A DNA stretch of 64,000 nt. It comes from Spirochaetales bacterium. Lineage in GTDB: Bacteria; Spirochaetota; Spirochaetia; Sphaerochaetales; Sphaerochaetaceae. The notes beneath the pieces were generated by a model. That model worked only from the letters and a program-made list of their open reading frames with translations, was not told where the DNA came from and ran no database searches. Numbering within the stretch: position 1 is the first letter of the stretch; every line of letters starts with the position of its first letter. The stretch lies in contig JAQYHB010000037.1 in the NCBI GenBank assembly GCA_028722305.1, positions 1 through 64,000 of the forward strand. Reading direction: 5' to 3'. Shown here one piece after another: positions 1-64,000 of the stretch. Made by a program: the position numbers and the translations under genes.

Positions 1-891
1 GTCAAACCAGAAATTCTTGAAAGCCTTCCCATGTCCATTCGAGAAGAACAGCCCCACCGACACCGGGTTGTACACCGTCTCGCATCCCGGCGCGAACCGG
101 TAGCCGTCGTACATCTCCCGCACCTTCCCTAGGTACGCCTCGCGGCCCATCCCCGTGTCCTGGATCCCCTGTTCGATATAGCCGGCAAAGTTCCCTTCCA
201 GTTCCTTCTGGGTATAGCCCAGCATCGCCGCATAGTCCGGGTCGAGAGAGAGGTCGTTCAGGTTGTTCATCTTCGAGAAGACGCTCAGCCTTGCATATTT
301 GGTCACACCGGTGATGAAGACGAACCGCAGCAGGGCGCCTTTCGTCTTGACCACCTGGTAGAAGTTCCCCAATACCGTCCGCAGCTCTTCCACCTGCTCC
401 GAGAAGGCGTTGTCCGAAAGCACCTTGTCGTACTCGTCGACCAGCACCACCACTTTGTCTTTTTTGGAAAGCAGCAGGATGAGCTTCGCGAACAGGTCGT
501 CGCTCGTCTTGGTCATGTCCAGCGGCCCGACCCCATACAAGTCGGCAATCTCCTCGATCTGGTCCTTCAGCCATCCGTCCAGCCCCTCGGGAGTGCTTTT
601 CCCGCAGTCGCCGAAGTCGATGTGGATGATAGGGTAGGTCTTCCAGTCGTAGTCCAGAGCATCGATAGCAAGACCTTTGAACAGCTCCCTCCTGCCTTGG
701 AAGATCGCCTCCAAGGTGGAGACGGTCAGCGTCTTCCCGAAACGGCGGGGACGGGAGAGGAAGAACATGTTGCCTTCCTGACGGACAAGGGAATGCAGAT
801 AAGATGTCTTGTCCACGTACACGTAGCCCCCCCGCCGGAGATTCTCGAACGAGCCGTTCGCCGTCATGATGGGAAGAAGTTGCTTGCTCAT
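1..891 (-). CDS. AAA-ATPase-like protein (PF09820 type), 3' end beyond window
   Basis: This gene starts at ATG 891 and runs open to the left edge, so about 297 residues are visible and the C-terminus is missing. The start reads MSKQLLPIMTANGSF. A typical PF09820 start follows (GGYVYVDKTSYL), then a Walker-A-like loop FLSRPRRFGKTLT and a Walker-B-like VVVLVDEYDK. The segments RFVFITGVTKYAR and MYDGYRF are also hallmarks of this family. Family members normally continue into a C-terminal DUF1703 / PD-(D/E)XK nuclease-like domain (PF08011), expected outside the window. These genes are often multicopy in gut anaerobes and their biological role is unsettled. A scrap of the C-terminal half of such a gene lies at 45355-45528. 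The family call is firm; the function is not known. Confidence 0.88.
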   Translation of the reverse strand, partial: MSKQLLPIMTANGSFENLRRGGYVYVDKTSYLHSLVRQEGNMFFLSRPRRFGKTLTVSTLEAIFQGRRELFKGLAIDALDYDWKTYPIIHIDFGDCGKSTPEGLDGWLKDQIEEIADLYGVGPLDMTKTSDDLFAKLILLLSKKDKVVVLVDEYDKVLSDNAFSEQVEELRTVLGNFYQVVKTKGALLRFVFITGVTKYARLSVFSKMNNLNDLSLDPDYAAMLGYTQKELEGNFAGYIEQGIQDTGMGREAYLGKVREMYDGYRFAPGCETVYNPVSVGLFFSNGHGKAFKNFWFD

Positions 892-955
892 GGCTCGAGG
901 ATACCACAGCCATGCGCAATTGGCAAAAGTCTCTCGTCCTTCCTCGTTTGTTCGA

Positions 956-985
956 TAAAAAAGCTCTCCCCTTTTGGAGAGAGCC
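956..985 (-). terminator. Rho-independent terminator of rpiB-like gene
   Basis: On the minus strand a GCTCTCtCC / GGgGAGAGC hairpin with an AAAA loop is followed by six T residues. It lies about 20 bases after the stop of the sugar-phosphate isomerase gene and separates it from the AAA-ATPase gene. Confidence 0.85.
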
Positions 986-1005
986 GAAAGTCCACAGGCA
1001 GTCGC

Positions 1006-1647
1006 TCAGTCGAGAATCGATTTGATGTAGCCACCAATCTTCTCGTCCTTGCAATGGGCAAAGAAGAGTTCCTTGAAATGGGCTCCGCTGAAAGCACCTT
1101 TGACCAAAGCGGGATCCAGTTCCTTGTAAATCTTGACCAAGTCCTGCTCCAGGGAATGCCTACGGACCTCGTCCAGGATTTTCTTGTTCCGCTGCTCCGG
1201 CTCACGACGTTCGGCGGGATAGCCGCCACCGAAGGGAGCGCTGAACAGCTTCTCGAAGATATAGACCAGGTTCAGATCCCCGCCCCAGCCGAAGCGGAGG
1301 GCGAACGGAAGGGCGACGGCGTTGCCATCGTTGATCTGGGCAAAGGTGTAGGCGTCAAGCGGATCCTCGACATGGCCGCAGATCACGCCCGGGAAAGAGT
1401 TCAAGGCAAGCATGGCCCCCTCTCCGGTCCCGCAGCCGGTCACCACGAAATCGGCGGCCTTGGCGTTCAGGATCGCGGCGGCAAGGATCCCGTTCTGGAC
1501 ATACGTCAGTTGGGCTTCGTCAGTGGACGAATACATTCCGTAGTTGTCGACCTGCCAACCTTTCTCGTCGGCAACTTTCTTCAAAGCCGCGTAAATGATC
1601 GCGTTTTTCGCGGCCTGGCTGTTCTCATTGATCAATGCAATGCGCAT
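1006..1647 (-). CDS. RpiB/LacA/LacB family sugar-phosphate isomerase
   Basis: A 213-residue cytoplasmic isomerase of the RpiB/LacAB fold, expected to interconvert aldose and ketose phosphates. The N-terminus MRIALINENSQAAKN is the usual Rossmann-like strand-loop. The signature GCGTGEG (residues 71-77, with Cys72) is the conserved active-site region. Classical RpiB proteins are about 150 residues; this one carries a roughly 60-residue C-terminal extension, as a long RpiB-like subgroup does, so the exact substrate is open. The start is supported by GAGAGG six bases upstream, and a TATACT -10 box sits at 1667-1672. It is the last gene of the minus-strand run and ends in a clear terminator. Confidence 0.88.
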   Translation of the reverse strand: MRIALINENSQAAKNAIIYAALKKVADEKGWQVDNYGMYSSTDEAQLTYVQNGILAAAILNAKAADFVVTGCGTGEGAMLALNSFPGVICGHVEDPLDAYTFAQINDGNAVALPFALRFGWGGDLNLVYIFEKLFSAPFGGGYPAERREPEQRNKKILDEVRRHSLEQDLVKIYKELDPALVKGAFSGAHFKELFFAHCKDEKIGGYIKSILD

Positions 1648-1726
1648 AGCATACCTCTCTCGCCTTAGTATAAAAAATAACCGAGAAAAGGCAAAGGGAG
1701 CGACAGCCCCAAGTGTCCATGGATCT

Positions 1727-2671
1727 TCAGATGAAGCCCATGGAGCGCACCAGGAAAATCCAGAACGTCAAGCTGAAGGCGGATAGCATGGTGGTCAGCA
1801 TCACGCAACTGCTGGAAAGCACCCCCTCGTGGTCCATCGCCCGTGCCATGACATAGCAGCTGACCGTCGTCGCCGAGCCGAGCATCACCAGGATCGCCAC
1901 AAGCTTCTCGGTGCGGAAACCCAAAGAGACGGCGAGCGGCAGGAAAAGGATTTCGAAGCCAAACAGCTTGAGGAACGACGCGGCCAAGGCGGGCTTGACC
2001 CGTCCAAGCGCCTTCTTGAAACTGAACGTGGCGCCCATGGCCATCAGTCCCAGCGGAGTGGCCAGAGCGCCCACGTTGCTGGTGAACTTGTCCAAGATGG
2101 CCGGCATGGGAATACGGAGGGCCGACCAGGCAAAGCCGAGGGCGATGCCGTCGATGATCGGGTTCAGCAAGACGTTGCGCAGCGTCCGCTTCAGCATCGT
2201 GCCATCAACCTTGCCCTCCCCCGCCGTCACCATCAGCACCAGGACCGCCATGACGTTGTACAAGGGGACGGCCCCGATGATCATCAAGGGGGCCATACCA
2301 CCGGTACCATACATGTTCATGATCAGCGAGACGCCCAGCAGGGCCGCGCTGGAGCGGTAGGATGCCTGGATGAACTCGCCCCTGAGCGCCCGCTCGCGCA
2401 GAGGCAGCGAGCACAGCAGGGCGATCAGCACCGAAAGCAAGGTGGCGACAAAGCAGAAAACCACGAACCTGGCATCCCAGACCTCGACGATCTCTACCGT
2501 CGCCAGTTGCCGGAAAAGCAACACGGGAAGCGGGAGATGGAAGACGAAACCGTTCAGGTACGAGGCGAAACGATCGTCCATCCATCCGATCCGGTGCAGG
2601 AAAAGCCCCAGCACCATCAACAAAAAGACCGGAACCGTCGCGTTCAGGCTGAAGACCAGATTGTCCAACAC
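1727..2671 (-). CDS. AEC family transporter (auxin efflux carrier / malate permease type)
   Basis: A 314-residue integral membrane protein with about ten hydrophobic segments and the two-half layout of the AEC family. Recognisable pieces are the N-terminal VPVFLLMVLGLFLHRIGW, the central LLNPIIDGIALGFAWS and the repeat-2 region GALATPLGLMAMGATFSF. AEC proteins move small organic acids or amino acids; the substrate cannot be read from sequence. It lies 21 bases after the NUDIX gene, on the same strand and probably in the same transcript. Confidence 0.85.
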   Translation of the reverse strand: MLDNLVFSLNATVPVFLLMVLGLFLHRIGWMDDRFASYLNGFVFHLPLPVLLFRQLATVEIVEVWDARFVVFCFVATLLSVLIALLCSLPLRERALRGEFIQASYRSSAALLGVSLIMNMYGTGGMAPLMIIGAVPLYNVMAVLVLMVTAGEGKVDGTMLKRTLRNVLLNPIIDGIALGFAWSALRIPMPAILDKFTSNVGALATPLGLMAMGATFSFKKALGRVKPALAASFLKLFGFEILFLPLAVSLGFRTEKLVAILVMLGSATTVSCYVMARAMDHEGVLSSSCVMLTTMLSAFSLTFWIFLVRSMGFI

Positions 2672-2692
2672 CGGGAACCTCCTTGCTTTCCG

Positions 2693-3214
2693 CTAGCGGG
2701 GCTTGAAGCTCCACTTCTGGTCAAGGTATCCGACCAGGAATTCCTCCGCGAGAGAGCCCTGACGGATGTGCTGGCGGGCCTCAACAGGGGTAAACCAGGC
2801 ATAGGAGTCTATCTCCCGGTTTGGGTGGGCCGTCTCGTTTCCGATGGTGACCGTCCAGTTCAGCATCAGCGTGTTGGAAGGGGCGAAGTAATGGGAGTGG
2901 TTGAAATGCAGACTGGTGATGTGGAGCCCCATCTCCTCCTCCACCTCGCGCGCAACCGCATGCTCGGCGTCCTCGCCCTTGTTGACATACCCGGCGACCA
3001 GAATGTAGGAATCCCTCCCATACTGCTTGATCAGCAGGATGTTCCCTTTCGGGTCGCGGACAATCATGCTGACCGCGGTGTTGAAGACCGGGAACCGGTA
3101 GTCGGCGCAGGCAGGGCAGTAAGGAACCTCGCCCTCTCCCTCCAGGAACTTCTTTTCCAGCTTGGTACCGCACTGCATGCAGTAGTTCATCTCGATAGGC
3201 ATAGGAACCATCAT
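2693..3214 (-). CDS. NUDIX hydrolase with N-terminal zinc ribbon
   Basis: A 173-residue protein. A zinc ribbon (Cys12, Cys15, Cys33, Cys36) precedes a perfect NUDIX box at residues 75-97 (G-x5-E-x7-REVEEEMGL). The architecture resembles NudC-like or zinc-ribbon NUDIX enzymes, which hydrolyse nucleoside diphosphate-linked substrates such as NADH; the substrate is inferred only from that likeness. The frame is open further upstream to 3325, but GGGAGGTG eight bases before ATG 3214 favours this start (ATG 3211 follows directly). It sits in a redox-flavoured run with the GltD-like and TIGR04076 genes. Confidence 0.9.
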   Translation of the reverse strand: MMVPMPIEMNYCMQCGTKLEKKFLEGEGEVPYCPACADYRFPVFNTAVSMIVRDPKGNILLIKQYGRDSYILVAGYVNKGEDAEHAVAREVEEEMGLHITSLHFNHSHYFAPSNTLMLNWTVTIGNETAHPNREIDSYAWFTPVEARQHIRQGSLAEEFLVGYLDQKWSFKPR

Positions 3215-3266
3215 AGCCAAAGCACCTCCCTTGTTCCAGTGGAAAGGAAGGCGCTTGACGAAGACT

Positions 3267-3545
3267 TCAGGTCTTGTCCCGGCCGTCTTCCCTTTTGATA
3301 TGGAACACGTTGATCGTCTCCACATCGCTGCAGCAGAAAGTGGCCTCGCCCGGCTTCTCTCCGGGAAAGCTCCCGCCGTAGCGGAGGATGTCGATGTAGG
3401 GAAAGGCGATGTGCATCGCCATCGGACAGAGCTTGCCTCGCTCGGTATCGAAATCGAAGGACTGGCCGGGGATATGCCCCCTGTGACAGGGGCAGGGACC
3501 CTTGCGGTCGACGACGGTGATGGTGATTCTCGGCCTAAGCGCCAT
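3267..3545 (-). CDS. TIGR04076 family protein
   Basis: A 92-residue protein matching TIGR04076: an N-terminal strand (RITITVVDRKG), a CPCHRGHIPGQSFDF loop, the conserved segment LCPMAMHIAFPYIDILRYGG and a C-terminal CCSDVETINVFHI. The conserved Cys residues suggest metal or redox chemistry, but no function is established. ATG 3545 shares its A with the upstream TGA stop (TGATG), so translation is coupled to the oxidoreductase gene; a GTG one codon earlier is possible. Confidence 0.83.
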   Translation of the reverse strand: MALRPRITITVVDRKGPCPCHRGHIPGQSFDFDTERGKLCPMAMHIAFPYIDILRYGGSFPGEKPGEATFCCSDVETINVFHIKREDGRDKT

Positions 3546-4777
3546 CACTTTCCATCCTTTGGCAAGGACTGCATGTAACGGTCCATGTCATCGGCGATCT
3601 TCTTGGAATAGGCGACTGCGGCAACCACCGTCGCCGCACCGGTGACGACGTCCCCGGAAGCGAAAACGCCCGGCATGGTCGTCTCGCCGCTCTGGTCCAC
3701 CTTCAAGGTACCCTTCTCGTTCAGCTGCAATTCCTTGTCGCGGTTTACCAGGCGGTCCTGCGGGACCTGGCTGACAGAGACGATGATCGTGGAGGCTGGC
3801 ACGAACTTGGCTGTCGTCTCGTCGATCACCGTATGTCCGTTCTCGTCCTGGCGGGTATCGCAGATGTACAGGCCGTCGTCGGTAATCCGGATCGGCGCCT
3901 TGTTGTACTCGAAGCGCACCCCGTCAAGCAGGGCGTACTGGAGCTCGTCGGCCGAGGCGGAGCACGTGTCGCGGCGCACGTAGATGGTGACGTTCCGGCT
4001 GCCATGGCGGATGGCGGTCCGGGCCACGTCCATGGCGGAATTGCCGGCTCCGATAATCGCCACGTCGTTTCCCAGCTCGTAGACGTCGGGATTGTTCAGA
4101 TAGTTGATTGCATAATGGACATTGCCAAAGGTTTCACCGGGGATGTTCAGATGGCGTGGCCTCCAAGCACCAGTGCCGATGAACACGCTCTTGTATCCGT
4201 CATTGAACAGATCCTGGATCGAAAGGGAGCCCCCAATGGCGAAGTTAGGGCGGAAGAGGATTCCCAGCTCGCGCATGCGCTTGTAATAGCGGTCCAGAAT
4301 CGATTTCGGAAGCCGGAACTCAGGAATGCCGTAGCGCATGATGCCGCCGATCTTGTCCTTCAGCTCGAAGACAGTGACCATGTAGCCACGACTGGCAAGC
4401 AGGATGGCGATGGTGATTCCAGCCGGCCCGCTTCCGATGACGCCGACCTTCATGCCGTTCTTCGGCGCCTTCTTGAAGACAAGACGGTCGAAACAGGAAT
4501 CACTGATATAGTTCTCGATAGCGCCGATGTTGATTGGAGAACCCTTGATGCCGCGGATGCAATGTCCCTCGCATTGCTTCTCGTGGTCGCATACCAGCGA
4601 GCAGATGACCGACAGAGGGTTGTTCTCGAACAACATCTCCGCCGCTTCCATCGTCTTGTTCTCCTTCAGCAACCTGATCATCTCAGGAATATTGGTCTGG
4701 ATCGGGCAACCGGTCCGGCACCGTGGATTCTTGCACTGCAGACAACGATTCGCCTCTTCTAGAATATGGATAGCCAT
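3545..4777 (-). CDS. GltD-like NAD(P)/FAD oxidoreductase with two Cys clusters
   Basis: A 410-residue flavoprotein related to the glutamate synthase small subunit and NfnB/SudA-type oxidoreductases. The N-terminal domain carries Cys clusters for Fe-S centres: Cys12/15/20/24 and Cys59/63/69/73. An FAD-binding VGVIGSGPAG lies at 111-120 and an NAD(P)-binding VAIIGAGNSAMD at 239-250. The C-terminal FASGDVVTGAATVV is the second FAD contact. No gltB-like large subunit is nearby, so it more likely feeds electrons between NAD(P)H and another partner than makes glutamate. It is the first gene of a run continuing with TIGR04076 and NUDIX. GAGGAAGGTG precedes the start. Confidence 0.9.
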   Translation of the reverse strand: MAIHILEEANRCLQCKNPRCRTGCPIQTNIPEMIRLLKENKTMEAAEMLFENNPLSVICSLVCDHEKQCEGHCIRGIKGSPINIGAIENYISDSCFDRLVFKKAPKNGMKVGVIGSGPAGITIAILLASRGYMVTVFELKDKIGGIMRYGIPEFRLPKSILDRYYKRMRELGILFRPNFAIGGSLSIQDLFNDGYKSVFIGTGAWRPRHLNIPGETFGNVHYAINYLNNPDVYELGNDVAIIGAGNSAMDVARTAIRHGSRNVTIYVRRDTCSASADELQYALLDGVRFEYNKAPIRITDDGLYICDTRQDENGHTVIDETTAKFVPASTIIVSVSQVPQDRLVNRDKELQLNEKGTLKVDQSGETTMPGVFASGDVVTGAATVVAAVAYSKKIADDMDRYMQSLPKDGK

Positions 4778-4847
4778 TCAACGCACCTTCCTCGTAGTTC
4801 CACCTTACACGCAACTGCCCGTCTGGGCAAGAAACCGGAATCCATCC

Positions 4848-5483
4848 TCAACGATTTCCCTGCCATTCCAGAAGGAATTCCTCCAGAAACGCCTTGAGGT
4901 AGGCATGCCGGCTTGCCGCGATCTCCTTCCCCGCCGCCGTCTGCATCATGCCCTCGAGCAGAAGCAACTTCTCGTAAAAATGGTTGATGGTCGTGCCACG
5001 GTTGGCCATGTAGGCCTTCTCGTCCATGTCGAGGCGGGGAGGAATTTCCGGGTCGTACATCACCCGTCCGTGCGCGCCCCCATAGGCGAAGGCGCGGGCG
5101 ACGCCGATGGCGCCTATGGCGTCCAGGCGGTCCGCGTCCTGGACCACCTTACCCTCCAAGGTCCGGGGAACGACGGAATCGGTTCCCATGAAAGAAACCG
5201 ACGCGATGATCTCCACCACCAGCTTCTGAGTGTCATTGCCGACATGATGACTATCCATCAGGGCCCGCGCGCGGGTACTCTGCCCCATCGACCCTCCGAC
5301 CAGCTTCCAATCGTCGACGTCGTGGAGCAGGGCGGCAAGCCGGCAGAGCTCCTCGTCGGCCCCCTCCCTCCTGGCTATCATGCGGGCCAGGTTGGTCACC
5401 CGCATCGTGTGGGCGGCGTCGTGTCCCGAGGCGTCACCCCGGAACAGTTCCTTGATTTCCGATTCGAGCTGATTCCAGTCCAT
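4848..5483 (-). CDS. HD domain phosphohydrolase
   Basis: A 211-residue cytoplasmic HD-superfamily protein. Metal-binding residues are visible in GHDAAHTMRV (His21-His25), the HD doublet LLHDVDD (His54-Asp55) and the later VVQDADRLDAIGA. It resembles the YedJ/YpgQ group of small HD hydrolases, some of which cleave nucleoside triphosphates; the substrate here is unknown. The start is MDWNQLESEIKELFRG, 11 bases after the DUF4954 stop. No clear ribosome-binding site is present, so translational coupling is likely. The longer frame upstream is only the shadow of DUF4954. Confidence 0.85.
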   Translation of the reverse strand: MDWNQLESEIKELFRGDASGHDAAHTMRVTNLARMIARREGADEELCRLAALLHDVDDWKLVGGSMGQSTRARALMDSHHVGNDTQKLVVEIIASVSFMGTDSVVPRTLEGKVVQDADRLDAIGAIGVARAFAYGGAHGRVMYDPEIPPRLDMDEKAYMANRGTTINHFYEKLLLLEGMMQTAAGKEIAASRHAYLKAFLEEFLLEWQGNR

Positions 5484-5494
5484 GGATACATTGT

Positions 5495-7633
5495 TCAGAA
5501 ACGGACCCGTTTCGTCAAAGCCAACAGGGATTGGGTCGTCGCCTTGCTCTGCTGGATGAACGGGTTGTCGTCCACCTTGCCCAGCACAGCGTCCCGCTCC
5601 GCCTCGTTCTCGTAGGTGGTCATGCGGAAGGGATTCTGGTAGTCCTTCTCCTTGGTCAGGTAGACTTGCATCTCGATATAGGACCTGACGTCGGCCAGGT
5701 GCTGCAAGCACTTCGCCCAATCCTTTTCGGTCAGGTGCTCGTGGCCGGAAAGCAAACGGAGAACCTGGATGCCGAGAACCGCCTTTTCCTCCTCGTAGTG
5801 GGTGGCGATTTCCCGGTATGCCTGATGCACGCCTTCCCAACTGTCGACCTTTCCCGAAAGGATATCGCGGCGTAGCGCGTCCATGTGGTCCTTTCGGATC
5901 AGTTGTCCGCCGACATTCTCCCAGGGAAGCATCTTTTCCTCAGTACGCATGTCGAAGGAGGAAAGGCTCTCGCCGCTTGCGGAAAGATAGCCTAGGAGGC
6001 TCTTCTCCCCATAGTAGGACAGCATGTCCTTGTAGGCCCGGTAGCCCTCCGAGGCCTTGACGACCTCGACGGGAAACGCGGAGTTCTCGAACTGCTTCGC
6101 CTCGACCACCAAGTCCCCCAGCCTGCCCTTCTCCAAAAGCCACGCGCCGCTTGCCCGCTCCTTGTGGCGTTTGGCCCATGCCTCTTCGGTCCACTGCTCC
6201 AACAGGCGCATGGCGGCAAGAATCTCGTGGACGGTGTCCGGGGCAAGGTAATCGGTCTCGTAGATCTGCCTGGGATGCCTGCGTTTGTCCCGGGCGAGGA
6301 ATTTCCAGCTGTTACGTTCCAGCGCATAGAGGTTGTAGAGCCACCAATAGGCCGGCATTACCACCCGCCCGTTTCCCCGATCGCCGGAAATCAGGGCGAA
6401 GGGAATCGGGTTGTGCAGCTCATAGGGATAGTTGCCCTTGGTGATCAGAGTGAAGGAGGCGAAGGAGCAGTTGTGCTTCAGCGTGCTGGAGAGGGCCGGC
6501 CAGAAGCCACGCCCGGCGACCAGCTCCCCGTCCGCCCCGCGGGAATTGTGGTTGCTGCCGATATTGGCGCCGGCTGCCATGTTGCTCTGGCCTTTGATGC
6601 AGGTGGCGATCAGGAAGGAGTTGTTGTGGTGCTGCTCGTGGGCTGGGAAGACCAGGTTGGAAAGCACCTCGCAGCAACTGATGGTCGAGTTGTCGCCGAT
6701 GATGGAGTTGAGCACCCGCGCCCCATACTTCAGGCTGACATGGTCCTCAAGGATGAAACGTACCGCCTTGACCCCGTAAAAGACCCGGCAGCCGTAGCCG
6801 ATGATGCCGTTGACCAGCTCGATACCCTCGCCAAGCTGGGTCGGCTCCTCCTCGCTTGAGGAGATGTGGAGGTTCTTCAGCTTGTTGGCACCCTTGATGT
6901 AGCAGGCAGGGCCTGTCTCCACATCCTTGATGATCCGGGTCCCCTTGATGACGGAATCGTCCCCGATAGTTCCGTAGTAGCCACGCTTGTGGCTCATCGT
7001 CTTTTCCGTCAGTCCCGCGAGCGCCTCCATCAGAGGCTTGTCCTCCCGGTGCTTGGCGCAGAGCCAGGCATCCCCGATGGTCATGTCCCTGAAGGGGATG
7101 ACCGCCCTGCCCTCCGCCTCGTTCATCACCGCGATGGTCACCCGGACCGACTCGTCCTCCCCTTCCTTGACGATTCCGGTTCCGAACTTGGCATGGTTGG
7201 TGCACTGGATCTCTCCGTTCTCGTGCAGGATGACGCGGTTGCCGATCAGGTAGTGGGAGATATAGGAACAATCGGAAATCGAAACATGGTCGCCGATATC
7301 GCAGCTGATGATCCGGCTGTTGTACAGTCCCTCGGGCGCTTCAAAGTCATGGAAACGAAGCGTTTCCGGCTGCAAGGCTCCAAGGCGGACAAGGCCGTAA
7401 AACGAGCAAAACCGTATGCACGAGGGGTCGAACGGATCGGTGACAAGCACGTCATCCCACCTCTGGCAACGGTTTCCCTCCGACTCAAGGATACCGATTT
7501 CCTGCATGGTCAGATGCCGCCAGGATCCTGGGTTCTGCTCGTTTCTGAGATACCACTCGTTCCTTCCCTCAGGAAGGAACGGTGGCTCGATGAAGCCGTA
7601 TCCGAATGCAGCCAAGGGGGCAATGCGATTCAC
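5495..7633 (-). CDS. DUF4954 family protein (left-handed beta-helix repeats)
   Basis: A 712-residue protein matching DUF4954, a family seen mainly in spirochaetes and Bacteroidetes. Residues about 95-360 hold hexapeptide-like repeats (such as DHVSISDCSYISHYLIGNR and ARVLNSIIGDNSTISC) typical of a left-handed parallel beta-helix as in nucleotidyl- and acyltransferases. A helical region follows (WWLYNLYALERNSWKF onward). A sugar-nucleotide or acyl-transfer role is plausible from the fold but unproven. The start is GTG 7633 with GGGAGG six bases upstream. The HD hydrolase follows after 11 bases, so the two are probably made together. Confidence 0.85.
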   Translation of the reverse strand: MNRIAPLAAFGYGFIEPPFLPEGRNEWYLRNEQNPGSWRHLTMQEIGILESEGNRCQRWDDVLVTDPFDPSCIRFCSFYGLVRLGALQPETLRFHDFEAPEGLYNSRIISCDIGDHVSISDCSYISHYLIGNRVILHENGEIQCTNHAKFGTGIVKEGEDESVRVTIAVMNEAEGRAVIPFRDMTIGDAWLCAKHREDKPLMEALAGLTEKTMSHKRGYYGTIGDDSVIKGTRIIKDVETGPACYIKGANKLKNLHISSSEEEPTQLGEGIELVNGIIGYGCRVFYGVKAVRFILEDHVSLKYGARVLNSIIGDNSTISCCEVLSNLVFPAHEQHHNNSFLIATCIKGQSNMAAGANIGSNHNSRGADGELVAGRGFWPALSSTLKHNCSFASFTLITKGNYPYELHNPIPFALISGDRGNGRVVMPAYWWLYNLYALERNSWKFLARDKRRHPRQIYETDYLAPDTVHEILAAMRLLEQWTEEAWAKRHKERASGAWLLEKGRLGDLVVEAKQFENSAFPVEVVKASEGYRAYKDMLSYYGEKSLLGYLSASGESLSSFDMRTEEKMLPWENVGGQLIRKDHMDALRRDILSGKVDSWEGVHQAYREIATHYEEEKAVLGIQVLRLLSGHEHLTEKDWAKCLQHLADVRSYIEMQVYLTKEKDYQNPFRMTTYENEAERDAVLGKVDDNPFIQQSKATTQSLLALTKRVRF

Positions 7634-7769
7634 AAACCACCTCCCAAAAGGAATCAGGTCTGTGCCGCCTCCTGATTTCCAAAAGATATTTTACACAACT
7701 TGGAAATTTTCGAACAGCCGGTTTTGCTGTTTCATCATAGAATTTGCATACGAATATCTTGAATGCGCA

Positions 7770-7806
7770 ACACAAAAGACATGGCGGCAACAAGGAAGCT
7801 GCCGCC
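7770..7806 (-). terminator. Likely terminator after the metal P-type ATPase
   Basis: A GGCGGCA/TGCCGCC stem (7783-7789 with 7800-7806, ten-base loop) lies just after the ATPase stop. On the minus strand a T-rich tail (TCTTTTGTGTT) follows. The U-tract is broken, so efficiency is uncertain. Confidence 0.6.
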
Positions 7807-7820
7807 AATCGATGGAAAGA

Positions 7821-9710
7821 TCAGCCCTTCTGATTCAAGGCGCGGGTCGCGTTGAGCACCGCCAGGACCATGACGCCGACATCGGCAAAGACCGCCATCC
7901 ACATCGTCGCAAGGCCGAAGGCCGCAAGAACCAGGACCGCGACCTTGACAGCGATGGCGAAGACCACATTCTCCTTGGCGATGGCAAGCGTACGGCGGGC
8001 GATGCGGACCACAAGGGCGATTTTCGAGGGCTTGTCGTCCATCAGCACCACGTCCGCGGCATCGATGGCCGCATCGCTGCCCATCGCTCCCATGGCGATT
8101 CCGACATCGGCCCTGGCGAGCACCGGGGCGTCGTTGATGCCATCACCGACGAAAGCCAAGGTACGGCCTTGCTCCTTCGAGGCGAGAAGTTTCTCGACCC
8201 AATCGACCTTGTCGGCGGGCAACAGCTCGGCATGGCACTCGTCCAGTCCCAATTCCTTGGCGACCGACTCGGCGACCTCTTTCCTGTCCCCGGTCAGCAT
8301 GACGGTCTTTCGCACGCCTTCCGCCTTCAGGTTCTGGATGGCCTCTTTGGAATCACCCTTGACCGCGTCGGAAATCACGATATGTCCGGCATAGATGCCG
8401 TCGACCGCGACGTGGATGATCGTGCCCGTCTTCTCGCAGGGCTTCCACTGGGCGCCTATGGCATCCATCAGCTTCGTGTTGCCGACGCATACCACCCTGC
8501 CGTTGACTGTGGCTCGGACTCCCTGTCCGGCAACCTCCTCGACGTCCTCCACCGTGCAGCTGTCAGCTTCGTGCGGGTAGGCGGCCCGAAGAGAGGCGGC
8601 TATCGGATGGGTCGAGTAGCGCTCGACGTGGGCGGCGAGATGCAATAGCTGGGTCTCGTCCATCTCGGAGGGATGGACAGCAGTCACCTCGAACACACCC
8701 TTGGTCAGCGTTCCGGTCTTGTCGAAGACCACGATTCCCGCTTGGGAAAGCGCCTCAAGATAGTTGGACCCCTTGACCAGGATGCCCTGCTTCGAGGCGC
8801 ACCCGATACCGCTGAAGAAGGTCAACGGCACCGAGATGACCAAGGCGCAGGGGCAGGAGACCACCAGGAAGGTCAACGCGCGGATAAGCCAGGTGGAGAA
8901 ACTGGCAAGGAAGTCGCCGGAGAAAAGGGGTGGCAGGAAGGCGACGGCAAGCGCCCCAACCACCACGACCGGCGTGTAGATACGGGCGAAGCGGGTGATG
9001 AAGCGCTCGCTATGGCTCTTTCCCTCGCTGGCATGTTCGACCAGCTCGAGGATCTTCGACGCGGTCGACTCGCCAAACACCTTGGAGACCTTCATGCGGA
9101 TCAGGCCCCGCTGGTTGACACAGCCGGAGTACACGGAATCGCCCACGGAAACCTCCCGCGGGGCGCTCTCGCCGGTCAGGGCGACGGTGTCCAAGCTGGA
9201 AGCACCCTCGACCACCACGCCGTCCATCGGCACCTTCTCGCCTGGCTTGACGACGATGGTTTCCCCGACAGCCACTTCGTTGGGATCGACCACCAGCACC
9301 TTCCCATCCCGCTCGACGTTGGCCGTATCGGGCCTGATATCCATCAACCGGGTGATCGACTTGCGGCTGTTGTCCTCTGCCATATCCTCGAAGATCTCGC
9401 CGACCTGGAAGAAGAGCATGACGAAGACCGCCTCGGTGAACTCAGGCTCGGCTCCCGGCAGGAAGCCGATCACGAGGGCCCCGATGGTGGCGATTCCCAT
9501 CAGGAAATCCTCGCTGAAGACTTCCCCTTCCCGGATTTCCTCCCATGCCTCGGCCAGCACGTCATAGCCGACAACCAGATAGGGAACCAGATAGAGAAAG
9601 AACAGCGCCAGCATGGGAAAAGCTAGGCTCTTCTCCACAATCTTCAGGACAACCAGCAATACCGCGGCAAGCGCGACACGGACCAATTTCCGCCTTGCAT
9701 CCTGCTCCAT
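7821..9710 (-). CDS. Heavy-metal translocating P1B-type ATPase (Zn/Cd/Pb-type exporter)
   Basis: A 629-residue inner-membrane pump that uses ATP to move a soft divalent metal out of the cytoplasm. Visible motifs are the actuator loop VALTGES (177-182), the transmembrane CPC metal site (286-288), phosphorylation motif DKTGT with Asp330, the HP dipeptide in YSTHPIA and the hinge GDGINDAPVLARADVGIAMG. The CPC motif and ArsR neighbour fit the ZntA/CadA group. Unlike most ZntA proteins it has no N-terminal CxxC metal-binding domain: the first membrane segment begins within 15 residues. GAGGAGA seven bases upstream supports ATG 9710. Divergently transcribed from the ArsR gene and probably repressed by it. 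Confidence 0.93.
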   Translation of the reverse strand: MEQDARRKLVRVALAAVLLVVLKIVEKSLAFPMLALFFLYLVPYLVVGYDVLAEAWEEIREGEVFSEDFLMGIATIGALVIGFLPGAEPEFTEAVFVMLFFQVGEIFEDMAEDNSRKSITRLMDIRPDTANVERDGKVLVVDPNEVAVGETIVVKPGEKVPMDGVVVEGASSLDTVALTGESAPREVSVGDSVYSGCVNQRGLIRMKVSKVFGESTASKILELVEHASEGKSHSERFITRFARIYTPVVVVGALAVAFLPPLFSGDFLASFSTWLIRALTFLVVSCPCALVISVPLTFFSGIGCASKQGILVKGSNYLEALSQAGIVVFDKTGTLTKGVFEVTAVHPSEMDETQLLHLAAHVERYSTHPIAASLRAAYPHEADSCTVEDVEEVAGQGVRATVNGRVVCVGNTKLMDAIGAQWKPCEKTGTIIHVAVDGIYAGHIVISDAVKGDSKEAIQNLKAEGVRKTVMLTGDRKEVAESVAKELGLDECHAELLPADKVDWVEKLLASKEQGRTLAFVGDGINDAPVLARADVGIAMGAMGSDAAIDAADVVLMDDKPSKIALVVRIARRTLAIAKENVVFAIAVKVAVLVLAAFGLATMWMAVFADVGVMVLAVLNATRALNQKG

Positions 9711-9733
9711 ATTCTCATCTCCTCATATAATCA

Positions 9734-9751
9734 ATTAAACATTCATTTAAT
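9734..9751. promoter_or_regulatory. Candidate ArsR/SmtB-type operator
   Basis: An AT-rich perfect inverted repeat, ATTAAA-N6-TTTAAT, lies between the ATPase -10 box and its start codon. The AT-rich palindrome in an otherwise GC-rich region, between a metal ATPase and an ArsR gene, fits the operator of a metal-sensing repressor. Binding is inferred. Confidence 0.65.
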
Positions 9752-9763
9752 CTTAACGCCATA

Positions 9764-9792
9764 AGAGTATCTTCTCCCTCCAAGGAAGTCAA
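9764..9792 (-). promoter_or_regulatory. Sigma-70-type promoter of the metal ATPase
   Basis: TTGACT (-35, 9787-9792) and TACTCT (-10, 9764-9769) on the minus strand are 17 bases apart. The operator candidate at 9734-9751 lies just downstream in the untranslated leader. Confidence 0.7.
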
Positions 9793-9808
9793 TACGGCCC
9801 GCCACACC

Positions 9809-9837
9809 TTGCCCTCTTTCGGCTTCGACTTTATATT
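9809..9837 (+). promoter_or_regulatory. Sigma-70-type promoter of the arsR-like gene
   Basis: TTGCCC (9809-9814) and TATATT (9832-9837) are 17 bases apart, followed by a very strong ribosome site GGAGGAGGA before ATG 9856. Confidence 0.6.
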
Positions 9838-9855
9838 CCTTGGAGGAGGAGCGCC

Positions 9856-10197
9856 ATGTCCGAAAAGGGAAAGATCCATCAAAAGCTTGCTGCCGAAATG
9901 CCGGACACCGAGACGATCGCCACGGTCAGCGAGGCATTGAAGCAGTTGGGGGACCCATCGCGGCTTCGTGTCTTCTGGCTCCTCTGCCATACCGAGGAAT
10001 GCGTTTCGGATATCGCCGCCCTGGTAGGGATGTCCAGCCCGGCTGTCAGCCACCATCTCCGGCTGTTGAAGGCGGCTGGGCTGTTGGACACCCGCCGGGT
10101 GGGGAAAGAGGTCTATTACCGGGCGGCAGATAGCGACCTGGTCCGCAAACTCCATACCACCATCGAGGAGGTGGCGAGGATCTCCTGCCCGGACTGA
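9856..10197 (+). CDS. ArsR/SmtB family metal-responsive repressor
   Basis: A 113-residue winged-helix repressor. The helix-turn-helix reads VSDIAALVGMSSPAVSHHLRLLKAAGLL and the wing RRVGKEVYYRA. The alpha-3 region HTEECVSDI keeps Cys49 (with Cys44 earlier), and the C-terminal helix has His100, Glu104 and a final Cys111, all possible metal ligands. The pattern differs from the classic ELCVCDL arsenic/cadmium site, so the inducer is not settled; zinc or cadmium is likely from the neighbour. It faces the P-type ATPase across 145 bases that hold both promoters and an AT-rich palindrome. Confidence 0.92.
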   Translation: MSEKGKIHQKLAAEMPDTETIATVSEALKQLGDPSRLRVFWLLCHTEECVSDIAALVGMSSPAVSHHLRLLKAAGLLDTRRVGKEVYYRAADSDLVRKLHTTIEEVARISCPD

Positions 10198-10235
10198 TAT
10201 TGCGCATGGGGAAAAGGTCCGGGTATGATGGTGGC

Positions 10236-11072
10236 ATGAACCGACATATTGCCACCGCGCTTTGCGCGGCAAGTCTGCTTTCCCTCTCCCCTCTCGCCGC
10301 CGTGGCGCAGGGACCGTTCCATCTCTCCCCCGCCTTGGATTACAGCTTGGGCGCCAGCGGCATAGGTCTGCTTGGCTTCGACATGCTCTACACCAAGGTC
10401 TTGGAAAAAGATGACGGGATTGACAGCTATACCGTCCGCGACAAGGACGACGTCTGGGCCTTCGACCGCTGGGCGATGCACGACTACGACAAGACGATGG
10501 GCAACGTCAGCACGGCGGGCATGTACCTTACCTCCGCGCTCCCGCTGGTATTCTTCGCCGCGCCGAAGGAAGACTGGGGGACCATCTACGCCATGTACGC
10601 CGAGACGGTCTTCCTGAGCCAGGGGGTCAAGGAGTTTACCAAGGCCTTCGTCGACCGCGACCGCCCCTACATGTATTACGAGGGAGCGCCCTCCTCAAAA
10701 CTGGATGACGGAGACTACCATGACAGCTTCTTCAGCGGCCATGCCACCACCAGTTTCGCCGCGGCGACCTTCACCAGCTACGTCTTCTGCAAGGAATTCC
10801 CCGACTCGAAGTGGAAAATCCCGGTCATCGCGACCAGCTATGTGTTGGCCACCACCACCGCGGCGTTACGGGTCGCCGGCGGAAGCCACTTCCTCAGCGA
10901 CGTGCTGGTCGGTGCGGCCTTCGGAAGCCTGACCGGGTGGCTTGTGCCCTACCTGCATACGCTGAACTCCCCTGGCAAGGACAAGAGCGGAAACTTCGCT
11001 TCCCTCACGGGGAACGATTCGTTCCAAATTGCCGCATCCCCGTTTGGCATCACTGCCAGTTTGACTTTTTGA
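10236..11072 (+). CDS. Exported PAP2 family phosphatase
   Basis: A 278-residue protein with an N-terminal signal peptide (MNRHIATALCAASLLSLSPLAAVAQG). The three phosphatidic-acid-phosphatase motifs are KAFVDRDRP (136-144), SGH (167-169) and R212-x5-HFLSD with His218. It should dephosphorylate a lipid phosphate or another phosphoester at the periplasmic face. The frame is open upstream to TTG 10200, but ATG 10236 gives a clean signal peptide. It may be co-transcribed with arsR, 38 bases upstream. Confidence 0.87.
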   Translation: MNRHIATALCAASLLSLSPLAAVAQGPFHLSPALDYSLGASGIGLLGFDMLYTKVLEKDDGIDSYTVRDKDDVWAFDRWAMHDYDKTMGNVSTAGMYLTSALPLVFFAAPKEDWGTIYAMYAETVFLSQGVKEFTKAFVDRDRPYMYYEGAPSSKLDDGDYHDSFFSGHATTSFAAATFTSYVFCKEFPDSKWKIPVIATSYVLATTTAALRVAGGSHFLSDVLVGAAFGSLTGWLVPYLHTLNSPGKDKSGNFASLTGNDSFQIAASPFGITASLTF

Positions 11073-11103
11073 CGAAAACTTGTTTTTCAACAGGGTCATG
11101 CCT

Positions 11104-11111
11104 GCTATACT
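11104..11111 (+). promoter_or_regulatory. Extended -10 box of DUF819 gene
   Basis: TGCTATACT (11103-11111) has the TGn extension and lies 21 bases before ATG 11133. No convincing -35 is seen. Confidence 0.45.
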
Positions 11112-11132
11112 TCGGCTAGGCAGGCATGGCGT

Positions 11133-12332
11133 ATGAACACTTTGATTTCCCCGAACGATACTTGGATGCTTCTTGCCATCATGTGCGCGTCGGTGGCATT
11201 GGCGATGTACCTCGAACAGACGAAGAAGTGGGCGGCAAACATCTCCGGCTCCATCATCGTCCTCGTCATCGCCCTCGTCCTAGTCAACCTCCGCGTCATC
11301 CCGACCGCCGCCCCCGTCTTCGACGACATGGTCTGGGGCTATGCGGTGCCGATGGCGATTCCTCTGCTGCTTCTGAAGACCAACATCAGGCGCATCTGGA
11401 CCGAGACCCACCGCCTGCTTGCCATCTTCCTGATCGGTTCGGCAGGCACAGTCTGCGGTGTACTGCTCGCCTACCTGCTGCTCTCCCGCTTCGTTCCCTC
11501 GCTGGCCCAAGCGGCGGCGATGATGACCGGATCCTATATCGGTGGCGGAGTCAACTTCACCGCCTTGGCCGACGCTTTCCGAGCCGACAGTTCCCTGACA
11601 AGCGCCACAACGGTGGCCGACAACCTGAACATGGCCATCTATTTTCTGGTATTGATCGCCTTCGCGCGCAATGCCTTCATGCGGCGCCACTATCCGCACC
11701 CCTACAGTGACCAGGAAAGCGGGGATACGGATACGACGCAGGCGGCAACCTACTGGAGGCAGAAGCCGATTTCGCTGAGGGATATCGCCATCGACCTGGC
11801 CTATACCGTCTTGGTCGTCACCATCAGCCGCGCGCTTGGCAGATGGTGTCTTGCCCTGATTCCCCAGGGAGGCTGGTTCCTCAACATGCTCCGCACGTTC
11901 TTCGGCAGCCAGTACATCTGGATCACCACGATCAGCATGCTCTTCGCCACCTTCTGCTCCCAGCAGGCGGAACGGATGAGCGGGGCGGAGGAAATCGGCA
12001 CCTATCTGATCTATCTCTTCTTCTTCGCCATCGGCGTCCCCGCCTCGATTGGCGCAATCCTCCGAAGCGCGCCCTTGATGCTGCTCTTCTGCCTGATCAT
12101 CGTCCTGGTCAACATGCTCTTTTGCCTAGTCGGCGGAAAGCTGATCGGTTCCAGCCTTGAGGAAATCCTGCTCGCCTCCAACGCCAATATCGGAGGACCC
12201 ACCACCGCCGCTGGCATGGCGATCAGCCAGGGATGGACCAAACTGATCACCCCCTGCATGCTGGCCGGGACCTTCGGCTATGTGATCGGCACCTACGCCG
12301 GCATCATCGTCGGCACGTTGCTCGGAGCCTGA
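11133..12332 (+). CDS. DUF819 family membrane protein (YjcL-like)
   Basis: A 399-residue polytopic membrane protein. It matches DUF819 throughout, for example SGSIIVLVIALVLVNLRVIP near the N-terminus, the two inverted-repeat-like glycine-rich segments GSYIGGGVNFTALADAF and ANIGGPTTAAGMAISQGW, and the end GYVIGTYAGIIVGTLLGA. The family is thought to be a transporter because of this repeat architecture, but the substrate is unknown. It has its own promoter and no obvious partner gene. Confidence 0.87.
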   Translation: MNTLISPNDTWMLLAIMCASVALAMYLEQTKKWAANISGSIIVLVIALVLVNLRVIPTAAPVFDDMVWGYAVPMAIPLLLLKTNIRRIWTETHRLLAIFLIGSAGTVCGVLLAYLLLSRFVPSLAQAAAMMTGSYIGGGVNFTALADAFRADSSLTSATTVADNLNMAIYFLVLIAFARNAFMRRHYPHPYSDQESGDTDTTQAATYWRQKPISLRDIAIDLAYTVLVVTISRALGRWCLALIPQGGWFLNMLRTFFGSQYIWITTISMLFATFCSQQAERMSGAEEIGTYLIYLFFFAIGVPASIGAILRSAPLMLLFCLIIVLVNMLFCLVGGKLIGSSLEEILLASNANIGGPTTAAGMAISQGWTKLITPCMLAGTFGYVIGTYAGIIVGTLLGA

Positions 12333-12468
12333 GAACTAGCACATCAAGGATTCTTTCGCTATGCTTGTCCCCATGGCGCATTTGGCTACGCGATGGACAA
12401 GCCCGTATCTGACAATCAGCAGGATTCTCCTCTGGAAGCCATTGATGCCACCGCTCAGGAGCAAACGC

Positions 12469-13326
12469 ATGTCTGACAGGAACCGGAACCTTTTGCCATA
12501 CCAGCGCATCGAGAACAGCATACTGGGCCCTTACCGCAGCCGTCTGTGGGGGCCCTTCATCCATTCGGTCAAGGAATACCAGCTGATCCAGCCTGGAGAC
12601 AAGATCGCCGTCTGCATTTCCGGGGGCAAGGACTCGATGCTGATGGCAAAGCTGATGCAGCTTCTCCAGCGCTACTCCATCTTCCCCTTCGATGTGGTGT
12701 TCCTCGTCATGGACCCGGGCTACAACCAGCAGAATCGCCAGAAGATCGAGGACAACGCGAAGTTGCTTGGCATCCCCATCACGATATTCGAGACAAACAT
12801 CTTCGATCTGGCGGACAAGGCAGAAAAGTACCCCTGCTACCACTGCGCCCGCATGCGCCGAGGCCATCTCTACAAGAAGGCCAGAGAGCTCGGGTGCAAC
12901 AAGATCGCGCTGGGACATCATCTGAACGACGTGATCGAGACGGTCGTCATGGGCATGTGCTATTCCGCCGAGCTCCAGACCATGCCGCCCAAACTGCACA
13001 GCAAGAATTACCCGGGCATGGAGCTGATCCGGCCTCTGTATGCGATCTACGAGCATGACATCATCGCCTGGGCGAGGTACAACGGCCTCCAGTTCATCCA
13101 GTGCGCCTGCCGCGTCACCGATGGCCGGGAAGGAGAGACGGGAAGCAAGCGGAAAGAAATCAAACTCCTGATCCAACAGCTGAAAAAGGACAATCCGACC
13201 ATCGAGCAGTCCCTGTTCGGGGCGGTGCACAACGTGGTGGTCAACACCTTTCCCGCGTACAGGGACAAAAGAGGCAGGCACAGTTTCCTTGAGAAATACA
13301 ATGAAGGCTGGAAAACAGAGGAATAA
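12469..13326 (+). CDS. TtcA-like tRNA 2-thiocytidine biosynthesis protein
   Basis: A 285-residue PP-loop ATPase of the TtcA/TtuA group, which thiolates tRNA using an Fe-S cluster. The PP-loop is SGGKDS (51-56), the cluster-binding CxxC is CYHC (Cys123, Cys126) and a third Cys lies in FIQCACRV near residue 210. ALGHHLNDVIETV is the second signature of the family. AGGAG seven bases before ATG 12469 fixes the start; the frame is open upstream to 12361 but lacks conservation. It converges on the esterase gene with no spacer (stop 13326, next stop 13327). Confidence 0.87.
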   Translation: MSDRNRNLLPYQRIENSILGPYRSRLWGPFIHSVKEYQLIQPGDKIAVCISGGKDSMLMAKLMQLLQRYSIFPFDVVFLVMDPGYNQQNRQKIEDNAKLLGIPITIFETNIFDLADKAEKYPCYHCARMRRGHLYKKARELGCNKIALGHHLNDVIETVVMGMCYSAELQTMPPKLHSKNYPGMELIRPLYAIYEHDIIAWARYNGLQFIQCACRVTDGREGETGSKRKEIKLLIQQLKKDNPTIEQSLFGAVHNVVVNTFPAYRDKRGRHSFLEKYNEGWKTEE

Positions 13327-13983
13327 TCAGCGGAGCGCCCAGGTATAGCCCTTGGCGCACCTCTCGTCGCTTGGCATGAAATGACCCCCAGGGTTCCACT
13401 GGAGCGTCACCTCCACGCCCCGCTCACGGAGTTCCTGTTCCTGCAGCCTGATGCAATCGCCGACCTGCCGCATCACCGCATTGCGGGTCTGCTCCTCCTT
13501 CAGGCCAAGGCTGAGGTAGACCCTGCGCGCCAAGACAGGGTGCTCGCGCTCATAGTCCATCCACCCCGGATACCAGACCGAGGGGCTGGCGGCGACGACA
13601 CGGGGGAAAACCGGCGTCCGGGTGGCGGCCCACAGGGCGAAGAGCCCTGCCAGGGAATAGCCGCCGAGACCCATGGCGACATCCCCCAGGCGTTGCCTCA
13701 CCCAAGGAACCAAAACTTCGGTCATGTAGGCGAGTGTCAGCCCGCCCTTTCCTCCAAACGCCTCATTGCCGAAGACCGGCGGCGCGGGCCAGGGGGAAAG
13801 CTCGTCGTTCCAGTTCCTCAGGGGAAAGGCGACAAAGCCAAAGGGCTGCCCGCTGGAAATCATTCCAAGCTCCCGGTCAAGGGAGCCGTAGTCCCCGTCA
13901 AAGGTCGGCTGGAGCCAGACGAACCGGGCGTCCATAGGCAAATGGAAGCAGATCTCCCTATCCCCCACACGGCATCGTTCCAT
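13327..13983 (-). CDS. Putative alpha/beta-hydrolase esterase
   Basis: A 218-residue cytoplasmic alpha/beta hydrolase. The nucleophile elbow is GGYSLAG with Ser110, and the likely catalytic His is His201 in WNPGGHFMP; the oxyanion region is not clear. It resembles YbbA/Fes-type and D-family esterases, but the substrate is unknown. Its ATG (13983) overlaps the TGA of the aminotransferase gene by one base, so the two are translated as a coupled pair. Confidence 0.75.
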   Translation of the reverse strand: MERCRVGDREICFHLPMDARFVWLQPTFDGDYGSLDRELGMISSGQPFGFVAFPLRNWNDELSPWPAPPVFGNEAFGGKGGLTLAYMTEVLVPWVRQRLGDVAMGLGGYSLAGLFALWAATRTPVFPRVVAASPSVWYPGWMDYEREHPVLARRVYLSLGLKEEQTRNAVMRQVGDCIRLQEQELRERGVEVTLQWNPGGHFMPSDERCAKGYTWALR

Positions 13984-15155
13984 CACAGGTACTCTCCCAG
14001 CCGCTTCAGGCGATTGATCGCCTCGTCCAAGGTCGCCTGGCTTCTCGCGAAATGGAACCTGACCAGATGGTTCACTGGCTCCCGGAAGAAGCTGGAACCG
14101 GGGACGGCAGCGACTCCAATCTCCCGCGTCATCCATTCGCAAAACCGCAAATCGGTCCACCCTTGGAAACGGGGCGTATCCAGGAACGGCTGGATATCGA
14201 CCATGACGAAATAGCTTCCCTGGGGCACGTTGTGCCGTAGTCCCGCCTCGTCCAGCCCCTTCAGGAAGTGGTCGCGTTTTTCCTGGTACATGGCGGAAAG
14301 CTCCTCGTAGTAGGAGTCGGGCAGCGAAAGGCCCGCCACGGCCGCTTCCTGAAGCGGTGCGGCCGCCCCCACAGTCAAAAAGTCGTGGACCTTCTTGGCG
14401 TTCTCCACCACGTACTCGGGACCAATCAGGTAGCCCAGGCGCCAGCCGGTGATCGAGTAGGTCTTGGAAAGGGAGTTGCAGGTAATCGTGTGCTCCTTCA
14501 TGCAGGGCAGGCTGGCTATCGAGATATGGCGGGCAGGTTTGAAGACGATGTGCTCATAGACCTCGTCGGTGACCACGAAGGCATCATACTTGATTGCCAG
14601 CTTGGCAATCGCCTCCAGTTCCTCTCTGGTGAAGACCTTGCCGCATGGGTTCGACGGATTGCAGAGGATCAACGCCTTCGCCCCTTCCCGGAACCCTTTC
14701 TCGAGAAGGGAGAGATCGAACCGGTAGGTCGGAGGAACCAAGGGAATGAAGACCGGCTCCGCCCCGCTGAGGATGGCGTCGGCCCCATAGTTCTCATAGA
14801 AAGGAGAAAAGACCAATACCTTGTCACCTGGGTTGCAGATGGTCATCATCGCCACAATCATCGCCTCGGTGCTGCCGCAGGTGACCACGATTTCCTTGTC
14901 GGGATCCGGCTGCCAGCCGAAACCCTTGGCGGCTTTACGGCAGATTGCCTCGCGGAGGTTCTGGGCCCCGAAGGTGACCGAGTACTGGTGCGGACCTTGG
15001 AAGGCGACTTTCTCCAACGCCGCCATCAGTTCCCTTGGCGGATCGAAATCGGGAAACCCCTGGGAAAGGTTGATTGCCCCGACGCTGTCGCTGATGCGGG
15101 TCATTCGTCTGATCACACTATCGGTAAAAGCGCCTACCCGCTTGGAAAGTTCCAT
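13983..15155 (-). CDS. Class I/II pyridoxal-phosphate aminotransferase
   Basis: A 390-residue PLP enzyme of fold type I. The Schiff-base lysine is Lys231 in NSLSKTYSITGWRLGY; Asp197 and Tyr200 (VTDEVYEHI) contact the cofactor, and NPSNPCGKVF is the usual substrate-side loop. The start INLSQGFPDFDPP and overall pattern are closest to the kynurenine/methionine aminotransferase (YbdL/KAT) group. It is the first gene of a two-gene unit with the coupled esterase. Confidence 0.88.
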   Translation of the reverse strand: MELSKRVGAFTDSVIRRMTRISDSVGAINLSQGFPDFDPPRELMAALEKVAFQGPHQYSVTFGAQNLREAICRKAAKGFGWQPDPDKEIVVTCGSTEAMIVAMMTICNPGDKVLVFSPFYENYGADAILSGAEPVFIPLVPPTYRFDLSLLEKGFREGAKALILCNPSNPCGKVFTREELEAIAKLAIKYDAFVVTDEVYEHIVFKPARHISIASLPCMKEHTITCNSLSKTYSITGWRLGYLIGPEYVVENAKKVHDFLTVGAAAPLQEAAVAGLSLPDSYYEELSAMYQEKRDHFLKGLDEAGLRHNVPQGSYFVMVDIQPFLDTPRFQGWTDLRFCEWMTREIGVAAVPGSSFFREPVNHLVRFHFARSQATLDEAINRLKRLGEYL

Positions 15156-15262
15156 ACATCACCTCGAATCGGTTCCCATTTTCCACACTCTATGGAAGAA
15201 GAATCAAGAGATAATCGTCCCAACTGCTTGCCAACCAGCGAAAATTCGGTACCATTACGGCT

Positions 15263-16057
15263 ATGGTCTCGACAGTAAAACGGTTTCTCCACTACTTCTT
15301 CGCCAAAGAAGGCACCTACCCTCCTGCTGGTCTGCCTTCCATGGGCTGGTTCCTTCTGATGGTGACCACGTTCCTTTCCATCTACCATGGGCTGAAGCGA
15401 ACCGCCCAGTGCGGACATGAGGAAGTACGAAGGATACTCCGGCGCGACGCGGTGTTGCTCTGGATCCTTGAGATTGTCAAGATCGCCTATCGCTTTTTGA
15501 CCGGGTTCGCCACCAACCTGAACACCTGGCTTCCCCTGTATTTCTGCTCCATCACCCTGTACGCGATTGTGATGAGTTGCTCGAAAAACCCCTGTATCCA
15601 GCACATCGGCGATGTCTTCATCGCCACCGGGGGCCTTTGTGGCGGGTCCTGCTTCCTGCTCTATCCATCGACCTCTCTTCTCATCTTCCCCACCCTGCAC
15701 TACCTCTCCATCCACAGCTTCCTCTATCATGGGACGATGGTGTACCTGGGAATCCTGCTCTCCCGTAGCGGCACCGTCGACCTGAGGCGCTCCGACCTGA
15801 AGTACTACATGGCCTTCACCGGCTTCTTCTGCCTGCTCGCCTTGGTCATCAACCACAAGCTGGGGCTGAACATGATGTTCATCTCCGAGCCGATGGAGGG
15901 AACGATCCTCGACCCGATTTCCTGGATTCTCGACAGGGTCTACACCCCGGTGCTTGTCTTGGTGCAGATGACCGTCCCCTTCCTGGTGATCCTGCGCATC
16001 AAGCAGAAGAGCGGCCTGCTCAGCCGCCCATCCTGGTACCAGCCCATCGCAGAGTAA
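15263..16057 (+). CDS. TIGR02206/YwaF family membrane protein
   Basis: A 264-residue membrane protein with six or more hydrophobic segments. It matches the TIGR02206 (YwaF, TMEM164-like) family: RFLTGFATNLNTWLPLYFCSITLYAIVMS, an HYLSIHSFLYHGTMVYLG helix with conserved His residues, and NHKLGLNMMFISEPMEG. Function is not established. No ribosome site is visible before ATG 15263; a TACCAT box ends seven bases upstream, so transcription may start very close to the start codon. Confidence 0.83.
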   Translation: MVSTVKRFLHYFFAKEGTYPPAGLPSMGWFLLMVTTFLSIYHGLKRTAQCGHEEVRRILRRDAVLLWILEIVKIAYRFLTGFATNLNTWLPLYFCSITLYAIVMSCSKNPCIQHIGDVFIATGGLCGGSCFLLYPSTSLLIFPTLHYLSIHSFLYHGTMVYLGILLSRSGTVDLRRSDLKYYMAFTGFFCLLALVINHKLGLNMMFISEPMEGTILDPISWILDRVYTPVLVLVQMTVPFLVILRIKQKSGLLSRPSWYQPIAE

Positions 16058-16260
16058 CACCATACGTGCCGAAATCAGGATATTGGCCCGGTGTCGCTTT
16101 TGCCGGATCCGTATGCTTTGCCTTGAGCAATGCCCCCGTATCCCTCTGCAATCAGAGAATTTCATATTCCTGTTGTCTGCGAAGCGCATGGAGTGCGTTT
16201 TTCCCGTAAACTTGCAAAATTTCGGGAAGCAATCGGATGCCATGGCATGGAAAATCATGC

Positions 16261-16290
16261 TATACTTTTCCGTATGTCGGATCGGAGGAG
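16261..16290 (+). promoter_or_regulatory. Extended -10 box and ribosome site for the GGDEF pair
   Basis: TGC-TATACT (-10 at 16261-16266) is followed at 16284-16290 by a consensus GGAGGAG, seven bases before an in-frame TTG (16298). This favours TTG 16298 over ATG 16274, which lies about where transcription should begin. Confidence 0.55.
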
Positions 16291-16297
16291 ACAGTCT

Positions 16298-17926
16298 TTG
16301 CAGACTACGCTGACACTGTTGGTTCTCAGCAGCGTCGTCTCCATCGTGCTGTTGATCGGCAGCAGCACCTTCCTGTTTCTTGTCTCCTACCAGAAGAAAA
16401 GCAACGCGATCATCCTGAACGAACGTTGCCAGCGTGAGGCGTCGGTGCTGGAGCTCCATTTCAGCAGCTCGAGACAGTCGGTCGACGCGGTCGCCACCTT
16501 TGCGAAGAACAACGCGTTCGGGCACCTCAGCGATTTGGCAGAGAGCCCCGATTATCTTCTCCAATACCAGGACAGTCTGGATAAGCTGCTCGATGTGGCC
16601 GCCAACAACACCCAGGATGTGCTTATCAGCTACTACGCTCTGAACAGCGATTTCCTGCCCGGAGTTCCCGGCACGTGGCTGACCAGGAATTCCGCAGACC
16701 TTCCCTTCCGGAAAAAGCCGGTACCGGACTACCGGCTTTTCGACGGAATCAACCAAAGCGGATGGTGGTACGTGCCACAGCGCGCCAGGAAGGCCGTCTC
16801 CTTCGGCCCCTATTTCAGTTCCCACGCGAACCGTCTGGTGCTCACCTACGCGGTACCGATCTACGAGCAGGGCATCTGCCTCTGTGTCGTCGGCATGTCC
16901 TTCGACTACCGGACGATGGCGACCTACCTGGATGCGATCAACGAAATGAAGGGACATGCGATCCTTCTGGATGACGATGACAACGTCATGTACGCCCCGG
17001 ACATGGAAGTCGGGACACCGTTGTTCGCGCAGATTCCCGGACTGATTCCCATCAAGGACTTTCCTGATGGCTCAGGGAACGAGCTGGTGTCCTTCAAGCA
17101 GGATGGCAAGCGGATGAGCGCCGCCTACCGCAGGCTCTCGAACGGCATGGGGTTACTGCTGGTCGTTCCGGACTCCTCGCTCTACGGGGAATCCTACCTG
17201 CTTGGAACACGGATCCTCCTGATGATGGTACTGACCCTTGTGGTAGCCGGTTTCGCTTCTTCCTCCAAGCTGAAGAAACTCTTTTCCCCGCTCAACGAGC
17301 TGAACGAGGCGATGACCCACATGAGCGGGGAGATGACCGACCTCGCGTTGCCGGAGAGTGGCAATGACGAGATCGGACAACTGACTGATGCCATCAAGTA
17401 TATGGCAGGCAAACTGAAAACCTACCTGCATTTCGTCAACCAGATGGCGTATACCGACAGCCTTACCGGTGCGGAAAACAAACTGGCTTTCTCGAACACG
17501 GTCAAGCATTTGGACGAGCAGGCACGAAAGGATTCCTCGGTCTCGTACACGGTGGTCTTTTTCGATGTGAACAATCTGAAGTTCATCAACGACACGTTCG
17601 GCCACATGCAGGGTGACCGCTACCTGCTCGGAGTCTACCGGTTGCTGAGAAGCATCTTCCCGAAATCCCCGATCTACCGCATCGGAGGAGACGAGTTCAT
17701 CCTGCTTCCTCAAGGCGAGGAGCTTGCCGACATCGAAGGGAAACTGGCCAACCTGGAAGTGGAAGTATCCGAAAGAAGCGACGCACCCCTATGGACGGAC
17801 CGGCTTTCCGTTGCCTGGGGCAAGGCGGACTTCATCCAAGATATCGACCCCTCCTTCGATTCAGTCTTCCGGCGGGCGGAACAGGCCATGTACGCGCAGA
17901 AGCGCCGGATGGAGGCCCTCCGATGA
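16298..17926 (+). CDS. Membrane sensor diguanylate cyclase (Cache-HAMP-GGDEF)
   Basis: A 542-residue protein expected to make cyclic di-GMP from GTP. A first membrane helix (TLTLLVLSSVVSIVLL) leads to a roughly 260-residue extracytoplasmic dCache-like sensor domain. A second membrane helix (ILLMMVLTLVVAGF) and a HAMP-like linker (LNELNEAMTHMSGEMTDLAL) follow. The C-terminal GGDEF domain has DSLTGAENK, the metal Asp in FFDVNNLKFINDTFGH and an intact GGDEF. No RxxD inhibitory site is seen before GGDEF, so product inhibition there is unlikely. It overlaps the next cyclase gene by four bases. The alternative start is ATG 16274. Confidence 0.9.
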   Translation: MQTTLTLLVLSSVVSIVLLIGSSTFLFLVSYQKKSNAIILNERCQREASVLELHFSSSRQSVDAVATFAKNNAFGHLSDLAESPDYLLQYQDSLDKLLDVAANNTQDVLISYYALNSDFLPGVPGTWLTRNSADLPFRKKPVPDYRLFDGINQSGWWYVPQRARKAVSFGPYFSSHANRLVLTYAVPIYEQGICLCVVGMSFDYRTMATYLDAINEMKGHAILLDDDDNVMYAPDMEVGTPLFAQIPGLIPIKDFPDGSGNELVSFKQDGKRMSAAYRRLSNGMGLLLVVPDSSLYGESYLLGTRILLMMVLTLVVAGFASSSKLKKLFSPLNELNEAMTHMSGEMTDLALPESGNDEIGQLTDAIKYMAGKLKTYLHFVNQMAYTDSLTGAENKLAFSNTVKHLDEQARKDSSVSYTVVFFDVNNLKFINDTFGHMQGDRYLLGVYRLLRSIFPKSPIYRIGGDEFILLPQGEELADIEGKLANLEVEVSERSDAPLWTDRLSVAWGKADFIQDIDPSFDSVFRRAEQAMYAQKRRMEALR

Positions 17927-19566
17927 GAAGGCGAACCCTTTCCCATACCCTGCAACTGTTGATTGCGCTCACGATTCTTTCTACCGCCTCGATCATCGGC
18001 TTCATTGCCGGCACCCAGCTGAACAGCTCGGTCAACCGCGGCTCGGAGAGGATCCTCAGCTCGACCTGCTCGGAAATCGGGCAGACCATCGAGAACCAGC
18101 TCCAGCAGACCGAGCAAGCCGCGCAGACGCTGGCTGACTATATCACGCATTCCATCCCTTCCCCAAACCTTTTGCAGGATCCGAAGTTCTACGAGGGGCT
18201 CCGGAAGAACCTGGACGAGATGATTTCGCTGACCGTCACGGCCACCCCGGAAATCACGGGGTGTGCAATCTATTTCGATCCGGACGTCCTGCCGGGGAAT
18301 GCGGCCTGCGGCATCGTCCAGAAGCGAAGCCCTTCCTCCGCCCAGTTCTTCCCTGTCATTCTGAAAAACATCAACGACATGCGGGATAATGAAGACTGGC
18401 GCGACATCATCAGTGTGCAGATGCCGCTCTGGCAGGCGCCACATGTCGACAACACCAACAACCAACAGATTGTCCTGAGCTACCTGGTTCCCGTCTTCGC
18501 CGGCAAGATCCTTGCCGGCTATGTCGCGATTGACACCGATTACGAGGAGCTCGACCGAATGCTGGCGGACATCAAGGTCTATGATACGGGCTATGCGATC
18601 CTGGCTGACATGAATGGAGCGGTCATCCACCACCCATCGATGAAATCCGGAACCGTCCTGTACGACGACAATCCCGAGCTTGCCCGCAGGCTACTGAAGG
18701 AAAAGCCGAACCGGATGGGTGTCACAGGACCCGTCTCCGCCAAGGTGTACGGGGTGGACAAACTTCTTGTTTCCACCACGCTGAGCAATGGGCTCGCACT
18801 GATACTCGCCGCCCCGAAAGGGGAGATCTTCCAAAGGCGGGACACGATGGCCTTCCTTGTCATCCTCACCGTGGTGATCACCACCCTCTTCTTCCTCATT
18901 ATCACTGCGATGATTGCCTCAAGACTGTTACAACCGCTCGAAGCACTCCAGCAAGCAGCAGCGCGTATCGCGGTCGGGGACTTCGATGTGCACCTGGCTG
19001 CGTCCGGTGGCGCCGAAATCGCCACGCTGACCCGGAGCATCCAGCAGATGGCGGAGCGACTGCACGGATACGTGAACTACCTGGAAGCCCAAACCTACCG
19101 GGATGTGCTGACCGGAGCGGGTGCCCCGCGCGCCTACGAGCGCGAGGTAACCTACCGCAAGGAAATGATCGCCCACGGGGAACCCTTCTCGGTGGTCTTC
19201 TTCGATGTCAACCATCTGAAGCAGATCAACGACAATCTCGGCCACGATGCAGGTGACACATACCTGCAAGCCGCTGCGGACCTGATCCGTTCATGCTTCC
19301 CCAACAGCGAACTCTTCCGCACGGGAGGAGACGAATTCGTCCTCTTCCCCGATGGAGTCGACTTGAAGGACCGCTACCAGATACTCGACCAGCTGGATGC
19401 CGCCATGGTAAAGCTTGCGGGCGAGGAAGATCCCATCAACCGGGTCTCGATATCCTATGGAATCGCGGACCTGGAGCTTGGAAAGGATACCACTTACGAG
19501 ATGCTTCTCGCCCGGGCGGAGAAGGCCATGTACGCGATGAAGAAACGGCTCCATATCACCCGGTAA
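17923..19566 (+). CDS. Membrane sensor diguanylate cyclase (Cache-HAMP-GGDEF)
   Basis: A 547-residue protein of the same plan as its upstream neighbour: membrane helix (LQLLIALTILSTASIIGFIAG), dCache-like sensor region (about residues 40-290), membrane helix (AFLVILTVVITTLFFLI), HAMP (LLQPLEALQQAAARIAVGDF) and a GGDEF domain with intact GGDEF and FFDVNHLKQINDNLGH. No RxxD site is visible. The start overlaps the previous stop (ATGA, 17923-17926) with GGAGG upstream, so both cyclases are made from one message. The sensor domains differ, so the pair may integrate two signals into one c-di-GMP output. Confidence 0.9.
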   Translation: MRRRTLSHTLQLLIALTILSTASIIGFIAGTQLNSSVNRGSERILSSTCSEIGQTIENQLQQTEQAAQTLADYITHSIPSPNLLQDPKFYEGLRKNLDEMISLTVTATPEITGCAIYFDPDVLPGNAACGIVQKRSPSSAQFFPVILKNINDMRDNEDWRDIISVQMPLWQAPHVDNTNNQQIVLSYLVPVFAGKILAGYVAIDTDYEELDRMLADIKVYDTGYAILADMNGAVIHHPSMKSGTVLYDDNPELARRLLKEKPNRMGVTGPVSAKVYGVDKLLVSTTLSNGLALILAAPKGEIFQRRDTMAFLVILTVVITTLFFLIITAMIASRLLQPLEALQQAAARIAVGDFDVHLAASGGAEIATLTRSIQQMAERLHGYVNYLEAQTYRDVLTGAGAPRAYEREVTYRKEMIAHGEPFSVVFFDVNHLKQINDNLGHDAGDTYLQAAADLIRSCFPNSELFRTGGDEFVLFPDGVDLKDRYQILDQLDAAMVKLAGEEDPINRVSISYGIADLELGKDTTYEMLLARAEKAMYAMKKRLHITR

Positions 19567-19616
19567 CCATTTCCCCTCCCGGATGTTTGTCTGTGTAGGG
19601 ACGGGAGGAAAAAACC

Positions 19617-19994
19617 ATGGACAAGGCGGGAAAACAACAGGTTTTTGACGAATCGGTCTCGACGACCAACAAGGCGCAGCGGTTGGCTGTCGCCCTGTGC
19701 GAACAGTCCGAAAGGGACGGGACCAACGCGTTTGATGTCCTGAAAGAGACCATCCAGAAGATGCAGGAAGAGAAAGAGCTGCGCCAGGGAATCCTTTTCG
19801 TGGATGGCAACCACACCGGCATGCTCGAGCAGTCGGCCTTGCAGTACAACGGCAGGAACCCGAGAGTCATCAACCTGACCGTCTATCCCGAGGACCGTAG
19901 CTATTACGGCATCAAGCGCTGTCCCACCCTGCTCTACCGGGACCACCGGTTTGTCGGCAGCAGGGCGATTTTCGCCTCTCTCGCCACCCGCTGA
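19617..19994 (+). CDS. Small protein, possible thioredoxin-fold remnant
   Basis: A 125-residue soluble protein I do not recognise as a named family. The N-terminal half is charged and helical (KETIQKMQEEKELRQ). The C-terminal part (IKRCPTLLYRDHRFVGSRAIFASL) has the cis-Pro and VG pattern that ends a thioredoxin fold, but no CxxC is present. GGGAGG precedes ATG 19617 and it follows the second cyclase by 50 bases on the same strand. The fold is a guess. Confidence 0.6.
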   Translation: MDKAGKQQVFDESVSTTNKAQRLAVALCEQSERDGTNAFDVLKETIQKMQEEKELRQGILFVDGNHTGMLEQSALQYNGRNPRVINLTVYPEDRSYYGIKRCPTLLYRDHRFVGSRAIFASLATR

Positions 19995-20045
19995 CATTCC
20001 AACGACCACCTGCCGAGGGGGATTCCGAAAGGGATTCCCTTCGCT

Positions 20046-20960
20046 TCATTTTGCGATCATGAGATGCATGTTCTGCTCCACATGCTCGATCCTGCGGGCG
20101 AAGAGCACGCTCGCCGCCACCATCGCGTCCACATCCAGCACCTCGGTATCCCTTTGCTGATGGAGCAGGAGCAGATAGGTCATCCGCATCGCCCGCCTGA
20201 CAAAACGGACAATCCGCCCCCAGGGCATCCCATACCAGGCCATGCACCCGTATCGGAAGAGCAACAGCGACCCCAACGTGGTGAACCAAGGCTCCAGTTG
20301 CGCCTCGTGGCCCTGCCAATAGGAATCGGAGCCCCGATGGAGCTGGCGGATCCTCGCGGGGGTCAAAAAACCCACACGGCTTTTCCTGGTACAATCCGCG
20401 ACGATGCTGGCAAGGTGGGTGTCTTCCCTCCCATCGGTGACGATACGCCGCACCGTTGACGGCCGCTGCAAGACAGCGATCAACCGTCCGCGACGGTCGA
20501 GGATTTCAGCCAATTCCTTTTTCCCCTCCCTGCGGAGGGGCGTCCCTCCCTCCTGTTCCTCCCCCAGGAAGGAAAGCGGGCGGGTGAATGCCATGCGGCA
20601 GGCTTCGGGACAGGCGAGATCCATCGAGAACTGCAGGTAGCAACCTACGTTCCAGGAAATACGGGGGAAATAGCGGCAGGTCTCGCACAGCGCGTCCGCG
20701 CCAAGCTCTTTTTGCATGCGGCACAGGCCATCCCTGTCCAGGAACCAGCAATGACCTTCGGGGGTAACGGTGAAGGAATAGGCATCTTCATCCTTGACCA
20801 AATGGCTGCGGACCACCTCCCCCTCTTTTCCCGCAAGCTTTTGATATCGCTTCAGACTATCGGAATCGATTTCAACCGACCAGCCGATACAGCAGGTCAG
20901 CGGGCAATCGCCCGCCAGGCAGGAAAAACCAGTGAACACGGAGGGATAGGCAATACGCAT
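20046..20960 (-). CDS. FliB-like flagellin lysine N-methylase
   Basis: A 304-residue protein with the cysteine pattern of the FliB / YkgJ-like superfamily: FSCLAGDCPLTCC (Cys14, 19, 23, 24), then CWFLDRDGLCRM and ALCETCRYFPR, consistent with an Fe-S or zinc cluster. FliB methylates flagellin lysines in Salmonella; homologues also occur in bacteria without nearby flagellar genes, and none is seen here, so the target is open. The start is forced by conserved Cys14. No ribosome site precedes it: an extended -10 TGGTATACT ends seven bases before the ATG, suggesting a leaderless message. Confidence 0.82.
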   Translation of the reverse strand: MRIAYPSVFTGFSCLAGDCPLTCCIGWSVEIDSDSLKRYQKLAGKEGEVVRSHLVKDEDAYSFTVTPEGHCWFLDRDGLCRMQKELGADALCETCRYFPRISWNVGCYLQFSMDLACPEACRMAFTRPLSFLGEEQEGGTPLRREGKKELAEILDRRGRLIAVLQRPSTVRRIVTDGREDTHLASIVADCTRKSRVGFLTPARIRQLHRGSDSYWQGHEAQLEPWFTTLGSLLLFRYGCMAWYGMPWGRIVRFVRRAMRMTYLLLLHQQRDTEVLDVDAMVAASVLFARRIEHVEQNMHLMIAK

Positions 20961-20967
20961 GGAAAAC

Positions 20968-20976
20968 AGTATACCA
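20968..20976 (-). promoter_or_regulatory. Extended -10 box placing the fliB-like transcript start at its ATG
   Basis: On the minus strand TGG-TATACT, with -10 at 20968-20973, ends seven bases before ATG 20960. No -35 is recognisable, as is usual for extended -10 promoters. Confidence 0.5.
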
Positions 20977-20997
20977 CGCGACCGGCCACTTTCCCTC

Positions 20998-21906
20998 TCA
21001 GGATTCTTGTCCGAGGAACCTCTTGATATTGTCCAGCACCTTGCGGCTCAACAGGTCGTAGGCCTGGCGGGTCATGCCGGCGGAGGCATCAGGACAGATG
21101 ACATTCTCCCGGCCCATCACCCTATCGGCGATGGGGCCGATGCCGCCCTTGGTGTCGCTGCAGAAGATATTCCTAGGGTTGCCAATCCAGCGCATGAGGG
21201 CATCCATGTCCGATGCAGGACCAATGGAGGTGTTGATCATGATCTTCCCTTCCCCCAGCGCCTCGAACTGCTTCCCATGGAGCAGGATCACGTTCTTGTT
21301 CAGGCAGGTGACCACAACGTCGCACCAGGCAAGCAGCTCATCCAAGGGTTGGAAGCGCATTCCCTCCGCCTCCCGCTCCGGCTTCACCGTCCGCGCGTAG
21401 TAGTGGATTTCAGCCCCGAGCATCCGGAGAGCCTGTGCCGTCATGGTACCGCTGGCACCAATGCCGACAAAACCCACCTTCAGGCCGGTGATTTCCAGGG
21501 GAAGGGCCCTCCACCGGGGATAATCGTAGCCGTGCAGGATCCGGACCAGCTGGTAGATCACATACTCGGTCACGCCATGGTCCCCGTAGTCACGGATGCC
21601 GGTCACCGTGATGCCATGCGTCTCGGCATAGCCGATATCGACATTGGCGCTCTCCTTCGAGTAGAGGCTGCAGCACATGCCGACGTACTTCAGGCAGGGC
21701 GCGACGGAGAGCACGTTCGCCCCGATGACCGGCAATGTCCGGGTCAGCACCGCGTCGGCGTCTCCGATACGCCGGACCAGATCCGCATCATCGGCAGGCA
21801 GGGTGTCGTGGCGGACAATCTGCTTCGCGTACATTTCCAGCTCCCGCTCCGCCCAGGGGGTCAGACCGACCGGCCCGACCTCGACAAGTTTCTCGAATTT
21901 TCTCAT
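20998..21906 (-). CDS. D-isomer-specific 2-hydroxyacid dehydrogenase family protein
   Basis: A 302-residue NAD-dependent oxidoreductase. The C-terminal Rossmann part shows LKVGFVGIGASGTMTAQAL as the dinucleotide site. MINTSIG and a later CSDTKGGIGP resemble, but do not exactly match, the usual NxxRG and D/H catalytic segments, so the substrate and even full activity are uncertain. It follows the aspartate dehydrogenase-like gene by ten bases, suggesting a shared amino- or keto-acid pathway. Confidence 0.78.
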   Translation of the reverse strand: MRKFEKLVEVGPVGLTPWAERELEMYAKQIVRHDTLPADDADLVRRIGDADAVLTRTLPVIGANVLSVAPCLKYVGMCCSLYSKESANVDIGYAETHGITVTGIRDYGDHGVTEYVIYQLVRILHGYDYPRWRALPLEITGLKVGFVGIGASGTMTAQALRMLGAEIHYYARTVKPEREAEGMRFQPLDELLAWCDVVVTCLNKNVILLHGKQFEALGEGKIMINTSIGPASDMDALMRWIGNPRNIFCSDTKGGIGPIADRVMGRENVICPDASAGMTRQAYDLLSRKVLDNIKRFLGQES

Positions 21907-21916
21907 ATGACGCTCC

Positions 21917-22708
21917 TCAGAAGAACTGGATGGGACTGGCGAGGTTCCTCAGCAGGGCGACCACGCTCCAGCCCGCGATATCGCTACTCGCGGAGTAGAC
22001 ATCGACCAAGGCCTTCACTCCCTCACCCTCCGCGGTGATGGCATGGTCGTCGCCGACGAATGCCGGGACACTGGTGATCGTACTGGTCGCCACTTCTGCT
22101 CCCGTGGTGGCAAGGGCAGTCGCCACCGCGACGTTGACCTTGGTAGGCAGCAGCTTGATTGCCTCGGCTGTGGTGCCATGGAAAACCTGCCGCTCTCCCC
22201 GCTCCAGCTCGTCCGAGTACAGCGGGGTACCTTTGAGCGACTTCGGCCCCTTATGCGTGTGGATGCCGGCATCGACTTTGGTGCCTTTGGCCTGTCCCAT
22301 CAAGCTAATGGTGTTCAGCACGTCGAAGCCGCCCACCGCTCCGCTAGGGATATGGATTTTCGAGCCATGGGTCAGCGCCTCCTGGATGCATCGGCCTTTG
22401 AAGTCCGCGTCAGCGAAGGCTCCAACCGAGAGGGGCACGACGCTGGTCCCCTGCCGCAGGGCTTTGGGTGCGACTTCTTTCAGAAGGGCGATCGAGGCAG
22501 TCTCGATCAGATAGTCGGGTTTCAGAGCAAGCAGCTCTGCTGGAGAGGCGACCGCCGTCGCCCCAGTCCCCTCGACGAGCGCCTTTGCATCCCGGATGTC
22601 CCGGGAATAAGCCCCAACGAGCCGATAGCCCTCAAGTAGTCCTTGTGTATAGGCGTTGGCGACAATCGTTCCCAGATGGCCGCAACCCATGATGCAGAAT
22701 GTACGCAT
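21917..22708 (-). CDS. Aspartate dehydrogenase-like protein (NadX family)
   Basis: A 263-residue protein with an N-terminal Rossmann motif IMGCGHLG and the DUF108-type C-terminal domain (IHIPSGAVGGFDVLN, then KVNVAVATALATTG). NadX-type enzymes oxidise L-aspartate to iminoaspartate with NAD(P), feeding NAD synthesis or amino-acid metabolism; this family also contains enzymes of other specificity. GAGGAG five bases before ATG 22708 sets the start. It sits between Gfo/Idh/MocA and 2-hydroxyacid dehydrogenase genes. No nadA or nadC is seen here. Confidence 0.82.
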   Translation of the reverse strand: MRTFCIMGCGHLGTIVANAYTQGLLEGYRLVGAYSRDIRDAKALVEGTGATAVASPAELLALKPDYLIETASIALLKEVAPKALRQGTSVVPLSVGAFADADFKGRCIQEALTHGSKIHIPSGAVGGFDVLNTISLMGQAKGTKVDAGIHTHKGPKSLKGTPLYSDELERGERQVFHGTTAEAIKLLPTKVNVAVATALATTGAEVATSTITSVPAFVGDDHAITAEGEGVKALVDVYSASSDIAGWSVVALLRNLASPIQFF

Positions 22709-22722
22709 ATTTCTCCTCTTTT

Positions 22723-23691
22723 CTATTGTTCCCATGGATAGACCATGCCCCACTGCGCGCGCATCGCGTCCATCAGCCGCATCACCCGAAGGATTTCCGA
22801 ATGCGGCATCTGTGGACACTCGGTACGCCCTTCCCGGATTGCCGCGCAGCAGGAGTTCAGTTCATATTCGAATCCGGTCATCTGGGGCGGAACCAGGATA
22901 TCCCGGACGAAGTTCCGCTTTCGGTCGTAGACCTTGACGCTCTGGGGATTGTTGACATTGTCCACCCAGATCCACCCATCGCTACCGGCAATCTGGCAGC
23001 TTCGGTCGCTGACGGCAGTATAGCCGGTCTGCATTGACCCGATCGCGCCAGAGGAAAAGCGAAGCGAAGTGCTGGAAAGCTCATCGACACCCTTGTCGGA
23101 GAGCTTGGCCATGCTCTGGATTTCCGTCACCTCCCCCTTCAGGTTCATCAACAGGAAGTTCAGCGTATAGACCCCGATATCCAGCAGGCTGCCGCCAGCC
23201 AGCGACGGCTCGACCAGGCGGGGCTTCTGCACCATATTGGCAAAGTAGGTCGCCTCGGCATGACAGACCTGTCCGATTTCTCCACCCTCGACAGCCTGGT
23301 CGATACGGGTCCGGATGGGCTGGTAGCGTGTCCAGATCGCCTCGGCCAGCAGGGTTCCCTGCCGTTTTGCCTTCCGGATCAGCGACTCGGCCTCGATTGC
23401 GTTGCTGGTGAAGGCTTTCTCGACCAACACATGCTTTCCCTGGTCCAGGCACATGTCGGCCACCCGGGCATGAAAGCTATGGGGTACAGCGATATAGACA
23501 AGGTCGACATGGGGGTCTTCGGCAAGCCGCTCATACGAGCCATAGGCATGCTCCGCCTCGAACCGGCTCGCGAAACGGTCAGCCTTTTCCTGCGTGCGGG
23601 AAGCGACCGCATACAACGTGTGGCCGGTCATGTGAACCGTCCGGGACATCTTCTCGGCGATATGTCCGCAGCCAATGATACCGATGCGCAT
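22723..23691 (-). CDS. Gfo/Idh/MocA family oxidoreductase
   Basis: A 322-residue NAD(P)-dependent sugar-type dehydrogenase. Rossmann motif IGIIGCGHIAEKM is at the N-terminus. The usual EKP loop is present as VLVEKAF (EKA variant), followed by the C-terminal domain with SLLDIGVYTLNF. The likely substrate is a sugar, inositol or dihydrodiol, not readable from sequence. GGAGG lies four bases upstream. Its ATG overlaps the stop of the DUF2442 gene (TGATG), so it is translated in a coupled series. Confidence 0.87.
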   Translation of the reverse strand: MRIGIIGCGHIAEKMSRTVHMTGHTLYAVASRTQEKADRFASRFEAEHAYGSYERLAEDPHVDLVYIAVPHSFHARVADMCLDQGKHVLVEKAFTSNAIEAESLIRKAKRQGTLLAEAIWTRYQPIRTRIDQAVEGGEIGQVCHAEATYFANMVQKPRLVEPSLAGGSLLDIGVYTLNFLLMNLKGEVTEIQSMAKLSDKGVDELSSTSLRFSSGAIGSMQTGYTAVSDRSCQIAGSDGWIWVDNVNNPQSVKVYDRKRNFVRDILVPPQMTGFEYELNSCCAAIREGRTECPQMPHSEILRVMRLMDAMRAQWGMVYPWEQ

Positions 23692-23930
23692 CAAACCTCC
23701 TTGCTGGCGCTCCACAGCTCGTCAGCCTCGACGTTCTGGCCGCCGGCCCACGCGATGCCGTCCCCTGAAAGGTGCACCGTCTCGAAATACTCCGACTCCT
23801 TGCGCTCGTTGTGCCAAAAGTCCTTGATCAGGTATGAGGCATCAAAGAGGCGCTTCACCTGTCCTTCATACTCCAACAGCAACCGGTATCCTTTGATTGG
23901 CCAGACGTGAACCAGACGCGGTATCTCCAT
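23691..23930 (-). CDS. DUF2442 domain protein
   Basis: A 79-residue protein matching DUF2442: MEIPRLVHVWPIKGYRLLLEYEG, then RLFDASYLI, then a strand pair ending DGIAWAGGQNVEADELW. Such proteins are often found near toxin-antitoxin or mobile genes, but here it lies in an ordinary metabolic operon with a five-base gap to the HAD gene and a one-base overlap with Gfo/Idh/MocA. No function known. The long N-terminal extension in this frame is a shadow of the HAD gene. Confidence 0.83.
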   Translation of the reverse strand: MEIPRLVHVWPIKGYRLLLEYEGQVKRLFDASYLIKDFWHNERKESEYFETVHLSGDGIAWAGGQNVEADELWSASKEV

Positions 23931-23935
23931 CGGAA

Positions 23936-24730
23936 TCAGGCTTTCCCTTTTCGGGCCGCATCGACGATATCGCCCACGCCATCCAGCACCAGGCCGGGTC
24001 GATAGGCGTATTCCTTCAGCGTTTCCCGGGTGGAGATGCCGCTGAGGACCAGGATGGTGGACATGCCGCATTCCAGGCCGCTGATCACATCGGTGTCCAT
24101 CCGGTCACCGACCATGACCGCCTCGCCGGAGTGGCAGCCAAGAATCCGCAGACCGGTCCGCATCATCAACGGGTTGGGCTTTCCACAGAAGTAGGCCTTC
24201 ACCCCGGTCGCCATCTCGATCGGCGCGACCAGGGCGCGGCAAGCAGGAGCGATGCCATCCTCGATCGGGCCGGAGACATCACTGTTGGCTCCAATCAGCT
24301 TGGCGCCATGGAGCACCAGATTGGTGGCCTTGGTGATGGTATCCAACGAGTAGCCCCTGCCCTCGCCGACCACCACGTAGTCGGGGTTGACGTCGTTCAT
24401 CGTGATCCCGACATCATACAGCGCGTTCAGAAGCCCGGCTTCACCAATCACGTAGACCGAGCAACCGGGTGCCTGCTCCTTCAGGAAGGCGGCCGTAGCC
24501 AAGGCGCTGGTGTAGAAGTGCTCCTGCCCGACATCAAGTCCCATGCGGGCGAGCTTCTGCTGAAGCTCACGCGGGGTGTAACTGCTGTTGTTGGTCAGGA
24601 ACAGGTATTGCTTGTCGCTTTCCTTGAGCCAGTGGATGAACCGGTCAACCCCCGCAAGGATGCGGTTGCCATGGTAGATGACTCCATCCATATCACAGAT
24701 GAATCCCTTCTTCTCGTTGATATCGATCAC
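23936..24730 (-). CDS. HAD-IIA (NagD-like) sugar phosphatase
   Basis: A 264-residue HAD hydrolase. Motif I is CDMDGVIYHG, motif II LTNNSS, and motif III/IV KPNPLM with VMVGDRMDTD, the standard set for NagD/phosphoglycolate phosphatase-like enzymes with a C2 cap. It should dephosphorylate a sugar or nucleotide phosphate in the cytoplasm. The start is GTG 24730 with AGGGGG upstream. It heads the run HAD - DUF2442 - Gfo/Idh/MocA - AspDH - 2HADH. Confidence 0.87.
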   Translation of the reverse strand: MIDINEKKGFICDMDGVIYHGNRILAGVDRFIHWLKESDKQYLFLTNNSSYTPRELQQKLARMGLDVGQEHFYTSALATAAFLKEQAPGCSVYVIGEAGLLNALYDVGITMNDVNPDYVVVGEGRGYSLDTITKATNLVLHGAKLIGANSDVSGPIEDGIAPACRALVAPIEMATGVKAYFCGKPNPLMMRTGLRILGCHSGEAVMVGDRMDTDVISGLECGMSTILVLSGISTRETLKEYAYRPGLVLDGVGDIVDAARKGKA

Positions 24731-24780
24731 GGTGTGCCCCCTGCCCTACCATACGCGAGAAAGGGCAATTGTTCCAGACC

Positions 24781-26724
24781 CTACTCCCGACACCCCAGGC
24801 TTGCCTTGTGCTGGTACATCGCCCGGTCCGCCCGCTCGAAAACTTCGGCATAGCTGTGGTCCTGTCCCTTGCGCCACGTCGCCACCCCATAGGAAAGGGA
24901 GACCTGGTTCCAGGGTTCCGGAGAGTCCTCGCCACGACCGACATGATACTGGTCCAACCGCTTGAGCTTCCCGGCCAAGGACTGTGGGTCGTCCCCGGAA
25001 ACCAGCACGACGAACTCATCCCCGCCGATACGGAAAATCAGGCTGCCGGAAAATATTTCCCGGGCAGCCCGGAACGTGGCCTTGATCGCCAAATCACCTT
25101 TGGCGTGGCCCCAGGTGTCGTTGATCAGCTTCAGCTGGTTGATATCCAGCATGACCAAGGAGAAGGATGCGATTCCCTTCCGGATTTCCTCGTTCAGCCG
25201 CTCGACCTCACGGTCGTAGGCGGTGAGGTTGCTTGCCCCTGTCAGCTCGTCCTGGTAGGCAAGTTTCTGGATAGTGCTCATGTAGCTCTGCATCCTCCGT
25301 TTGTCGTTGACCACCGTCTCCTCCATTTCACGGATCGAGGCATACAGCGTCTCGAACTCGTTCCCGCTTTGGATTGGATCGTTCTCGTCCACATGGGTCT
25401 GTTGGGAGGCACGGAAGTCCCTGCTCATGCGGATAAGCCGGTCGACAGGGTGGAGCACCAGGTATTTGATGGAGGTGTAGATGACCGACAGCATCAGGAC
25501 GAACACGGCCGCGGTGATGGTCAGCACCTTGAGGAGCAGCTCCGCCACATTGCGGGCCACCCCGGCCATGCTGAAGGAAAGTCCGAGGTAGACGACCTGG
25601 TCTCCCTTGCTGCTACGGATCGGTTTGGAGAGGGTCATCATCCAGTTTCTCCCGTCCCGTCTGATGATCGGGCCGATGATGGAGGAATCGTCCCCCGTTT
25701 CCCCTTCTGTGCCGGTGAACTGACGGAAGACGTCATCCATGTCCCTGGGCCCGACAGTGGAAGGGTCTGCATCGTAGAGCATCCGGATGTCCGGGCCGCC
25801 GGATCCGGGAATAACCTGGTACAGGCAAAGGGAGGATATATAGCCGGTGGAGAGATCGAGGTACTTTGCGAACCGGGAGGCAAGCTGTTGGTATTCCGCG
25901 CTTGCATCCCCATCCGGGGAGACAATCGCGTCGATGTCGTCACTGCGCACCAGGCTCGCCGCCGCGATCGCGTAGTGCTTGGCGATGGCTTCCTGGTTGG
26001 AGATGCTCCGGGCAAGATAGATACGACAGGTCATCCCAAGCAACAGGCTTGCGCCACCGATGGCGCAGGCAACGCAGATGGAGCTGATTGAGAACTGGAT
26101 CGAATGACCTTTTCGCCTGTCGCGATGAAGGGTTCTGAGAGGATGGTACGGTTGCGTGTGCTGGAATGGCCAACGAAGGCGCACCGGCTCGGCCTGATGG
26201 CGCTCAAGGAAGATCGCGATAAGAACGGAAATCCCTAGGTCCAAGGCATGGAACACCAGGGAACCGAAAAGGGAATGGGTGGTGAGGGGGAAAAACCAGA
26301 AGTTGAGGGAGAAATGGCCGCAGAAGGTCCGGGAAACCAGGTAATCGGGAATGCCAGTGACCAATCCCATTCCCACCACCAGCAGCGCACTGCTCCACCA
26401 GCTGGAGAACAGGCCCCGTTCTTCAGCGAAGTAGACCACCAGCACCACGATCAAGGACGGGAGCAAAACATAGGGGAATCTCATCGAATAGAGGAACACA
26501 AGCAGCGAGCTTGCCACTTCCACCGTCAATCCAGCGATCAGCCCCGCGGTCATGATGACGACCATGGCCCCGAGCTCATACAGGAACAAACAATCGGTCT
26601 TGACCTGGAGGAATTGGGCGCCGGTCTCCATGGCGATACCCACCAGGACGATGAGCAATAGCTGCAGATGTTTCGCGAAAGGCCTTTCGCCCGTGCGGTT
26701 TTTCCATGCACACGTCGCCATCAT
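24781..26724 (-). CDS. Membrane sensor diguanylate cyclase (multi-TM, GGDEF)
   Basis: A 647-residue protein. About seven N-terminal hydrophobic segments (residues 20-180) resemble a 5TM/7TM-type sensor. Another membrane helix near 215, an extracytoplasmic region, a helix near 410 and a HAMP-like stretch follow, then a GGDEF domain with DELTGASN, LDINQLKLINDTWGH and intact GGDEF. No RxxD site is apparent. AAGGAG precedes the tandem start ATGATG; 26721 has the better spacing and 26724 is given as the outer limit. The double sensor layout is unusual compared with the window's other cyclases. Confidence 0.88.
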   Translation of the reverse strand: MMATCAWKNRTGERPFAKHLQLLLIVLVGIAMETGAQFLQVKTDCLFLYELGAMVVIMTAGLIAGLTVEVASSLLVFLYSMRFPYVLLPSLIVVLVVYFAEERGLFSSWWSSALLVVGMGLVTGIPDYLVSRTFCGHFSLNFWFFPLTTHSLFGSLVFHALDLGISVLIAIFLERHQAEPVRLRWPFQHTQPYHPLRTLHRDRRKGHSIQFSISSICVACAIGGASLLLGMTCRIYLARSISNQEAIAKHYAIAAASLVRSDDIDAIVSPDGDASAEYQQLASRFAKYLDLSTGYISSLCLYQVIPGSGGPDIRMLYDADPSTVGPRDMDDVFRQFTGTEGETGDDSSIIGPIIRRDGRNWMMTLSKPIRSSKGDQVVYLGLSFSMAGVARNVAELLLKVLTITAAVFVLMLSVIYTSIKYLVLHPVDRLIRMSRDFRASQQTHVDENDPIQSGNEFETLYASIREMEETVVNDKRRMQSYMSTIQKLAYQDELTGASNLTAYDREVERLNEEIRKGIASFSLVMLDINQLKLINDTWGHAKGDLAIKATFRAAREIFSGSLIFRIGGDEFVVLVSGDDPQSLAGKLKRLDQYHVGRGEDSPEPWNQVSLSYGVATWRKGQDHSYAEVFERADRAMYQHKASLGCRE

Positions 26725-26792
26725 AGCTCCTTGAGACAACCTGTCCGCGCACCGATGGCGCGACACAGGCGGCCTATTTCATCTGTCTTGGC

Positions 26793-26825
26793 ATGCGGAC
26801 AAGAACGTGCAAGCATTGTCCGCAT
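26793..26825. repeat. Perfect inverted repeat in the leader of the GGDEF gene
   Basis: ATGCGGACAA and TTGTCCGCAT are exact reverse complements separated by 13 bases. The repeat lies just downstream of the promoter at 26836-26864 and about 70 bases before the cyclase start, so it could be an operator or an RNA hairpin. Confidence 0.7.
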
Positions 26826-26835
26826 AACATTTGCT

Positions 26836-26864
26836 AGTGTATTGTTTCCATCCTCCTCTGGCAA
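26836..26864 (-). promoter_or_regulatory. Sigma-70-type promoter of the GGDEF gene
   Basis: On the minus strand TTGCCA (26859-26864) and TACACT (26836-26841) are 17 bases apart. The inverted repeat at 26793-26825 begins about where the transcript leader would start. Confidence 0.6.
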
Positions 26865-26897
26865 GGCCATCCCCGAAAAGGGTGTACGCTTTCCGTC

Positions 26898-29756
26898 CTA
26901 CAGTCCGACGGAGAATCCAAGATCACTTTCCACCTTCAGGAAGCTCCCAAGGTCAATACCCGCCCCGGAGATCTGGAAACCCTGGAAATCGGTCGAAAGG
27001 AAGATATCCTTGGACAGCTGCTCCCCCAGGCTGTTGACGGCGGCCGCGCCGGTCCAGAAAAAGGTGGTCTCTCCGGCAAGATGCGGCATCTCGTTCCAGT
27101 TGTCTGAGTCCGCCCCGTCGATGGAGACCACCTCCTTGGCCTGGAATTGGCGTGGACCATTGCCTTTCCCGTAAAGGGCGATATTGCGCCCGGCGTTGGC
27201 CCAGCAGACCACCTTGGACAGACGGACGGCAGGGTTGGAGTTGCTGGTGATTCCAGCCGCCCCGTTTTGGAAAGCGACCGAGCTTTCCAGCAGATGGGGC
27301 ACGGCGATTCCGTCCCCGCCCAGCTTGAAGCCGTTTCCATCCCCGTTTCCGCTCCCGTCCGACAGGCTTCCGTTGCCGTAGGCAAGACAGTGGCGGATGG
27401 TCACCGCGCCAATCGGTCCCGTTTCAATCTTCGCAAACAAGTCCCACCCGTCATCGATGTTGGCATAGGCGACGCAGGAATCGAACACGTTGTTCTCCCC
27501 GCAGGTCAGCTTCGCCGCGAACCCGTCGGCGTTGTTCGCCGCAGGGTCGATATTGTCATGGCTGACGCATCCGTAGACCAGATTGTCGTGCGGCCATTTC
27601 GCAAAGGGCTCGGTACTCGTCCCGGAAATCTGGATGCCGGTATCCCCGCAGCCATAGGCGGTGATAAAGCGCAATTCGTTGTAGTCACCGGCTACCTGCA
27701 AACCCTTCTTGTCCCCCTTGGTGCCGGTCACGGAAAAGTGCTCCAGCGTCCAGTAGTCGCCCCAGAGCTCGAAGGATCCGGTGCCGGAGGAAAAGTCAAG
27801 GACCACTTTCCCTTCACCCACCAGCCTTTTCCTCTTGCCCTCCAAGCCGCTGTTTCCCCGCTCGATCTTGACGGATCCAGTGGGATGATAGGTGCCGGGA
27901 AGCAGGACGATCGTCTGTCCCGGGGCGCAGGAGCGCAACGCGCTGTCCAGGTCCAACGGATTCCGACGGCTCCCTTTGGCAAGCGGATCTCCGGTCGGGG
28001 AGACGTAGAGGGTGTATCCCGGCCGTGGCACGTAATAGACCGTCAGGTTCCTGGAAACCGGCTGGTAGTCCTCCTCATACTTCCGTGTCACGGGATTGAG
28101 GACGCCCATACGCGCGCCCGGATAGGGAACGTAATCGCCATCAGGAGTAAAGGTGACGACCATGTCGTTGACACCCTTGTGGATGGGGATGACCGCGGTG
28201 AAGTCCACTCCGGCCTTCACCGGAACGTCATGGATGTAGTACCGGGGATTTCTCCTCCCGTCGCTGACCGTCAGCATGCCGTCGCTGTTGGCAGCATAGA
28301 CGAACGGATAGTCCCCGTCGTACCAGCTTGAGGGAGAGTCGACCTTCAAGGAATAGGGCACGTACTCCGGGGGCGCCTGCTCGGCGGGAGGGTCGCTCTG
28401 CGGATTGCTGGTTTCAAAGCGCACATCGCTGACCGTGACATTGCATCCCCGGGCCACGGCGAAGCCGACATAGATGTGTTCGGGATCCTGCTGGAGTAGC
28501 TTATCCTTGCCATACAGGACATATTCCTCGACCTGCTCCTTGTTGGCGCTGGTGTTGGGATAGATGGCGTGGAAGCCCGTGTTGTCCATCTTCAAGGTGA
28601 TGGTGTAGCTTTGTCCTTTTCCCACCAAATCATAATAGTAGTAGCTATAGGCCTTGCTGACGCTCTTTCCTCGTTTGGAGATTTCCGCGTCCCCGCCCTG
28701 TACGATTTCGTTGGTCAGCCCGGTGACAAAGCGGGAGCCAAGCGTGTCCTTGCAGGTATACTTCACGCCATCGATCGTGTCCTCGAACTTGGTGGCGAGA
28801 ATTGCCGCGGAGTTGGTGTAGTGGTTCTCCATGGCAACGCCGTCCGTCCCGAGCGAGTCCATCGCCACGATGCCGAAGCCTTCCTGCCCATCGGGAGTCG
28901 GGTTGAGGAAGTCGATGGTGAAGGTAGCCGTCAGCGTGAAGTTTTCCCGTTTCGGGTCGATGACCGTATAGTAGTAGGAGATGCCGTCGTGGAAGGCTGT
29001 GAACTTGCCTCCCTTCTCGTCGATATCGCCATTGGGGGTTTCCGAACAGGAGAAGAGACGGAACTGCAAGTTGTCCGCGTCGACCATCTCCATGCGGTTG
29101 AGCGTCCCCTTGGTCGACTGCCCGAACCAGGTGAAACGCCAGTCCCTATCCGCATCCTCGCGCGCGGTCTTGCGCTGGCTCGATGTCGCCCGCGTTCCAT
29201 CCCGGAGGGCGGAAACGGCGACTTGGTAGGTTTTCCCCGGCTGCAACGCCTTGAACGAATAGGAAAGGCCGTTGGTCTGGTATTCTCCTTCACCGACCGA
29301 TACGAGATACGCTTCCGCTTCCCTGACGGGTTTCCAACTGACAAGGAAGGAATAGCCCCCCGTATTCTTCACTGTCACTTCCGGCGGGACGAGCGGGTAG
29401 GTATAGTGATAGGACTGGCGGGAAGACAGCTTGTCTTCCTCGTTCCGCTTCTTGCCACGAACCACGAACGAGTAGTCTCCCGAGGAAGAAAGCGTGAAGC
29501 TGGCTTTTTTCTCCAGCTTGCGGCTCCGGCCGACCGATTTGGCGTCCACCAGGTTTCCCCTCGCGTCGTAGCACTCGACACTCGCCTTGTCCCCCGCCTC
29601 GCCAGACGTCTCGAAATCAAATCTGACCTCGACCTGGAACGGGTCTGAAGCGGAAGGGGCGATGGAAGTGATGACCGGCGCTTTCGTGCCGGCCCACGAT
29701 GCGAACAGCAACGAGGAGGACACCAGCAACAGCAACAATGCCAGTGTCTTTTTCAT
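26898..29756 (-). CDS. Secreted pectate lyase, PL9-type right-handed beta-helix
   Basis: A 952-residue exported polysaccharide lyase. A signal peptide (MKKTLALLLLLVSSSLLFA) precedes FnIII-like domains (about 20-120 and 125-195), a large beta-sandwich region to about 450, and a C-terminal beta-helix. The helix shows the PL9 signature: NADGFAAKLT (Asp744), the calcium cluster DDGWD (Asp768, Asp769, Asp772), TGPIGAVTIRHCLAYGNG and a lysine in NGFKLGG (Lys811) at the position of the catalytic base of Pel9A. It should cut pectic or related uronate polymers by beta-elimination. It begins six bases after a small secreted protein, probably its partner. Confidence 0.87.
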   Translation of the reverse strand: MKKTLALLLLLVSSSLLFASWAGTKAPVITSIAPSASDPFQVEVRFDFETSGEAGDKASVECYDARGNLVDAKSVGRSRKLEKKASFTLSSSGDYSFVVRGKKRNEEDKLSSRQSYHYTYPLVPPEVTVKNTGGYSFLVSWKPVREAEAYLVSVGEGEYQTNGLSYSFKALQPGKTYQVAVSALRDGTRATSSQRKTAREDADRDWRFTWFGQSTKGTLNRMEMVDADNLQFRLFSCSETPNGDIDEKGGKFTAFHDGISYYYTVIDPKRENFTLTATFTIDFLNPTPDGQEGFGIVAMDSLGTDGVAMENHYTNSAAILATKFEDTIDGVKYTCKDTLGSRFVTGLTNEIVQGGDAEISKRGKSVSKAYSYYYYDLVGKGQSYTITLKMDNTGFHAIYPNTSANKEQVEEYVLYGKDKLLQQDPEHIYVGFAVARGCNVTVSDVRFETSNPQSDPPAEQAPPEYVPYSLKVDSPSSWYDGDYPFVYAANSDGMLTVSDGRRNPRYYIHDVPVKAGVDFTAVIPIHKGVNDMVVTFTPDGDYVPYPGARMGVLNPVTRKYEEDYQPVSRNLTVYYVPRPGYTLYVSPTGDPLAKGSRRNPLDLDSALRSCAPGQTIVLLPGTYHPTGSVKIERGNSGLEGKRKRLVGEGKVVLDFSSGTGSFELWGDYWTLEHFSVTGTKGDKKGLQVAGDYNELRFITAYGCGDTGIQISGTSTEPFAKWPHDNLVYGCVSHDNIDPAANNADGFAAKLTCGENNVFDSCVAYANIDDGWDLFAKIETGPIGAVTIRHCLAYGNGSLSDGSGNGDGNGFKLGGDGIAVPHLLESSVAFQNGAAGITSNSNPAVRLSKVVCWANAGRNIALYGKGNGPRQFQAKEVVSIDGADSDNWNEMPHLAGETTFFWTGAAAVNSLGEQLSKDIFLSTDFQGFQISGAGIDLGSFLKVESDLGFSVGL

Positions 29757-29762
29757 AGCTTT

Positions 29763-30260
29763 TTACTCGCAGATCACCGCGTACAGGTTGATGCCGCTGC
29801 CCTTGGAGTACAGCAGATAGGTGCCATCGGCGGGGATGGTGCAACCAGCCTTGCCTGCATGCGCCTCATCATCCGGCGGCGCGGTGAAGACCGTCACCTC
29901 GGCCTTTGTCGCGGCATTGACCAAAGCCAACTGACGTGCGTCCGTCTTGCTGGAAGAGTTGAGGTAGACAACCAGGGTCTCCCCTTTCTTTCCATTGAAT
30001 GAAAGCGCACGATACGTCGCGTTTCCGGAACCACCGAGCTTGATGCGGGCATTGAAGACCTCGCCATCCGCCGCCTCGCGGCTGACGGGAACCGCCTCCA
30101 CGGTGACCGCTTTCTCCGCGGTCGCCAGCACCTTCACGTCATCATAGCTTTTGTTCGAAGTGATTTTGACCGGATCAAGATCATTCACATTGAGATAGGC
30201 TCCGGCGAACAAAGCCGTCGAGCAAGCCATCAGGCAGAGCAAAGAAACAAATCTCTTCAT
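29763..30260 (-). CDS. Small secreted beta-rich protein, partner of PL9 lyase
   Basis: A 165-residue protein with a signal peptide (MKRFVSLLCLMACSTALFAG). The mature part is Thr/Ser/Ala-rich and predicted all-beta, with NARIKLGGSGNATYRALSFNG and a C-terminal TYLLYSKGSGINLYAVICE. This resembles a small beta-sandwich module fused to some bacterial pectate lyases; I treat that as a likeness only. AAGGGG seven bases before ATG 30260 supports the start. It is the first gene of a two-gene operon with the lyase, so a substrate-binding or targeting role is plausible. Confidence 0.75.
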   Translation of the reverse strand: MKRFVSLLCLMACSTALFAGAYLNVNDLDPVKITSNKSYDDVKVLATAEKAVTVEAVPVSREAADGEVFNARIKLGGSGNATYRALSFNGKKGETLVVYLNSSSKTDARQLALVNAATKAEVTVFTAPPDDEAHAGKAGCTIPADGTYLLYSKGSGINLYAVICE

Positions 30261-30475
30261 GAGAAACCCCTTTTGTTTCAGTGTAAGTCTGTATTTCTGG
30301 AAATTTGATAGATGTTTTTGGATAAATACGATTGCGCGAACGCCATGAAGTCCCGCGACATGCTCTCCCAAACAGGATTGCATGTGCACCTCTGCGCCCC
30401 AAAACGCTGGCTCTCCCAGGTGCGGTCTTTCTGCGCCTGTTCCGGAGTGAGATGCCCTGTGCCTGGACATCGGGC

Positions 30476-30503
30476 TTGACGGATTCTGGTTTGATTGTAC
30501 TAT
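30476..30503 (+). promoter_or_regulatory. Sigma-70-type promoter of candidate small RNA
   Basis: TTGACG (30476-30481) and TACTAT (30498-30503) are 16 bases apart and lie directly before the structured element at 30510-30579. Confidence 0.6.
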
Positions 30504-30509
30504 TGATGA

Positions 30510-30579
30510 CGGATTCATCGCGGGATAGCAAGTCCCTAATGACTGTACTTAGGGCGGCCTTGGTCGATGAATCTTTTTT
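30510..30579 (+). ncRNA. Candidate structured small RNA of about 70 nt
   Basis: A promoter at 30476-30503 is followed by GATTCATCG (30512-30520), which pairs perfectly with CGATGAATC (30565-30573), and then by six T residues (30574-30579). An inner hairpin CCCTAA/TTAGGG (30534-30539 with 30549-30554) sits inside this long stem. Promoter, closed stem and U-tract together look like a short terminated transcript. No known RNA family is recognised, and no coding frame explains it. It lies in a decayed, gene-poor stretch. Confidence 0.55.
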
Positions 30580-30688
30580 GTGATACCAGCAACACTTCCT
30601 CAAGAAGGATTGGAAGAAAACTCCAGCCCAAAAGGTTTCTCAATCGTTCAAAAATACGTAATTCTGATATTGGGTGTTTGGAGGGAAA

Positions 30689-30817
30689 ATGGCTGTAAGC
30701 AGGAGATACAATGCAAAGACTCCTAGCGGGGAAAAATACTCCGAGATTTACTTTCTTGATGATACCATGTTTCCAGTAGACGAGCAGGTCGCGACCAGAT
30801 GTGTCATCAACGAGTAA
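30689..30817 (+). CDS. 42-residue small protein
   Basis: GGAGG four to five bases before ATG 30689 leads a 42-codon frame ending TAA 30817. The product begins MAVSRRYNAKTPSGEKYSE and is mostly polar, with a mid EIYFLDDTMF. The start resembles the N-terminus of some phage tail or baseplate-associated proteins, but that is too little to name it. It may be a truncated gene in the decayed stretch, or a real short peptide. It ends about 140 bases from the radical-SAM remnant on the other strand. Confidence 0.45.
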   Translation: MAVSRRYNAKTPSGEKYSEIYFLDDTMFPVDEQVATRCVINE

Positions 30818-30953
30818 ATCCGTACGACCTACGGGTATTGCAACCGAGTTCCTTCCGTCTCTCCTAAGGATAGGACACTGTCACCAGGGTAGCTTTCTTT
30901 GAGTACGATTCTCCATCGAGAATGGATGGCAAGATGGGTGTGTTTACAATATA

Positions 30954-31316
30954 TCAATATATAATACCCTTTTCGGAATCTTTATTTGGTTTAAAAATAC
31001 CAGTCTCATACTGACACAACATCCAAAGGTGGTCTTTCCGGTTAACGTACCTCACGCAATCCGGATCTTTCTCGTATTGCTGGAATTTCGCATCGCACCG
31101 GGCAAGCAGATTCCGGTATTTCGGATGGGGTGATGCCGGCCTGCGGAACCAGTCATGGGTTTTCTCCATCCCGTCAATGGAAAGCTGGTATTTGATACAG
31201 CCACAATCGGCAAGCCGTTCGCAGACCGTATCGTCAAGATGGAAGGGATTTCTCCAAGACAAGAAACGGAATCTGTGCGCATTTCCAAGGTGGAGGACGG
31301 CTGTGGACGCGATCAT
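30954..31316 (-). pseudogene. Remnant of a radical SAM peptide-maturase-like gene
   Basis: A 120-codon frame holds two family-like pieces joined without the middle. The first, LDDTVCERLADCGCIKYQLSIDG followed by MEKTHDWFRRP, is a typical radical-SAM segment (the 'QLSIDG..E..HDWFR' part of the barrel). The second, KFQQYEKDPDCVRYVNRKDHLWMLCQYETGIF, looks like a C-terminal tail. The CxxxCxxC cluster domain and SPASM region are missing and the N-terminal 20 residues are unrelated. I read it as a gene collapsed by internal deletion. Confidence 0.6.
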
Positions 31317-31495
31317 GAGGACAGTTACGCAGAGAATGCGCTGCTGCTACCGGAAGGCCCCTGCCTTTGCCATCACCTCCTGCCGTTGGCCGGATTGAAG
31401 TATCCCTTCAGCCAGCTCCGTGACGCATCGACTAGACCAACGGCAAGATTGTCGTCACCCTGGAGGATTGAAGGCGGCTCAGCCTCGCTGCAAGC

Positions 31496-31531
31496 AAAAG
31501 GATTCCGCCCGGAGTGTGAGGGGCGGAATCC
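31496..31531 (-). terminator. Rho-independent terminator after flavodoxin
   Basis: Eleven-base perfect arms, GGATTCCGCCC (31500-31510) and GGGCGGAATCC (31521-31531), with a ten-base loop are followed on the minus strand by TTTT. It lies about 50 bases beyond the flavodoxin stop. Confidence 0.85.
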
Positions 31532-31579
31532 ATATCGGAAATCCTTCGAGACAACTATCCCATCCAATGGGTCCGAAGT

Positions 31580-31999
31580 TTAACCAACCAATGTTTCTCC
31601 AAGGGCGATGCACGCCTTGCGGGCATCGTCGTCAGGAGCGTTCTCGCAGACGACGGTGTCCACCACGACAGCCCCATCGTTCTCCGCCCGTTCCTTCCAG
31701 GAGTCCATGTACGCACCGCCACCCCAGCCATACGAGCCGAACAGGGCGATTTTTTTCCCACGCAGGGAACCTTCGACAGAGGCGAACATCGGCTCGAACT
31801 CGCTCTCTTCCAGAACCTCGTCCCCCATCGCGGGACATCCGAACGCGATCGCGTCGTATTCCGTCACCTCCCCAGGGGAGAACGATGAGGCAAGCATCTC
31901 GTCGACCTGCGCGCCCTTGGCCTTCGCCGCCTCGGTTACGCAGTCTGCCATCGCCTGGGTGTTTCCCGTCCCGCTCCAGTACACTATCGCGACTTTCAT
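31580..31999 (-). CDS. Flavodoxin
   Basis: A 139-residue short-chain flavodoxin. The FMN phosphate loop is SGTGNTQAMA (residues 9-18) and the isoalloxazine loops are in FGCPAMGDE and FGSYGWGGGAYM. It carries single electrons in place of ferredoxin, often when iron is short. The start is MKVAIVYWSGTGNT; the longer frame upstream is a shadow of DUF3793. It follows DUF3793 by five bases, behind a promoter with a DtxR-like palindrome, and ends in a strong terminator. Confidence 0.92.
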   Translation of the reverse strand: MKVAIVYWSGTGNTQAMADCVTEAAKAKGAQVDEMLASSFSPGEVTEYDAIAFGCPAMGDEVLEESEFEPMFASVEGSLRGKKIALFGSYGWGGGAYMDSWKERAENDGAVVVDTVVCENAPDDDARKACIALGETLVG

Positions 32000-32004
32000 A
32001 TTCC

Positions 32005-32556
32005 TTACTCCTTCACCGCAAGCTTCTCGACAGGCATGCCCTTTTCGTAGAGCCCGCAGTACGTATGTGTGCATTTCTTGAACATCGTGAACTTCCGCTG
32101 TGCCTGTTCCTTGTTTCCGAACGCCTTCCAGCATCCCACGCAACAGGCATCGGAGCGATGGTGGATGAAGGCCTCGACGTCCTCCGGCGGATATCCGAGG
32201 AAAAGCCCGACCTCATGGGGAAAGCAACCGCCATCCCGGCCAAAACGCCGGACGAGCTGCATCACCATCCGTCCCTCGCTTCCGGACGCATATCCCTGCT
32301 CCATAAGAATCCGTCGGGCACCAGGTGTCTGCAAATCCCTTTCCAACCGTCCCGGCCGGTAGAGATAGACAAGCGTCCTCTGGCGCGAACGGATCGGAAT
32401 CATCCGAAGGCCCTTGGGAACCAGTTTTCGGTTCATCTTGCGGATATCTGCACGCAACAGGACATCATCGCAAGGAAACAGGTTGCCGGTCTTGATGCCA
32501 GCCAGCGTAGGGGAACACTGCCGAACCACTCTCTCGTCTGACATCGCAACCTTCAT
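32005..32556 (-). CDS. DUF3793 family protein
   Basis: A 183-residue protein matching DUF3793: CSPTLAGIKTGNLF, a positively charged RSRQRTLVYLYRP, the conserved FPHEVGLFLGYPPEDVEAFI and the Cys-rich end CCVGCWKAFG ... KKCTHTYC. The Cys residues suggest metal or Fe-S binding; function is unknown. This family often neighbours flavodoxin and ferrous-iron transport genes. Start choices are ATG 32556 or ATG 32544; GAAGG before the latter is the better ribosome site. It is the first gene of the flavodoxin operon. Confidence 0.87.
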   Translation of the reverse strand: MKVAMSDERVVRQCSPTLAGIKTGNLFPCDDVLLRADIRKMNRKLVPKGLRMIPIRSRQRTLVYLYRPGRLERDLQTPGARRILMEQGYASGSEGRMVMQLVRRFGRDGGCFPHEVGLFLGYPPEDVEAFIHHRSDACCVGCWKAFGNKEQAQRKFTMFKKCTHTYCGLYEKGMPVEKLAVKE

Positions 32557-32559
32557 TTG

Positions 32560-32575
32560 GTTAGGATTTCCTAAC
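32560..32575. promoter_or_regulatory. DtxR/MntR-like operator palindrome
   Basis: GTTAGGA-TT-TCCTAAC is a perfect 7-2-7 inverted repeat and contains the TTAGG..CCTAA core of DtxR/IdeR/MntR-type boxes. It lies about five bases after the predicted transcription start of the DUF3793-flavodoxin operon, a position suited to repression. Binding is inferred. Confidence 0.68.
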
Positions 32576-32586
32576 TAACATCTCAA

Positions 32587-32615
32587 ACAATACAGACTCC
32601 GCCAGCGGCAGTCAA
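32587..32615 (-). promoter_or_regulatory. Sigma-70-type promoter of the DUF3793-flavodoxin operon
   Basis: TTGACT (32610-32615) and TATTGT (32587-32592) are 17 bases apart on the minus strand, immediately upstream of the palindrome at 32560-32575. Confidence 0.7.
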
Positions 32616-32683
32616 GTACATTTTTTCAAAAAAGAGAACGTTTCGTTTCCAACGAAGCCGGAAAGATCCAGGACTTCCCTTTT

Positions 32684-33751
32684 TTACCCGTGAAGGATTG
32701 GCCGCTTCGCCTCCATCACCTTGATCAGCGCAATCTGGCAGCGTGCGCGATCCAAGTTGTGTCCGGGACGGTCGATGTGGTAGTAGACGTCCCCGGCAAG
32801 ATAATCGGAGAGGAAACGGACAGCCATGATCTGGGTCATGATGATCCCGCTCTCGGCCAGCAGGCTCCGCTCGGATCCAGTCAGGAATGTTGCCTCGTCC
32901 TGGTATCCCGCAAGGATCGCCTGGAAGAGACTGATGTCGCAATCCACCTTCTCCAGGTCCCGCTCGTCTTCCTCCGCGGTGTTGGAAGCGGTACGGAGCA
33001 TGTCTCCCGTGTCGAAGAGGACCGTACCCGGCATGACGGTATCCAAGTCGATCAGGCAGAGCACTTCCCCGCTGTCCTCGTCGAACAGCACATTGTCCAG
33101 CTTGGTGTCGTTGTGGGTGATGTGGAGCGGAAGGACTCCCTGTTCCATACCGTCCCAGAGCACACATCCGCGTTGTCTACGCTCCATGAGGAAACCAATC
33201 TCGTCGCCTACCGTGGCGAGCCGCCCCTTCGGGTCCCGCCGCATCGCCGCTTCCAGTTGCCGGTAGCGCATGCCCATGTCGTGGAAGTGGGGAATCGTCT
33301 CCGAGAGCCTATGGCCATCCAGCGTGCTGAGCAGGTTGTGGAAATGACCGACGGCACTGCCGAACTGGTAGGCTTTGCGGGTATCGGCCAGCTTCTCGTA
33401 GGCTTTGGAACGCTCGATGAAGGGATAGACCCTCCAGTACCCGCCCTCCTCGTCCACCACGTAGGGTTTCCCCTCCCTTGACGGAATGACACATAGGGAT
33501 TTCCGGTCGGCCTCTGGATCGTCCTTCAGCTGCCGCCGGATCCAGTTTGTCACCAGCAGGATGTTCTCCATCACTTTCTCGGGATGGTGGAACACCAAGC
33601 GGTTGATCTTCTGGAGGATGTAGCGCTTCAGCCCTCCATCCTCGCGAAAACTGCAGACGAAGGTGCTGTTGATATGCCCCTGGGTATTGGCCTTCGAAGA
33701 CAGGAACGTCCCAGGAATCGAGAACTTCTCAAGGAGTGCTTCTGGTGTCAT
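32684..33751 (-). CDS. N-acetylhexosamine 1-kinase-like phosphotransferase (APH fold)
   Basis: A 355-residue kinase of the aminoglycoside-phosphotransferase fold. The catalytic loop is HNDTKLDN (213-220) and the metal motif IDLDTVMPG (Asp235, Asp237). These match NahK, which phosphorylates GlcNAc or GalNAc at C1, better than true aminoglycoside kinases. As last gene of a sulfatase/GH88/ABC operon it would trap the hexosamine released from imported glycosaminoglycan fragments. It overlaps the upstream sulfatase by four bases (33748-33751). The substrate is inferred. Confidence 0.83.
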   Translation of the reverse strand: MTPEALLEKFSIPGTFLSSKANTQGHINSTFVCSFREDGGLKRYILQKINRLVFHHPEKVMENILLVTNWIRRQLKDDPEADRKSLCVIPSREGKPYVVDEEGGYWRVYPFIERSKAYEKLADTRKAYQFGSAVGHFHNLLSTLDGHRLSETIPHFHDMGMRYRQLEAAMRRDPKGRLATVGDEIGFLMERRQRGCVLWDGMEQGVLPLHITHNDTKLDNVLFDEDSGEVLCLIDLDTVMPGTVLFDTGDMLRTASNTAEEDERDLEKVDCDISLFQAILAGYQDEATFLTGSERSLLAESGIIMTQIMAVRFLSDYLAGDVYYHIDRPGHNLDRARCQIALIKVMEAKRPILHG

Positions 33752-35118
33752 GGCTCCACCTCGGGGGCAGTCGGCCCCTCGTGATGGCAGAAGCCCAGCT
33801 CATGGCTTCTCCACCGCCTGTCCGCGTTCCAGGCAAGGCTCTCGAACGGATCGCGGCTTTCCCTGAGATATTCCGCAAAAAGGCTCCGCATCGCGGCGAC
33901 TTCTTTTGAATGACGGGAAGCGACGTTGCGCTCCTCGAAAGGATCGGAGGCGAGGTCATAATACTCTTCCCGCACTCCGGGCTCAAGGTAGCGTATGTAG
34001 GAGGCCTCTGGCGTGCGGACCAGCCGACAGGGGGAAACCGTATAGCCCCACTCGGTGTGCCATTGGCTGACCGCATAGGGACGGTCCACCGCGCCGCCTT
34101 CCCTTAGGAGGCGGGAAAGGTCCTTGCCCCGGAAGGAAGCAGGTTTCTCCAGACCCAGCAGGCCGCAGATTGTCGGAGCGATGTCGAGAAGCTCCGACAA
34201 TCCCCTCAGGATACCGGGTTTGACATCCGGCCCGCTGATGAAGAGCGGGACCTCTACCGTTTCCCGGTACAGGCACACATCCTTGGTCACCATGTGCCGG
34301 CTGGCCATCGAGTCTCCATGGTCGGACCAGAAGAGGATATAGCCACCCAGCCCCTTGTCCTGCCACGCCTGGAGCACATCCCCGATCATCTGGTCCGCCA
34401 AGGACAGGTATCCTTGGTAGGCTTTCAGGTACTGCCGGAAAAGCAACGGACTCCAGTGGGAGGCCTGGCCCTGCCGGATATGGGTACAGCAGAGATACTG
34501 TACCGGAGTGCCCCGGTTCGCGATGTCGTCGAACTCGAAATTGGGTGGCAGTTCGGGAAGACCATCCGTTTCCCCATCGGGTTTGCCATCCTTGTGCAAC
34601 CCGACCCATCCGCAGATGTTGTGGGGATTGACGAGGTCGACCACCATGGCGAGCGGCCGGGGCGACTGCCTTTCCTTCAGAAATTCAAGAACCTTCCCGC
34701 GGGTAAAAACATCGTTGTAGGTATCGAAGTTGAAAGGAAGCGACGGAGTGTCGGGAACGACCGTCTGCCCCTCTTCCTCGCACCAGAACCCTCCAAGGGC
34801 TCCCGCGTCATGCCGCTTTCCAAAGTGGCGGGTCTCGTACCCTGCCTTGGCAAGCACCCGCCCCAGTGTCTCCACCGTAGCGGGAATCGGCTTGGCCGGC
34901 CACTTCCGACCGTTGGAGAGCACGTTGGTCTCATGGGGATAGAGACCGGACCAGAAGCTGGCACGGGAAGGCTGGCAGAGCGGGCATTGGGTGATGCAGC
35001 ACTCGGCGCTCCGGCTCATCTCGCGCAACCGGTCCAGATTCGGAGTCTTGTGTTTGCCCTCTAGGGCGCGCGAGGCCAACTGGTCGACGACGACCATCAG
35101 GATGTTCTGCTGCTTCAT
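33748..35118 (-). CDS. Cytoplasmic type I sulfatase (CQPSR)
   Basis: A 456-residue arylsulfatase-family enzyme. The formylglycine site is CQPSR (48-52) in CQPSRASFWSGLYPHE, so Cys48 must be converted by a maturase, which is not in this window. The N-terminal metal Asp lies in VVVDQL and the second metal site in FWSDHGDSMASRHM. No signal peptide: it acts inside the cell. The upstream frame to 35142 overlaps the GH88 stop and is not needed; ATG 35118 has GGTGAG before it. It should remove sulfate from a uronic-acid or hexosamine residue. Confidence 0.9.
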   Translation of the reverse strand: MKQQNILMVVVDQLASRALEGKHKTPNLDRLREMSRSAECCITQCPLCQPSRASFWSGLYPHETNVLSNGRKWPAKPIPATVETLGRVLAKAGYETRHFGKRHDAGALGGFWCEEEGQTVVPDTPSLPFNFDTYNDVFTRGKVLEFLKERQSPRPLAMVVDLVNPHNICGWVGLHKDGKPDGETDGLPELPPNFEFDDIANRGTPVQYLCCTHIRQGQASHWSPLLFRQYLKAYQGYLSLADQMIGDVLQAWQDKGLGGYILFWSDHGDSMASRHMVTKDVCLYRETVEVPLFISGPDVKPGILRGLSELLDIAPTICGLLGLEKPASFRGKDLSRLLREGGAVDRPYAVSQWHTEWGYTVSPCRLVRTPEASYIRYLEPGVREEYYDLASDPFEERNVASRHSKEVAAMRSLFAEYLRESRDPFESLAWNADRRWRSHELGFCHHEGPTAPEVEP

Positions 35119-35123
35119 GACTC

Positions 35124-36281
35124 TCACCAATAGGGTTTCCAACCACCCTTCAGACGCCGGAGCGCCTCAAGATAATAATAATCGCCCCAGACGTTGCACT
35201 CGTCCACGCCCCGGTTGCGGACGGTGTTGTAGGGACTCTTGCGGGCATAGGTGCCGTGGAGCAGCTGCCCATCGGAGATTTCGGGGTTCTTGACCGCACA
35301 GCGGTTGAAGAGCTCCCCGCACAGACGCCTCGCCCTGTCCCGGAGTTCATCCGCCTTTGCCTGCCTTTCATGGTCTGCCATCTCCAGCATGCCGCAGATG
35401 ACGATGGCCAGCGAAGAGGAGTCCCTCGGCTCGGCCGATCCTTCGGTGAAATCGAAATCCCAGAACGGGATGACCGACGAAGGAAGGTGGGAAAGGAAGA
35501 AATCCAATGTCGCGTAAAAGTCGTCATAGGCGGTCTGCTCGCGGGTCTCGCGCCATGCGAGCGCGCTGCCGTAGACACCCCACGCCTGCCCTCTCGCCCA
35601 GGCCGACCCGTCCCGGTACCCTTGGGCGGTCCGTCCATGGGTGGGCTTTCCAGTCTCGGGATCGAAGAAATAGGTGTGGACGGTCGAATGGTCGGGACGC
35701 ATGACCAATGGGAGGGCGGTATGCAGGTGCCGCAGGGCGACGTCGCGGTATTTCTCTTCGCCAGTCTCCCGTGTCGCCCAGAACAGCAACGGCAGGTTGA
35801 GCAGGCAATCGATGATCAGCCGGTAGTTGTCCGGATCGCCCAGCTTTCCCCAAGCCTGGATGAATTGCCCTTTCTCCTGGAAGCGGGAGACCAGGTTGTC
35901 TGCCGCAAGCAAGGCGGCCTTGCGGGCGGTAAGGCTTCCCGTCAACTGGTAGAAGCCGACACAGGAAGGGGAATAGAGGAAACCCATGTCGTGATGGTCG
36001 ACGTCGATGCGGTTCTCGATCCTGTCCAGCCAGGAGGGCATCTGCCTGGAAACCGCGTCCAGATATCCCTGCCTGCCGGACAGCTCATAGGCAAGGTTCA
36101 ATTCCCCGGTCCAGAAACCGGTTGTCCACTCGACATTCTGGCTTTTCGGATACCAGAGGTGCTCGCTCACCGAGTATTTGAACGAGTCTCCCATCAGGGA
36201 AAGCGCCTTGTCGGTTTGGGCGAGGGCCCGGTCGATCGCCTCGTCAAGGCCATTCCAGTCCTTGAGTTCACTCACCTTCAT
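35124..36281 (-). CDS. Unsaturated glucuronyl hydrolase, GH88
   Basis: A 385-residue (alpha/alpha)6-barrel enzyme that hydrates and cleaves the 4,5-unsaturated uronic acid left by polysaccharide lyases. The catalytic aspartates are Asp98 in DHHDMGF and Asp158 in LIIDCLLNLPLLFW, matching the Asp88/Asp149 pair of Bacillus UGL. GYRDGSAWARGQAWG is a strong family signature. No signal peptide, so it processes imported oligosaccharides. Its start lies within the last 14 bases of the preceding sulfatase gene. Confidence 0.93.
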   Translation of the reverse strand: MKVSELKDWNGLDEAIDRALAQTDKALSLMGDSFKYSVSEHLWYPKSQNVEWTTGFWTGELNLAYELSGRQGYLDAVSRQMPSWLDRIENRIDVDHHDMGFLYSPSCVGFYQLTGSLTARKAALLAADNLVSRFQEKGQFIQAWGKLGDPDNYRLIIDCLLNLPLLFWATRETGEEKYRDVALRHLHTALPLVMRPDHSTVHTYFFDPETGKPTHGRTAQGYRDGSAWARGQAWGVYGSALAWRETREQTAYDDFYATLDFFLSHLPSSVIPFWDFDFTEGSAEPRDSSSLAIVICGMLEMADHERQAKADELRDRARRLCGELFNRCAVKNPEISDGQLLHGTYARKSPYNTVRNRGVDECNVWGDYYYLEALRRLKGGWKPYW

Positions 36282-37632
36282 AAAACAGGTCTCCTATCTC
36301 CTTTGCCTCACCCCGCATCCATCCCTCGAACCGGGCGGCCTGGCGCTCGTCCGGCTGGCAGGGGCGCATCTCATACGGGTCATGTTCCAGGTCGTAGAGG
36401 AGCCGGTATTCCGCTTCTCCCGCCTGGGTCCCCTTGTGGTGCAGGTAGAGCCATTTCCTTGTCCTGACTCCCCTCCACCCGTACCGTTTGTTGTCCATCC
36501 CCCGTTTCCGATAGGACTCCACCAAGTCCGGCATGCCGGGAATCATCGTCAGGTAGACCGCCTCGCGCTTTCCCCTGAGGTTCTGTATCAGGGCCGTGCT
36601 CTGGTCAAGGCCGGTCATGCACGGGGGAACAGGCACCCCAAGCAGCGAGAGCAGGCTCGGAGCCTGGTCCTCGCTGGCCAAGAGGACATCCCGGCTTCCC
36701 GGTGCCAGCGTTGCATCGTACAGGTACCAAGGGATGGCAATCGACTCCTCGTACCAGACATTCTTTCCGTACAGGCCATGGGAACCCATCATGTCTCCGT
36801 GGTCGGCGGACAAGACGACGATGGTGTCGTCCCAGAGCTGGTGCTCGTCCAGGAAGGACATGATCCTTCCCCACTGCTCGTCCAAGCCCTCCACCGCGGC
36901 AAAATAGTCGTGATAGGACTTCAGGTAGCGGGAATCCGTTCTCCATGTTTCGGGAACGTTGGGCTCGAAGGACGGTCTGATGTGACGTTCCTGCAACCCT
37001 TCGGGAAGTTTGTCGTAGGGCGGATGCGGCGGATTCCAAGAGAGGAACGCGCAAAAGGGTTCCTCTTTTGCGACAGCCCCTGAAAGCCAGTCAAGCAGCA
37101 CATCCGTCTCGTGGGCCGGCGACCATCCGTGCACCCGGATCATCTCAGGGCTGTTTTCCCAGTAATGGGGCTCGAGATGCTGGTCCCAGGCACCATAGGA
37201 ATGCCAGAAATCGAATCCGTGGCGCCCCTTGCCTGGTGGCGTGTAGGCGTCCCAGTTCCGCGCACCGCTTGCCGGTGATTGGCTGTCGTTTCTCTCGCTT
37301 CTCTGCAGGTGCCATTTCCCGACATAGCAGGTCTGCCATCCGGCCGCCTTCAGGACATCGGAGATACAGACCTCGGAGTCCTTCAGGTCAGGGCTGTCGG
37401 GCATCGGCGCCTTGCAGTTGGTCCAAAAGCCACAGGCAAGCGGATGCTTGCCCGTGAGCAAAGCGGCCCGGTGGGGAGAGCAAAGCGGATACGAAGAGAC
37501 TGCGTGGGCAGAAACACAGCGAGCCGCGAACATATCCATATGTGGAGTACAGACAGGGTCTTTGCAGGCAAATCCCAAAGCAGATGCACGCCACTGGTCT
37601 GCAAAGACATACAGCAGGTTCTTTCGTTTCAC
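36268..37632 (-). CDS. Cytoplasmic type I sulfatase (CSPHR)
   Basis: A 454-residue sulfatase. Formylglycine site CSPHR (51-55) in PLCSPHRAALLTGKHP: the C-x-P-x-R core is kept with His in place of the usual Ser. Other marks are YVFADQW at the first metal site, YVGKWHL and VVLSADHGDMMGSHGLYGK. No signal peptide. The best start is GTG 37632, with GGAGGAGGG five bases upstream; a GTG at 37659 is less likely. It follows the binding-protein gene after 27 bases, so it belongs to the transporter operon. Confidence 0.9.
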   Translation of the reverse strand: MKRKNLLYVFADQWRASALGFACKDPVCTPHMDMFAARCVSAHAVSSYPLCSPHRAALLTGKHPLACGFWTNCKAPMPDSPDLKDSEVCISDVLKAAGWQTCYVGKWHLQRSERNDSQSPASGARNWDAYTPPGKGRHGFDFWHSYGAWDQHLEPHYWENSPEMIRVHGWSPAHETDVLLDWLSGAVAKEEPFCAFLSWNPPHPPYDKLPEGLQERHIRPSFEPNVPETWRTDSRYLKSYHDYFAAVEGLDEQWGRIMSFLDEHQLWDDTIVVLSADHGDMMGSHGLYGKNVWYEESIAIPWYLYDATLAPGSRDVLLASEDQAPSLLSLLGVPVPPCMTGLDQSTALIQNLRGKREAVYLTMIPGMPDLVESYRKRGMDNKRYGWRGVRTRKWLYLHHKGTQAGEAEYRLLYDLEHDPYEMRPCQPDERQAARFEGWMRGEAKEIGDLFYEGE

Positions 37633-37659
37633 GTTTGCCCTCCTCCCGGACCGGAACAC

Positions 37660-39288
37660 TTAGCGGTGGGTGTATGCCTCGTATCCGCGCTGGACGATTG
37701 CGATGGCATCGTCGATACCACGGCTCTTCAGCTCCTTGACAAAGGCTGGATAGTCGCTCTTGAAGTCGGAGGTGCCGAGAATCCAGGACTGGAACTTCTC
37801 ATCCACGTAGGGGCGGATCGTAGACATGACCTTCTTGTACTGCGCGTCATCCTCAGGGCGGAGCTTCATGTCCAGCCTGCCATCGGCGTACGGCGGTTCC
37901 TCGCTGAGATACCACTCGGGGTGGGACTCATACAGGCGCGCGGCGGCTTGCGCGGCGGGAGAAGCCACAGCAATCTCATAGTTGGCGTCCTGGCAGCAAC
38001 CGACACGATACAAGCAACCCAGGCTACGCAGATATCCGACCGGGGTCAGCTCGCTGTTCAGGACATTGTCCATGAAGTGCTTGGTACCATCGGCATCCTT
38101 GGTGTAGGTCAGGCCCTCGATACCCCAGTTGAGCAGCTCCTGTCCTTCGGGGGTGAAGCAGTAGTCAAAGAACTTGATGAGCGTGACAGGGTCCTTGCAC
38201 TGGGTGGAAATACCCCAGCCGACTCCCGGGAAGCGCTCAGTCCGTTCCTTGACGACTCCGTGCTGGTCGGCGGGAGGAGCGAACGCGACCATCTCCAGAC
38301 CGGGATACTCGTTCTGCAACTTGGTGTTGTAGTTTCCCGCGCTGACCCAGTCGTGGGTGCAGCCACCCAGGTTCGCGGTCATCAGGATATCCCTGCCCTT
38401 CGGGCCACGGGTAAAGAACTCAGGGTCGAGAATGCCCTCTTCGTACCATTTTCTCAGGTTGGTCACCGCAGTCTCGAAATTGGCTCCGAGCGGCTCGAAC
38501 TCCACCTTGCCGTCACGCACATAGAACTCGGTGCTGGAGTCCCACAGCCAGAGGTATTCGTCCGGCATCTTGTTACCGGCACGGTCGAACAGGGGAACCT
38601 CGTCCTTCTTGCCATTTCCGTTGGGATCCCCGTTGCGGAAGGCCAAGAGGACGTCGTGCAGCTCATCCACCGTCGTCGGGGTCTGCAATCCAAGCTTGTC
38701 CAGCCAGTCCTTGCGGATCCACCAGAACTCGGAGAACTTCAGGGTCTGGTTCTTCGGCACGTAGTAGATGTTGCCATCAAGCGAATAGGCGGTGTTGGCG
38801 AATTTCTTGTCGTTGTCCAGGTACCACTGGATGTGCGGTGCATACTGCCTGATCAGGTCGTTCAGCGGCAACAGCCCCCCATCATGACCAAGCTTTTCCA
38901 GATCCGTGGCGCTTACATACCCGATCACATCGGCAAGCTTGCCGGAGGAGAGCATCAGGTTGAACGCCTCCTTCTCGTTGGAATTGGACTTGCTGATCAC
39001 GCTCTTCAGGCTGATTCCGGTCCGCTTCGCCATCTCCTGCCAGACTGGCCAGGAGGAGTCGAAGGGCATGTTGTTGAAGTTCAGGAAAATGGTGAACTCG
39101 GTCGGCTTCGAGGTGATGGGCAGCGGGAAAGCCCCGTCCTTGGTCGGAACCGGGTAGGTGACTTTGGTTTTCACCGCGCCGGTACTCTGGGCGGATTCCG
39201 CCTTGGGGGCTTCGCTCGCTCCGCCCGCGAAGAGAGACGCCGCGCTCAGAAGCACGGCTCCCAGCAACATACAGCTTCGTTTTTCCAT
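37660..39288 (-). CDS. ABC sugar-binding protein of the GAG-type locus
   Basis: A 542-residue extracytoplasmic solute-binding protein of the LplA/YtcQ type. The signal peptide (MEKRSCMLLGAVLLSAASLFAGG) lacks a lipobox Cys. Family features are the EF-hand-like NGDPNGNGKKDE loop, WWIRKDWLDKLGLQTP and GWGISTQCKDPVTLIKFFD. Proteins of this size and type bind oligosaccharides, and the neighbours point to unsaturated or sulfated uronate oligomers. AAGGAG eight bases upstream selects ATG 39288 over ATG 39294. It is the third gene after the two permeases. Confidence 0.9.
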   Translation of the reverse strand: MEKRSCMLLGAVLLSAASLFAGGASEAPKAESAQSTGAVKTKVTYPVPTKDGAFPLPITSKPTEFTIFLNFNNMPFDSSWPVWQEMAKRTGISLKSVISKSNSNEKEAFNLMLSSGKLADVIGYVSATDLEKLGHDGGLLPLNDLIRQYAPHIQWYLDNDKKFANTAYSLDGNIYYVPKNQTLKFSEFWWIRKDWLDKLGLQTPTTVDELHDVLLAFRNGDPNGNGKKDEVPLFDRAGNKMPDEYLWLWDSSTEFYVRDGKVEFEPLGANFETAVTNLRKWYEEGILDPEFFTRGPKGRDILMTANLGGCTHDWVSAGNYNTKLQNEYPGLEMVAFAPPADQHGVVKERTERFPGVGWGISTQCKDPVTLIKFFDYCFTPEGQELLNWGIEGLTYTKDADGTKHFMDNVLNSELTPVGYLRSLGCLYRVGCCQDANYEIAVASPAAQAAARLYESHPEWYLSEEPPYADGRLDMKLRPEDDAQYKKVMSTIRPYVDEKFQSWILGTSDFKSDYPAFVKELKSRGIDDAIAIVQRGYEAYTHR

Positions 39289-39318
39289 GTGCATATCTCC
39301 TTTTCCCTCTGTAGGGTT

Positions 39319-40218
39319 TTAACCTTTATTGGCACCGATGGTCAGGCCGGTCTTGAAATATTTCTGGATGAACGGATAGGCGACCAGCATCGGTACGATT
39401 GCTATGATGATGATTGCGTAAATCACCGTGGTCGGGCTCCAGGTCGAGCTTGCGGTGACAATCGCCGCCTCGGTCTCGTTGGACACCTTGTCCACAATCA
39501 GTTTCTTCAGCAGCACCTGCAGGGGCAACTTGCTGTCGCTGGTCAACAGGTTCATGGCCCAGAAGTAGCTGTTCCAGCGGTTGACCGCATAGAACAACCC
39601 GACGGTGGCCAACGCTGGCTTGGAAAGTGGCAGATAGACCTGGGCGAAAATCCGCAGGTTGCTCGCCCCATCGATGAAAGCGGCCTCCTCCAACGAGGAA
39701 GGAACCTGTTCGAAGAAGCTCTTCATGATGATCAGGTTGTAGGTGTTGATCGAGAAGCCGAACAGGATCGCGAAGCGGGTGTCAAGCAAGCGGAGGTCGC
39801 GGAAGGTCATGTACAGCGGGATGATACCCGCAGAAAACCACATGGTGAAGACGCAGAACAAGGTGAAGAACTTCCGGAAGACCAAACGCTTCTTGGAGAG
39901 CGCGTAGGCCATCGTCGTGGAAAAGGCCATGTTCACCGCGACCCCGACGACCGTGTAGAAAATCGTATTGGCATAACTCATCCAAAGGCCAGGCTTCTTG
40001 AAGGCCTCCCGATAGCTGTCCAGCGTGGTTCCCACGGGCAACAGCGTGACCGTGCCGTTCTCCACGAACAGCGGCCGGGAGAACGAGGCGGAAAGCACAT
40101 AGACGATCGGGTAGAGGCAAAGCAGGGAGACCAGGACGCCGATGATGTTGACCACCACGTTGAAGGACCGCTCCCCTTTCCCCATCAAATATCGCGCGTT
40201 ATTCGTTTGCTTGCTCAT
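39319..40218 (-). CDS. ABC sugar permease, LplC/YtcP type
   Basis: A 299-residue inner-membrane permease with six membrane segments. The EAA loop that meets the ATPase is SSLEEAAFIDGASNLRIFAQVYLPLSKPALA, and the C-terminus FIQKYFKTGLTIGANKG is typical of this subfamily. No ATPase gene is in the locus; such systems usually share one MsmX-like ATPase encoded elsewhere. Confidence 0.92.
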   Translation of the reverse strand: MSKQTNNARYLMGKGERSFNVVVNIIGVLVSLLCLYPIVYVLSASFSRPLFVENGTVTLLPVGTTLDSYREAFKKPGLWMSYANTIFYTVVGVAVNMAFSTTMAYALSKKRLVFRKFFTLFCVFTMWFSAGIIPLYMTFRDLRLLDTRFAILFGFSINTYNLIIMKSFFEQVPSSLEEAAFIDGASNLRIFAQVYLPLSKPALATVGLFYAVNRWNSYFWAMNLLTSDSKLPLQVLLKKLIVDKVSNETEAAIVTASSTWSPTTVIYAIIIIAIVPMLVAYPFIQKYFKTGLTIGANKG

Positions 40219-40228
40219 GGATTCCTCC

Positions 40229-41146
40229 TCACCACAGGCTGTTTTCCGTCAGCTTGCGGCTGAGTCTGTTGGCGATGGTGACCAGCACCAGGGCGACGAG
40301 CGCCTCGAACAAACCGGCGGCAGTCGCAAGTCCGTAATTGCCGTTCTCGATGCCGACGCGGAAGGCGTAGGTGCTGATGACATCTGCCACCGAATAGGTC
40401 GAGGGATTGTAGAGCAACAGGATCGACTCATAGCCGACCTTGACCATCTTGCCGATATTCATGACGAACATGGTGACGATGGTCGGGACAATCGAGGGAA
40501 GCGTGATGTGGATGATCCGCTTCCACTTCCCCGCCCCATCGATGATGGCGGCCTCGTAAAGCTCGGGGTCGATTCCCATCAGGGCGGCGATGTAGACAAT
40601 CGCGTTGAACCCCGCTGTCTGCCACAGCGTCATCAACGTGTAGATCGGGCGGAACCAGTGCGGGTTGACAATGAAATAGATTGGTTCAAGGCCCAGCTTC
40701 ACGCGTAGCAGGTTGATGATGCCAGTGGAGGGGGAAAGAAAGCTGACCACCATGCCGCAGACGACCACAACGGAGATGAAATAAGGAAGGAAGGTTGCCG
40801 TCTGGGTCAGCTTGCTGATGAACTTGCATTTCATCTCGGTGATGGCGATGGCGAGAACAATCGGCACAGGAAAACAGATCGCCATCTGCCAGAACGCAAT
40901 CAGCAATGTATTCTTGATGGTCCTGATGAAATCAGGGCTATCGATGAAATCCCGGAAATTGGCGAACCCGACAAAGGTGCTACCGGCAAACCCCCGGAAG
41001 ACATTATAATCATAGAACGCGGTACGAAGCCCGACCATGGGCTTGTAGCAGAACAGCAGATACCAGATAAAACCTGGAATCAGGAGCAGGTAGAGGTCCC
41101 AGTCCTTCCAGACGCGGTGTGCAATGGATTCCTTTCGGTGAAGCAT
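40229..41146 (-). CDS. ABC sugar permease, LplB type
   Basis: A 305-residue permease with six membrane segments and an EAA loop IDPELYEAAIIDGAGKWKRIIHITLPSIVPTI. The C-terminal ADVISTYAFRVGIENGNYGLATAAGLFEALVAL is the LplB hallmark. Start choice: AAGGAG five bases before ATG 41146 is stronger than the site before ATG 41167. It is the first gene of the seven-gene minus-strand operon and faces the AraC regulator across about 200 bases. Confidence 0.9.
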   Translation of the reverse strand: MLHRKESIAHRVWKDWDLYLLLIPGFIWYLLFCYKPMVGLRTAFYDYNVFRGFAGSTFVGFANFRDFIDSPDFIRTIKNTLLIAFWQMAICFPVPIVLAIAITEMKCKFISKLTQTATFLPYFISVVVVCGMVVSFLSPSTGIINLLRVKLGLEPIYFIVNPHWFRPIYTLMTLWQTAGFNAIVYIAALMGIDPELYEAAIIDGAGKWKRIIHITLPSIVPTIVTMFVMNIGKMVKVGYESILLLYNPSTYSVADVISTYAFRVGIENGNYGLATAAGLFEALVALVLVTIANRLSRKLTENSLW

Positions 41147-41342
41147 GCGAACTCCTTTTGTAGACATTCTTTTTCTCCCATGGCTTTCCGGACCTGCCAA
41201 TCAGCATTTTTCCCGAACTCCGTCAATTTGGAACAAAAGGCATCAGCAAAAAACCAAATCATCGACAAAATTCCCGAATCATCCGATTTTCCTCCACCGC
41301 TTGGTTTTGTCGGCTACAATAGGGGGCGGAGGGAGGATATCG

Positions 41343-43436
41343 ATGAAAGGAGTCTACCGGCACAAACTATCCACCATGTTCCTGCTGCTCGCGCTGGTCA
41401 TCACCTTGGTCTGCGGCCTTCTGGTGGGAAGCCTGATGCGGCAGTTGCGCAATGCGGACATCGCCTCCAAGCGTATCGCGAGCTCCAGCCTCGCGCGGTA
41501 TGTGGATACCTCATTCACCACCATCCTGCGAAGCCAGGAGTCTTTCCGTTCCTCCGACGCCCTCTCCGCCTGGGCGGAAAGCAAGGACCTGAACCATTTC
41601 TATTTCAATTCCATCGCGCTGTTGAAGGAGCTGCAAAAAAGCATCAGCCCCATTTCCAGCATCACCTTCGACCTGGCCGTGACCGGAACGATGGCGGACG
41701 GGACGACGGTCACCAAGCAAGGAACCACTTCCAGGGAAGCGTATTTCAGGGACGAAACCCATCTGGACGAGGAACAGCGGCAATGCATCAACCGGCTGGT
41801 TGTGGAGCAGATTGCCACTCCGGTGCTGCTACCCGTCTACAAAGATGGGCGGTTGAGCGAACTATCCATCGTCACAACGTATGGCTATGCCGTTCCCCGG
41901 GCAGTCATCATCACCCGCATCGACATGGATTCCATCATCCCCGAAGAAGAGGAAATGCACTATGCCATCGGTAGCGACGCGCAGATCCTCGTCACCGGCC
42001 TCCAGGGAGACGAGAGCTTTTCAGAAGCCTGCAAACGACTGGACAAGATCCCGTATCTGGCACAAGGCAATCGTTTCCTAGCGGTTTACCCGATAAGCGG
42101 GACATCATGGAACCTGTATATCTCCATGGATCTTCCCCCCTATTGGGCCTTTACGCTGACCACGGTCCTGTGTGTTCTCGGCATCTTCTTCATCTGTTTC
42201 CTCGCCCTAAAGAAAATGGCGGACAACCTCTACCGACCGATTAGGGAAGTGCTCCCCTCGGCCGAGGATGATGGCGGGAAAATCGACGAGTTCGCCTTGA
42301 TCAAAGAGAACGGAAAAAAGATGGAAAGGCTTTCCCTCGAGCTGGAGGATCTGATGCAGGACAAGAAGGCAGAAGAGAACCGGAGGCGGGACTTCCACGC
42401 CCTGCAGGGGATGGCGGAACCGGACGAGCGGACCTACACCGTCATCACGCTCCACTACGACACGGACGAGGAGAAGTTGATGCCGCTGCGCATCGAGGGA
42501 GCAACGCGCCAGGACGCAAGCCTCCGATACCTGCGCTACAACGACGAACTGGACGTGATCATCGCCCAGGACGATGGCAGCGACCTGACGCAGAAGATCA
42601 ACTCGCTCCTCGGGGATTCAAGTGTCCAGGCCGCCCTCTCCGACCCGGTCTACGGAGCACAACATCTCGGACAGGCCTTCCGGCAGGCCCGCCACATCAT
42701 GGAGTACCGGCTGACCAACCCCCAGAAGCGGATCCTGACCAGCGCCGACGTCGGGACCTTCGACCAGAACAGTTACTCCTACCCCCTTTCCGTCGAGAAG
42801 GAATTCCTGCAGGCAATGACACTCGGAACCGACCAGGTGGAGTTCGCCATCCAGGAAATCATGGAGAGCAACCATCATTTGGCAGGCCCTGCCTTCCAGG
42901 GACTGGTCTACGCGGTGTCCTCGACCATCCAGCGCGCCCTTCAGGAGCTGAAGACCACCACCAAGGAGCTCTACGGGACACAGATGAACTGGGCGACCGT
43001 CTACCAGGAGAGCTCCCGTCCGGAGACCTTGGACTCGCTCTTTTCCTGCGCAAGGAATATCTCCATGGTGGTGAAACAGCGCGGGTTGAGCGACAACGAC
43101 AAGATGCTCGCGCTGATGCGCACCTATATCCAGCACCACTACTGCGAGGATATCGGCTTGCAGGATCTGGCGAACCAGTTCAACATCACCGCCAAGTACT
43201 GTGGCAAGCTCTTCAGCCAGCTTTCCAACGACACCTTCAAGAACTATCTCAACCAGTACCGTGTCGACCGGGCAAAGGATATTCTCGAACAGAATCCTAT
43301 GACCCATATCGTGGACTTGGCACAGGAAATGGGTTTCAACAGCTCGACCAGTTTCATACGAGTCTTCAACCGCTATGTCGGCATGTCCCCCAAGGCCTAC
43401 GCCGACTCAGTGGCGGCGAGACACAAGGGGCGATAA
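41343..43436 (+). CDS. Membrane-anchored AraC family regulator of the GAG-type locus
   Basis: A 697-residue one-component regulator. A membrane helix (TMFLLLALVITLVCGLLVG) and a second one near residue 280 (FTLTTVLCVLGIFFICFLAL) flank an extracytoplasmic Cache-like sensor. A long linker and a C-terminal AraC double helix-turn-helix follow (IGLQDLANQFNITAKYCGKLFSQ and VDLAQEMGFNSSTSFIRVFNRYVGMSPKAY). It should sense a sugar outside and switch on the divergent ABC/sulfatase operon and the lyase gene just downstream. ATG 41343 has GGGAGG six bases upstream. Confidence 0.9.
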   Translation: MKGVYRHKLSTMFLLLALVITLVCGLLVGSLMRQLRNADIASKRIASSSLARYVDTSFTTILRSQESFRSSDALSAWAESKDLNHFYFNSIALLKELQKSISPISSITFDLAVTGTMADGTTVTKQGTTSREAYFRDETHLDEEQRQCINRLVVEQIATPVLLPVYKDGRLSELSIVTTYGYAVPRAVIITRIDMDSIIPEEEEMHYAIGSDAQILVTGLQGDESFSEACKRLDKIPYLAQGNRFLAVYPISGTSWNLYISMDLPPYWAFTLTTVLCVLGIFFICFLALKKMADNLYRPIREVLPSAEDDGGKIDEFALIKENGKKMERLSLELEDLMQDKKAEENRRRDFHALQGMAEPDERTYTVITLHYDTDEEKLMPLRIEGATRQDASLRYLRYNDELDVIIAQDDGSDLTQKINSLLGDSSVQAALSDPVYGAQHLGQAFRQARHIMEYRLTNPQKRILTSADVGTFDQNSYSYPLSVEKEFLQAMTLGTDQVEFAIQEIMESNHHLAGPAFQGLVYAVSSTIQRALQELKTTTKELYGTQMNWATVYQESSRPETLDSLFSCARNISMVVKQRGLSDNDKMLALMRTYIQHHYCEDIGLQDLANQFNITAKYCGKLFSQLSNDTFKNYLNQYRVDRAKDILEQNPMTHIVDLAQEMGFNSSTSFIRVFNRYVGMSPKAYADSVAARHKGR

Positions 43437-43437
43437 G

Positions 43438-45201
43438 ATGTGGGCGACAACCTATCCTTCCGGCCAATTGCCGAACTATGAGCGGACGCAGGCGGACCTG
43501 ATGGTTCGCCACCAGATCATCCATAACGGGCACTACGAGATGGAAAAGTGCCTCGAACCGGTCTCCTATACAGACCATGTCCCTTGGGAGACCATTCCCT
43601 ATGGGGACGAGGAATGGGTCTTCGCCCTTGCCCGCCACAGCGTGCTTGCCTCCCTTTGTCACGCCTTTCTCGCGACGAGAAGGGAACCATATAAAGCAAC
43701 GCTTCTCTCTGTCTGGAAGGATTTTCTTGACGAACAGCCCTACACGGAAGGCCGAAAGAAGAGCACCTGGCGGAGCCTTGAATGCGGCATCAGGGCCGAG
43801 GTGTGGCTGCGGATCCTGGAGTTGATGCCGGGGAAAATTCCTTTTGCCGGTCAGATCGAGCAGTCGCTCAAGGAGCATGGCAGAGTGCTTTTCGAGACGC
43901 ATGGCCCTTTTCACCGGCTCTCCAACTGGGGTGTCATCGGCGACCATGGGCTCCTTCTGCTTGGCCTCCATACGGACAACCGACTGTGGATTGAGACCGC
44001 CTTGGACAGGCTTGCCGAAGAGCTCTCTTTGCAGACGCTGGAGGATGGCATGCATTGGGAACAGAGTCCGCTCTACCATGCCCATGTGCTCCACGCCGCA
44101 CTGGATGCGCTGCTCGTCACCGGCATCCGCAAAGGCACCCTTTTCTCGACTACAAAACTGTTGGCAGAGGGACTGGCCAGATCCACGTACGGCAAGGACC
44201 ACGTCTACCCCCAAGGGGACAGCGACCTGATGCAGGTCGGGGACCTGCTTACCCTTGCATCCATTCTGTTTCACGACCGGCGTCTTTACCGGGGGTGGTT
44301 CTTCGAGAACGCGATGGATGGGCTTGTGAAACCTTCCTGGAAAGTCCGTGCCAATCGCCATGATACCTTTGCCAGGGCAAGCGGGAACAGCTACCTGCGG
44401 GAAGGACGGTTCGAAGTCCATACCCATGCTGGTCCGCTGGGCAGCGGCCATGGGCATCTCGACCAAGGGCATGTCGACATCGTCCTTGACGGGAAATTGC
44501 TTATCGGAGACAGCGGACGCTACACCTACCGTGACTGCCTGGAACGGGAACTGCTGAAGAATCCCGTTTCCCACAATACCGTGTTCTTCCCTACGGACGC
44601 CGCATCAGCAGGAAGCTGGAGTTATCAGCGCCTGACCGACACCATCGGAAGCCGTACCACCAAGGGAGCGGTGGAAATGACACTCCGGCACCCGGCAGGG
44701 GAAATCACCCGGCGCAGGGTACTGTTGCTCGACAACCTGGTATTGGTCATCGACGACAACTACTCGGTGGACAAAGCAGCTATCGCATGGCATGCCATGC
44801 CAGCCATAGCGGCGGACACCACACACGCTGGAGCGCTCTTCCTCGCATTTGCCGGAATCGATGGAATCAGCGCCAAGCCCTACCCGATGAGCACCATGTA
44901 CAACCGGATGGAAGAAGGCACCTGCATCCAAGGAACCTTCCACTACATCGCCCTTACCGCATTCGCCCCCACACCGATCACCATCGCGCCACTTCCGCTC
45001 ACCTTCCAAGGTGACGGCTTGGAACTTTCTCCGGAATTCGGCAGCGCCTGGCATATCGAAACAGGAGGACATGCCTACGACCTCATCTCCCGCCGAAAGG
45101 AGACCATCCACCAGGTCGATATCGTCCAAGCAGGGAAAGCCGAAGGGTATGGAAGCCTGCTCGTGTGGGACGGTACACAGACGAGACGGTTTTTTGCATG
45201 A
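43438..45201 (+). CDS. Heparinase II/III family polysaccharide lyase
   Basis: A 587-residue lyase. An (alpha/alpha) toroid region (for example SNWGVIGDHGLLLLGL, GMHWEQSPLYHAHVLHAAL) precedes the C-terminal beta-sandwich with the family signature SGHGHLDQGHVDIVLDGKLLIGDSGRYTY and NPVSHNTVFF. No signal peptide, so it cuts short imported chains rather than polymer outside. It starts one base after the AraC stop (TAAG-ATG) with AGGGG upstream. Together with GH88 and two sulfatases it points to heparan/heparin- or chondroitin-like substrates; the linkage is not determinable here. Confidence 0.87.
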   Translation: MWATTYPSGQLPNYERTQADLMVRHQIIHNGHYEMEKCLEPVSYTDHVPWETIPYGDEEWVFALARHSVLASLCHAFLATRREPYKATLLSVWKDFLDEQPYTEGRKKSTWRSLECGIRAEVWLRILELMPGKIPFAGQIEQSLKEHGRVLFETHGPFHRLSNWGVIGDHGLLLLGLHTDNRLWIETALDRLAEELSLQTLEDGMHWEQSPLYHAHVLHAALDALLVTGIRKGTLFSTTKLLAEGLARSTYGKDHVYPQGDSDLMQVGDLLTLASILFHDRRLYRGWFFENAMDGLVKPSWKVRANRHDTFARASGNSYLREGRFEVHTHAGPLGSGHGHLDQGHVDIVLDGKLLIGDSGRYTYRDCLERELLKNPVSHNTVFFPTDAASAGSWSYQRLTDTIGSRTTKGAVEMTLRHPAGEITRRRVLLLDNLVLVIDDNYSVDKAAIAWHAMPAIAADTTHAGALFLAFAGIDGISAKPYPMSTMYNRMEEGTCIQGTFHYIALTAFAPTPITIAPLPLTFQGDGLELSPEFGSAWHIETGGHAYDLISRRKETIHQVDIVQAGKAEGYGSLLVWDGTQTRRFFA

Positions 45202-45354
45202 CTGGTGTCTGATGCCTGATACTTGGGTTTGCCACATTTTGGCTTTGTACAGGCTTTTATGGGATGAAGCGGAGTACCAGAGGTATCCGTATTTTCCGGG
45301 TACACGAAATACCGGACCATTGCTCATAGTCGGATACAACCCGATACGTTCCCC

Positions 45355-45528
45355 TCAGGCCAGCACCTCTTCCTTCCACTCCTGGACGGTGTGGCCCGTG
45401 GAGGAGAAGGCGATGCCCAAGAGGTGGATCGTCTTCCCCCTCTTCAGGTGAAACTTGTCGGCGTAGCGCTTCTCCTTGATCTGTCTCAAGGCAGTCTCCG
45501 CACTCTTGTCAGCAGACAAAGCGCCCTG
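45355..45528 (-). pseudogene. C-terminal remnant of an AAA-ATPase/PD-(D/E)XK family gene
   Basis: Translating the minus strand from 45528 to TGA 45355 gives 57 residues: KSAETALRQIKEKRYADKF, then KTIHLLGIAFSS and a final VQEWKEEVLA. This is the characteristic end of the DUF1703 (PF08011) half of proteins like the one at 1-891. No ATPase half or start codon is present: the frame is closed by the stop of the AraC gene immediately upstream. It is therefore a truncated copy, probably from recombination or transposon-like loss. Confidence 0.8.
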
Positions 45529-47775
45529 CTACGAGCGATTCCGATATTCAGCAGGACTGATGCCATAGCGTTCCTTGAACGCCCTGCGAAACGAATGACT
45601 ATTGGAATACCCGGTCATGTGTGAGATAGACTCTACAGGCATGCCGGAATCCTTGAGCAACCGTGCGGCTTCATCCAGTCTACGCTTCTTCACATACATC
45701 AGGAAATTGACATGGTAATGTTTCTTGAAATAAGTGGAGACATAGCTTTCATTGAGCCGGAAGTGGTCGCTCACGGAGGTGAGGGAGAAATTCTTCTCCA
45801 AATAATGTGCATCGACATAGGAGAGCATCTTCCGAGCGAACTCCTCCTTCTCACCCTTTCGCTGGACTACCAAGGCTCCTGAAACCTGCGCAAAGACACC
45901 CAGGATGTCCTCTTGGTCCAATCGTTCTATCGATTCAATCTGATTCTTGAGCAACGTAGTATCTGCCGAAGGGCCGAACGAAGATTGCAGAATTCTCAGC
46001 AAAGTGTTCTTCAGGGCCGCCAGCATAAGGAGTAGCTCCTCGTTATCCGCATGGACAAACATGTCATTTTGCCGGAACAAGTTCGTGAGGATAGCCCGGA
46101 TTGCATCCACATCGCCCTCGTAGGTAGCGTTGACCAAATGCATCTCCATGGCGAGCGGATAGCCAGTCCCCCGCTCCATGCCAGCGCCGCTGCCACCACC
46201 CCCAAGCAGTTTGTTCTGAAGTGCATATGTAGCCTGACCATAGGATTCCTGAATCCGCGAAGGGGTATCCACGACACTTCCTTGGACAACAATCTGCCGG
46301 AGGTGCAAGACACGTTCCATCTCACGGGAAAGCTCGTCGAACCAGGATTGGATCTGCTGGCCACATGCGATGTTGTCATCTACGTCAGAAAAACAGATAA
46401 ACGCAATGGTCCGTACATCGATATCGACGGTTTCCAGACGGAAATCCTCGAAGTTCTCCTCTGCCTTCCTCTTCAGCACCAAGCGGACGTCCGCCAAAGG
46501 ATCCTCGCCGTCCGCACCCTCAAGATGCATCAGCACTACCTGATAGCGTTTGGCTACCAAAATCTGCAATCTCTCAATATCCTTGTCGAAAGAATTTGGG
46601 CCTGAGGACAATGTCCCTTGAAGAAGGCGAAGCAGAAAAACCGAATGGAGTATTTCATCCTGCCGAACTCGTTCCTCGGCAAAGGCGTCGTTGTCCCGGA
46701 TTAGGCTACTTACTGCTTCTTTTAGCGACCCTAGGTCGTGAGCGGAAATATCCTTGGCGGCCAACGAACTGGCGATGTCCCCGAGGGGCTTGGATTGATG
46801 GAAGGAAAGGAAGAAGACACACAACAGGGAAATCGCGAAAAGCGCCCCAAGAAGGAGCAGGTACCGGTTCCTCATGCGAACCACGGGGCTGAGCATCTCC
46901 AGTGGGGAACAGGCGATTACGTACTGCCATTTTCCATCTCCGCTTCGTGCGTACGAAAGGAAAAGCCGGCTCGAGCCGCGCCCCCAGGTGAAATACCCGT
47001 GGTCTCCTGCAGGAAGTTCGTCAGGCCGACAGATGTCCTGCTCTCCATCTCCATGGAAGCTCACGATGTTTCCCCGGTTATCGGCGATATAAGCGTAACT
47101 CACCCCCCAAGGCGCGGACTGGGAAAGCAATGCCTGCACCTGGGACTCGTCGACCATCGCGGTGATACATCCAAGAGCAGGTCCGACCCCAAGCGGGACG
47201 GAAAGGCCATATTCGATGACATTTCCCCCTCCCGACCCCTCAAACTCCGAGGGAACGGTACGTTCGTACCCCACATAGGGAGTCCTTGCTTTCTTGGAAG
47301 CCTCCCATTGTTCATAACTCATACCGCTATCTCCGTAGCAGAGGCGGAAAAAATCATCGGAACGGTACGCATAGGAGCGGGTAATCACGTAGTCGTTCTT
47401 CCAGAACCAGATATAGTAGTTGCCGATAAAGTCCGAAAGCAAAGAATACGAGGAGAGGCTGTTGATAATCTGCTTCAGATGATAGGCGTCTTCCGCATCG
47501 TTCACCTTGTCCTCAAGCATGAACGAACGGACTTCTGGACGCATCGAAATCTGAGTCAGCATCATCTCCACGTTTTGGAACTCGGCGTTGAAAGCCTTCT
47601 CCACTTGGACCAAGATCTGTTCCCCTTGGCTTTCAATTTGATCCTTGATTTCCCCAGAGGCATGCACGTAGAGAACCACCCCCATTGCGAGCAACACCGC
47701 AAGCAAGGCGACATATGAAGCGAAAATTTTGAGGAAAAATGATTTTTCCCGTTTCACCATTTTCGTATTGTACAT
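45529..47775 (-). CDS. Membrane-anchored AraC family regulator of the second ABC system
   Basis: A 748-residue protein of the same plan as the GAG-locus regulator: membrane helix (FASYVALLAVLLAMGVVLYV), dCache-like sensor to about residue 290, membrane helix (RYLLLLGALFAISLLCVFFL), long linker and a C-terminal AraC domain (FSLTSVSDHFRLNESYVSTYFKKHY and VESISHMTGYSNSHSFRRAFKERYGISPAEY). It follows the binding-protein gene on the same strand. The leader contains a hairpin that takes in its only Shine-Dalgarno-like bases (GGCGGA). Confidence 0.88.
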   Translation of the reverse strand: MYNTKMVKREKSFFLKIFASYVALLAVLLAMGVVLYVHASGEIKDQIESQGEQILVQVEKAFNAEFQNVEMMLTQISMRPEVRSFMLEDKVNDAEDAYHLKQIINSLSSYSLLSDFIGNYYIWFWKNDYVITRSYAYRSDDFFRLCYGDSGMSYEQWEASKKARTPYVGYERTVPSEFEGSGGGNVIEYGLSVPLGVGPALGCITAMVDESQVQALLSQSAPWGVSYAYIADNRGNIVSFHGDGEQDICRPDELPAGDHGYFTWGRGSSRLFLSYARSGDGKWQYVIACSPLEMLSPVVRMRNRYLLLLGALFAISLLCVFFLSFHQSKPLGDIASSLAAKDISAHDLGSLKEAVSSLIRDNDAFAEERVRQDEILHSVFLLRLLQGTLSSGPNSFDKDIERLQILVAKRYQVVLMHLEGADGEDPLADVRLVLKRKAEENFEDFRLETVDIDVRTIAFICFSDVDDNIACGQQIQSWFDELSREMERVLHLRQIVVQGSVVDTPSRIQESYGQATYALQNKLLGGGGSGAGMERGTGYPLAMEMHLVNATYEGDVDAIRAILTNLFRQNDMFVHADNEELLLMLAALKNTLLRILQSSFGPSADTTLLKNQIESIERLDQEDILGVFAQVSGALVVQRKGEKEEFARKMLSYVDAHYLEKNFSLTSVSDHFRLNESYVSTYFKKHYHVNFLMYVKKRRLDEAARLLKDSGMPVESISHMTGYSNSHSFRRAFKERYGISPAEYRNRS

Positions 47776-47781
47776 GAAATC

Positions 47782-47813
47782 CGCCGGGATTGCAGAAGTC
47801 TGCCAGCCCGGCG
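47782..47813 (-). promoter_or_regulatory. Intercistronic hairpin before the AraC gene
   Basis: CGCCGGG (47782-47788) pairs with CCCGGCG (47807-47813), and an inner GCAGA/TCTGC (47792-47796, 47799-47803) extends the stem. It lies between the binding-protein stop and the AraC start and contains the GGCGGA ribosome-like site. No T-tract follows, so it is more likely an mRNA processing or translation-limiting hairpin than a terminator. Confidence 0.6.
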
Positions 47814-47839
47814 AAAAGAAACCAGAGAGGACTCAATAC

Positions 47840-49336
47840 TCATTTATGGTTCTTGTTGTACCAATCGGTCATGAGCCTAATCTTCTGGGAAGCTCCAGCG
47901 TCAAGGATCTTCTTCACATAGCCATCCCACTCCTTGTCGATATCGATTTTCCCCATAATGGCAAGATCTCTGAACTCCTTTACTTGAGAATCGATATCAT
48001 AGACAGCAAGCTCAGGGAAATAAGGGGCTGCCATCTCAATCTCGTCATACCCCCCGCTCCTGCTGGCGACCGTCAAGTCGTTCAGTCCTGTCTCTCCCCA
48101 GCTCTGAGCCATCAGGCTCTCAAGGACAGGGGTGTCAATCTTCGGTTTCTGGGCTCCAAGCAAGATGAAGCGCAATGAGGTATTCTTGCCTCGCCTTTCG
48201 GGTTTGATGACAATGTTGCCACTAGCGTCGCGGTTCCAATCAAGGCCTTCGATACCGGCAAAGACAAAAATGCCACCCTCTTCCGTCGCCGCCCAATCAA
48301 GAATCTCCATCACCTTCTCCGGATTCTTGCAGGTAGCGGAAATCGCCGTGTAAGTACGAATCGGGGAACCATAGCGATAGAAACTACGAGAACCATCGGA
48401 CCGAAGAGGTGGCTCAATCGGATAAAAATTCGAAATATCCACATTCAAGCTTCGAAGTTCGGTGAGCATCCAGAACCCAAGAAACGCTCCGACCTTACCA
48501 TCACGAATCTTCTCCCACATCTGCTGGGAAGAGGTAACTAAGTATTGCTGATCGACCAGACCATCAACATACAACTTCTGCATGTATTTCAGATAGTCTT
48601 TGTATCCTGGGGTCAGATAATTCGGAATTACTTTGCCATCTATAATTTGGTCGCAGGCCCCGTTAAACGCCTCCGGGAAAGTCAAATAGACAGCCGAGTA
48701 ATCGTTGTTGCGGGATGCAAGGCCCATAGTATCGTTTTTTCCATTGCCATCGGGATCATCATGGACAAACTTGTACAGCAGGTTGTACCAATCGTCGGTA
48801 GTCTTCACATCCTCAGGTTTGATGCCAAGTTTATCCATCCAGTCCTTCCGAGCGTAAGTCATCAACGGAGTTGAATCATATCGGAGCAACGGGACACCAT
48901 AGATTTTGTTGTCACCGTCATAGGTGCTCAGGCTCCATGCCAGAGGCATAATCTGACTCTGAAGATTCGGACACTTCTTCAGTAAATCATCAAGTGGCAT
49001 CAAAAGCCCCTCGCTCGCCCATCTCTGCAAGTCCGCCTTCTTGAGAATATTGACATAGTCGGGCAAGTTGCCGCTCGCCATGGTAGCATTCAATTTCTCC
49101 TGATACTGAGTCGACTCGGTAATAATCTCGATGTCTACGCCAAATTTATCCTCAATGAACTTCAGATACGGACTTTCATTGACGTCATATCCCTCGGTAT
49201 CAACGTTCACATTGGTCAAAAAGGTAAGCTTGGGAATCTCTCCCTTTTTGCTAACAGCCTCTTTGCCACCCTGTGCGAACACAACACACCCTGCAACCAG
49301 CAATGCAAGTGTCAACACCTTGTTCCGTGTACTCAT
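47840..49336 (-). CDS. ABC sugar-binding protein, LplA/YtcQ type
   Basis: A 498-residue extracytoplasmic binding protein with a signal peptide (NKVLTLALLVAGCVVFAQGG). The calcium-loop-like DDPDGNGKNDTMG, YARKDWMDKLGIKPED and WAATEEGGIFVFAGIEGLDW are the usual marks of the family. Its ligand is unknown: the cluster carries no glycoside hydrolase or lyase. Third gene after two permeases. Codons here are visibly richer in A and T than in the GAG locus. Confidence 0.9.
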   Translation of the reverse strand: MSTRNKVLTLALLVAGCVVFAQGGKEAVSKKGEIPKLTFLTNVNVDTEGYDVNESPYLKFIEDKFGVDIEIITESTQYQEKLNATMASGNLPDYVNILKKADLQRWASEGLLMPLDDLLKKCPNLQSQIMPLAWSLSTYDGDNKIYGVPLLRYDSTPLMTYARKDWMDKLGIKPEDVKTTDDWYNLLYKFVHDDPDGNGKNDTMGLASRNNDYSAVYLTFPEAFNGACDQIIDGKVIPNYLTPGYKDYLKYMQKLYVDGLVDQQYLVTSSQQMWEKIRDGKVGAFLGFWMLTELRSLNVDISNFYPIEPPLRSDGSRSFYRYGSPIRTYTAISATCKNPEKVMEILDWAATEEGGIFVFAGIEGLDWNRDASGNIVIKPERRGKNTSLRFILLGAQKPKIDTPVLESLMAQSWGETGLNDLTVASRSGGYDEIEMAAPYFPELAVYDIDSQVKEFRDLAIMGKIDIDKEWDGYVKKILDAGASQKIRLMTDWYNKNHK

Positions 49337-49376
49337 ACAAACCTCCTTATCCTGCCATGCAGGTGGTAACCAAGCT

Positions 49377-50240
49377 TCAACCCTTCACCGCGCCAATCAT
49401 TACTCCTTTTACGAAATAGCGCTGCACAAACGGGTAAACGACGAGAATAGGTACTGTGGATGCGAAGATAGCTGCTGTCTGTATCGAAAGCGTAGGCAAT
49501 TCCATATCCCCTGCATCCGCAAACATGTCCTGCATCTGAGTCCTCATGACCATGTCGTTCAGATAGACCTGAAGAGGTTTCAGGCGGGAACTGTTGATAT
49601 AGATGACTCCATCCATCAGATTGTTCCAATGGCTCACGGCAATGAATAGGAGAATCGTCGCAATCGATGCGGTGGAGAGTGGCAGGCAAATCCTGCCGAA
49701 AATCTGGAGGTCGTTTGCTCCATCGATCCGCGCACTCTCTTCCAAGGAAACCGGCAATGACTCGAAAAAATTGGTCAGAATAATCACATTCCACGGACTG
49801 AACGCCACAGGGATGATAAGAGCCCAGATGGTGTCGAACAAGTGCGTGTCGCAGACGACAAGAAAGGTGGGAATGATACCTCCGTTAAACAAAACGGCGA
49901 AAAGCACCATCCTCTTTAACAATCTGCGGCACACCATATGCCGCCTGCTGACAGCAAAAGCAAACATGCTCTGCACGGTGATTGCCAGAGCGGAACCGAC
50001 AAGGGTGCGGAAGACGCTCACCTTGAAGCTGTTATAGAAAGTCTTCTCCCGGAGAATCACTTGATACGCCTTGAGGTTGAAACCGACGGGCAACAGGTGA
50101 ATCTCTCCTTCCCTCACTAAAGACGGGTTGCTGAATGAGATGGTGATCACATACCAGAATGGAAGCAGGCACAACAGAGCGAAGAGGCTTAGGAACAGGT
50201 AGGTGAAAACCATAGAACTCTTTTTTTCATACTTCGACAT
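49377..50240 (-). CDS. ABC sugar permease, LplC/YtcP type
   Basis: A 287-residue permease with six membrane segments, EAA loop VSLEESARIDGANDLQIFGRICLPLSTASIA and the C-terminal FVQRYFVKGVMIGAVKG. Pairs with the LplB-type permease 13 bases upstream. Confidence 0.92.
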   Translation of the reverse strand: MSKYEKKSSMVFTYLFLSLFALLCLLPFWYVITISFSNPSLVREGEIHLLPVGFNLKAYQVILREKTFYNSFKVSVFRTLVGSALAITVQSMFAFAVSRRHMVCRRLLKRMVLFAVLFNGGIIPTFLVVCDTHLFDTIWALIIPVAFSPWNVIILTNFFESLPVSLEESARIDGANDLQIFGRICLPLSTASIATILLFIAVSHWNNLMDGVIYINSSRLKPLQVYLNDMVMRTQMQDMFADAGDMELPTLSIQTAAIFASTVPILVVYPFVQRYFVKGVMIGAVKG

Positions 50241-50253
50241 GCTAGTCTTCTCC

Positions 50254-51207
50254 TCACCAGATCGTCTTGTCGAACAACCGCTTGCACACCGCGTTTGCTC
50301 CCAGAATCAGAATGAGCCCAATGGCTGACTGGAACAATCCGATTGCTGTAGTAATCGAGTAGTTCGCCTGCCCGATGCCGATACGGTAGATATAGGTTGA
50401 AAGCACGTCGCCGACTGAATAGACCGTCGGGTTGTAGAGCACATAGATTTGTTCAAAACCTACGTTCATCAACTTTCCGATTTCCAGCAGGAGCAATGTA
50501 ATAATGGTGTCGGAAATGCAGGGTATCGTGATCATTAAGGTTTTCTGCCTTCGGGATGCCCCTTCTAGGACTGCCTCTTCGTAGAGTTCCGGATTAATGC
50601 CTGTCAAAGCGGCAAGATAGAGGATGCTACCCCATCCCGAAGATTTGATAATCTCGGTGAAGACTACAATCGGCCGAAACCATCCCGTTTCCGCCATGAA
50701 GAATATTTCTTTGCCGCCAAAAGCTGTGATGAGTTTGTTTATCAATCCGGTTCCAGGCATCAGAAACTGAATGACGATTGAACCAAAGACGACCCAGGAG
50801 ACGAAATGGGGCAAGTAGATGATGGTCTGAACGTAGCGTTTGAATGGGTTGCTTGCCGGGACCTCATTAATCAACAAAGCGAGAAAAATCGGAACGGGAA
50901 AAAAGAACACCAACTTTAGCAGGCTGATATATAGAGTGTTCCGCACGAGATGAAAGAAGTTGGGATGTTTGGTAAACAGGAAGAAAAAGTTGTCAAGTCC
51001 TACCCATTTGCTACGAAACAATCCAAGAGCAAAGCTGAACCGTTTGAAAGCGATGATCAGGCCTACCATCGGCAGATACCGGTACACCAACAGAATCGCC
51101 AGTCCGGGGAAAACCATGAACAACAGATATTTCGACTGGTCTACCAGCTTGAGGAATGGGACCTTTCTCGGTTCTAGAATTCCACGCTTGTTTTTGTTTC
51201 CTTTCAT
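50254..51207 (-). CDS. ABC sugar permease, LplB type
   Basis: A 317-residue permease with six membrane segments. EAA loop INPELYEEAVLEGASRRQKTLMITIPCISDTI and the LplB end GDVLSTYIYRIGIGQANYSITTAIGLFQSAIGL. First gene of the second ABC cassette (permease, permease, binding protein, AraC regulator). The 188 bases upstream are AT-rich and separate it from the helicase gene on the same strand; no promoter there is convincing. Confidence 0.92.
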   Translation of the reverse strand: MKGNKNKRGILEPRKVPFLKLVDQSKYLLFMVFPGLAILLVYRYLPMVGLIIAFKRFSFALGLFRSKWVGLDNFFFLFTKHPNFFHLVRNTLYISLLKLVFFFPVPIFLALLINEVPASNPFKRYVQTIIYLPHFVSWVVFGSIVIQFLMPGTGLINKLITAFGGKEIFFMAETGWFRPIVVFTEIIKSSGWGSILYLAALTGINPELYEEAVLEGASRRQKTLMITIPCISDTIITLLLLEIGKLMNVGFEQIYVLYNPTVYSVGDVLSTYIYRIGIGQANYSITTAIGLFQSAIGLILILGANAVCKRLFDKTIW

Positions 51208-51395
51208 TCGGAACCACCCTTTGCGTCCAGTTTACCGTTGGGAGAAGAAGGCGCAAGGGACACCTTTTCGGAGGGTACATTTTTTTAGAATTGTTGAAAA
51301 ATATGACTTAAAACAACGATTTTCATGACAAGAAACAAAGCAATCACAATCCTTGCCAAGGAAGACAGACACCTTACTTTCTTGTCTTGCCTGCC

Positions 51396-53597
51396 TTAGC
51401 GAGATTCCCAGGAGAGCACCCGTTTTTTCATCCCTTTGACATCCAGTACGCCGTAGGCGAAGCCCTTGCGTACCAGCTCTTCTGGCACGTACGGGTCGTA
51501 TTTCTCGAAGACGGGAACCTCGTTAGGAAAGACCAGGTCGAGCGGGTCGAACTGCTTGGACGACTCTTCCCGCACCACCTGGAAGAACTCCCCGGCGTCC
51601 GCCTGCATGGTGAAGCGGAGGTAATAGGGACGCGAGGAAACCAAGCCCTTCAACCCGAGACGGCTGGCGCACTTGATTTTCAACAGCCGCTCAAGGGCAA
51701 GGAACGCGAAGGTGCCAAGCCAGGGGAACAGGGCGTACATGTTCCCGCCAAGATGCATCAAGGGACGTTCCATCTTCGACTGGGAGAAGACCTTGCGCGC
51801 CTCAAAAAGCCGGGCACGGGCATGCCGCAAAAGGTATGGGTAGTCCTCATCGTCTGACAGCACCTTGTACATCCGTTCCAGGATACGGGTGTGGATGTCG
51901 CCCGCCACATCCCCGAAATAGGCGGGAATCGAACCCTTGACCAGGGTGACCAAGACACGAAGCTGCCTATGGTCGACCTCGTCGACATTCCAGACCCTTC
52001 CCGCAAGGGCGATCTTGTTGCCCGGTTCCGGGGGACGGACGATCGTGCCCAGTTCCTCGCTGTCCGCGTGGACCGAATACTCGACGTTCTCCTGAAATAC
52101 CGCGTAGAACTTGAAGGAATTGACCACCTTCTCCCCTGCGATCCCGACAAACAGGCCGCCATTTTCCGTTTTCTCGATGTGGTCGATGGCAAGCAGGTGC
52201 CGTAGGAGCACCCGGTAATCATCCTGATTGATACGCGAAAAGCTGGAGAGGGACAGTACCTTGGTAGCCAGCTCGGCGGGAGTCATCTCCCCGTCGGCGG
52301 CCAGCGTGCTCATCGTCTGGTGGTAGAGCAGGCTGAACGGCAACCGTCCCATTCTCGGAGGTTCGACAAAGCGCTCCTCGGCATAGAGCTGGACCAGGGA
52401 GATGCCCTGAATCAGATACCAGGGAATCCGGTCAGGACTGATCGCCCTGCTGTCCTGATGCTCCTCTCGCATGACGAACCACATTTCCGAGGGATTCCCC
52501 CTCCGCCCGGTCCGTCCCAACCTTTGCAGGAACGCGCTGACCGTATAGGGAGCGTCAATCTGGAAAGCACGCTCCAAGCGGCCGATATCGATGCCAAGCT
52601 CCAGCGTCGCCGTGGCACAGACCGACTTCAGCGACAGCTCGTCCTTCATATCCCTCTCGGCGTCCTCGCGGAGGGAAGCGGAAAGATTCCCGTGATGGAT
52701 CAGAAAGCGGTCGGGCTCGTGGCGTACCTCGCACATGTGGCGAAGCTGCTGGCAGACGGTCTCGCACTCCTCCCGCGAGTTGGTGAACACCAGGCTCTTG
52801 TGACCTGCCGTATGCGCATAGATATAGGCGATTGCGGGATCCGGGGCGTCGACCTTGCGTATGGCGTCCTCTTTCGACAGCTCCCCCGCCTGGGGATCGG
52901 AATGGAAGAAGTGCTCCATCGAGAGGCGCCAGGTCTCCTTACCACCGTCAAGCCGGGGAATCGCCACCCGTCTCCGACTACCGGCCCCGAGCAGGATTCC
53001 CGCATCCGCCGGATTGCCGATGGTGGCCGACAACCCGATCCTGCGGGGGTCGCAACCCGCCCCGCGGGCAAGACGCTCGATCTGGCAGATGGTCTGCAGT
53101 CCCCGGTCGCCCCGAAGCAACGCGTGGATCTCGTCGATGACGACGAAGCGGAGGTCCCCGAAAAGGGACGGCAAGGCCATATGCTTATGGATCAACATCG
53201 ATTCCAGCGACTCAGGGGTAATCTGGAGAATCCCCGAGGGATGGCGGAGCAGTCTCCGCTTCTGGCTGTCAGGGACATCTCCATGCCACCGGGTTACCAA
53301 AATGCCCTGGCTCTCGCAAAGCTCGCCAAGCCGCTCGAACTGGTCGTTGATCAAGGCTTTCAATGGGGCGATGTAGAGCACGCCAATGGTGGATGAAGGG
53401 TTTTCCTCAAGCAAGGAGAGGATCGGGAAGAAGGCCGCTTCGGTCTTGCCACTGGCGGTCGAGGCAGTCAGCAGCAGGTTGTCGTCGCTGCCAAACAGCA
53501 CTTCGCCTGCCGCGTTCTGCACCGCCCGCAAGGCGCTCCACCCGCTTTTGTAGATGAAGTCCTGGATAAAGGGGGCATAACGGGAAAAAACGTCCAT
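51396..53597 (-). CDS. Lhr-like DEAD/DEAH-box helicase of the TerB cassette
   Basis: A 733-residue superfamily 2 helicase. Walker A TASTASGKT (44-52), PLKALINDQ (motif Ia), DEIH (155-158), SATIGN (motif III) and QRLGRTGRRG (motif VI) are all intact. The rest (about 400-733) is the Lhr/BrxHI-like C-terminal region. It should unwind or translocate on nucleic acid. GAGGTGG overlaps the stop of the BrxD-like gene eight bases upstream, so the two are coupled. In BREX type 2 loci an Lhr-like helicase (BrxHI) accompanies BrxD, which fits this pairing. Confidence 0.87.
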   Translation of the reverse strand: MDVFSRYAPFIQDFIYKSGWSALRAVQNAAGEVLFGSDDNLLLTASTASGKTEAAFFPILSLLEENPSSTIGVLYIAPLKALINDQFERLGELCESQGILVTRWHGDVPDSQKRRLLRHPSGILQITPESLESMLIHKHMALPSLFGDLRFVVIDEIHALLRGDRGLQTICQIERLARGAGCDPRRIGLSATIGNPADAGILLGAGSRRRVAIPRLDGGKETWRLSMEHFFHSDPQAGELSKEDAIRKVDAPDPAIAYIYAHTAGHKSLVFTNSREECETVCQQLRHMCEVRHEPDRFLIHHGNLSASLREDAERDMKDELSLKSVCATATLELGIDIGRLERAFQIDAPYTVSAFLQRLGRTGRRGNPSEMWFVMREEHQDSRAISPDRIPWYLIQGISLVQLYAEERFVEPPRMGRLPFSLLYHQTMSTLAADGEMTPAELATKVLSLSSFSRINQDDYRVLLRHLLAIDHIEKTENGGLFVGIAGEKVVNSFKFYAVFQENVEYSVHADSEELGTIVRPPEPGNKIALAGRVWNVDEVDHRQLRVLVTLVKGSIPAYFGDVAGDIHTRILERMYKVLSDDEDYPYLLRHARARLFEARKVFSQSKMERPLMHLGGNMYALFPWLGTFAFLALERLLKIKCASRLGLKGLVSSRPYYLRFTMQADAGEFFQVVREESSKQFDPLDLVFPNEVPVFEKYDPYVPEELVRKGFAYGVLDVKGMKKRVLSWESR

Positions 53598-53605
53598 CGT
53601 CCACC

Positions 53606-54937
53606 TCAGATCGTGAAGGTCTTGTATTCCTCGGAAGACTCATCGCTGACAGCCTCTGACTTGGCGAAGGTGAAGTCCTTGGACTCGAGCAGATCCTCCA
53701 TCCGTACATCCGGATGCTGGTACAGCAGGTCAAGCAACTCGATGAAGTCGCGGATGACCTCGCGGGGGGTGATATGCTGATTGCTACCGATGCGCTCGTA
53801 CTCAAGCTTGATAAAGGAGGCGATCTCGCTGTCGCCGATGCGGTTTCGGTAGCCGTACAGACCGCTGTGGATATCCGCCAGCTTGCCACAAAGCACCACC
53901 ATCTCCTCCGGAGAAAGGGGGTCAAGACGGATGACCGGGGCCAGAAGGTCCCGCGCCCCCGGTTGGGAGAACCGTCCCTCGGACAGGCGAGAACGGAGCG
54001 CCTCATAGCTGTAGATGCCCCGTCTCCGGTCCTCCAGAGTCTCGACAGTCGCCCCCATCAGGAATCCGATATACCGGGCTTTGCCCTGCAACGCGTCGTT
54101 ATACATGGCGAGCAGCTTCTCGTAGTTGTACTGCCTGCTCTGCGGGTTGGGAATCTTGGCGATATTGATCAGCTCGTCGATCATGACCAGCATTCCCTGA
54201 TAGCCGGCAAGACGGAAGAAGAGGGCGAAAAGCTTCAGGTAGTCATACCAGTCGTCATCGGTGATGATGATGTTCACCCCAAGCTCCTGCCGGGCCTCCC
54301 TTTTCGTCCCGTACTCACCCCGGAACCAGCGGACCACCGAGTCCTTCTTCTCGTCGTTCCCATCCAGGTAGGCATGGTAATAGGTCGAGAGCAGGCGGGC
54401 GAAATCGAAACCGTGGACCATCTCTCCGAGTGAGGAGGTGACCGCGAGGATTTCCTTGTCCACCACCTTGGAGAAGGCGGGGTCGTCCATCGAAAGCCCG
54501 CTCTCCGTGGCGGCTTTGGTCTCCGCCGCGCTGATCCAGCGGTCGAGGATCAAGGTGAGCGCGCCACCTTCCGGTTTGGTCTTGGTCGAGAGGTTGGCAA
54601 TCAACTCCCGGTAAGTGGCAAGCCCTTGTCTGGAGGAACCGTGGAGCTTGCGCTCCGGGGAAAGGTCGGCATCCACGACGATGAATCCCTTGTCCATCGC
54701 GTAGGTCCTGATGGTCTGCAGCAGGAAACTCTTGCCTGCCCCATAGCGTCCGACGATGAAACGGAACGATGCCCCGCCGGAAGCGATGATATCCACATCA
54801 TGCAGCAACGCCTGAATCTCCAGCTTTCTCCCGACCGTGATGTAGGGAAGCCCGATACGGGGCACCACTCCCCCCTTCAAGGAATTGATGACTGTCTGCG
54901 CGATCCGTCTGGGTACAATCTTCTTCTGTTCGTTCAT
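53606..54937 (-). CDS. BrxD-like P-loop ATPase (DUF2791)
   Basis: A 443-residue ATPase of the BREX system ATP-binding (DUF2791, BrxD-like) family. Walker A is VGRYGAGKS (62-70), Walker B GMLVMIDEL with Asp254-Glu255, and the family segments RIAQTVINSLKGGVVPR at the N-terminus and HITPREVIRDFIELLDLL near the end are present. BrxD-type proteins act with a helicase in BREX type 2. Its start overlaps the TerB gene's stop by four bases (54934-54937). No brxA, brxL, pglX or pglZ gene lies in the window, so this is not a full BREX locus. Confidence 0.88.
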   Translation of the reverse strand: MNEQKKIVPRRIAQTVINSLKGGVVPRIGLPYITVGRKLEIQALLHDVDIIASGGASFRFIVGRYGAGKSFLLQTIRTYAMDKGFIVVDADLSPERKLHGSSRQGLATYRELIANLSTKTKPEGGALTLILDRWISAAETKAATESGLSMDDPAFSKVVDKEILAVTSSLGEMVHGFDFARLLSTYYHAYLDGNDEKKDSVVRWFRGEYGTKREARQELGVNIIITDDDWYDYLKLFALFFRLAGYQGMLVMIDELINIAKIPNPQSRQYNYEKLLAMYNDALQGKARYIGFLMGATVETLEDRRRGIYSYEALRSRLSEGRFSQPGARDLLAPVIRLDPLSPEEMVVLCGKLADIHSGLYGYRNRIGDSEIASFIKLEYERIGSNQHITPREVIRDFIELLDLLYQHPDVRMEDLLESKDFTFAKSEAVSDESSEEYKTFTI

Positions 54938-56700
54938 TCGGCATCTTTCCTCAGGATAGCCCTGAGGTCCTCCCGGTAATCTTCAATCAGGACCAGCCGG
55001 TCCTCTTCACAGGCAACCACGGTATCCCCGATGTGGTCCAACAGAGCCTCGTTGACCGCGTCCGCCACCATGCTGGGTTTCAAGTGATGGCTCCGGAGCA
55101 GCTCGCCAGGATCCTTGTCATCCAGCAGGGCGGCAAGCACCTGCAGGTATGGCGCGTCCAGTCCAGTCCCATCGGAACCCGCGGCACTGGCAGGCGCATC
55201 CTGCAGGATGGGAGCCGGACCATCCTCCCATTCCGACTCGGTCAACAGGCTGTCCATGGTCTCATCGGAATCGCTACGGATCCGGCTGAGCCCGGAAAGG
55301 TCGATGGTGATATGGGTCCTCGATGCCGCAAGCTTCTCCGCGCAATCCTGGTCGATGACCGCTTGGATGCAGGAGCATACCCGCTCATCATCCTTGTTCT
55401 TCTTCAGCGCCCGCCCCCGTTTCAGATAGGAACGGAACATCCGGTCTGACGCGTGCACGAAGGAGCGAATCGGCTGCAAATCCGCGTCCATCCGGTTGTA
55501 GGCGGTCTGGATCCATTTGCCATGCTTGCACTGGAATCTCCGGCAGGGATTCAGCTGGTAGCTCGCGTCTTTGTACGTTTCCCTCTCGTTGACCAGCGCT
55601 CCGCCCAGCGGAGACCAGAACCAGCTGCTAGGCGATCCGAAACAGGTGTGGAAAAGCCCTAGTTCCTCATTCACCTTTCTCCATGCCTCGGCGAACAAAT
55701 GCTCTCCCTCCTCCACCCCTTCGGCGATTACCGGAGACTGGAGGAGCGACGCATTTCCAAGGAAAGCGAGCGCTTGGCAGATATCGTGGTCGTTTCCGTA
55801 AAAAAGCGCTATCAAAGCGTTGTCCCAGTTGTTGAGCTGCCCGTCCTGATAGGGTTGCGCGGGCAGATTGTGGATGACCGCGTAGCCGAACATCCAGCTA
55901 CGAAGCGTGTTCCTTGCCTGCGCCTCATCCAGATGGCTCTGGTAATAGCCCTCGTCAAAGCGCCGCATCAGCTCCAGACATCCTTCGGCGGTCGTGGCTC
56001 CGATTCCATTGAGAAGCTCGTACTGGTAGAGCCGTTGGAAGGTGATGGGGGCGGCCGGATATTGCCCGTCACGTACTTTGGAACGCCAGGAAAAATATCC
56101 TCTGGCAGCCTTCGGACTAAGATCATAGTAGGTGGGATACGGAATCGTCGGGGCGGCATCCCACGGGACGTCGTCCTCGTAGTCCTTCATGCAGAGCGCC
56201 ATCATGTAGAAGTTCTTCCAGCGCTGATAGGGAGAGCCGTCACCCCGATAGTACATCCGGTACATGCTCCGTATCCGGCGGGGGACATCCGCCTGCCGGG
56301 GAATGGGGGTCTCGGTGAAAAGCGCGGGCTGGGCAAGCGTCACCACCGTGCTGCCTTGCCCGCCGCTCTTCCGCATCGCGCAGGACAGGAGCGAACGGAC
56401 GACCGAAGGCTCGCAGTCCGCCCCCAATCTCACCCCAATCCACGAAAACCCGTGCATGAGGTACGGCAGACCCAAGCAATCTTCGTGCGGAGCAATAAGC
56501 GGCGCCCTCCCGCAATTGATGTCGCAACATTCCGTCAGCTCGCCGGTCTCAGGATCCCGCTTGCGCATCAGGACCGCCACCCATTCGTGGGATCCGGAAG
56601 GGGTGATGACGGAGAAACCGGGCCACAGGGCCCCCTTGTGCAGCACATGCGCATGATAGGTATGCTCAGCGTAACATTCTACATCAGCCAACCTCATCAT
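54934..56700 (-). CDS. TerB_N/TerB_C protein with an MmcQ/YjbR-like N-terminus
   Basis: A 588-residue protein. Residues about 135-330 are a TerB_N domain: RSMYRMYYRGDGSPYQRWKNFYMMAL, PTYYDLSPKAARGYFSWRSKVRDG and RLYQYELLNGIG. The C-terminal part (about 455-585) fits TerB_C (HITIDLSGLSRIRSDSDET). In front sits an extra domain (1-125) whose strand-helix order and segments (SHEWVAVLMRK, PYLMHGFSWIGVRLG, VVRSLLSCAMR) resemble MmcQ/YjbR DNA-binding-like proteins; that likeness is weak. AGGAG eight bases upstream supports ATG 56700, with ATG 56697 next to it. First gene of the three-gene cassette. Confidence 0.83.
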   Translation of the reverse strand: MMRLADVECYAEHTYHAHVLHKGALWPGFSVITPSGSHEWVAVLMRKRDPETGELTECCDINCGRAPLIAPHEDCLGLPYLMHGFSWIGVRLGADCEPSVVRSLLSCAMRKSGGQGSTVVTLAQPALFTETPIPRQADVPRRIRSMYRMYYRGDGSPYQRWKNFYMMALCMKDYEDDVPWDAAPTIPYPTYYDLSPKAARGYFSWRSKVRDGQYPAAPITFQRLYQYELLNGIGATTAEGCLELMRRFDEGYYQSHLDEAQARNTLRSWMFGYAVIHNLPAQPYQDGQLNNWDNALIALFYGNDHDICQALAFLGNASLLQSPVIAEGVEEGEHLFAEAWRKVNEELGLFHTCFGSPSSWFWSPLGGALVNERETYKDASYQLNPCRRFQCKHGKWIQTAYNRMDADLQPIRSFVHASDRMFRSYLKRGRALKKNKDDERVCSCIQAVIDQDCAEKLAASRTHITIDLSGLSRIRSDSDETMDSLLTESEWEDGPAPILQDAPASAAGSDGTGLDAPYLQVLAALLDDKDPGELLRSHHLKPSMVADAVNEALLDHIGDTVVACEEDRLVLIEDYREDLRAILRKDAE

Positions 56701-56716
56701 GGCACCAGCTCCTGTG

Positions 56717-56732
56717 TATGATACTTATCATA
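56717..56732. promoter_or_regulatory. 16-bp palindrome over the TerB-cassette transcription start
   Basis: TATGATA-CT-TATCATA is a perfect 7-2-7 inverted repeat touching the -10 box (56732-56737) and covering the +1 region. A repressor bound here would block the promoter. No candidate regulator gene is adjacent. Confidence 0.72.
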
Positions 56733-56760
56733 TTATAAGCACCATGGCAAGAAGAACCAA
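56732..56760 (-). promoter_or_regulatory. Strong sigma-70-type promoter of the TerB-BrxD-helicase operon
   Basis: TTGGTT (56755-56760) and a consensus TATAAT (56732-56737) are 17 bases apart on the minus strand, about 32 bases before ATG 56700. Confidence 0.8.
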
Positions 56761-56844
56761 AGCGCATCGTATGGTCCAGCCAAGACAACCCGCCCCATAC
56801 GCTATTTCCATGACTTGGCATTTTTCGGTTCCAGAAACGTGTTT

Positions 56845-56864
56845 TGGATGGTGACACCCATCCA
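56845..56864. repeat. Inverted repeat over the -35 box of the GGDEF gene
   Basis: TGGATGG-N6-CCATCCA is a perfect repeat centred on the -35 hexamer GTGACA (56851-56856), a good operator position. Confidence 0.65.
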
Positions 56865-56879
56865 TTCTCCTTGTATAAT
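56851..56879 (+). promoter_or_regulatory. Sigma-70-type promoter of the membrane GGDEF gene
   Basis: GTGACA (56851-56856) and consensus TATAAT (56874-56879) are 17 bases apart, 29 bases before ATG 56909, with GAGGGGG-like purines upstream of the start. Confidence 0.75.
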
Positions 56880-56908
56880 GAAATCACAATTCTGAGGGGG
56901 AAAAGGCC

Positions 56909-58087
56909 ATGCAGTTGCACCTGTATGCCATTTGCGCCGTCGACATCATGGGCTGCATATTGCTTATGCTTGTGTTTGTCTGTCTGCGCACAAGACTGGT
57001 CAACCATACGTTGAAAAATAGGATCTTTACATGCAGCATCCTGCTCTGTGCGGTCGCTTGCCTAGGAGATTTGGCCGCCTGGAGCCTCGACGGCAACCCG
57101 TCCGTGCTCGTCCGGACCATCGCTCTAGGATTGAACACCGTCATATACATCTTGTTCCTGGCGATTGTCGTGCTGTGGAATGTCTTCCTCTGCGCCCATC
57201 TCTATCGAGACGACCAAGCAATCATCATACGGGAAACGCTTCCCGTTTCGATTCCCGCCGGTATCGTCTGCATCCTCACGCTCCTCAATCTGCTCTTTCC
57301 TTTCCTTTTCTCTATCGACGGGCAGGGGTGGTTCCACTACGGCCCGGTCTTCCCGCTCTATCACCTGGTTGCCGCCTACGGCTTGGTCTACAGCCTTGTT
57401 GTCTACCATCGGTTTCTCAAGGAGAACGGCCATCTGGAGTTCTTCCCGGTCTTCGTGTTCCTCTTTCCCATCATCCTCGGCTATCTGATCCATATCGTCG
57501 TGCCCGGGCTGTCCGTCGGATGGGCCGGTACCGCCATCGGCATCGCCGGTATTGCCCTTTGCCTACAGAACGAACTCTCCTTCACCGATGACCTGACAGG
57601 GTTGTATAACCGCACCTATCTGGATAGTCTTGAGGACCGGCTATTGCAGAAAAGCAAGCGTACCCGGATCGGGGGTCTGATGGTCGACATCAACATGTTC
57701 AAGAACATCAACGATTCCTTCGGGCATGTGACTGGAGATTCCGCCCTTGTCGACCTGGCGGGCATCTTTCGCTCGACCATGAAGGTCGGCACCATCGTCA
57801 TCCGTTATGCGGGGGACGAGTTCATCCTGCTGACCGCCAACACCAGCAAGGAGGGGCTCGAGCGTCAAATCGAAGCCATTAGCCGGGGAGTCGAGCAATT
57901 CAATGCCAGCAACTCCCGACCTTACATGCTCTCCCTGTCCTACGGCATGGGCCTTTACGAGACGGGCATGACCATGGACCAGTTCATCAAGAAGCTGGAC
58001 ACTTCGATGTACGACTTCAAGGAAGCCTTCTACCGAGCCCATCCGGAACTCAGCAGAAGGAAAGGCGACCTGCCGGCTGGTGAATGA
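56909..58087 (+). CDS. Membrane diguanylate cyclase (7TM-type sensor, AGDEF)
   Basis: A 392-residue protein. Seven or so hydrophobic segments in residues 1-225 form a membrane sensor domain resembling the N-terminal half of 7TM histidine kinases. They are followed by a GGDEF domain: DDLTGLYNRTYLD, MVDINMFKNINDSFGH and RYAGDEFILL. The signature is AGDEF rather than GGDEF, a variant that is often still active. No RxxD inhibitory site is seen. Driven by a near-consensus promoter whose -35 sits inside an inverted repeat. Confidence 0.88.
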   Translation: MQLHLYAICAVDIMGCILLMLVFVCLRTRLVNHTLKNRIFTCSILLCAVACLGDLAAWSLDGNPSVLVRTIALGLNTVIYILFLAIVVLWNVFLCAHLYRDDQAIIIRETLPVSIPAGIVCILTLLNLLFPFLFSIDGQGWFHYGPVFPLYHLVAAYGLVYSLVVYHRFLKENGHLEFFPVFVFLFPIILGYLIHIVVPGLSVGWAGTAIGIAGIALCLQNELSFTDDLTGLYNRTYLDSLEDRLLQKSKRTRIGGLMVDINMFKNINDSFGHVTGDSALVDLAGIFRSTMKVGTIVIRYAGDEFILLTANTSKEGLERQIEAISRGVEQFNASNSRPYMLSLSYGMGLYETGMTMDQFIKKLDTSMYDFKEAFYRAHPELSRRKGDLPAGE

Positions 58088-58131
58088 CGGAATTGACAAC
58101 CTCTTGAAAGAGAACCAGGCGGGTTGCCGTC

Positions 58132-58159
58132 TTGCGTATCCGTTGAGTTGCCGTATACA
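58132..58159 (+). promoter_or_regulatory. Possible promoter of the fumarate-reductase-like gene
   Basis: TTGCGT (58132-58137) and TATACA (58154-58159) are 16 bases apart, 74 bases before ATG 58233, which itself has AAAGGAG upstream. Confidence 0.45.
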
Positions 58160-58232
58160 CTTGTCTCCGCGTGGAAGAAACGTATGAAAGGATAGGTTTC
58201 GTACACGATAGCGTACTGCTAAAGGAGCACAC

Positions 58233-59999
58233 ATGAAGAAAAAACCCATTATCATCGGCATCGTCGTGGCACTGCTTGTCGTTGCTGCGGCCGTGCTTGG
58301 CTACTTCAACAATCGTCCGCAAAAGCTGGATGGTGGTTTGAAGCCTGGCACCTATACCGCTACCGAAAAAGGCTTCGGTGGTGACGTGACCGTCAGCGTG
58401 ACGGTCGACTCGAGCAAGATTACCGCGGTCAACATCAAGGGAGATAGCGAGACCCCGACCGTCGGAGGCGCTGCAATCAAGCGTCTCGGACCCGCCATCA
58501 TGAAGGCCCAGAGTCCCTACGTGGACGGCATCAGCGGAGCGACCGTTACCTCGAACGCGGTCCGTGCCGCCGCTGTCGCGGCCCTCGCCCAGGCGGGCAT
58601 GGGTGGGCAGGCTCCCGCCCCGCAGGCGCAGAGCTCTGCCCCGGCCCAACGCAAGAGCGAAACGCTGACCACCGACGTGGTGGTCGTCGGAGCCGGTGGC
58701 GCGGGTATGACCGCAGCCCTCCACATCGTCGATGCTGGCAAGTCGGTCATCCTGCTTGAGAAGCGGGCGATTGCCGGGGGCAACTCCAATTTGGCCACCG
58801 CGGGCATGAACGCCGCCGAGACCCATTACCAGAAAGAACAGGGCATCGAGGACAGTGTCGAGCTGTTCTACGAGGATACCATGAAGGGCGGACACAACCT
58901 GGGTGTCCCCGCTCTCGTCCGCACCCTGGCCGAAAAGAGTGCCGCTGGCATCGACTGGCTGGACTCCATCGGAGCCCCGCTCGCGAAGATTTCCACTACG
59001 GGCGGACAGTCCAAACCTCGTACCCACGCGCCTGCGGATGGGTCTGCAGTCGGCAGCTACCTGGTTTCCAAGTTCCTGGAGCAACTTGAGGCGAAGAATG
59101 TCAACATCATGTACGAGACTGCCGCCACCAGCCTGCTGATGGACGGTGGCAAGGTCGTCGGAGTCAAGGCTGAGGGAAAGGATACCGATTACACGATCAA
59201 CGCCAAGGCGGTCATCCTGACGACCGGTGGCTTTGGCGCCAACCTTGACATGATCGCCAAGTATCGTCCCGACCTTGTCGGCACCATCTCCACCAACGCC
59301 CCTGGCATCACCGGTGACGGTATCGTCATGGCGCAGGCTGTCGGTGCCGGGCTGGTCGACATGGAGCAGATCCAGCTCCACCCGACCGTCGAGCAAAGCA
59401 CCGCGGCCCTAATCACCGAAGGCGTGCGTGGCGATGGCGGCATCATGGTCAACGCGCAGGGCAAGCGTTTCACCAACGAGATGGGCACCCGTGACGCCGT
59501 CTCCGCCGAAGAGCTGAAACAGGACGGCCAGTACTCCTACGTCGTCTTCGACCAGGCTATCCGCGAAGGGAGAAAGGCCATCGAGAAGTACGTCAGCCGC
59601 GGCTTGACGGTCCAGGCCGATACGATCGAGGGCCTTGCCCAGAAGCTCGGAATGGATCCAGCCACCTTGAAAGCGACGCTCGATGATTGGAACGACGTGG
59701 TTGGCGGCAAGAAGCAGGACGAGTTCGGACGCACCACCGGCATGCCGATTCCGCTGGTCAAGGCTCCGTACTACGCCATCAAGGTCGCCCCGGGCATCCA
59801 CCACACCATGGGTGGCGTCAAGATCAACGAGCATGCCCAGGTCGAGACAAGCGATGGCACGGTGATTCCGGGCTTCTTCGCCGCGGGCGAGGTCACCGGA
59901 GGAATCCATGGCGGAAACCGTATCGGCGGCAACGCTGTCTGCGACTTTGTCGTCTTCGGCACGATTGCGGCGGAAAGCGCCCTTGCTTCCCTGCAGTGA
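58233..59999 (+). CDS. FMN/FAD fumarate-reductase-like flavoprotein (urocanate reductase/flavocytochrome c type)
   Basis: A 588-residue exported flavoprotein. A signal anchor (IIIGIVVALLVVAAAVLGYF) precedes an FMN-binding domain (about 35-118) with the covalent-FMN motif DGISGATVTS (Thr106 likely carries FMN). An Ala/Pro/Gln linker, then an FAD domain begins VVVVGAGGAGMTAAL. The active-site segments THAPADG, QLHPT and GVRGDGGIMVNAQGKRFTNE match fumarate/urocanate reductases. It should reduce an unsaturated acid as electron acceptor at the cell surface. The acceptor is not identifiable; no haem motif CxxCH is present. A perfect terminator follows. Confidence 0.9.
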   Translation: MKKKPIIIGIVVALLVVAAAVLGYFNNRPQKLDGGLKPGTYTATEKGFGGDVTVSVTVDSSKITAVNIKGDSETPTVGGAAIKRLGPAIMKAQSPYVDGISGATVTSNAVRAAAVAALAQAGMGGQAPAPQAQSSAPAQRKSETLTTDVVVVGAGGAGMTAALHIVDAGKSVILLEKRAIAGGNSNLATAGMNAAETHYQKEQGIEDSVELFYEDTMKGGHNLGVPALVRTLAEKSAAGIDWLDSIGAPLAKISTTGGQSKPRTHAPADGSAVGSYLVSKFLEQLEAKNVNIMYETAATSLLMDGGKVVGVKAEGKDTDYTINAKAVILTTGGFGANLDMIAKYRPDLVGTISTNAPGITGDGIVMAQAVGAGLVDMEQIQLHPTVEQSTAALITEGVRGDGGIMVNAQGKRFTNEMGTRDAVSAEELKQDGQYSYVVFDQAIREGRKAIEKYVSRGLTVQADTIEGLAQKLGMDPATLKATLDDWNDVVGGKKQDEFGRTTGMPIPLVKAPYYAIKVAPGIHHTMGGVKINEHAQVETSDGTVIPGFFAAGEVTGGIHGGNRIGGNAVCDFVVFGTIAAESALASLQ

Positions 60000-60022
60000 C
60001 TCGTGGAAAACAGCAATTGAGA

Positions 60023-60053
60023 GGAGCCGGGCTTCAGGCCCGGCTCCTTGTTT
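60023..60053 (+). terminator. Rho-independent terminator after the flavoprotein gene
   Basis: GGAGCCGGGC (60023-60032) pairs exactly with GCCCGGCTCC (60038-60047) around a TTCAG loop, followed by TTGTTT. Confidence 0.9.
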
Positions 60054-60418
60054 CATTCATACTGCAACGCTTCAATCGGGTCGAGCTTGGCCGCCTTGAG
60101 CGCAGGGTATCCTCCGGCAAAGACTCCAATCAGGATCGAGACACCCATGGCGAGCAGCAAGGCAGGCGCCGAGAGGGTGAAAGCCCAGTCCTGCTGGTGG
60201 CAGACGAACATGCTTGCGGCGACGCCTGTCAGGGAGCCTATGATGCCTCCGGTCACGGTAAGCACGAGGCTTTCGGTGACGAGCTGCATCAGAATCACCT
60301 TCGGGCTCGCGCCGAGCGCCTTGCGGATGCCGATCTCACGGGTACGCTCCACCACGCTGACCAGCATGATGTTGAGGATTCCCACCGATCCGACCAACAG
60401 ACTGATGGCGGCTATGGC
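60053..60418 (-). pseudogene. macB: C-terminal fragment of a MacB-like ABC permease
   Basis: About 120 codons match the last part of MacB: IAAISLLVGSVGILNIMLVSVVERTREIGIRKALGASPK, two more membrane helices and the canonical end PIEALQYE. The frame is closed immediately upstream by TGA (60419-60421), and the ATPase and periplasmic parts are absent. It abuts the beginning of a tolC-like gene in another frame, so a deletion removed everything between. Confidence 0.85.
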
Positions 60419-60803
60419 TCAGCGAGAAGCCTGTGTTCTCCGTCCCTGAGTCGTAGGACCCGTCCCATCCGGCATCGCCGGTGACCGCGATGGTCGTTGT
60501 GTCATCCGACCCTTTGTACGGAATCATCATCGAGGCGCTCGCTCCGGAGATGGTATAGTACATCTCCTTTGCCTCGCCGTCATATTCGGCTTTCAGGGTT
60601 CCCGAGGCAAGCGCGTATCCGATGGCATCCTCCCTTCCCAGCACGGAAAGGGCGTAGGAGATGTCGCTGTTGGCCAAGGTCTCCTCGGCTATCGCCATCT
60701 GCCTGCTCTTTGCCGTCGCGTCGGCAAGCAGCTCTTCGAACGTCAGCGCATGGAGCGGAACCGTAGCAAGACAGCATGCCATCACTACCGCTGATGTATG
60801 CAT
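60417..60803 (-). pseudogene. N-terminal fragment of a TolC-family outer-membrane protein
   Basis: About 129 codons from ATG 60803 (GGAGG upstream) encode a signal peptide (HTSAVVMACCLATVPLHA) and the start of a TolC-like protein (LTFEELLADATAKSRQMAIAEETL, then the first beta-strands). At about 60417 the sequence switches to macB in a different frame. The reading frame then runs on to 60336 without meaning. The original order was probably tolC-macA-macB. Confidence 0.78.
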
Positions 60804-61055
60804 GAGGATCGCCCTCCTTTTGGCTCCCATTCTGGAGGGCCGAAGCGAAAAAGATATGATGGCAAGACGTAAAATCTTGAAAATGGATGAAGAATCGTGA
60901 AGCTATCAATCATTTTTCGGGCTCAATGCAGATGTTTGCGGGATAAGGAAAAACTCAAGGAATCATGGGGGAACGGAGGCCCACGATCGTACGTGACAGC
61001 CGGTTTGAGCCTATACCCCTGAAACGACGTGGTTTTATTACGCTCGGGTAAAGGT

Positions 61056-61084
61056 TTTGCGCTTTTCGCAAAGTTCGGTATACT
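61056..61084 (+). promoter_or_regulatory. Promoter of the TetR gene with overlapping inverted repeat
   Basis: TTGCGC (61057-61062) and TATACT (61079-61084) are 16 bases apart. TTTGCG-CTTTT-CGCAAA (61056-61072) overlaps the -35 and could be the autoregulatory operator. Confidence 0.6.
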
Positions 61085-61109
61085 GGCAAGAGGCAAAGGA
61101 AACGCAACC

Positions 61110-61667
61110 ATGGAAGATACTCGCATTGCTAGGACAAGGAAAGCTCTTCAGGGAGCCTGCATGAAACTTCTTTCCAGGAAGGAACTCAACGACATCACGG
61201 TGACCGAGCTCTGCAAGACCGCCGGTGTCGACCGGAAGACCTTCTACCACCACTACAAGTCGATTGCCGATATACCCGAGGAGATTGAACGACAGGTCAT
61301 CTCCGATATCCAGCAAGTCTTCAACCAGGCGACAAAACCACCGGATGTCCCATTCCTTTTCAAACAACTGTTGCAGTGCCTGGAATCGGGAATCCATTTT
61401 CCCGAAGTGCTTTTCACCAAGTCCGCTGCCGAGCAGTTCAGCCTGCACCTCGGCCTTACCATGATCGACCTTCTCAAGGACCGGTTCCTCGCCGAGACCA
61501 AGCTTGATCCGGTCACCTTCACTGTCAGGGCCAGGTATATCACCGGCGGGGTGATTGCCGTCTACCTCGAATGGTTCCGCAGCGGCAAGACGATTCCCCG
61601 CGACGAACTCGCGGACAGGATGGGCGAACTGGTGGAACGGGAGTGCAAGCAGCTGCTGGTGCCCTGA
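61110..61667 (+). CDS. TetR/AcrR family regulator
   Basis: A 185-residue repressor. The N-terminal helix-turn-helix is DITVTELCKTAGVDRKTFYHHYKSIADI. The C-terminal ligand domain (FLFKQLLQCL to ITGGVIAVYLEWFRSG) looks like the DhaS-type TetR_C_8 group. AAGGA lies ten bases before ATG 61110. The target is unknown: the neighbours are the tolC/macB scar and, convergent and overlapping, the metal ABC permease. Regulation of the lost efflux operon is a plausible past role. Confidence 0.88.
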   Translation: MEDTRIARTRKALQGACMKLLSRKELNDITVTELCKTAGVDRKTFYHHYKSIADIPEEIERQVISDIQQVFNQATKPPDVPFLFKQLLQCLESGIHFPEVLFTKSAAEQFSLHLGLTMIDLLKDRFLAETKLDPVTFTVRARYITGGVIAVYLEWFRSGKTIPRDELADRMGELVERECKQLLVP

Positions 61668-62487
61668 AGGGACGCTTTCCACGGCAGGCGCCCATTCCCC
61701 AGAAGAGGAAGAACAGCAGGATGTCGGTGACGACAATGCAGGCGCCGGTGGGCACCGCGTGCAGGTAGGAAAAGACAAGCCCTATCAGGAACCCCGCCAC
61801 CCCGATACCTCCTGCAAGCAGAACGGTAGTCCGGAACCGCCTTGTCACCCGCATGGCGGAAAGCGCAGGGAAGACAATCAGGCAGGAAATCAACAAGGAC
61901 CCCATCATCCGCATCCCGAGCACCACGGTCACCGCCGCAAGCACGGCAAGCACCATTTCATACCGCCTTACGTTGACTCCGATCGCCCGTGCGAACTGCC
62001 CGTCAAAGGTGACCGCAAAGATCCGATGGTAGAAAAGCGCATACAGAAGCAACACCACAAGCGCGAGGACAAGGGAAATCCACATGTCGCTTCTCTTCAT
62101 AGCCAAGATGCTGCCAAAGAGATAGTTGTCGATGTCGGTATTCATTCCGCTAGTCAGCGACACCACCATCACCCCGACTGCAAGGGAACCGCTACAGACC
62201 ATCGCCAGCACAGCGTCACCTTTGACCAAAGCGCTCTCCTTGACCTGTAACAGGACAAAAGCGGTCAGGACACAGACCGGGATGGCGAGCGCAAGCGGGG
62301 TGATTCCCAACGGATACGCGATGGCAAGGGCGGCAAACCCGACATGGGATAGGCCGTCCCCGATCATGGCATAGCGCTTGAGCACCAGGCTGGAACCAAG
62401 AAGCGATGCGCAGAGGGACACAAGGATGCCGACGACGAGGGCACGGACCAGAAAGGGATACGAGAGCATTTCGCGAAGCGTGCTCAT
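61540..62487 (-). CDS. znuB: Metal ABC permease (ZnuB/MntB type) with an antisense tail
   Basis: A 315-residue membrane permease with eight or nine segments, including GSSLVLKRYAMIGDGLSHVGFAALA and VLGMRMMGSLLISCLIVFPALSAM, typical of ZnuB. The family part ends near residue 270 (LLFFLFWGMGAC). The last ~45 residues (Arg/Pro/Cys-rich) are read from the strand opposite the TetR gene and look like run-on past a lost stop. ATGA overlap of four bases with the ATPase gene. Delivers zinc or manganese into the cytoplasm. Confidence 0.85.
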   Translation of the reverse strand: MSTLREMLSYPFLVRALVVGILVSLCASLLGSSLVLKRYAMIGDGLSHVGFAALAIAYPLGITPLALAIPVCVLTAFVLLQVKESALVKGDAVLAMVCSGSLAVGVMVVSLTSGMNTDIDNYLFGSILAMKRSDMWISLVLALVVLLLYALFYHRIFAVTFDGQFARAIGVNVRRYEMVLAVLAAVTVVLGMRMMGSLLISCLIVFPALSAMRVTRRFRTTVLLAGGIGVAGFLIGLVFSYLHAVPTGACIVVTDILLFFLFWGMGACRGKRPFRAPAAACTPVPPVRPSCPRVRRGESSCRCGTIRGRRQSPRR

Positions 62488-63191
62488 GGCTGGCCTCCTT
62501 CGAGATAGGCCCTTCCCATGGGAGAGGCCTGGTACTCCCGGGTGCTCCCGAAGAACCTTCCTGTCCGGGCGAGGTGAAGGATGTGGTCGGATTCGGCGAC
62601 AGCGCTTTGGATGTCATGCGAGACCATCAGGATGGTCATGTGGCGTTCCTCATGCAACATGCGGATGGCTTGATACAGAGTCCTGGTGGCGATCGGGTCG
62701 AGTCCGGTCACCGGCTCGTCCAACAACAAGACCTTGCGCGCGGCGCAGAGGGCGCGGGCCAGAAGCACCCGTTGCTGCTGCCCCCCGGAGAGCTCACGAT
62801 AACAATGGTCCCGAAGGAGGGCGATGCCAAGCTTCTCCATCTGCTCCTCCGCCCTCTTGCGCTGTTCCTTCGAGTACCAGATCCGCCATCCCAGGTGGTT
62901 CAGGCACCCGGACAGCACCACCTCGCCCACGCTGGCGGGAAAGTTTCGCTGCGCTTCCGTCTGCTGGGGAAGGTATCCTATCTCATCCTCCCGAAGCCCC
63001 TCTCCAAAACGGATTGTCCCGAGGGTGGGAGCCTTCAAATGCAGGAGCCCCTTGACGAGCGTGCTCTTGCCAGCCCCGTTCTCGCCCACGATGGACAGAT
63101 ACCAGCCGGCATCCACGTGGAACGACACGTCATCCACCACTGTCTCGCCCCCGTAGGCGAAGGAAAGGTGGTCACAGACAATCAGGCTCAT
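62484..63191 (-). CDS. znuC: Metal ABC transporter ATP-binding protein (ZnuC type)
   Basis: A 235-residue ABC ATPase. Walker A GENGAGKST, Q-loop LPQQTE, signature LSGGQQQR, Walker B VLLLDEP and the switch His in VSHD are intact. It energises the permease encoded by the following gene. Its ATG overlaps the stop of the binding-protein gene by one base. Confidence 0.92.
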   Translation of the reverse strand: MSLIVCDHLSFAYGGETVVDDVSFHVDAGWYLSIVGENGAGKSTLVKGLLHLKAPTLGTIRFGEGLREDEIGYLPQQTEAQRNFPASVGEVVLSGCLNHLGWRIWYSKEQRKRAEEQMEKLGIALLRDHCYRELSGGQQQRVLLARALCAARKVLLLDEPVTGLDPIATRTLYQAIRMLHEERHMTILMVSHDIQSAVAESDHILHLARTGRFFGSTREYQASPMGRAYLEGGQP

Positions 63192-64000
63192 CAGTTCAGC
63201 GCCTCACGCAACGCGACGACATTCCCCTCCATCAGGCTCACATAGCTTGCCCCGCTTTGGAAATCGCTGTCGCTCACATTGTGGACCGCATGCAGCAGCA
63301 TCGTCCTGACCCCGGTCGACTCGGCAACCGCATCCGCCATCCGTTCATTGGACAGCTCGATGTAAAAGACGACAGGAATCCCCTCCTCCTCCACCTTTCT
63401 GGTCAGGAAGACCACCGTCTTCGCCGATGGCTGGACTTTGGTGGAGCAACCGGGGAAGGCTGCGTAATACGACAACCCGAACTCGTCGCAAAAATAGCGG
63501 AACGGGAAGCGGTCGGCGACAATAATCTCCCTGCGTTTTCCTTCGGCGACGACTTTGTGGAAATCGTCATCCACTTTCTGGATCCTGGCGATATAGGAAG
63601 CGGCATTCCGCTGGTACGCCCGGGCATGCTCCGGATCCAAGGAGGCGATCACCTCAGCGAGGTTCTCAACGATTGTCATGGCGTTGGATGGCGAGGTCCA
63701 GACATGCTCGTCCATCTCCACCTCCGCCTCATCATCGTCCTCCTCGCTTTCCATGCCTTCCGACAACTCCTCCTCGACGGTCTGGACTTGGTCCATCAGC
63801 TTGAAAAGCGCCATATGGGACAGATCCATCGAAGAGAGGATGTCGCCGACCCACTCATCAGAATCCCCTCCGACAAAGACAAACAAGTCGCAGTTCTGAA
63901 TGGTGATGATGTCACTCGGAGAAGGTTCGTAGCTGTGGCTTTCCGCTCCCGGCCTGAGCAGCATGCGCACCTCCGCTTCCTGCCCAACCACCTGGCGGGC
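63191..64000 (-). CDS. Metal ABC transporter binding protein (ZnuA/AdcA-like), 5' end beyond window
   Basis: The N-terminus lies outside the window; about 269 residues are visible. The cluster-A9-type features are ESHSYEPSPSD (first His ligand), an acidic stretch with E/D runs (SEEDDDEAEVEMDE) where zinc-binding ZnuA proteins usually have a His-rich loop, a His in EHVWTSP, ADRFPFRYFCDEFGL with Asp in place of the usual second-domain His, and VVFYIELSNERMAD. This DRFPFRY form is known in a Firmicutes-type subgroup. The metal is zinc or manganese; the sequence does not settle which. Confidence 0.88.
   Translation of the reverse strand, partial: ARQVVGQEAEVRMLLRPGAESHSYEPSPSDIITIQNCDLFVFVGGDSDEWVGDILSSMDLSHMALFKLMDQVQTVEEELSEGMESEEDDDEAEVEMDEHVWTSPSNAMTIVENLAEVIASLDPEHARAYQRNAASYIARIQKVDDDFHKVVAEGKRREIIVADRFPFRYFCDEFGLSYYAAFPGCSTKVQPSAKTVVFLTRKVEEEGIPVVFYIELSNERMADAVAESTGVRTMLLHAVHNVSDSDFQSGASYVSLMEGNVVALREALN

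Follow-up and report, generated by a model that had tools for sequence, protein, structure and literature searches.

A putative short terminated transcription unit in a strain-specific segment of a Spirochaetales genome

Terminators predicted in Borrelia burgdorferi average ~7 nt in the stem and 11 nt in the loop (PMC10319736). Here, we analyzed an element located within a 64,000-nucleotide stretch of contig JAQYHB010000037.1 from a Spirochaetales bacterium (the whole stretch is referred to as the window). This element resembles intrinsic (Rho-independent) terminators and terminated 5' leader RNAs in having a perfect stem followed by six Ts and a promoter candidate just upstream, and it shares with such leaders a downstream open reading frame (ORF) with a Shine-Dalgarno-like GGAGGG. 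However, it differs from both in its AT-rich stem and in a 44-nt interior that takes the place of a short loop, and it has neither a known switch or sensing domain nor a conserved family. Short intergenic bacterial small RNAs (sRNAs) provide a further comparison, as the element likewise has a predicted length of ~65-70 nt and its own candidate promoter and terminator; unlike these sRNAs, it lacks conservation and has a fold stability that is not above that of shuffled sequences. The features of the locus are as follows:

30333 to ~30950: segment absent from both Treponema ruminis RU1 and its near-identical MAG, with the element inside
30476-30503, + strand: sigma-70-like promoter candidate TTGACG-16-TACTAT (9/12), of a kind whose site count is near chance
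30510-30579, + strand: predicted transcript of ~70 nt, based on sequence and fold
30512-30573, + strand: 9-bp closing stem (arms 30512-30520 and 30565-30573) with a 44-nt interior
30534-30554, + strand: inner hairpin, CCCTAA (30534-30539) with TTAGGG (30549-30554)
30574-30579, + strand: terminator-like T6 tract directly 3' of the stem
30689-30817, + strand: 42-aa ORF (MAVSRRYNAK...), related to a phage gene of 57-63 aa but truncated, with GGAGGG just upstream of its start
30954-31316, - strand: decayed remnant of an ACGX-system radical SAM/SPASM gene (TIGR04340, matched in two pieces at E 5e-33)

The letters and coordinates given in the initial annotation for the promoter, the 9-bp stem, the inner hairpin, and TTTTTT were all correct on rechecking. 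TTGACG (30476-30481) and TACTAT (30498-30503) are separated by a 16-nt spacer, and 8 nt lie between the end of the promoter and the stem, in which GATTCATCG (30512-30520) is the exact reverse complement of CGATGAATC (30565-30573). Four of the nine pairs are G-C, making the stem AT-rich for a terminator. For the predicted transcript, the start was placed 7 nt past the -10 hexamer and the 3' end within the T-tract. Measured against the description of an intrinsic terminator as a G+C-rich stem with a loop of 3-8 followed by a T-tract, the element has the stem and the T6, but its loop is 44 nt and its stem is only 4/9 G-C. A short-loop terminator scan (loop 3-8) did not report the element because of this 44-nt loop. 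Two ORFs overlap the element, one of 83 aa (30332-30583, + strand) and one of 140 aa (30181-30603, - strand); neither had a Pfam or PHROG match, and a protein-coding reading of either is unsupported.

It had been proposed that the order of promoter, folded body, and terminator is hard to get by chance. The stem and T-tract agree with this claim. By figures that are post hoc, since the pattern was picked after being seen, a 9-bp stem with at least six Ts occurs once in the 64 kb, both strands included, and in none of 30 whole-window shuffles; with at least five Ts there are 2 cases in the window versus 0.1 expected; and when the local 977 bases were shuffled 4000 times, the stem with T5 appeared in 0.15% (P ~0.0015) and the stem with T5 plus a promoter within 30 nt upstream in 0/4000. 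In contrast, the promoter and the overall fold are ordinary. Promoter matches of 9/12 numbered 2 versus 1.7 expected in the 2.1-kb neighborhood and occur across the 64-kb window at 0.18 per kb per strand; a promoter of such quality, taken alone, is commonplace. RNAfold, suggested earlier as a check, did return the same nesting of stems (-22.3 kcal/mol), but with a stability not above that of dinucleotide shuffles (z = -1.17, n = 200; 23/200 were equally stable).

The description of the element as an orphan was borne out by searches with Rfam, DNA, and covariance models. The Rfam scan that had been proposed returned no credible match: among 4227 models, at gathering and permissive thresholds, no family was found, and the only match, to a CRISPR repeat, had an E of 5.8, far below threshold. 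DNA searches of its own 2.7-Mb genome, 40 relatives, and 395 genomes of the class recovered only the element itself, besides short fragments and the radical SAM stretch, and the element is single-copy in its genome. A single-sequence covariance model likewise found only itself in 119 genomes of the family, as it did under laxer filters in 36 close relatives. Two covariance matches were rejected as chance: one in G012 (18.7 bits) with six or seven model pairs broken and no T-tract, and one in G002 (15.9 bits) that is merely a 7-bp hairpin. Moreover, the element was unmatched by blastn against phages and plasmids, and an exact 21-mer of it was absent from viral contigs. The same 9-bp inverted repeat did occur in 13 viral contigs, where we consider it a chance palindrome, followed by a T-tract in 0/13. 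From the sequence, then, the element belongs to no recognised RNA family and would be, at best, a species-specific candidate small transcript or leader.

The window comes from a rumen-type treponeme, and we compared the surroundings of the element with those in T. ruminis RU1, the closest named relative found (91% identical at the DNA level across the left flank), and in the same-genus genome G002. The left neighbor of the element is a gene for a 165-aa secreted protein (29763-30260, - strand), which is 94% identical in G002, and no + strand gene that would need a terminator lies upstream. Homology to both G002 and T. ruminis ends at 30332, returns partly at ~30952, and is fully restored at 31310. 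Therefore, the segment from 30333 to ~30950, including the candidate, is strain-specific. At the corresponding place, G002 carries other DNA (L034 4540-5500), in which a reading frame inspected by eye has the look of what we take to be an Rpn-type nuclease/transposase gene. The presence of a different insert at the syntenic place raises the possibility that this junction is a recurrent insertion site.

The 42-aa ORF starts 110 bases downstream of the element. Along its entire length, it matched a 57-aa human-gut phage gene (60%, E 6e-9) that is located immediately after a gene for a head-maturation/minor-head protein. Relatives of the ORF are present in three viral contigs (55-62%), the complete ones being 57-63 aa long; the Treponema copy stops early. 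This small phage gene has the motifs YSEIYxxDD and ATRCVIRE, follows head genes in gut phages, and had no good PHROG family match.

In our preferred reading, to which we give somewhat less than an even chance, the element forms a short transcription unit with its own intrinsic terminator, inherited along with foreign DNA, whose product would be a free RNA or would lead into the phage-derived 42-aa ORF. Transcription would begin near 30510, run through a single long hairpin, and end at the T-tract (30574-30579), producing an RNA of ~65-70 nt, and read-through would yield a transcript reaching the ORF at 30689. The element would then be a terminated leader or a free by-product RNA that arrived with, or was left over from, foreign DNA. 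We favor this terminated unit because the stem with T6 is unique in 64 kb and rare among shuffles, the promoter is 8 nt away, no + strand gene lies upstream, a phage-type ORF (55-60% identical to phage genes) follows, and T. ruminis lacks the segment. The AT-rich stem, the 44-nt interior, the fold z of -1.17, and the lack of conservation argue against it. Because the ORF, which had been missed earlier, is 110 bases downstream, a leader or attenuator is at least as likely as an independent small RNA. When the region 30510-30700 was folded, the hairpin stayed intact and no mutually exclusive alternative stem was visible; thus, a riboswitch-like switch is not indicated. The hairpin was absent near the 57-aa gene family in the phages examined, which counts against the reading and leaves a phage source common to hairpin and ORF unsupported. 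We regard it as very improbable that the element is a phage-derived small RNA or attenuator that was carried with the small phage gene and is now domesticated in one Treponema lineage.

A substantial possibility is that the arrangement arose by chance in non-functional DNA, with a random inverted repeat falling beside a T-tract and a commonplace promoter-like match within a decaying, strain-specific patch. The number of promoter matches, the ordinary overall fold, the lack of a homologue by DNA or covariance model, the gene relics all around, and the post hoc choice of pattern are all as such an origin would have it; the rarity of the stem with its T-tract among shuffles is not. It is possible but unlikely that the element encodes a species-specific regulatory sRNA that is expressed by itself and acts in trans by pairing with target mRNAs. 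What speaks for a dedicated sRNA of this type is solely its layout, in which the promoter leads to a folded body and a U-tract with no other + strand gene upstream, whereas no relative was found in the 119 family genomes or, under laxer filters, the 36 close relatives, Rfam gave no match, and the thermodynamics are not unusual (z -1.17). Of the initial proposal of a structured small RNA, a short terminated unit remains plausible from the sequence, but the fold is no better than shuffles, and neither an Rfam family nor a homologue accompanies it. Compensating changes in the nine-base stem had been named as support, but the segment is missing in the closest relatives. Finally, an inverted repeat within a strain-variable segment could instead be part of a mobile element, such as a MITE-like terminal repeat or an integron attC-type site, and not an RNA. 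We consider this highly unlikely: the 2.7-Mb genome has only one copy, direct repeats were not seen on either side, and reading the sequence by eye revealed no attC-like GTTRRRY core box.

If expressed, the element would add another lineage-specific short transcript to the rumen-type treponemes, a group in which RNA biology has, in the literature searched, apparently received little study. As matters stand, its main lesson is that a promoter-hairpin-T pattern in raw sequence has to be backed by relatives or RNA data. The segment from 30333 to ~30950 and its right flank are, to judge from their remnants, a graveyard of decayed genes and phage pieces, and the intergenic patch that holds the element is an illustration of such a graveyard of acquired genes. 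The radical SAM relic has a counterpart of the same kind in G002, and the ACGX radical SAM gene is intact in G072 and in G051, where it lies beside a gene for an ACGX-repeat peptide. In G051, the intact radical SAM gene is followed by an oxidoreductase, whose end is similar by eye to TNGKIVVTLED (~31430-31470, + strand). What is left here and in T. ruminis of an ACGX-type RiPP cluster, namely the radical SAM/SPASM gene and possibly the oxidoreductase, is decaying.
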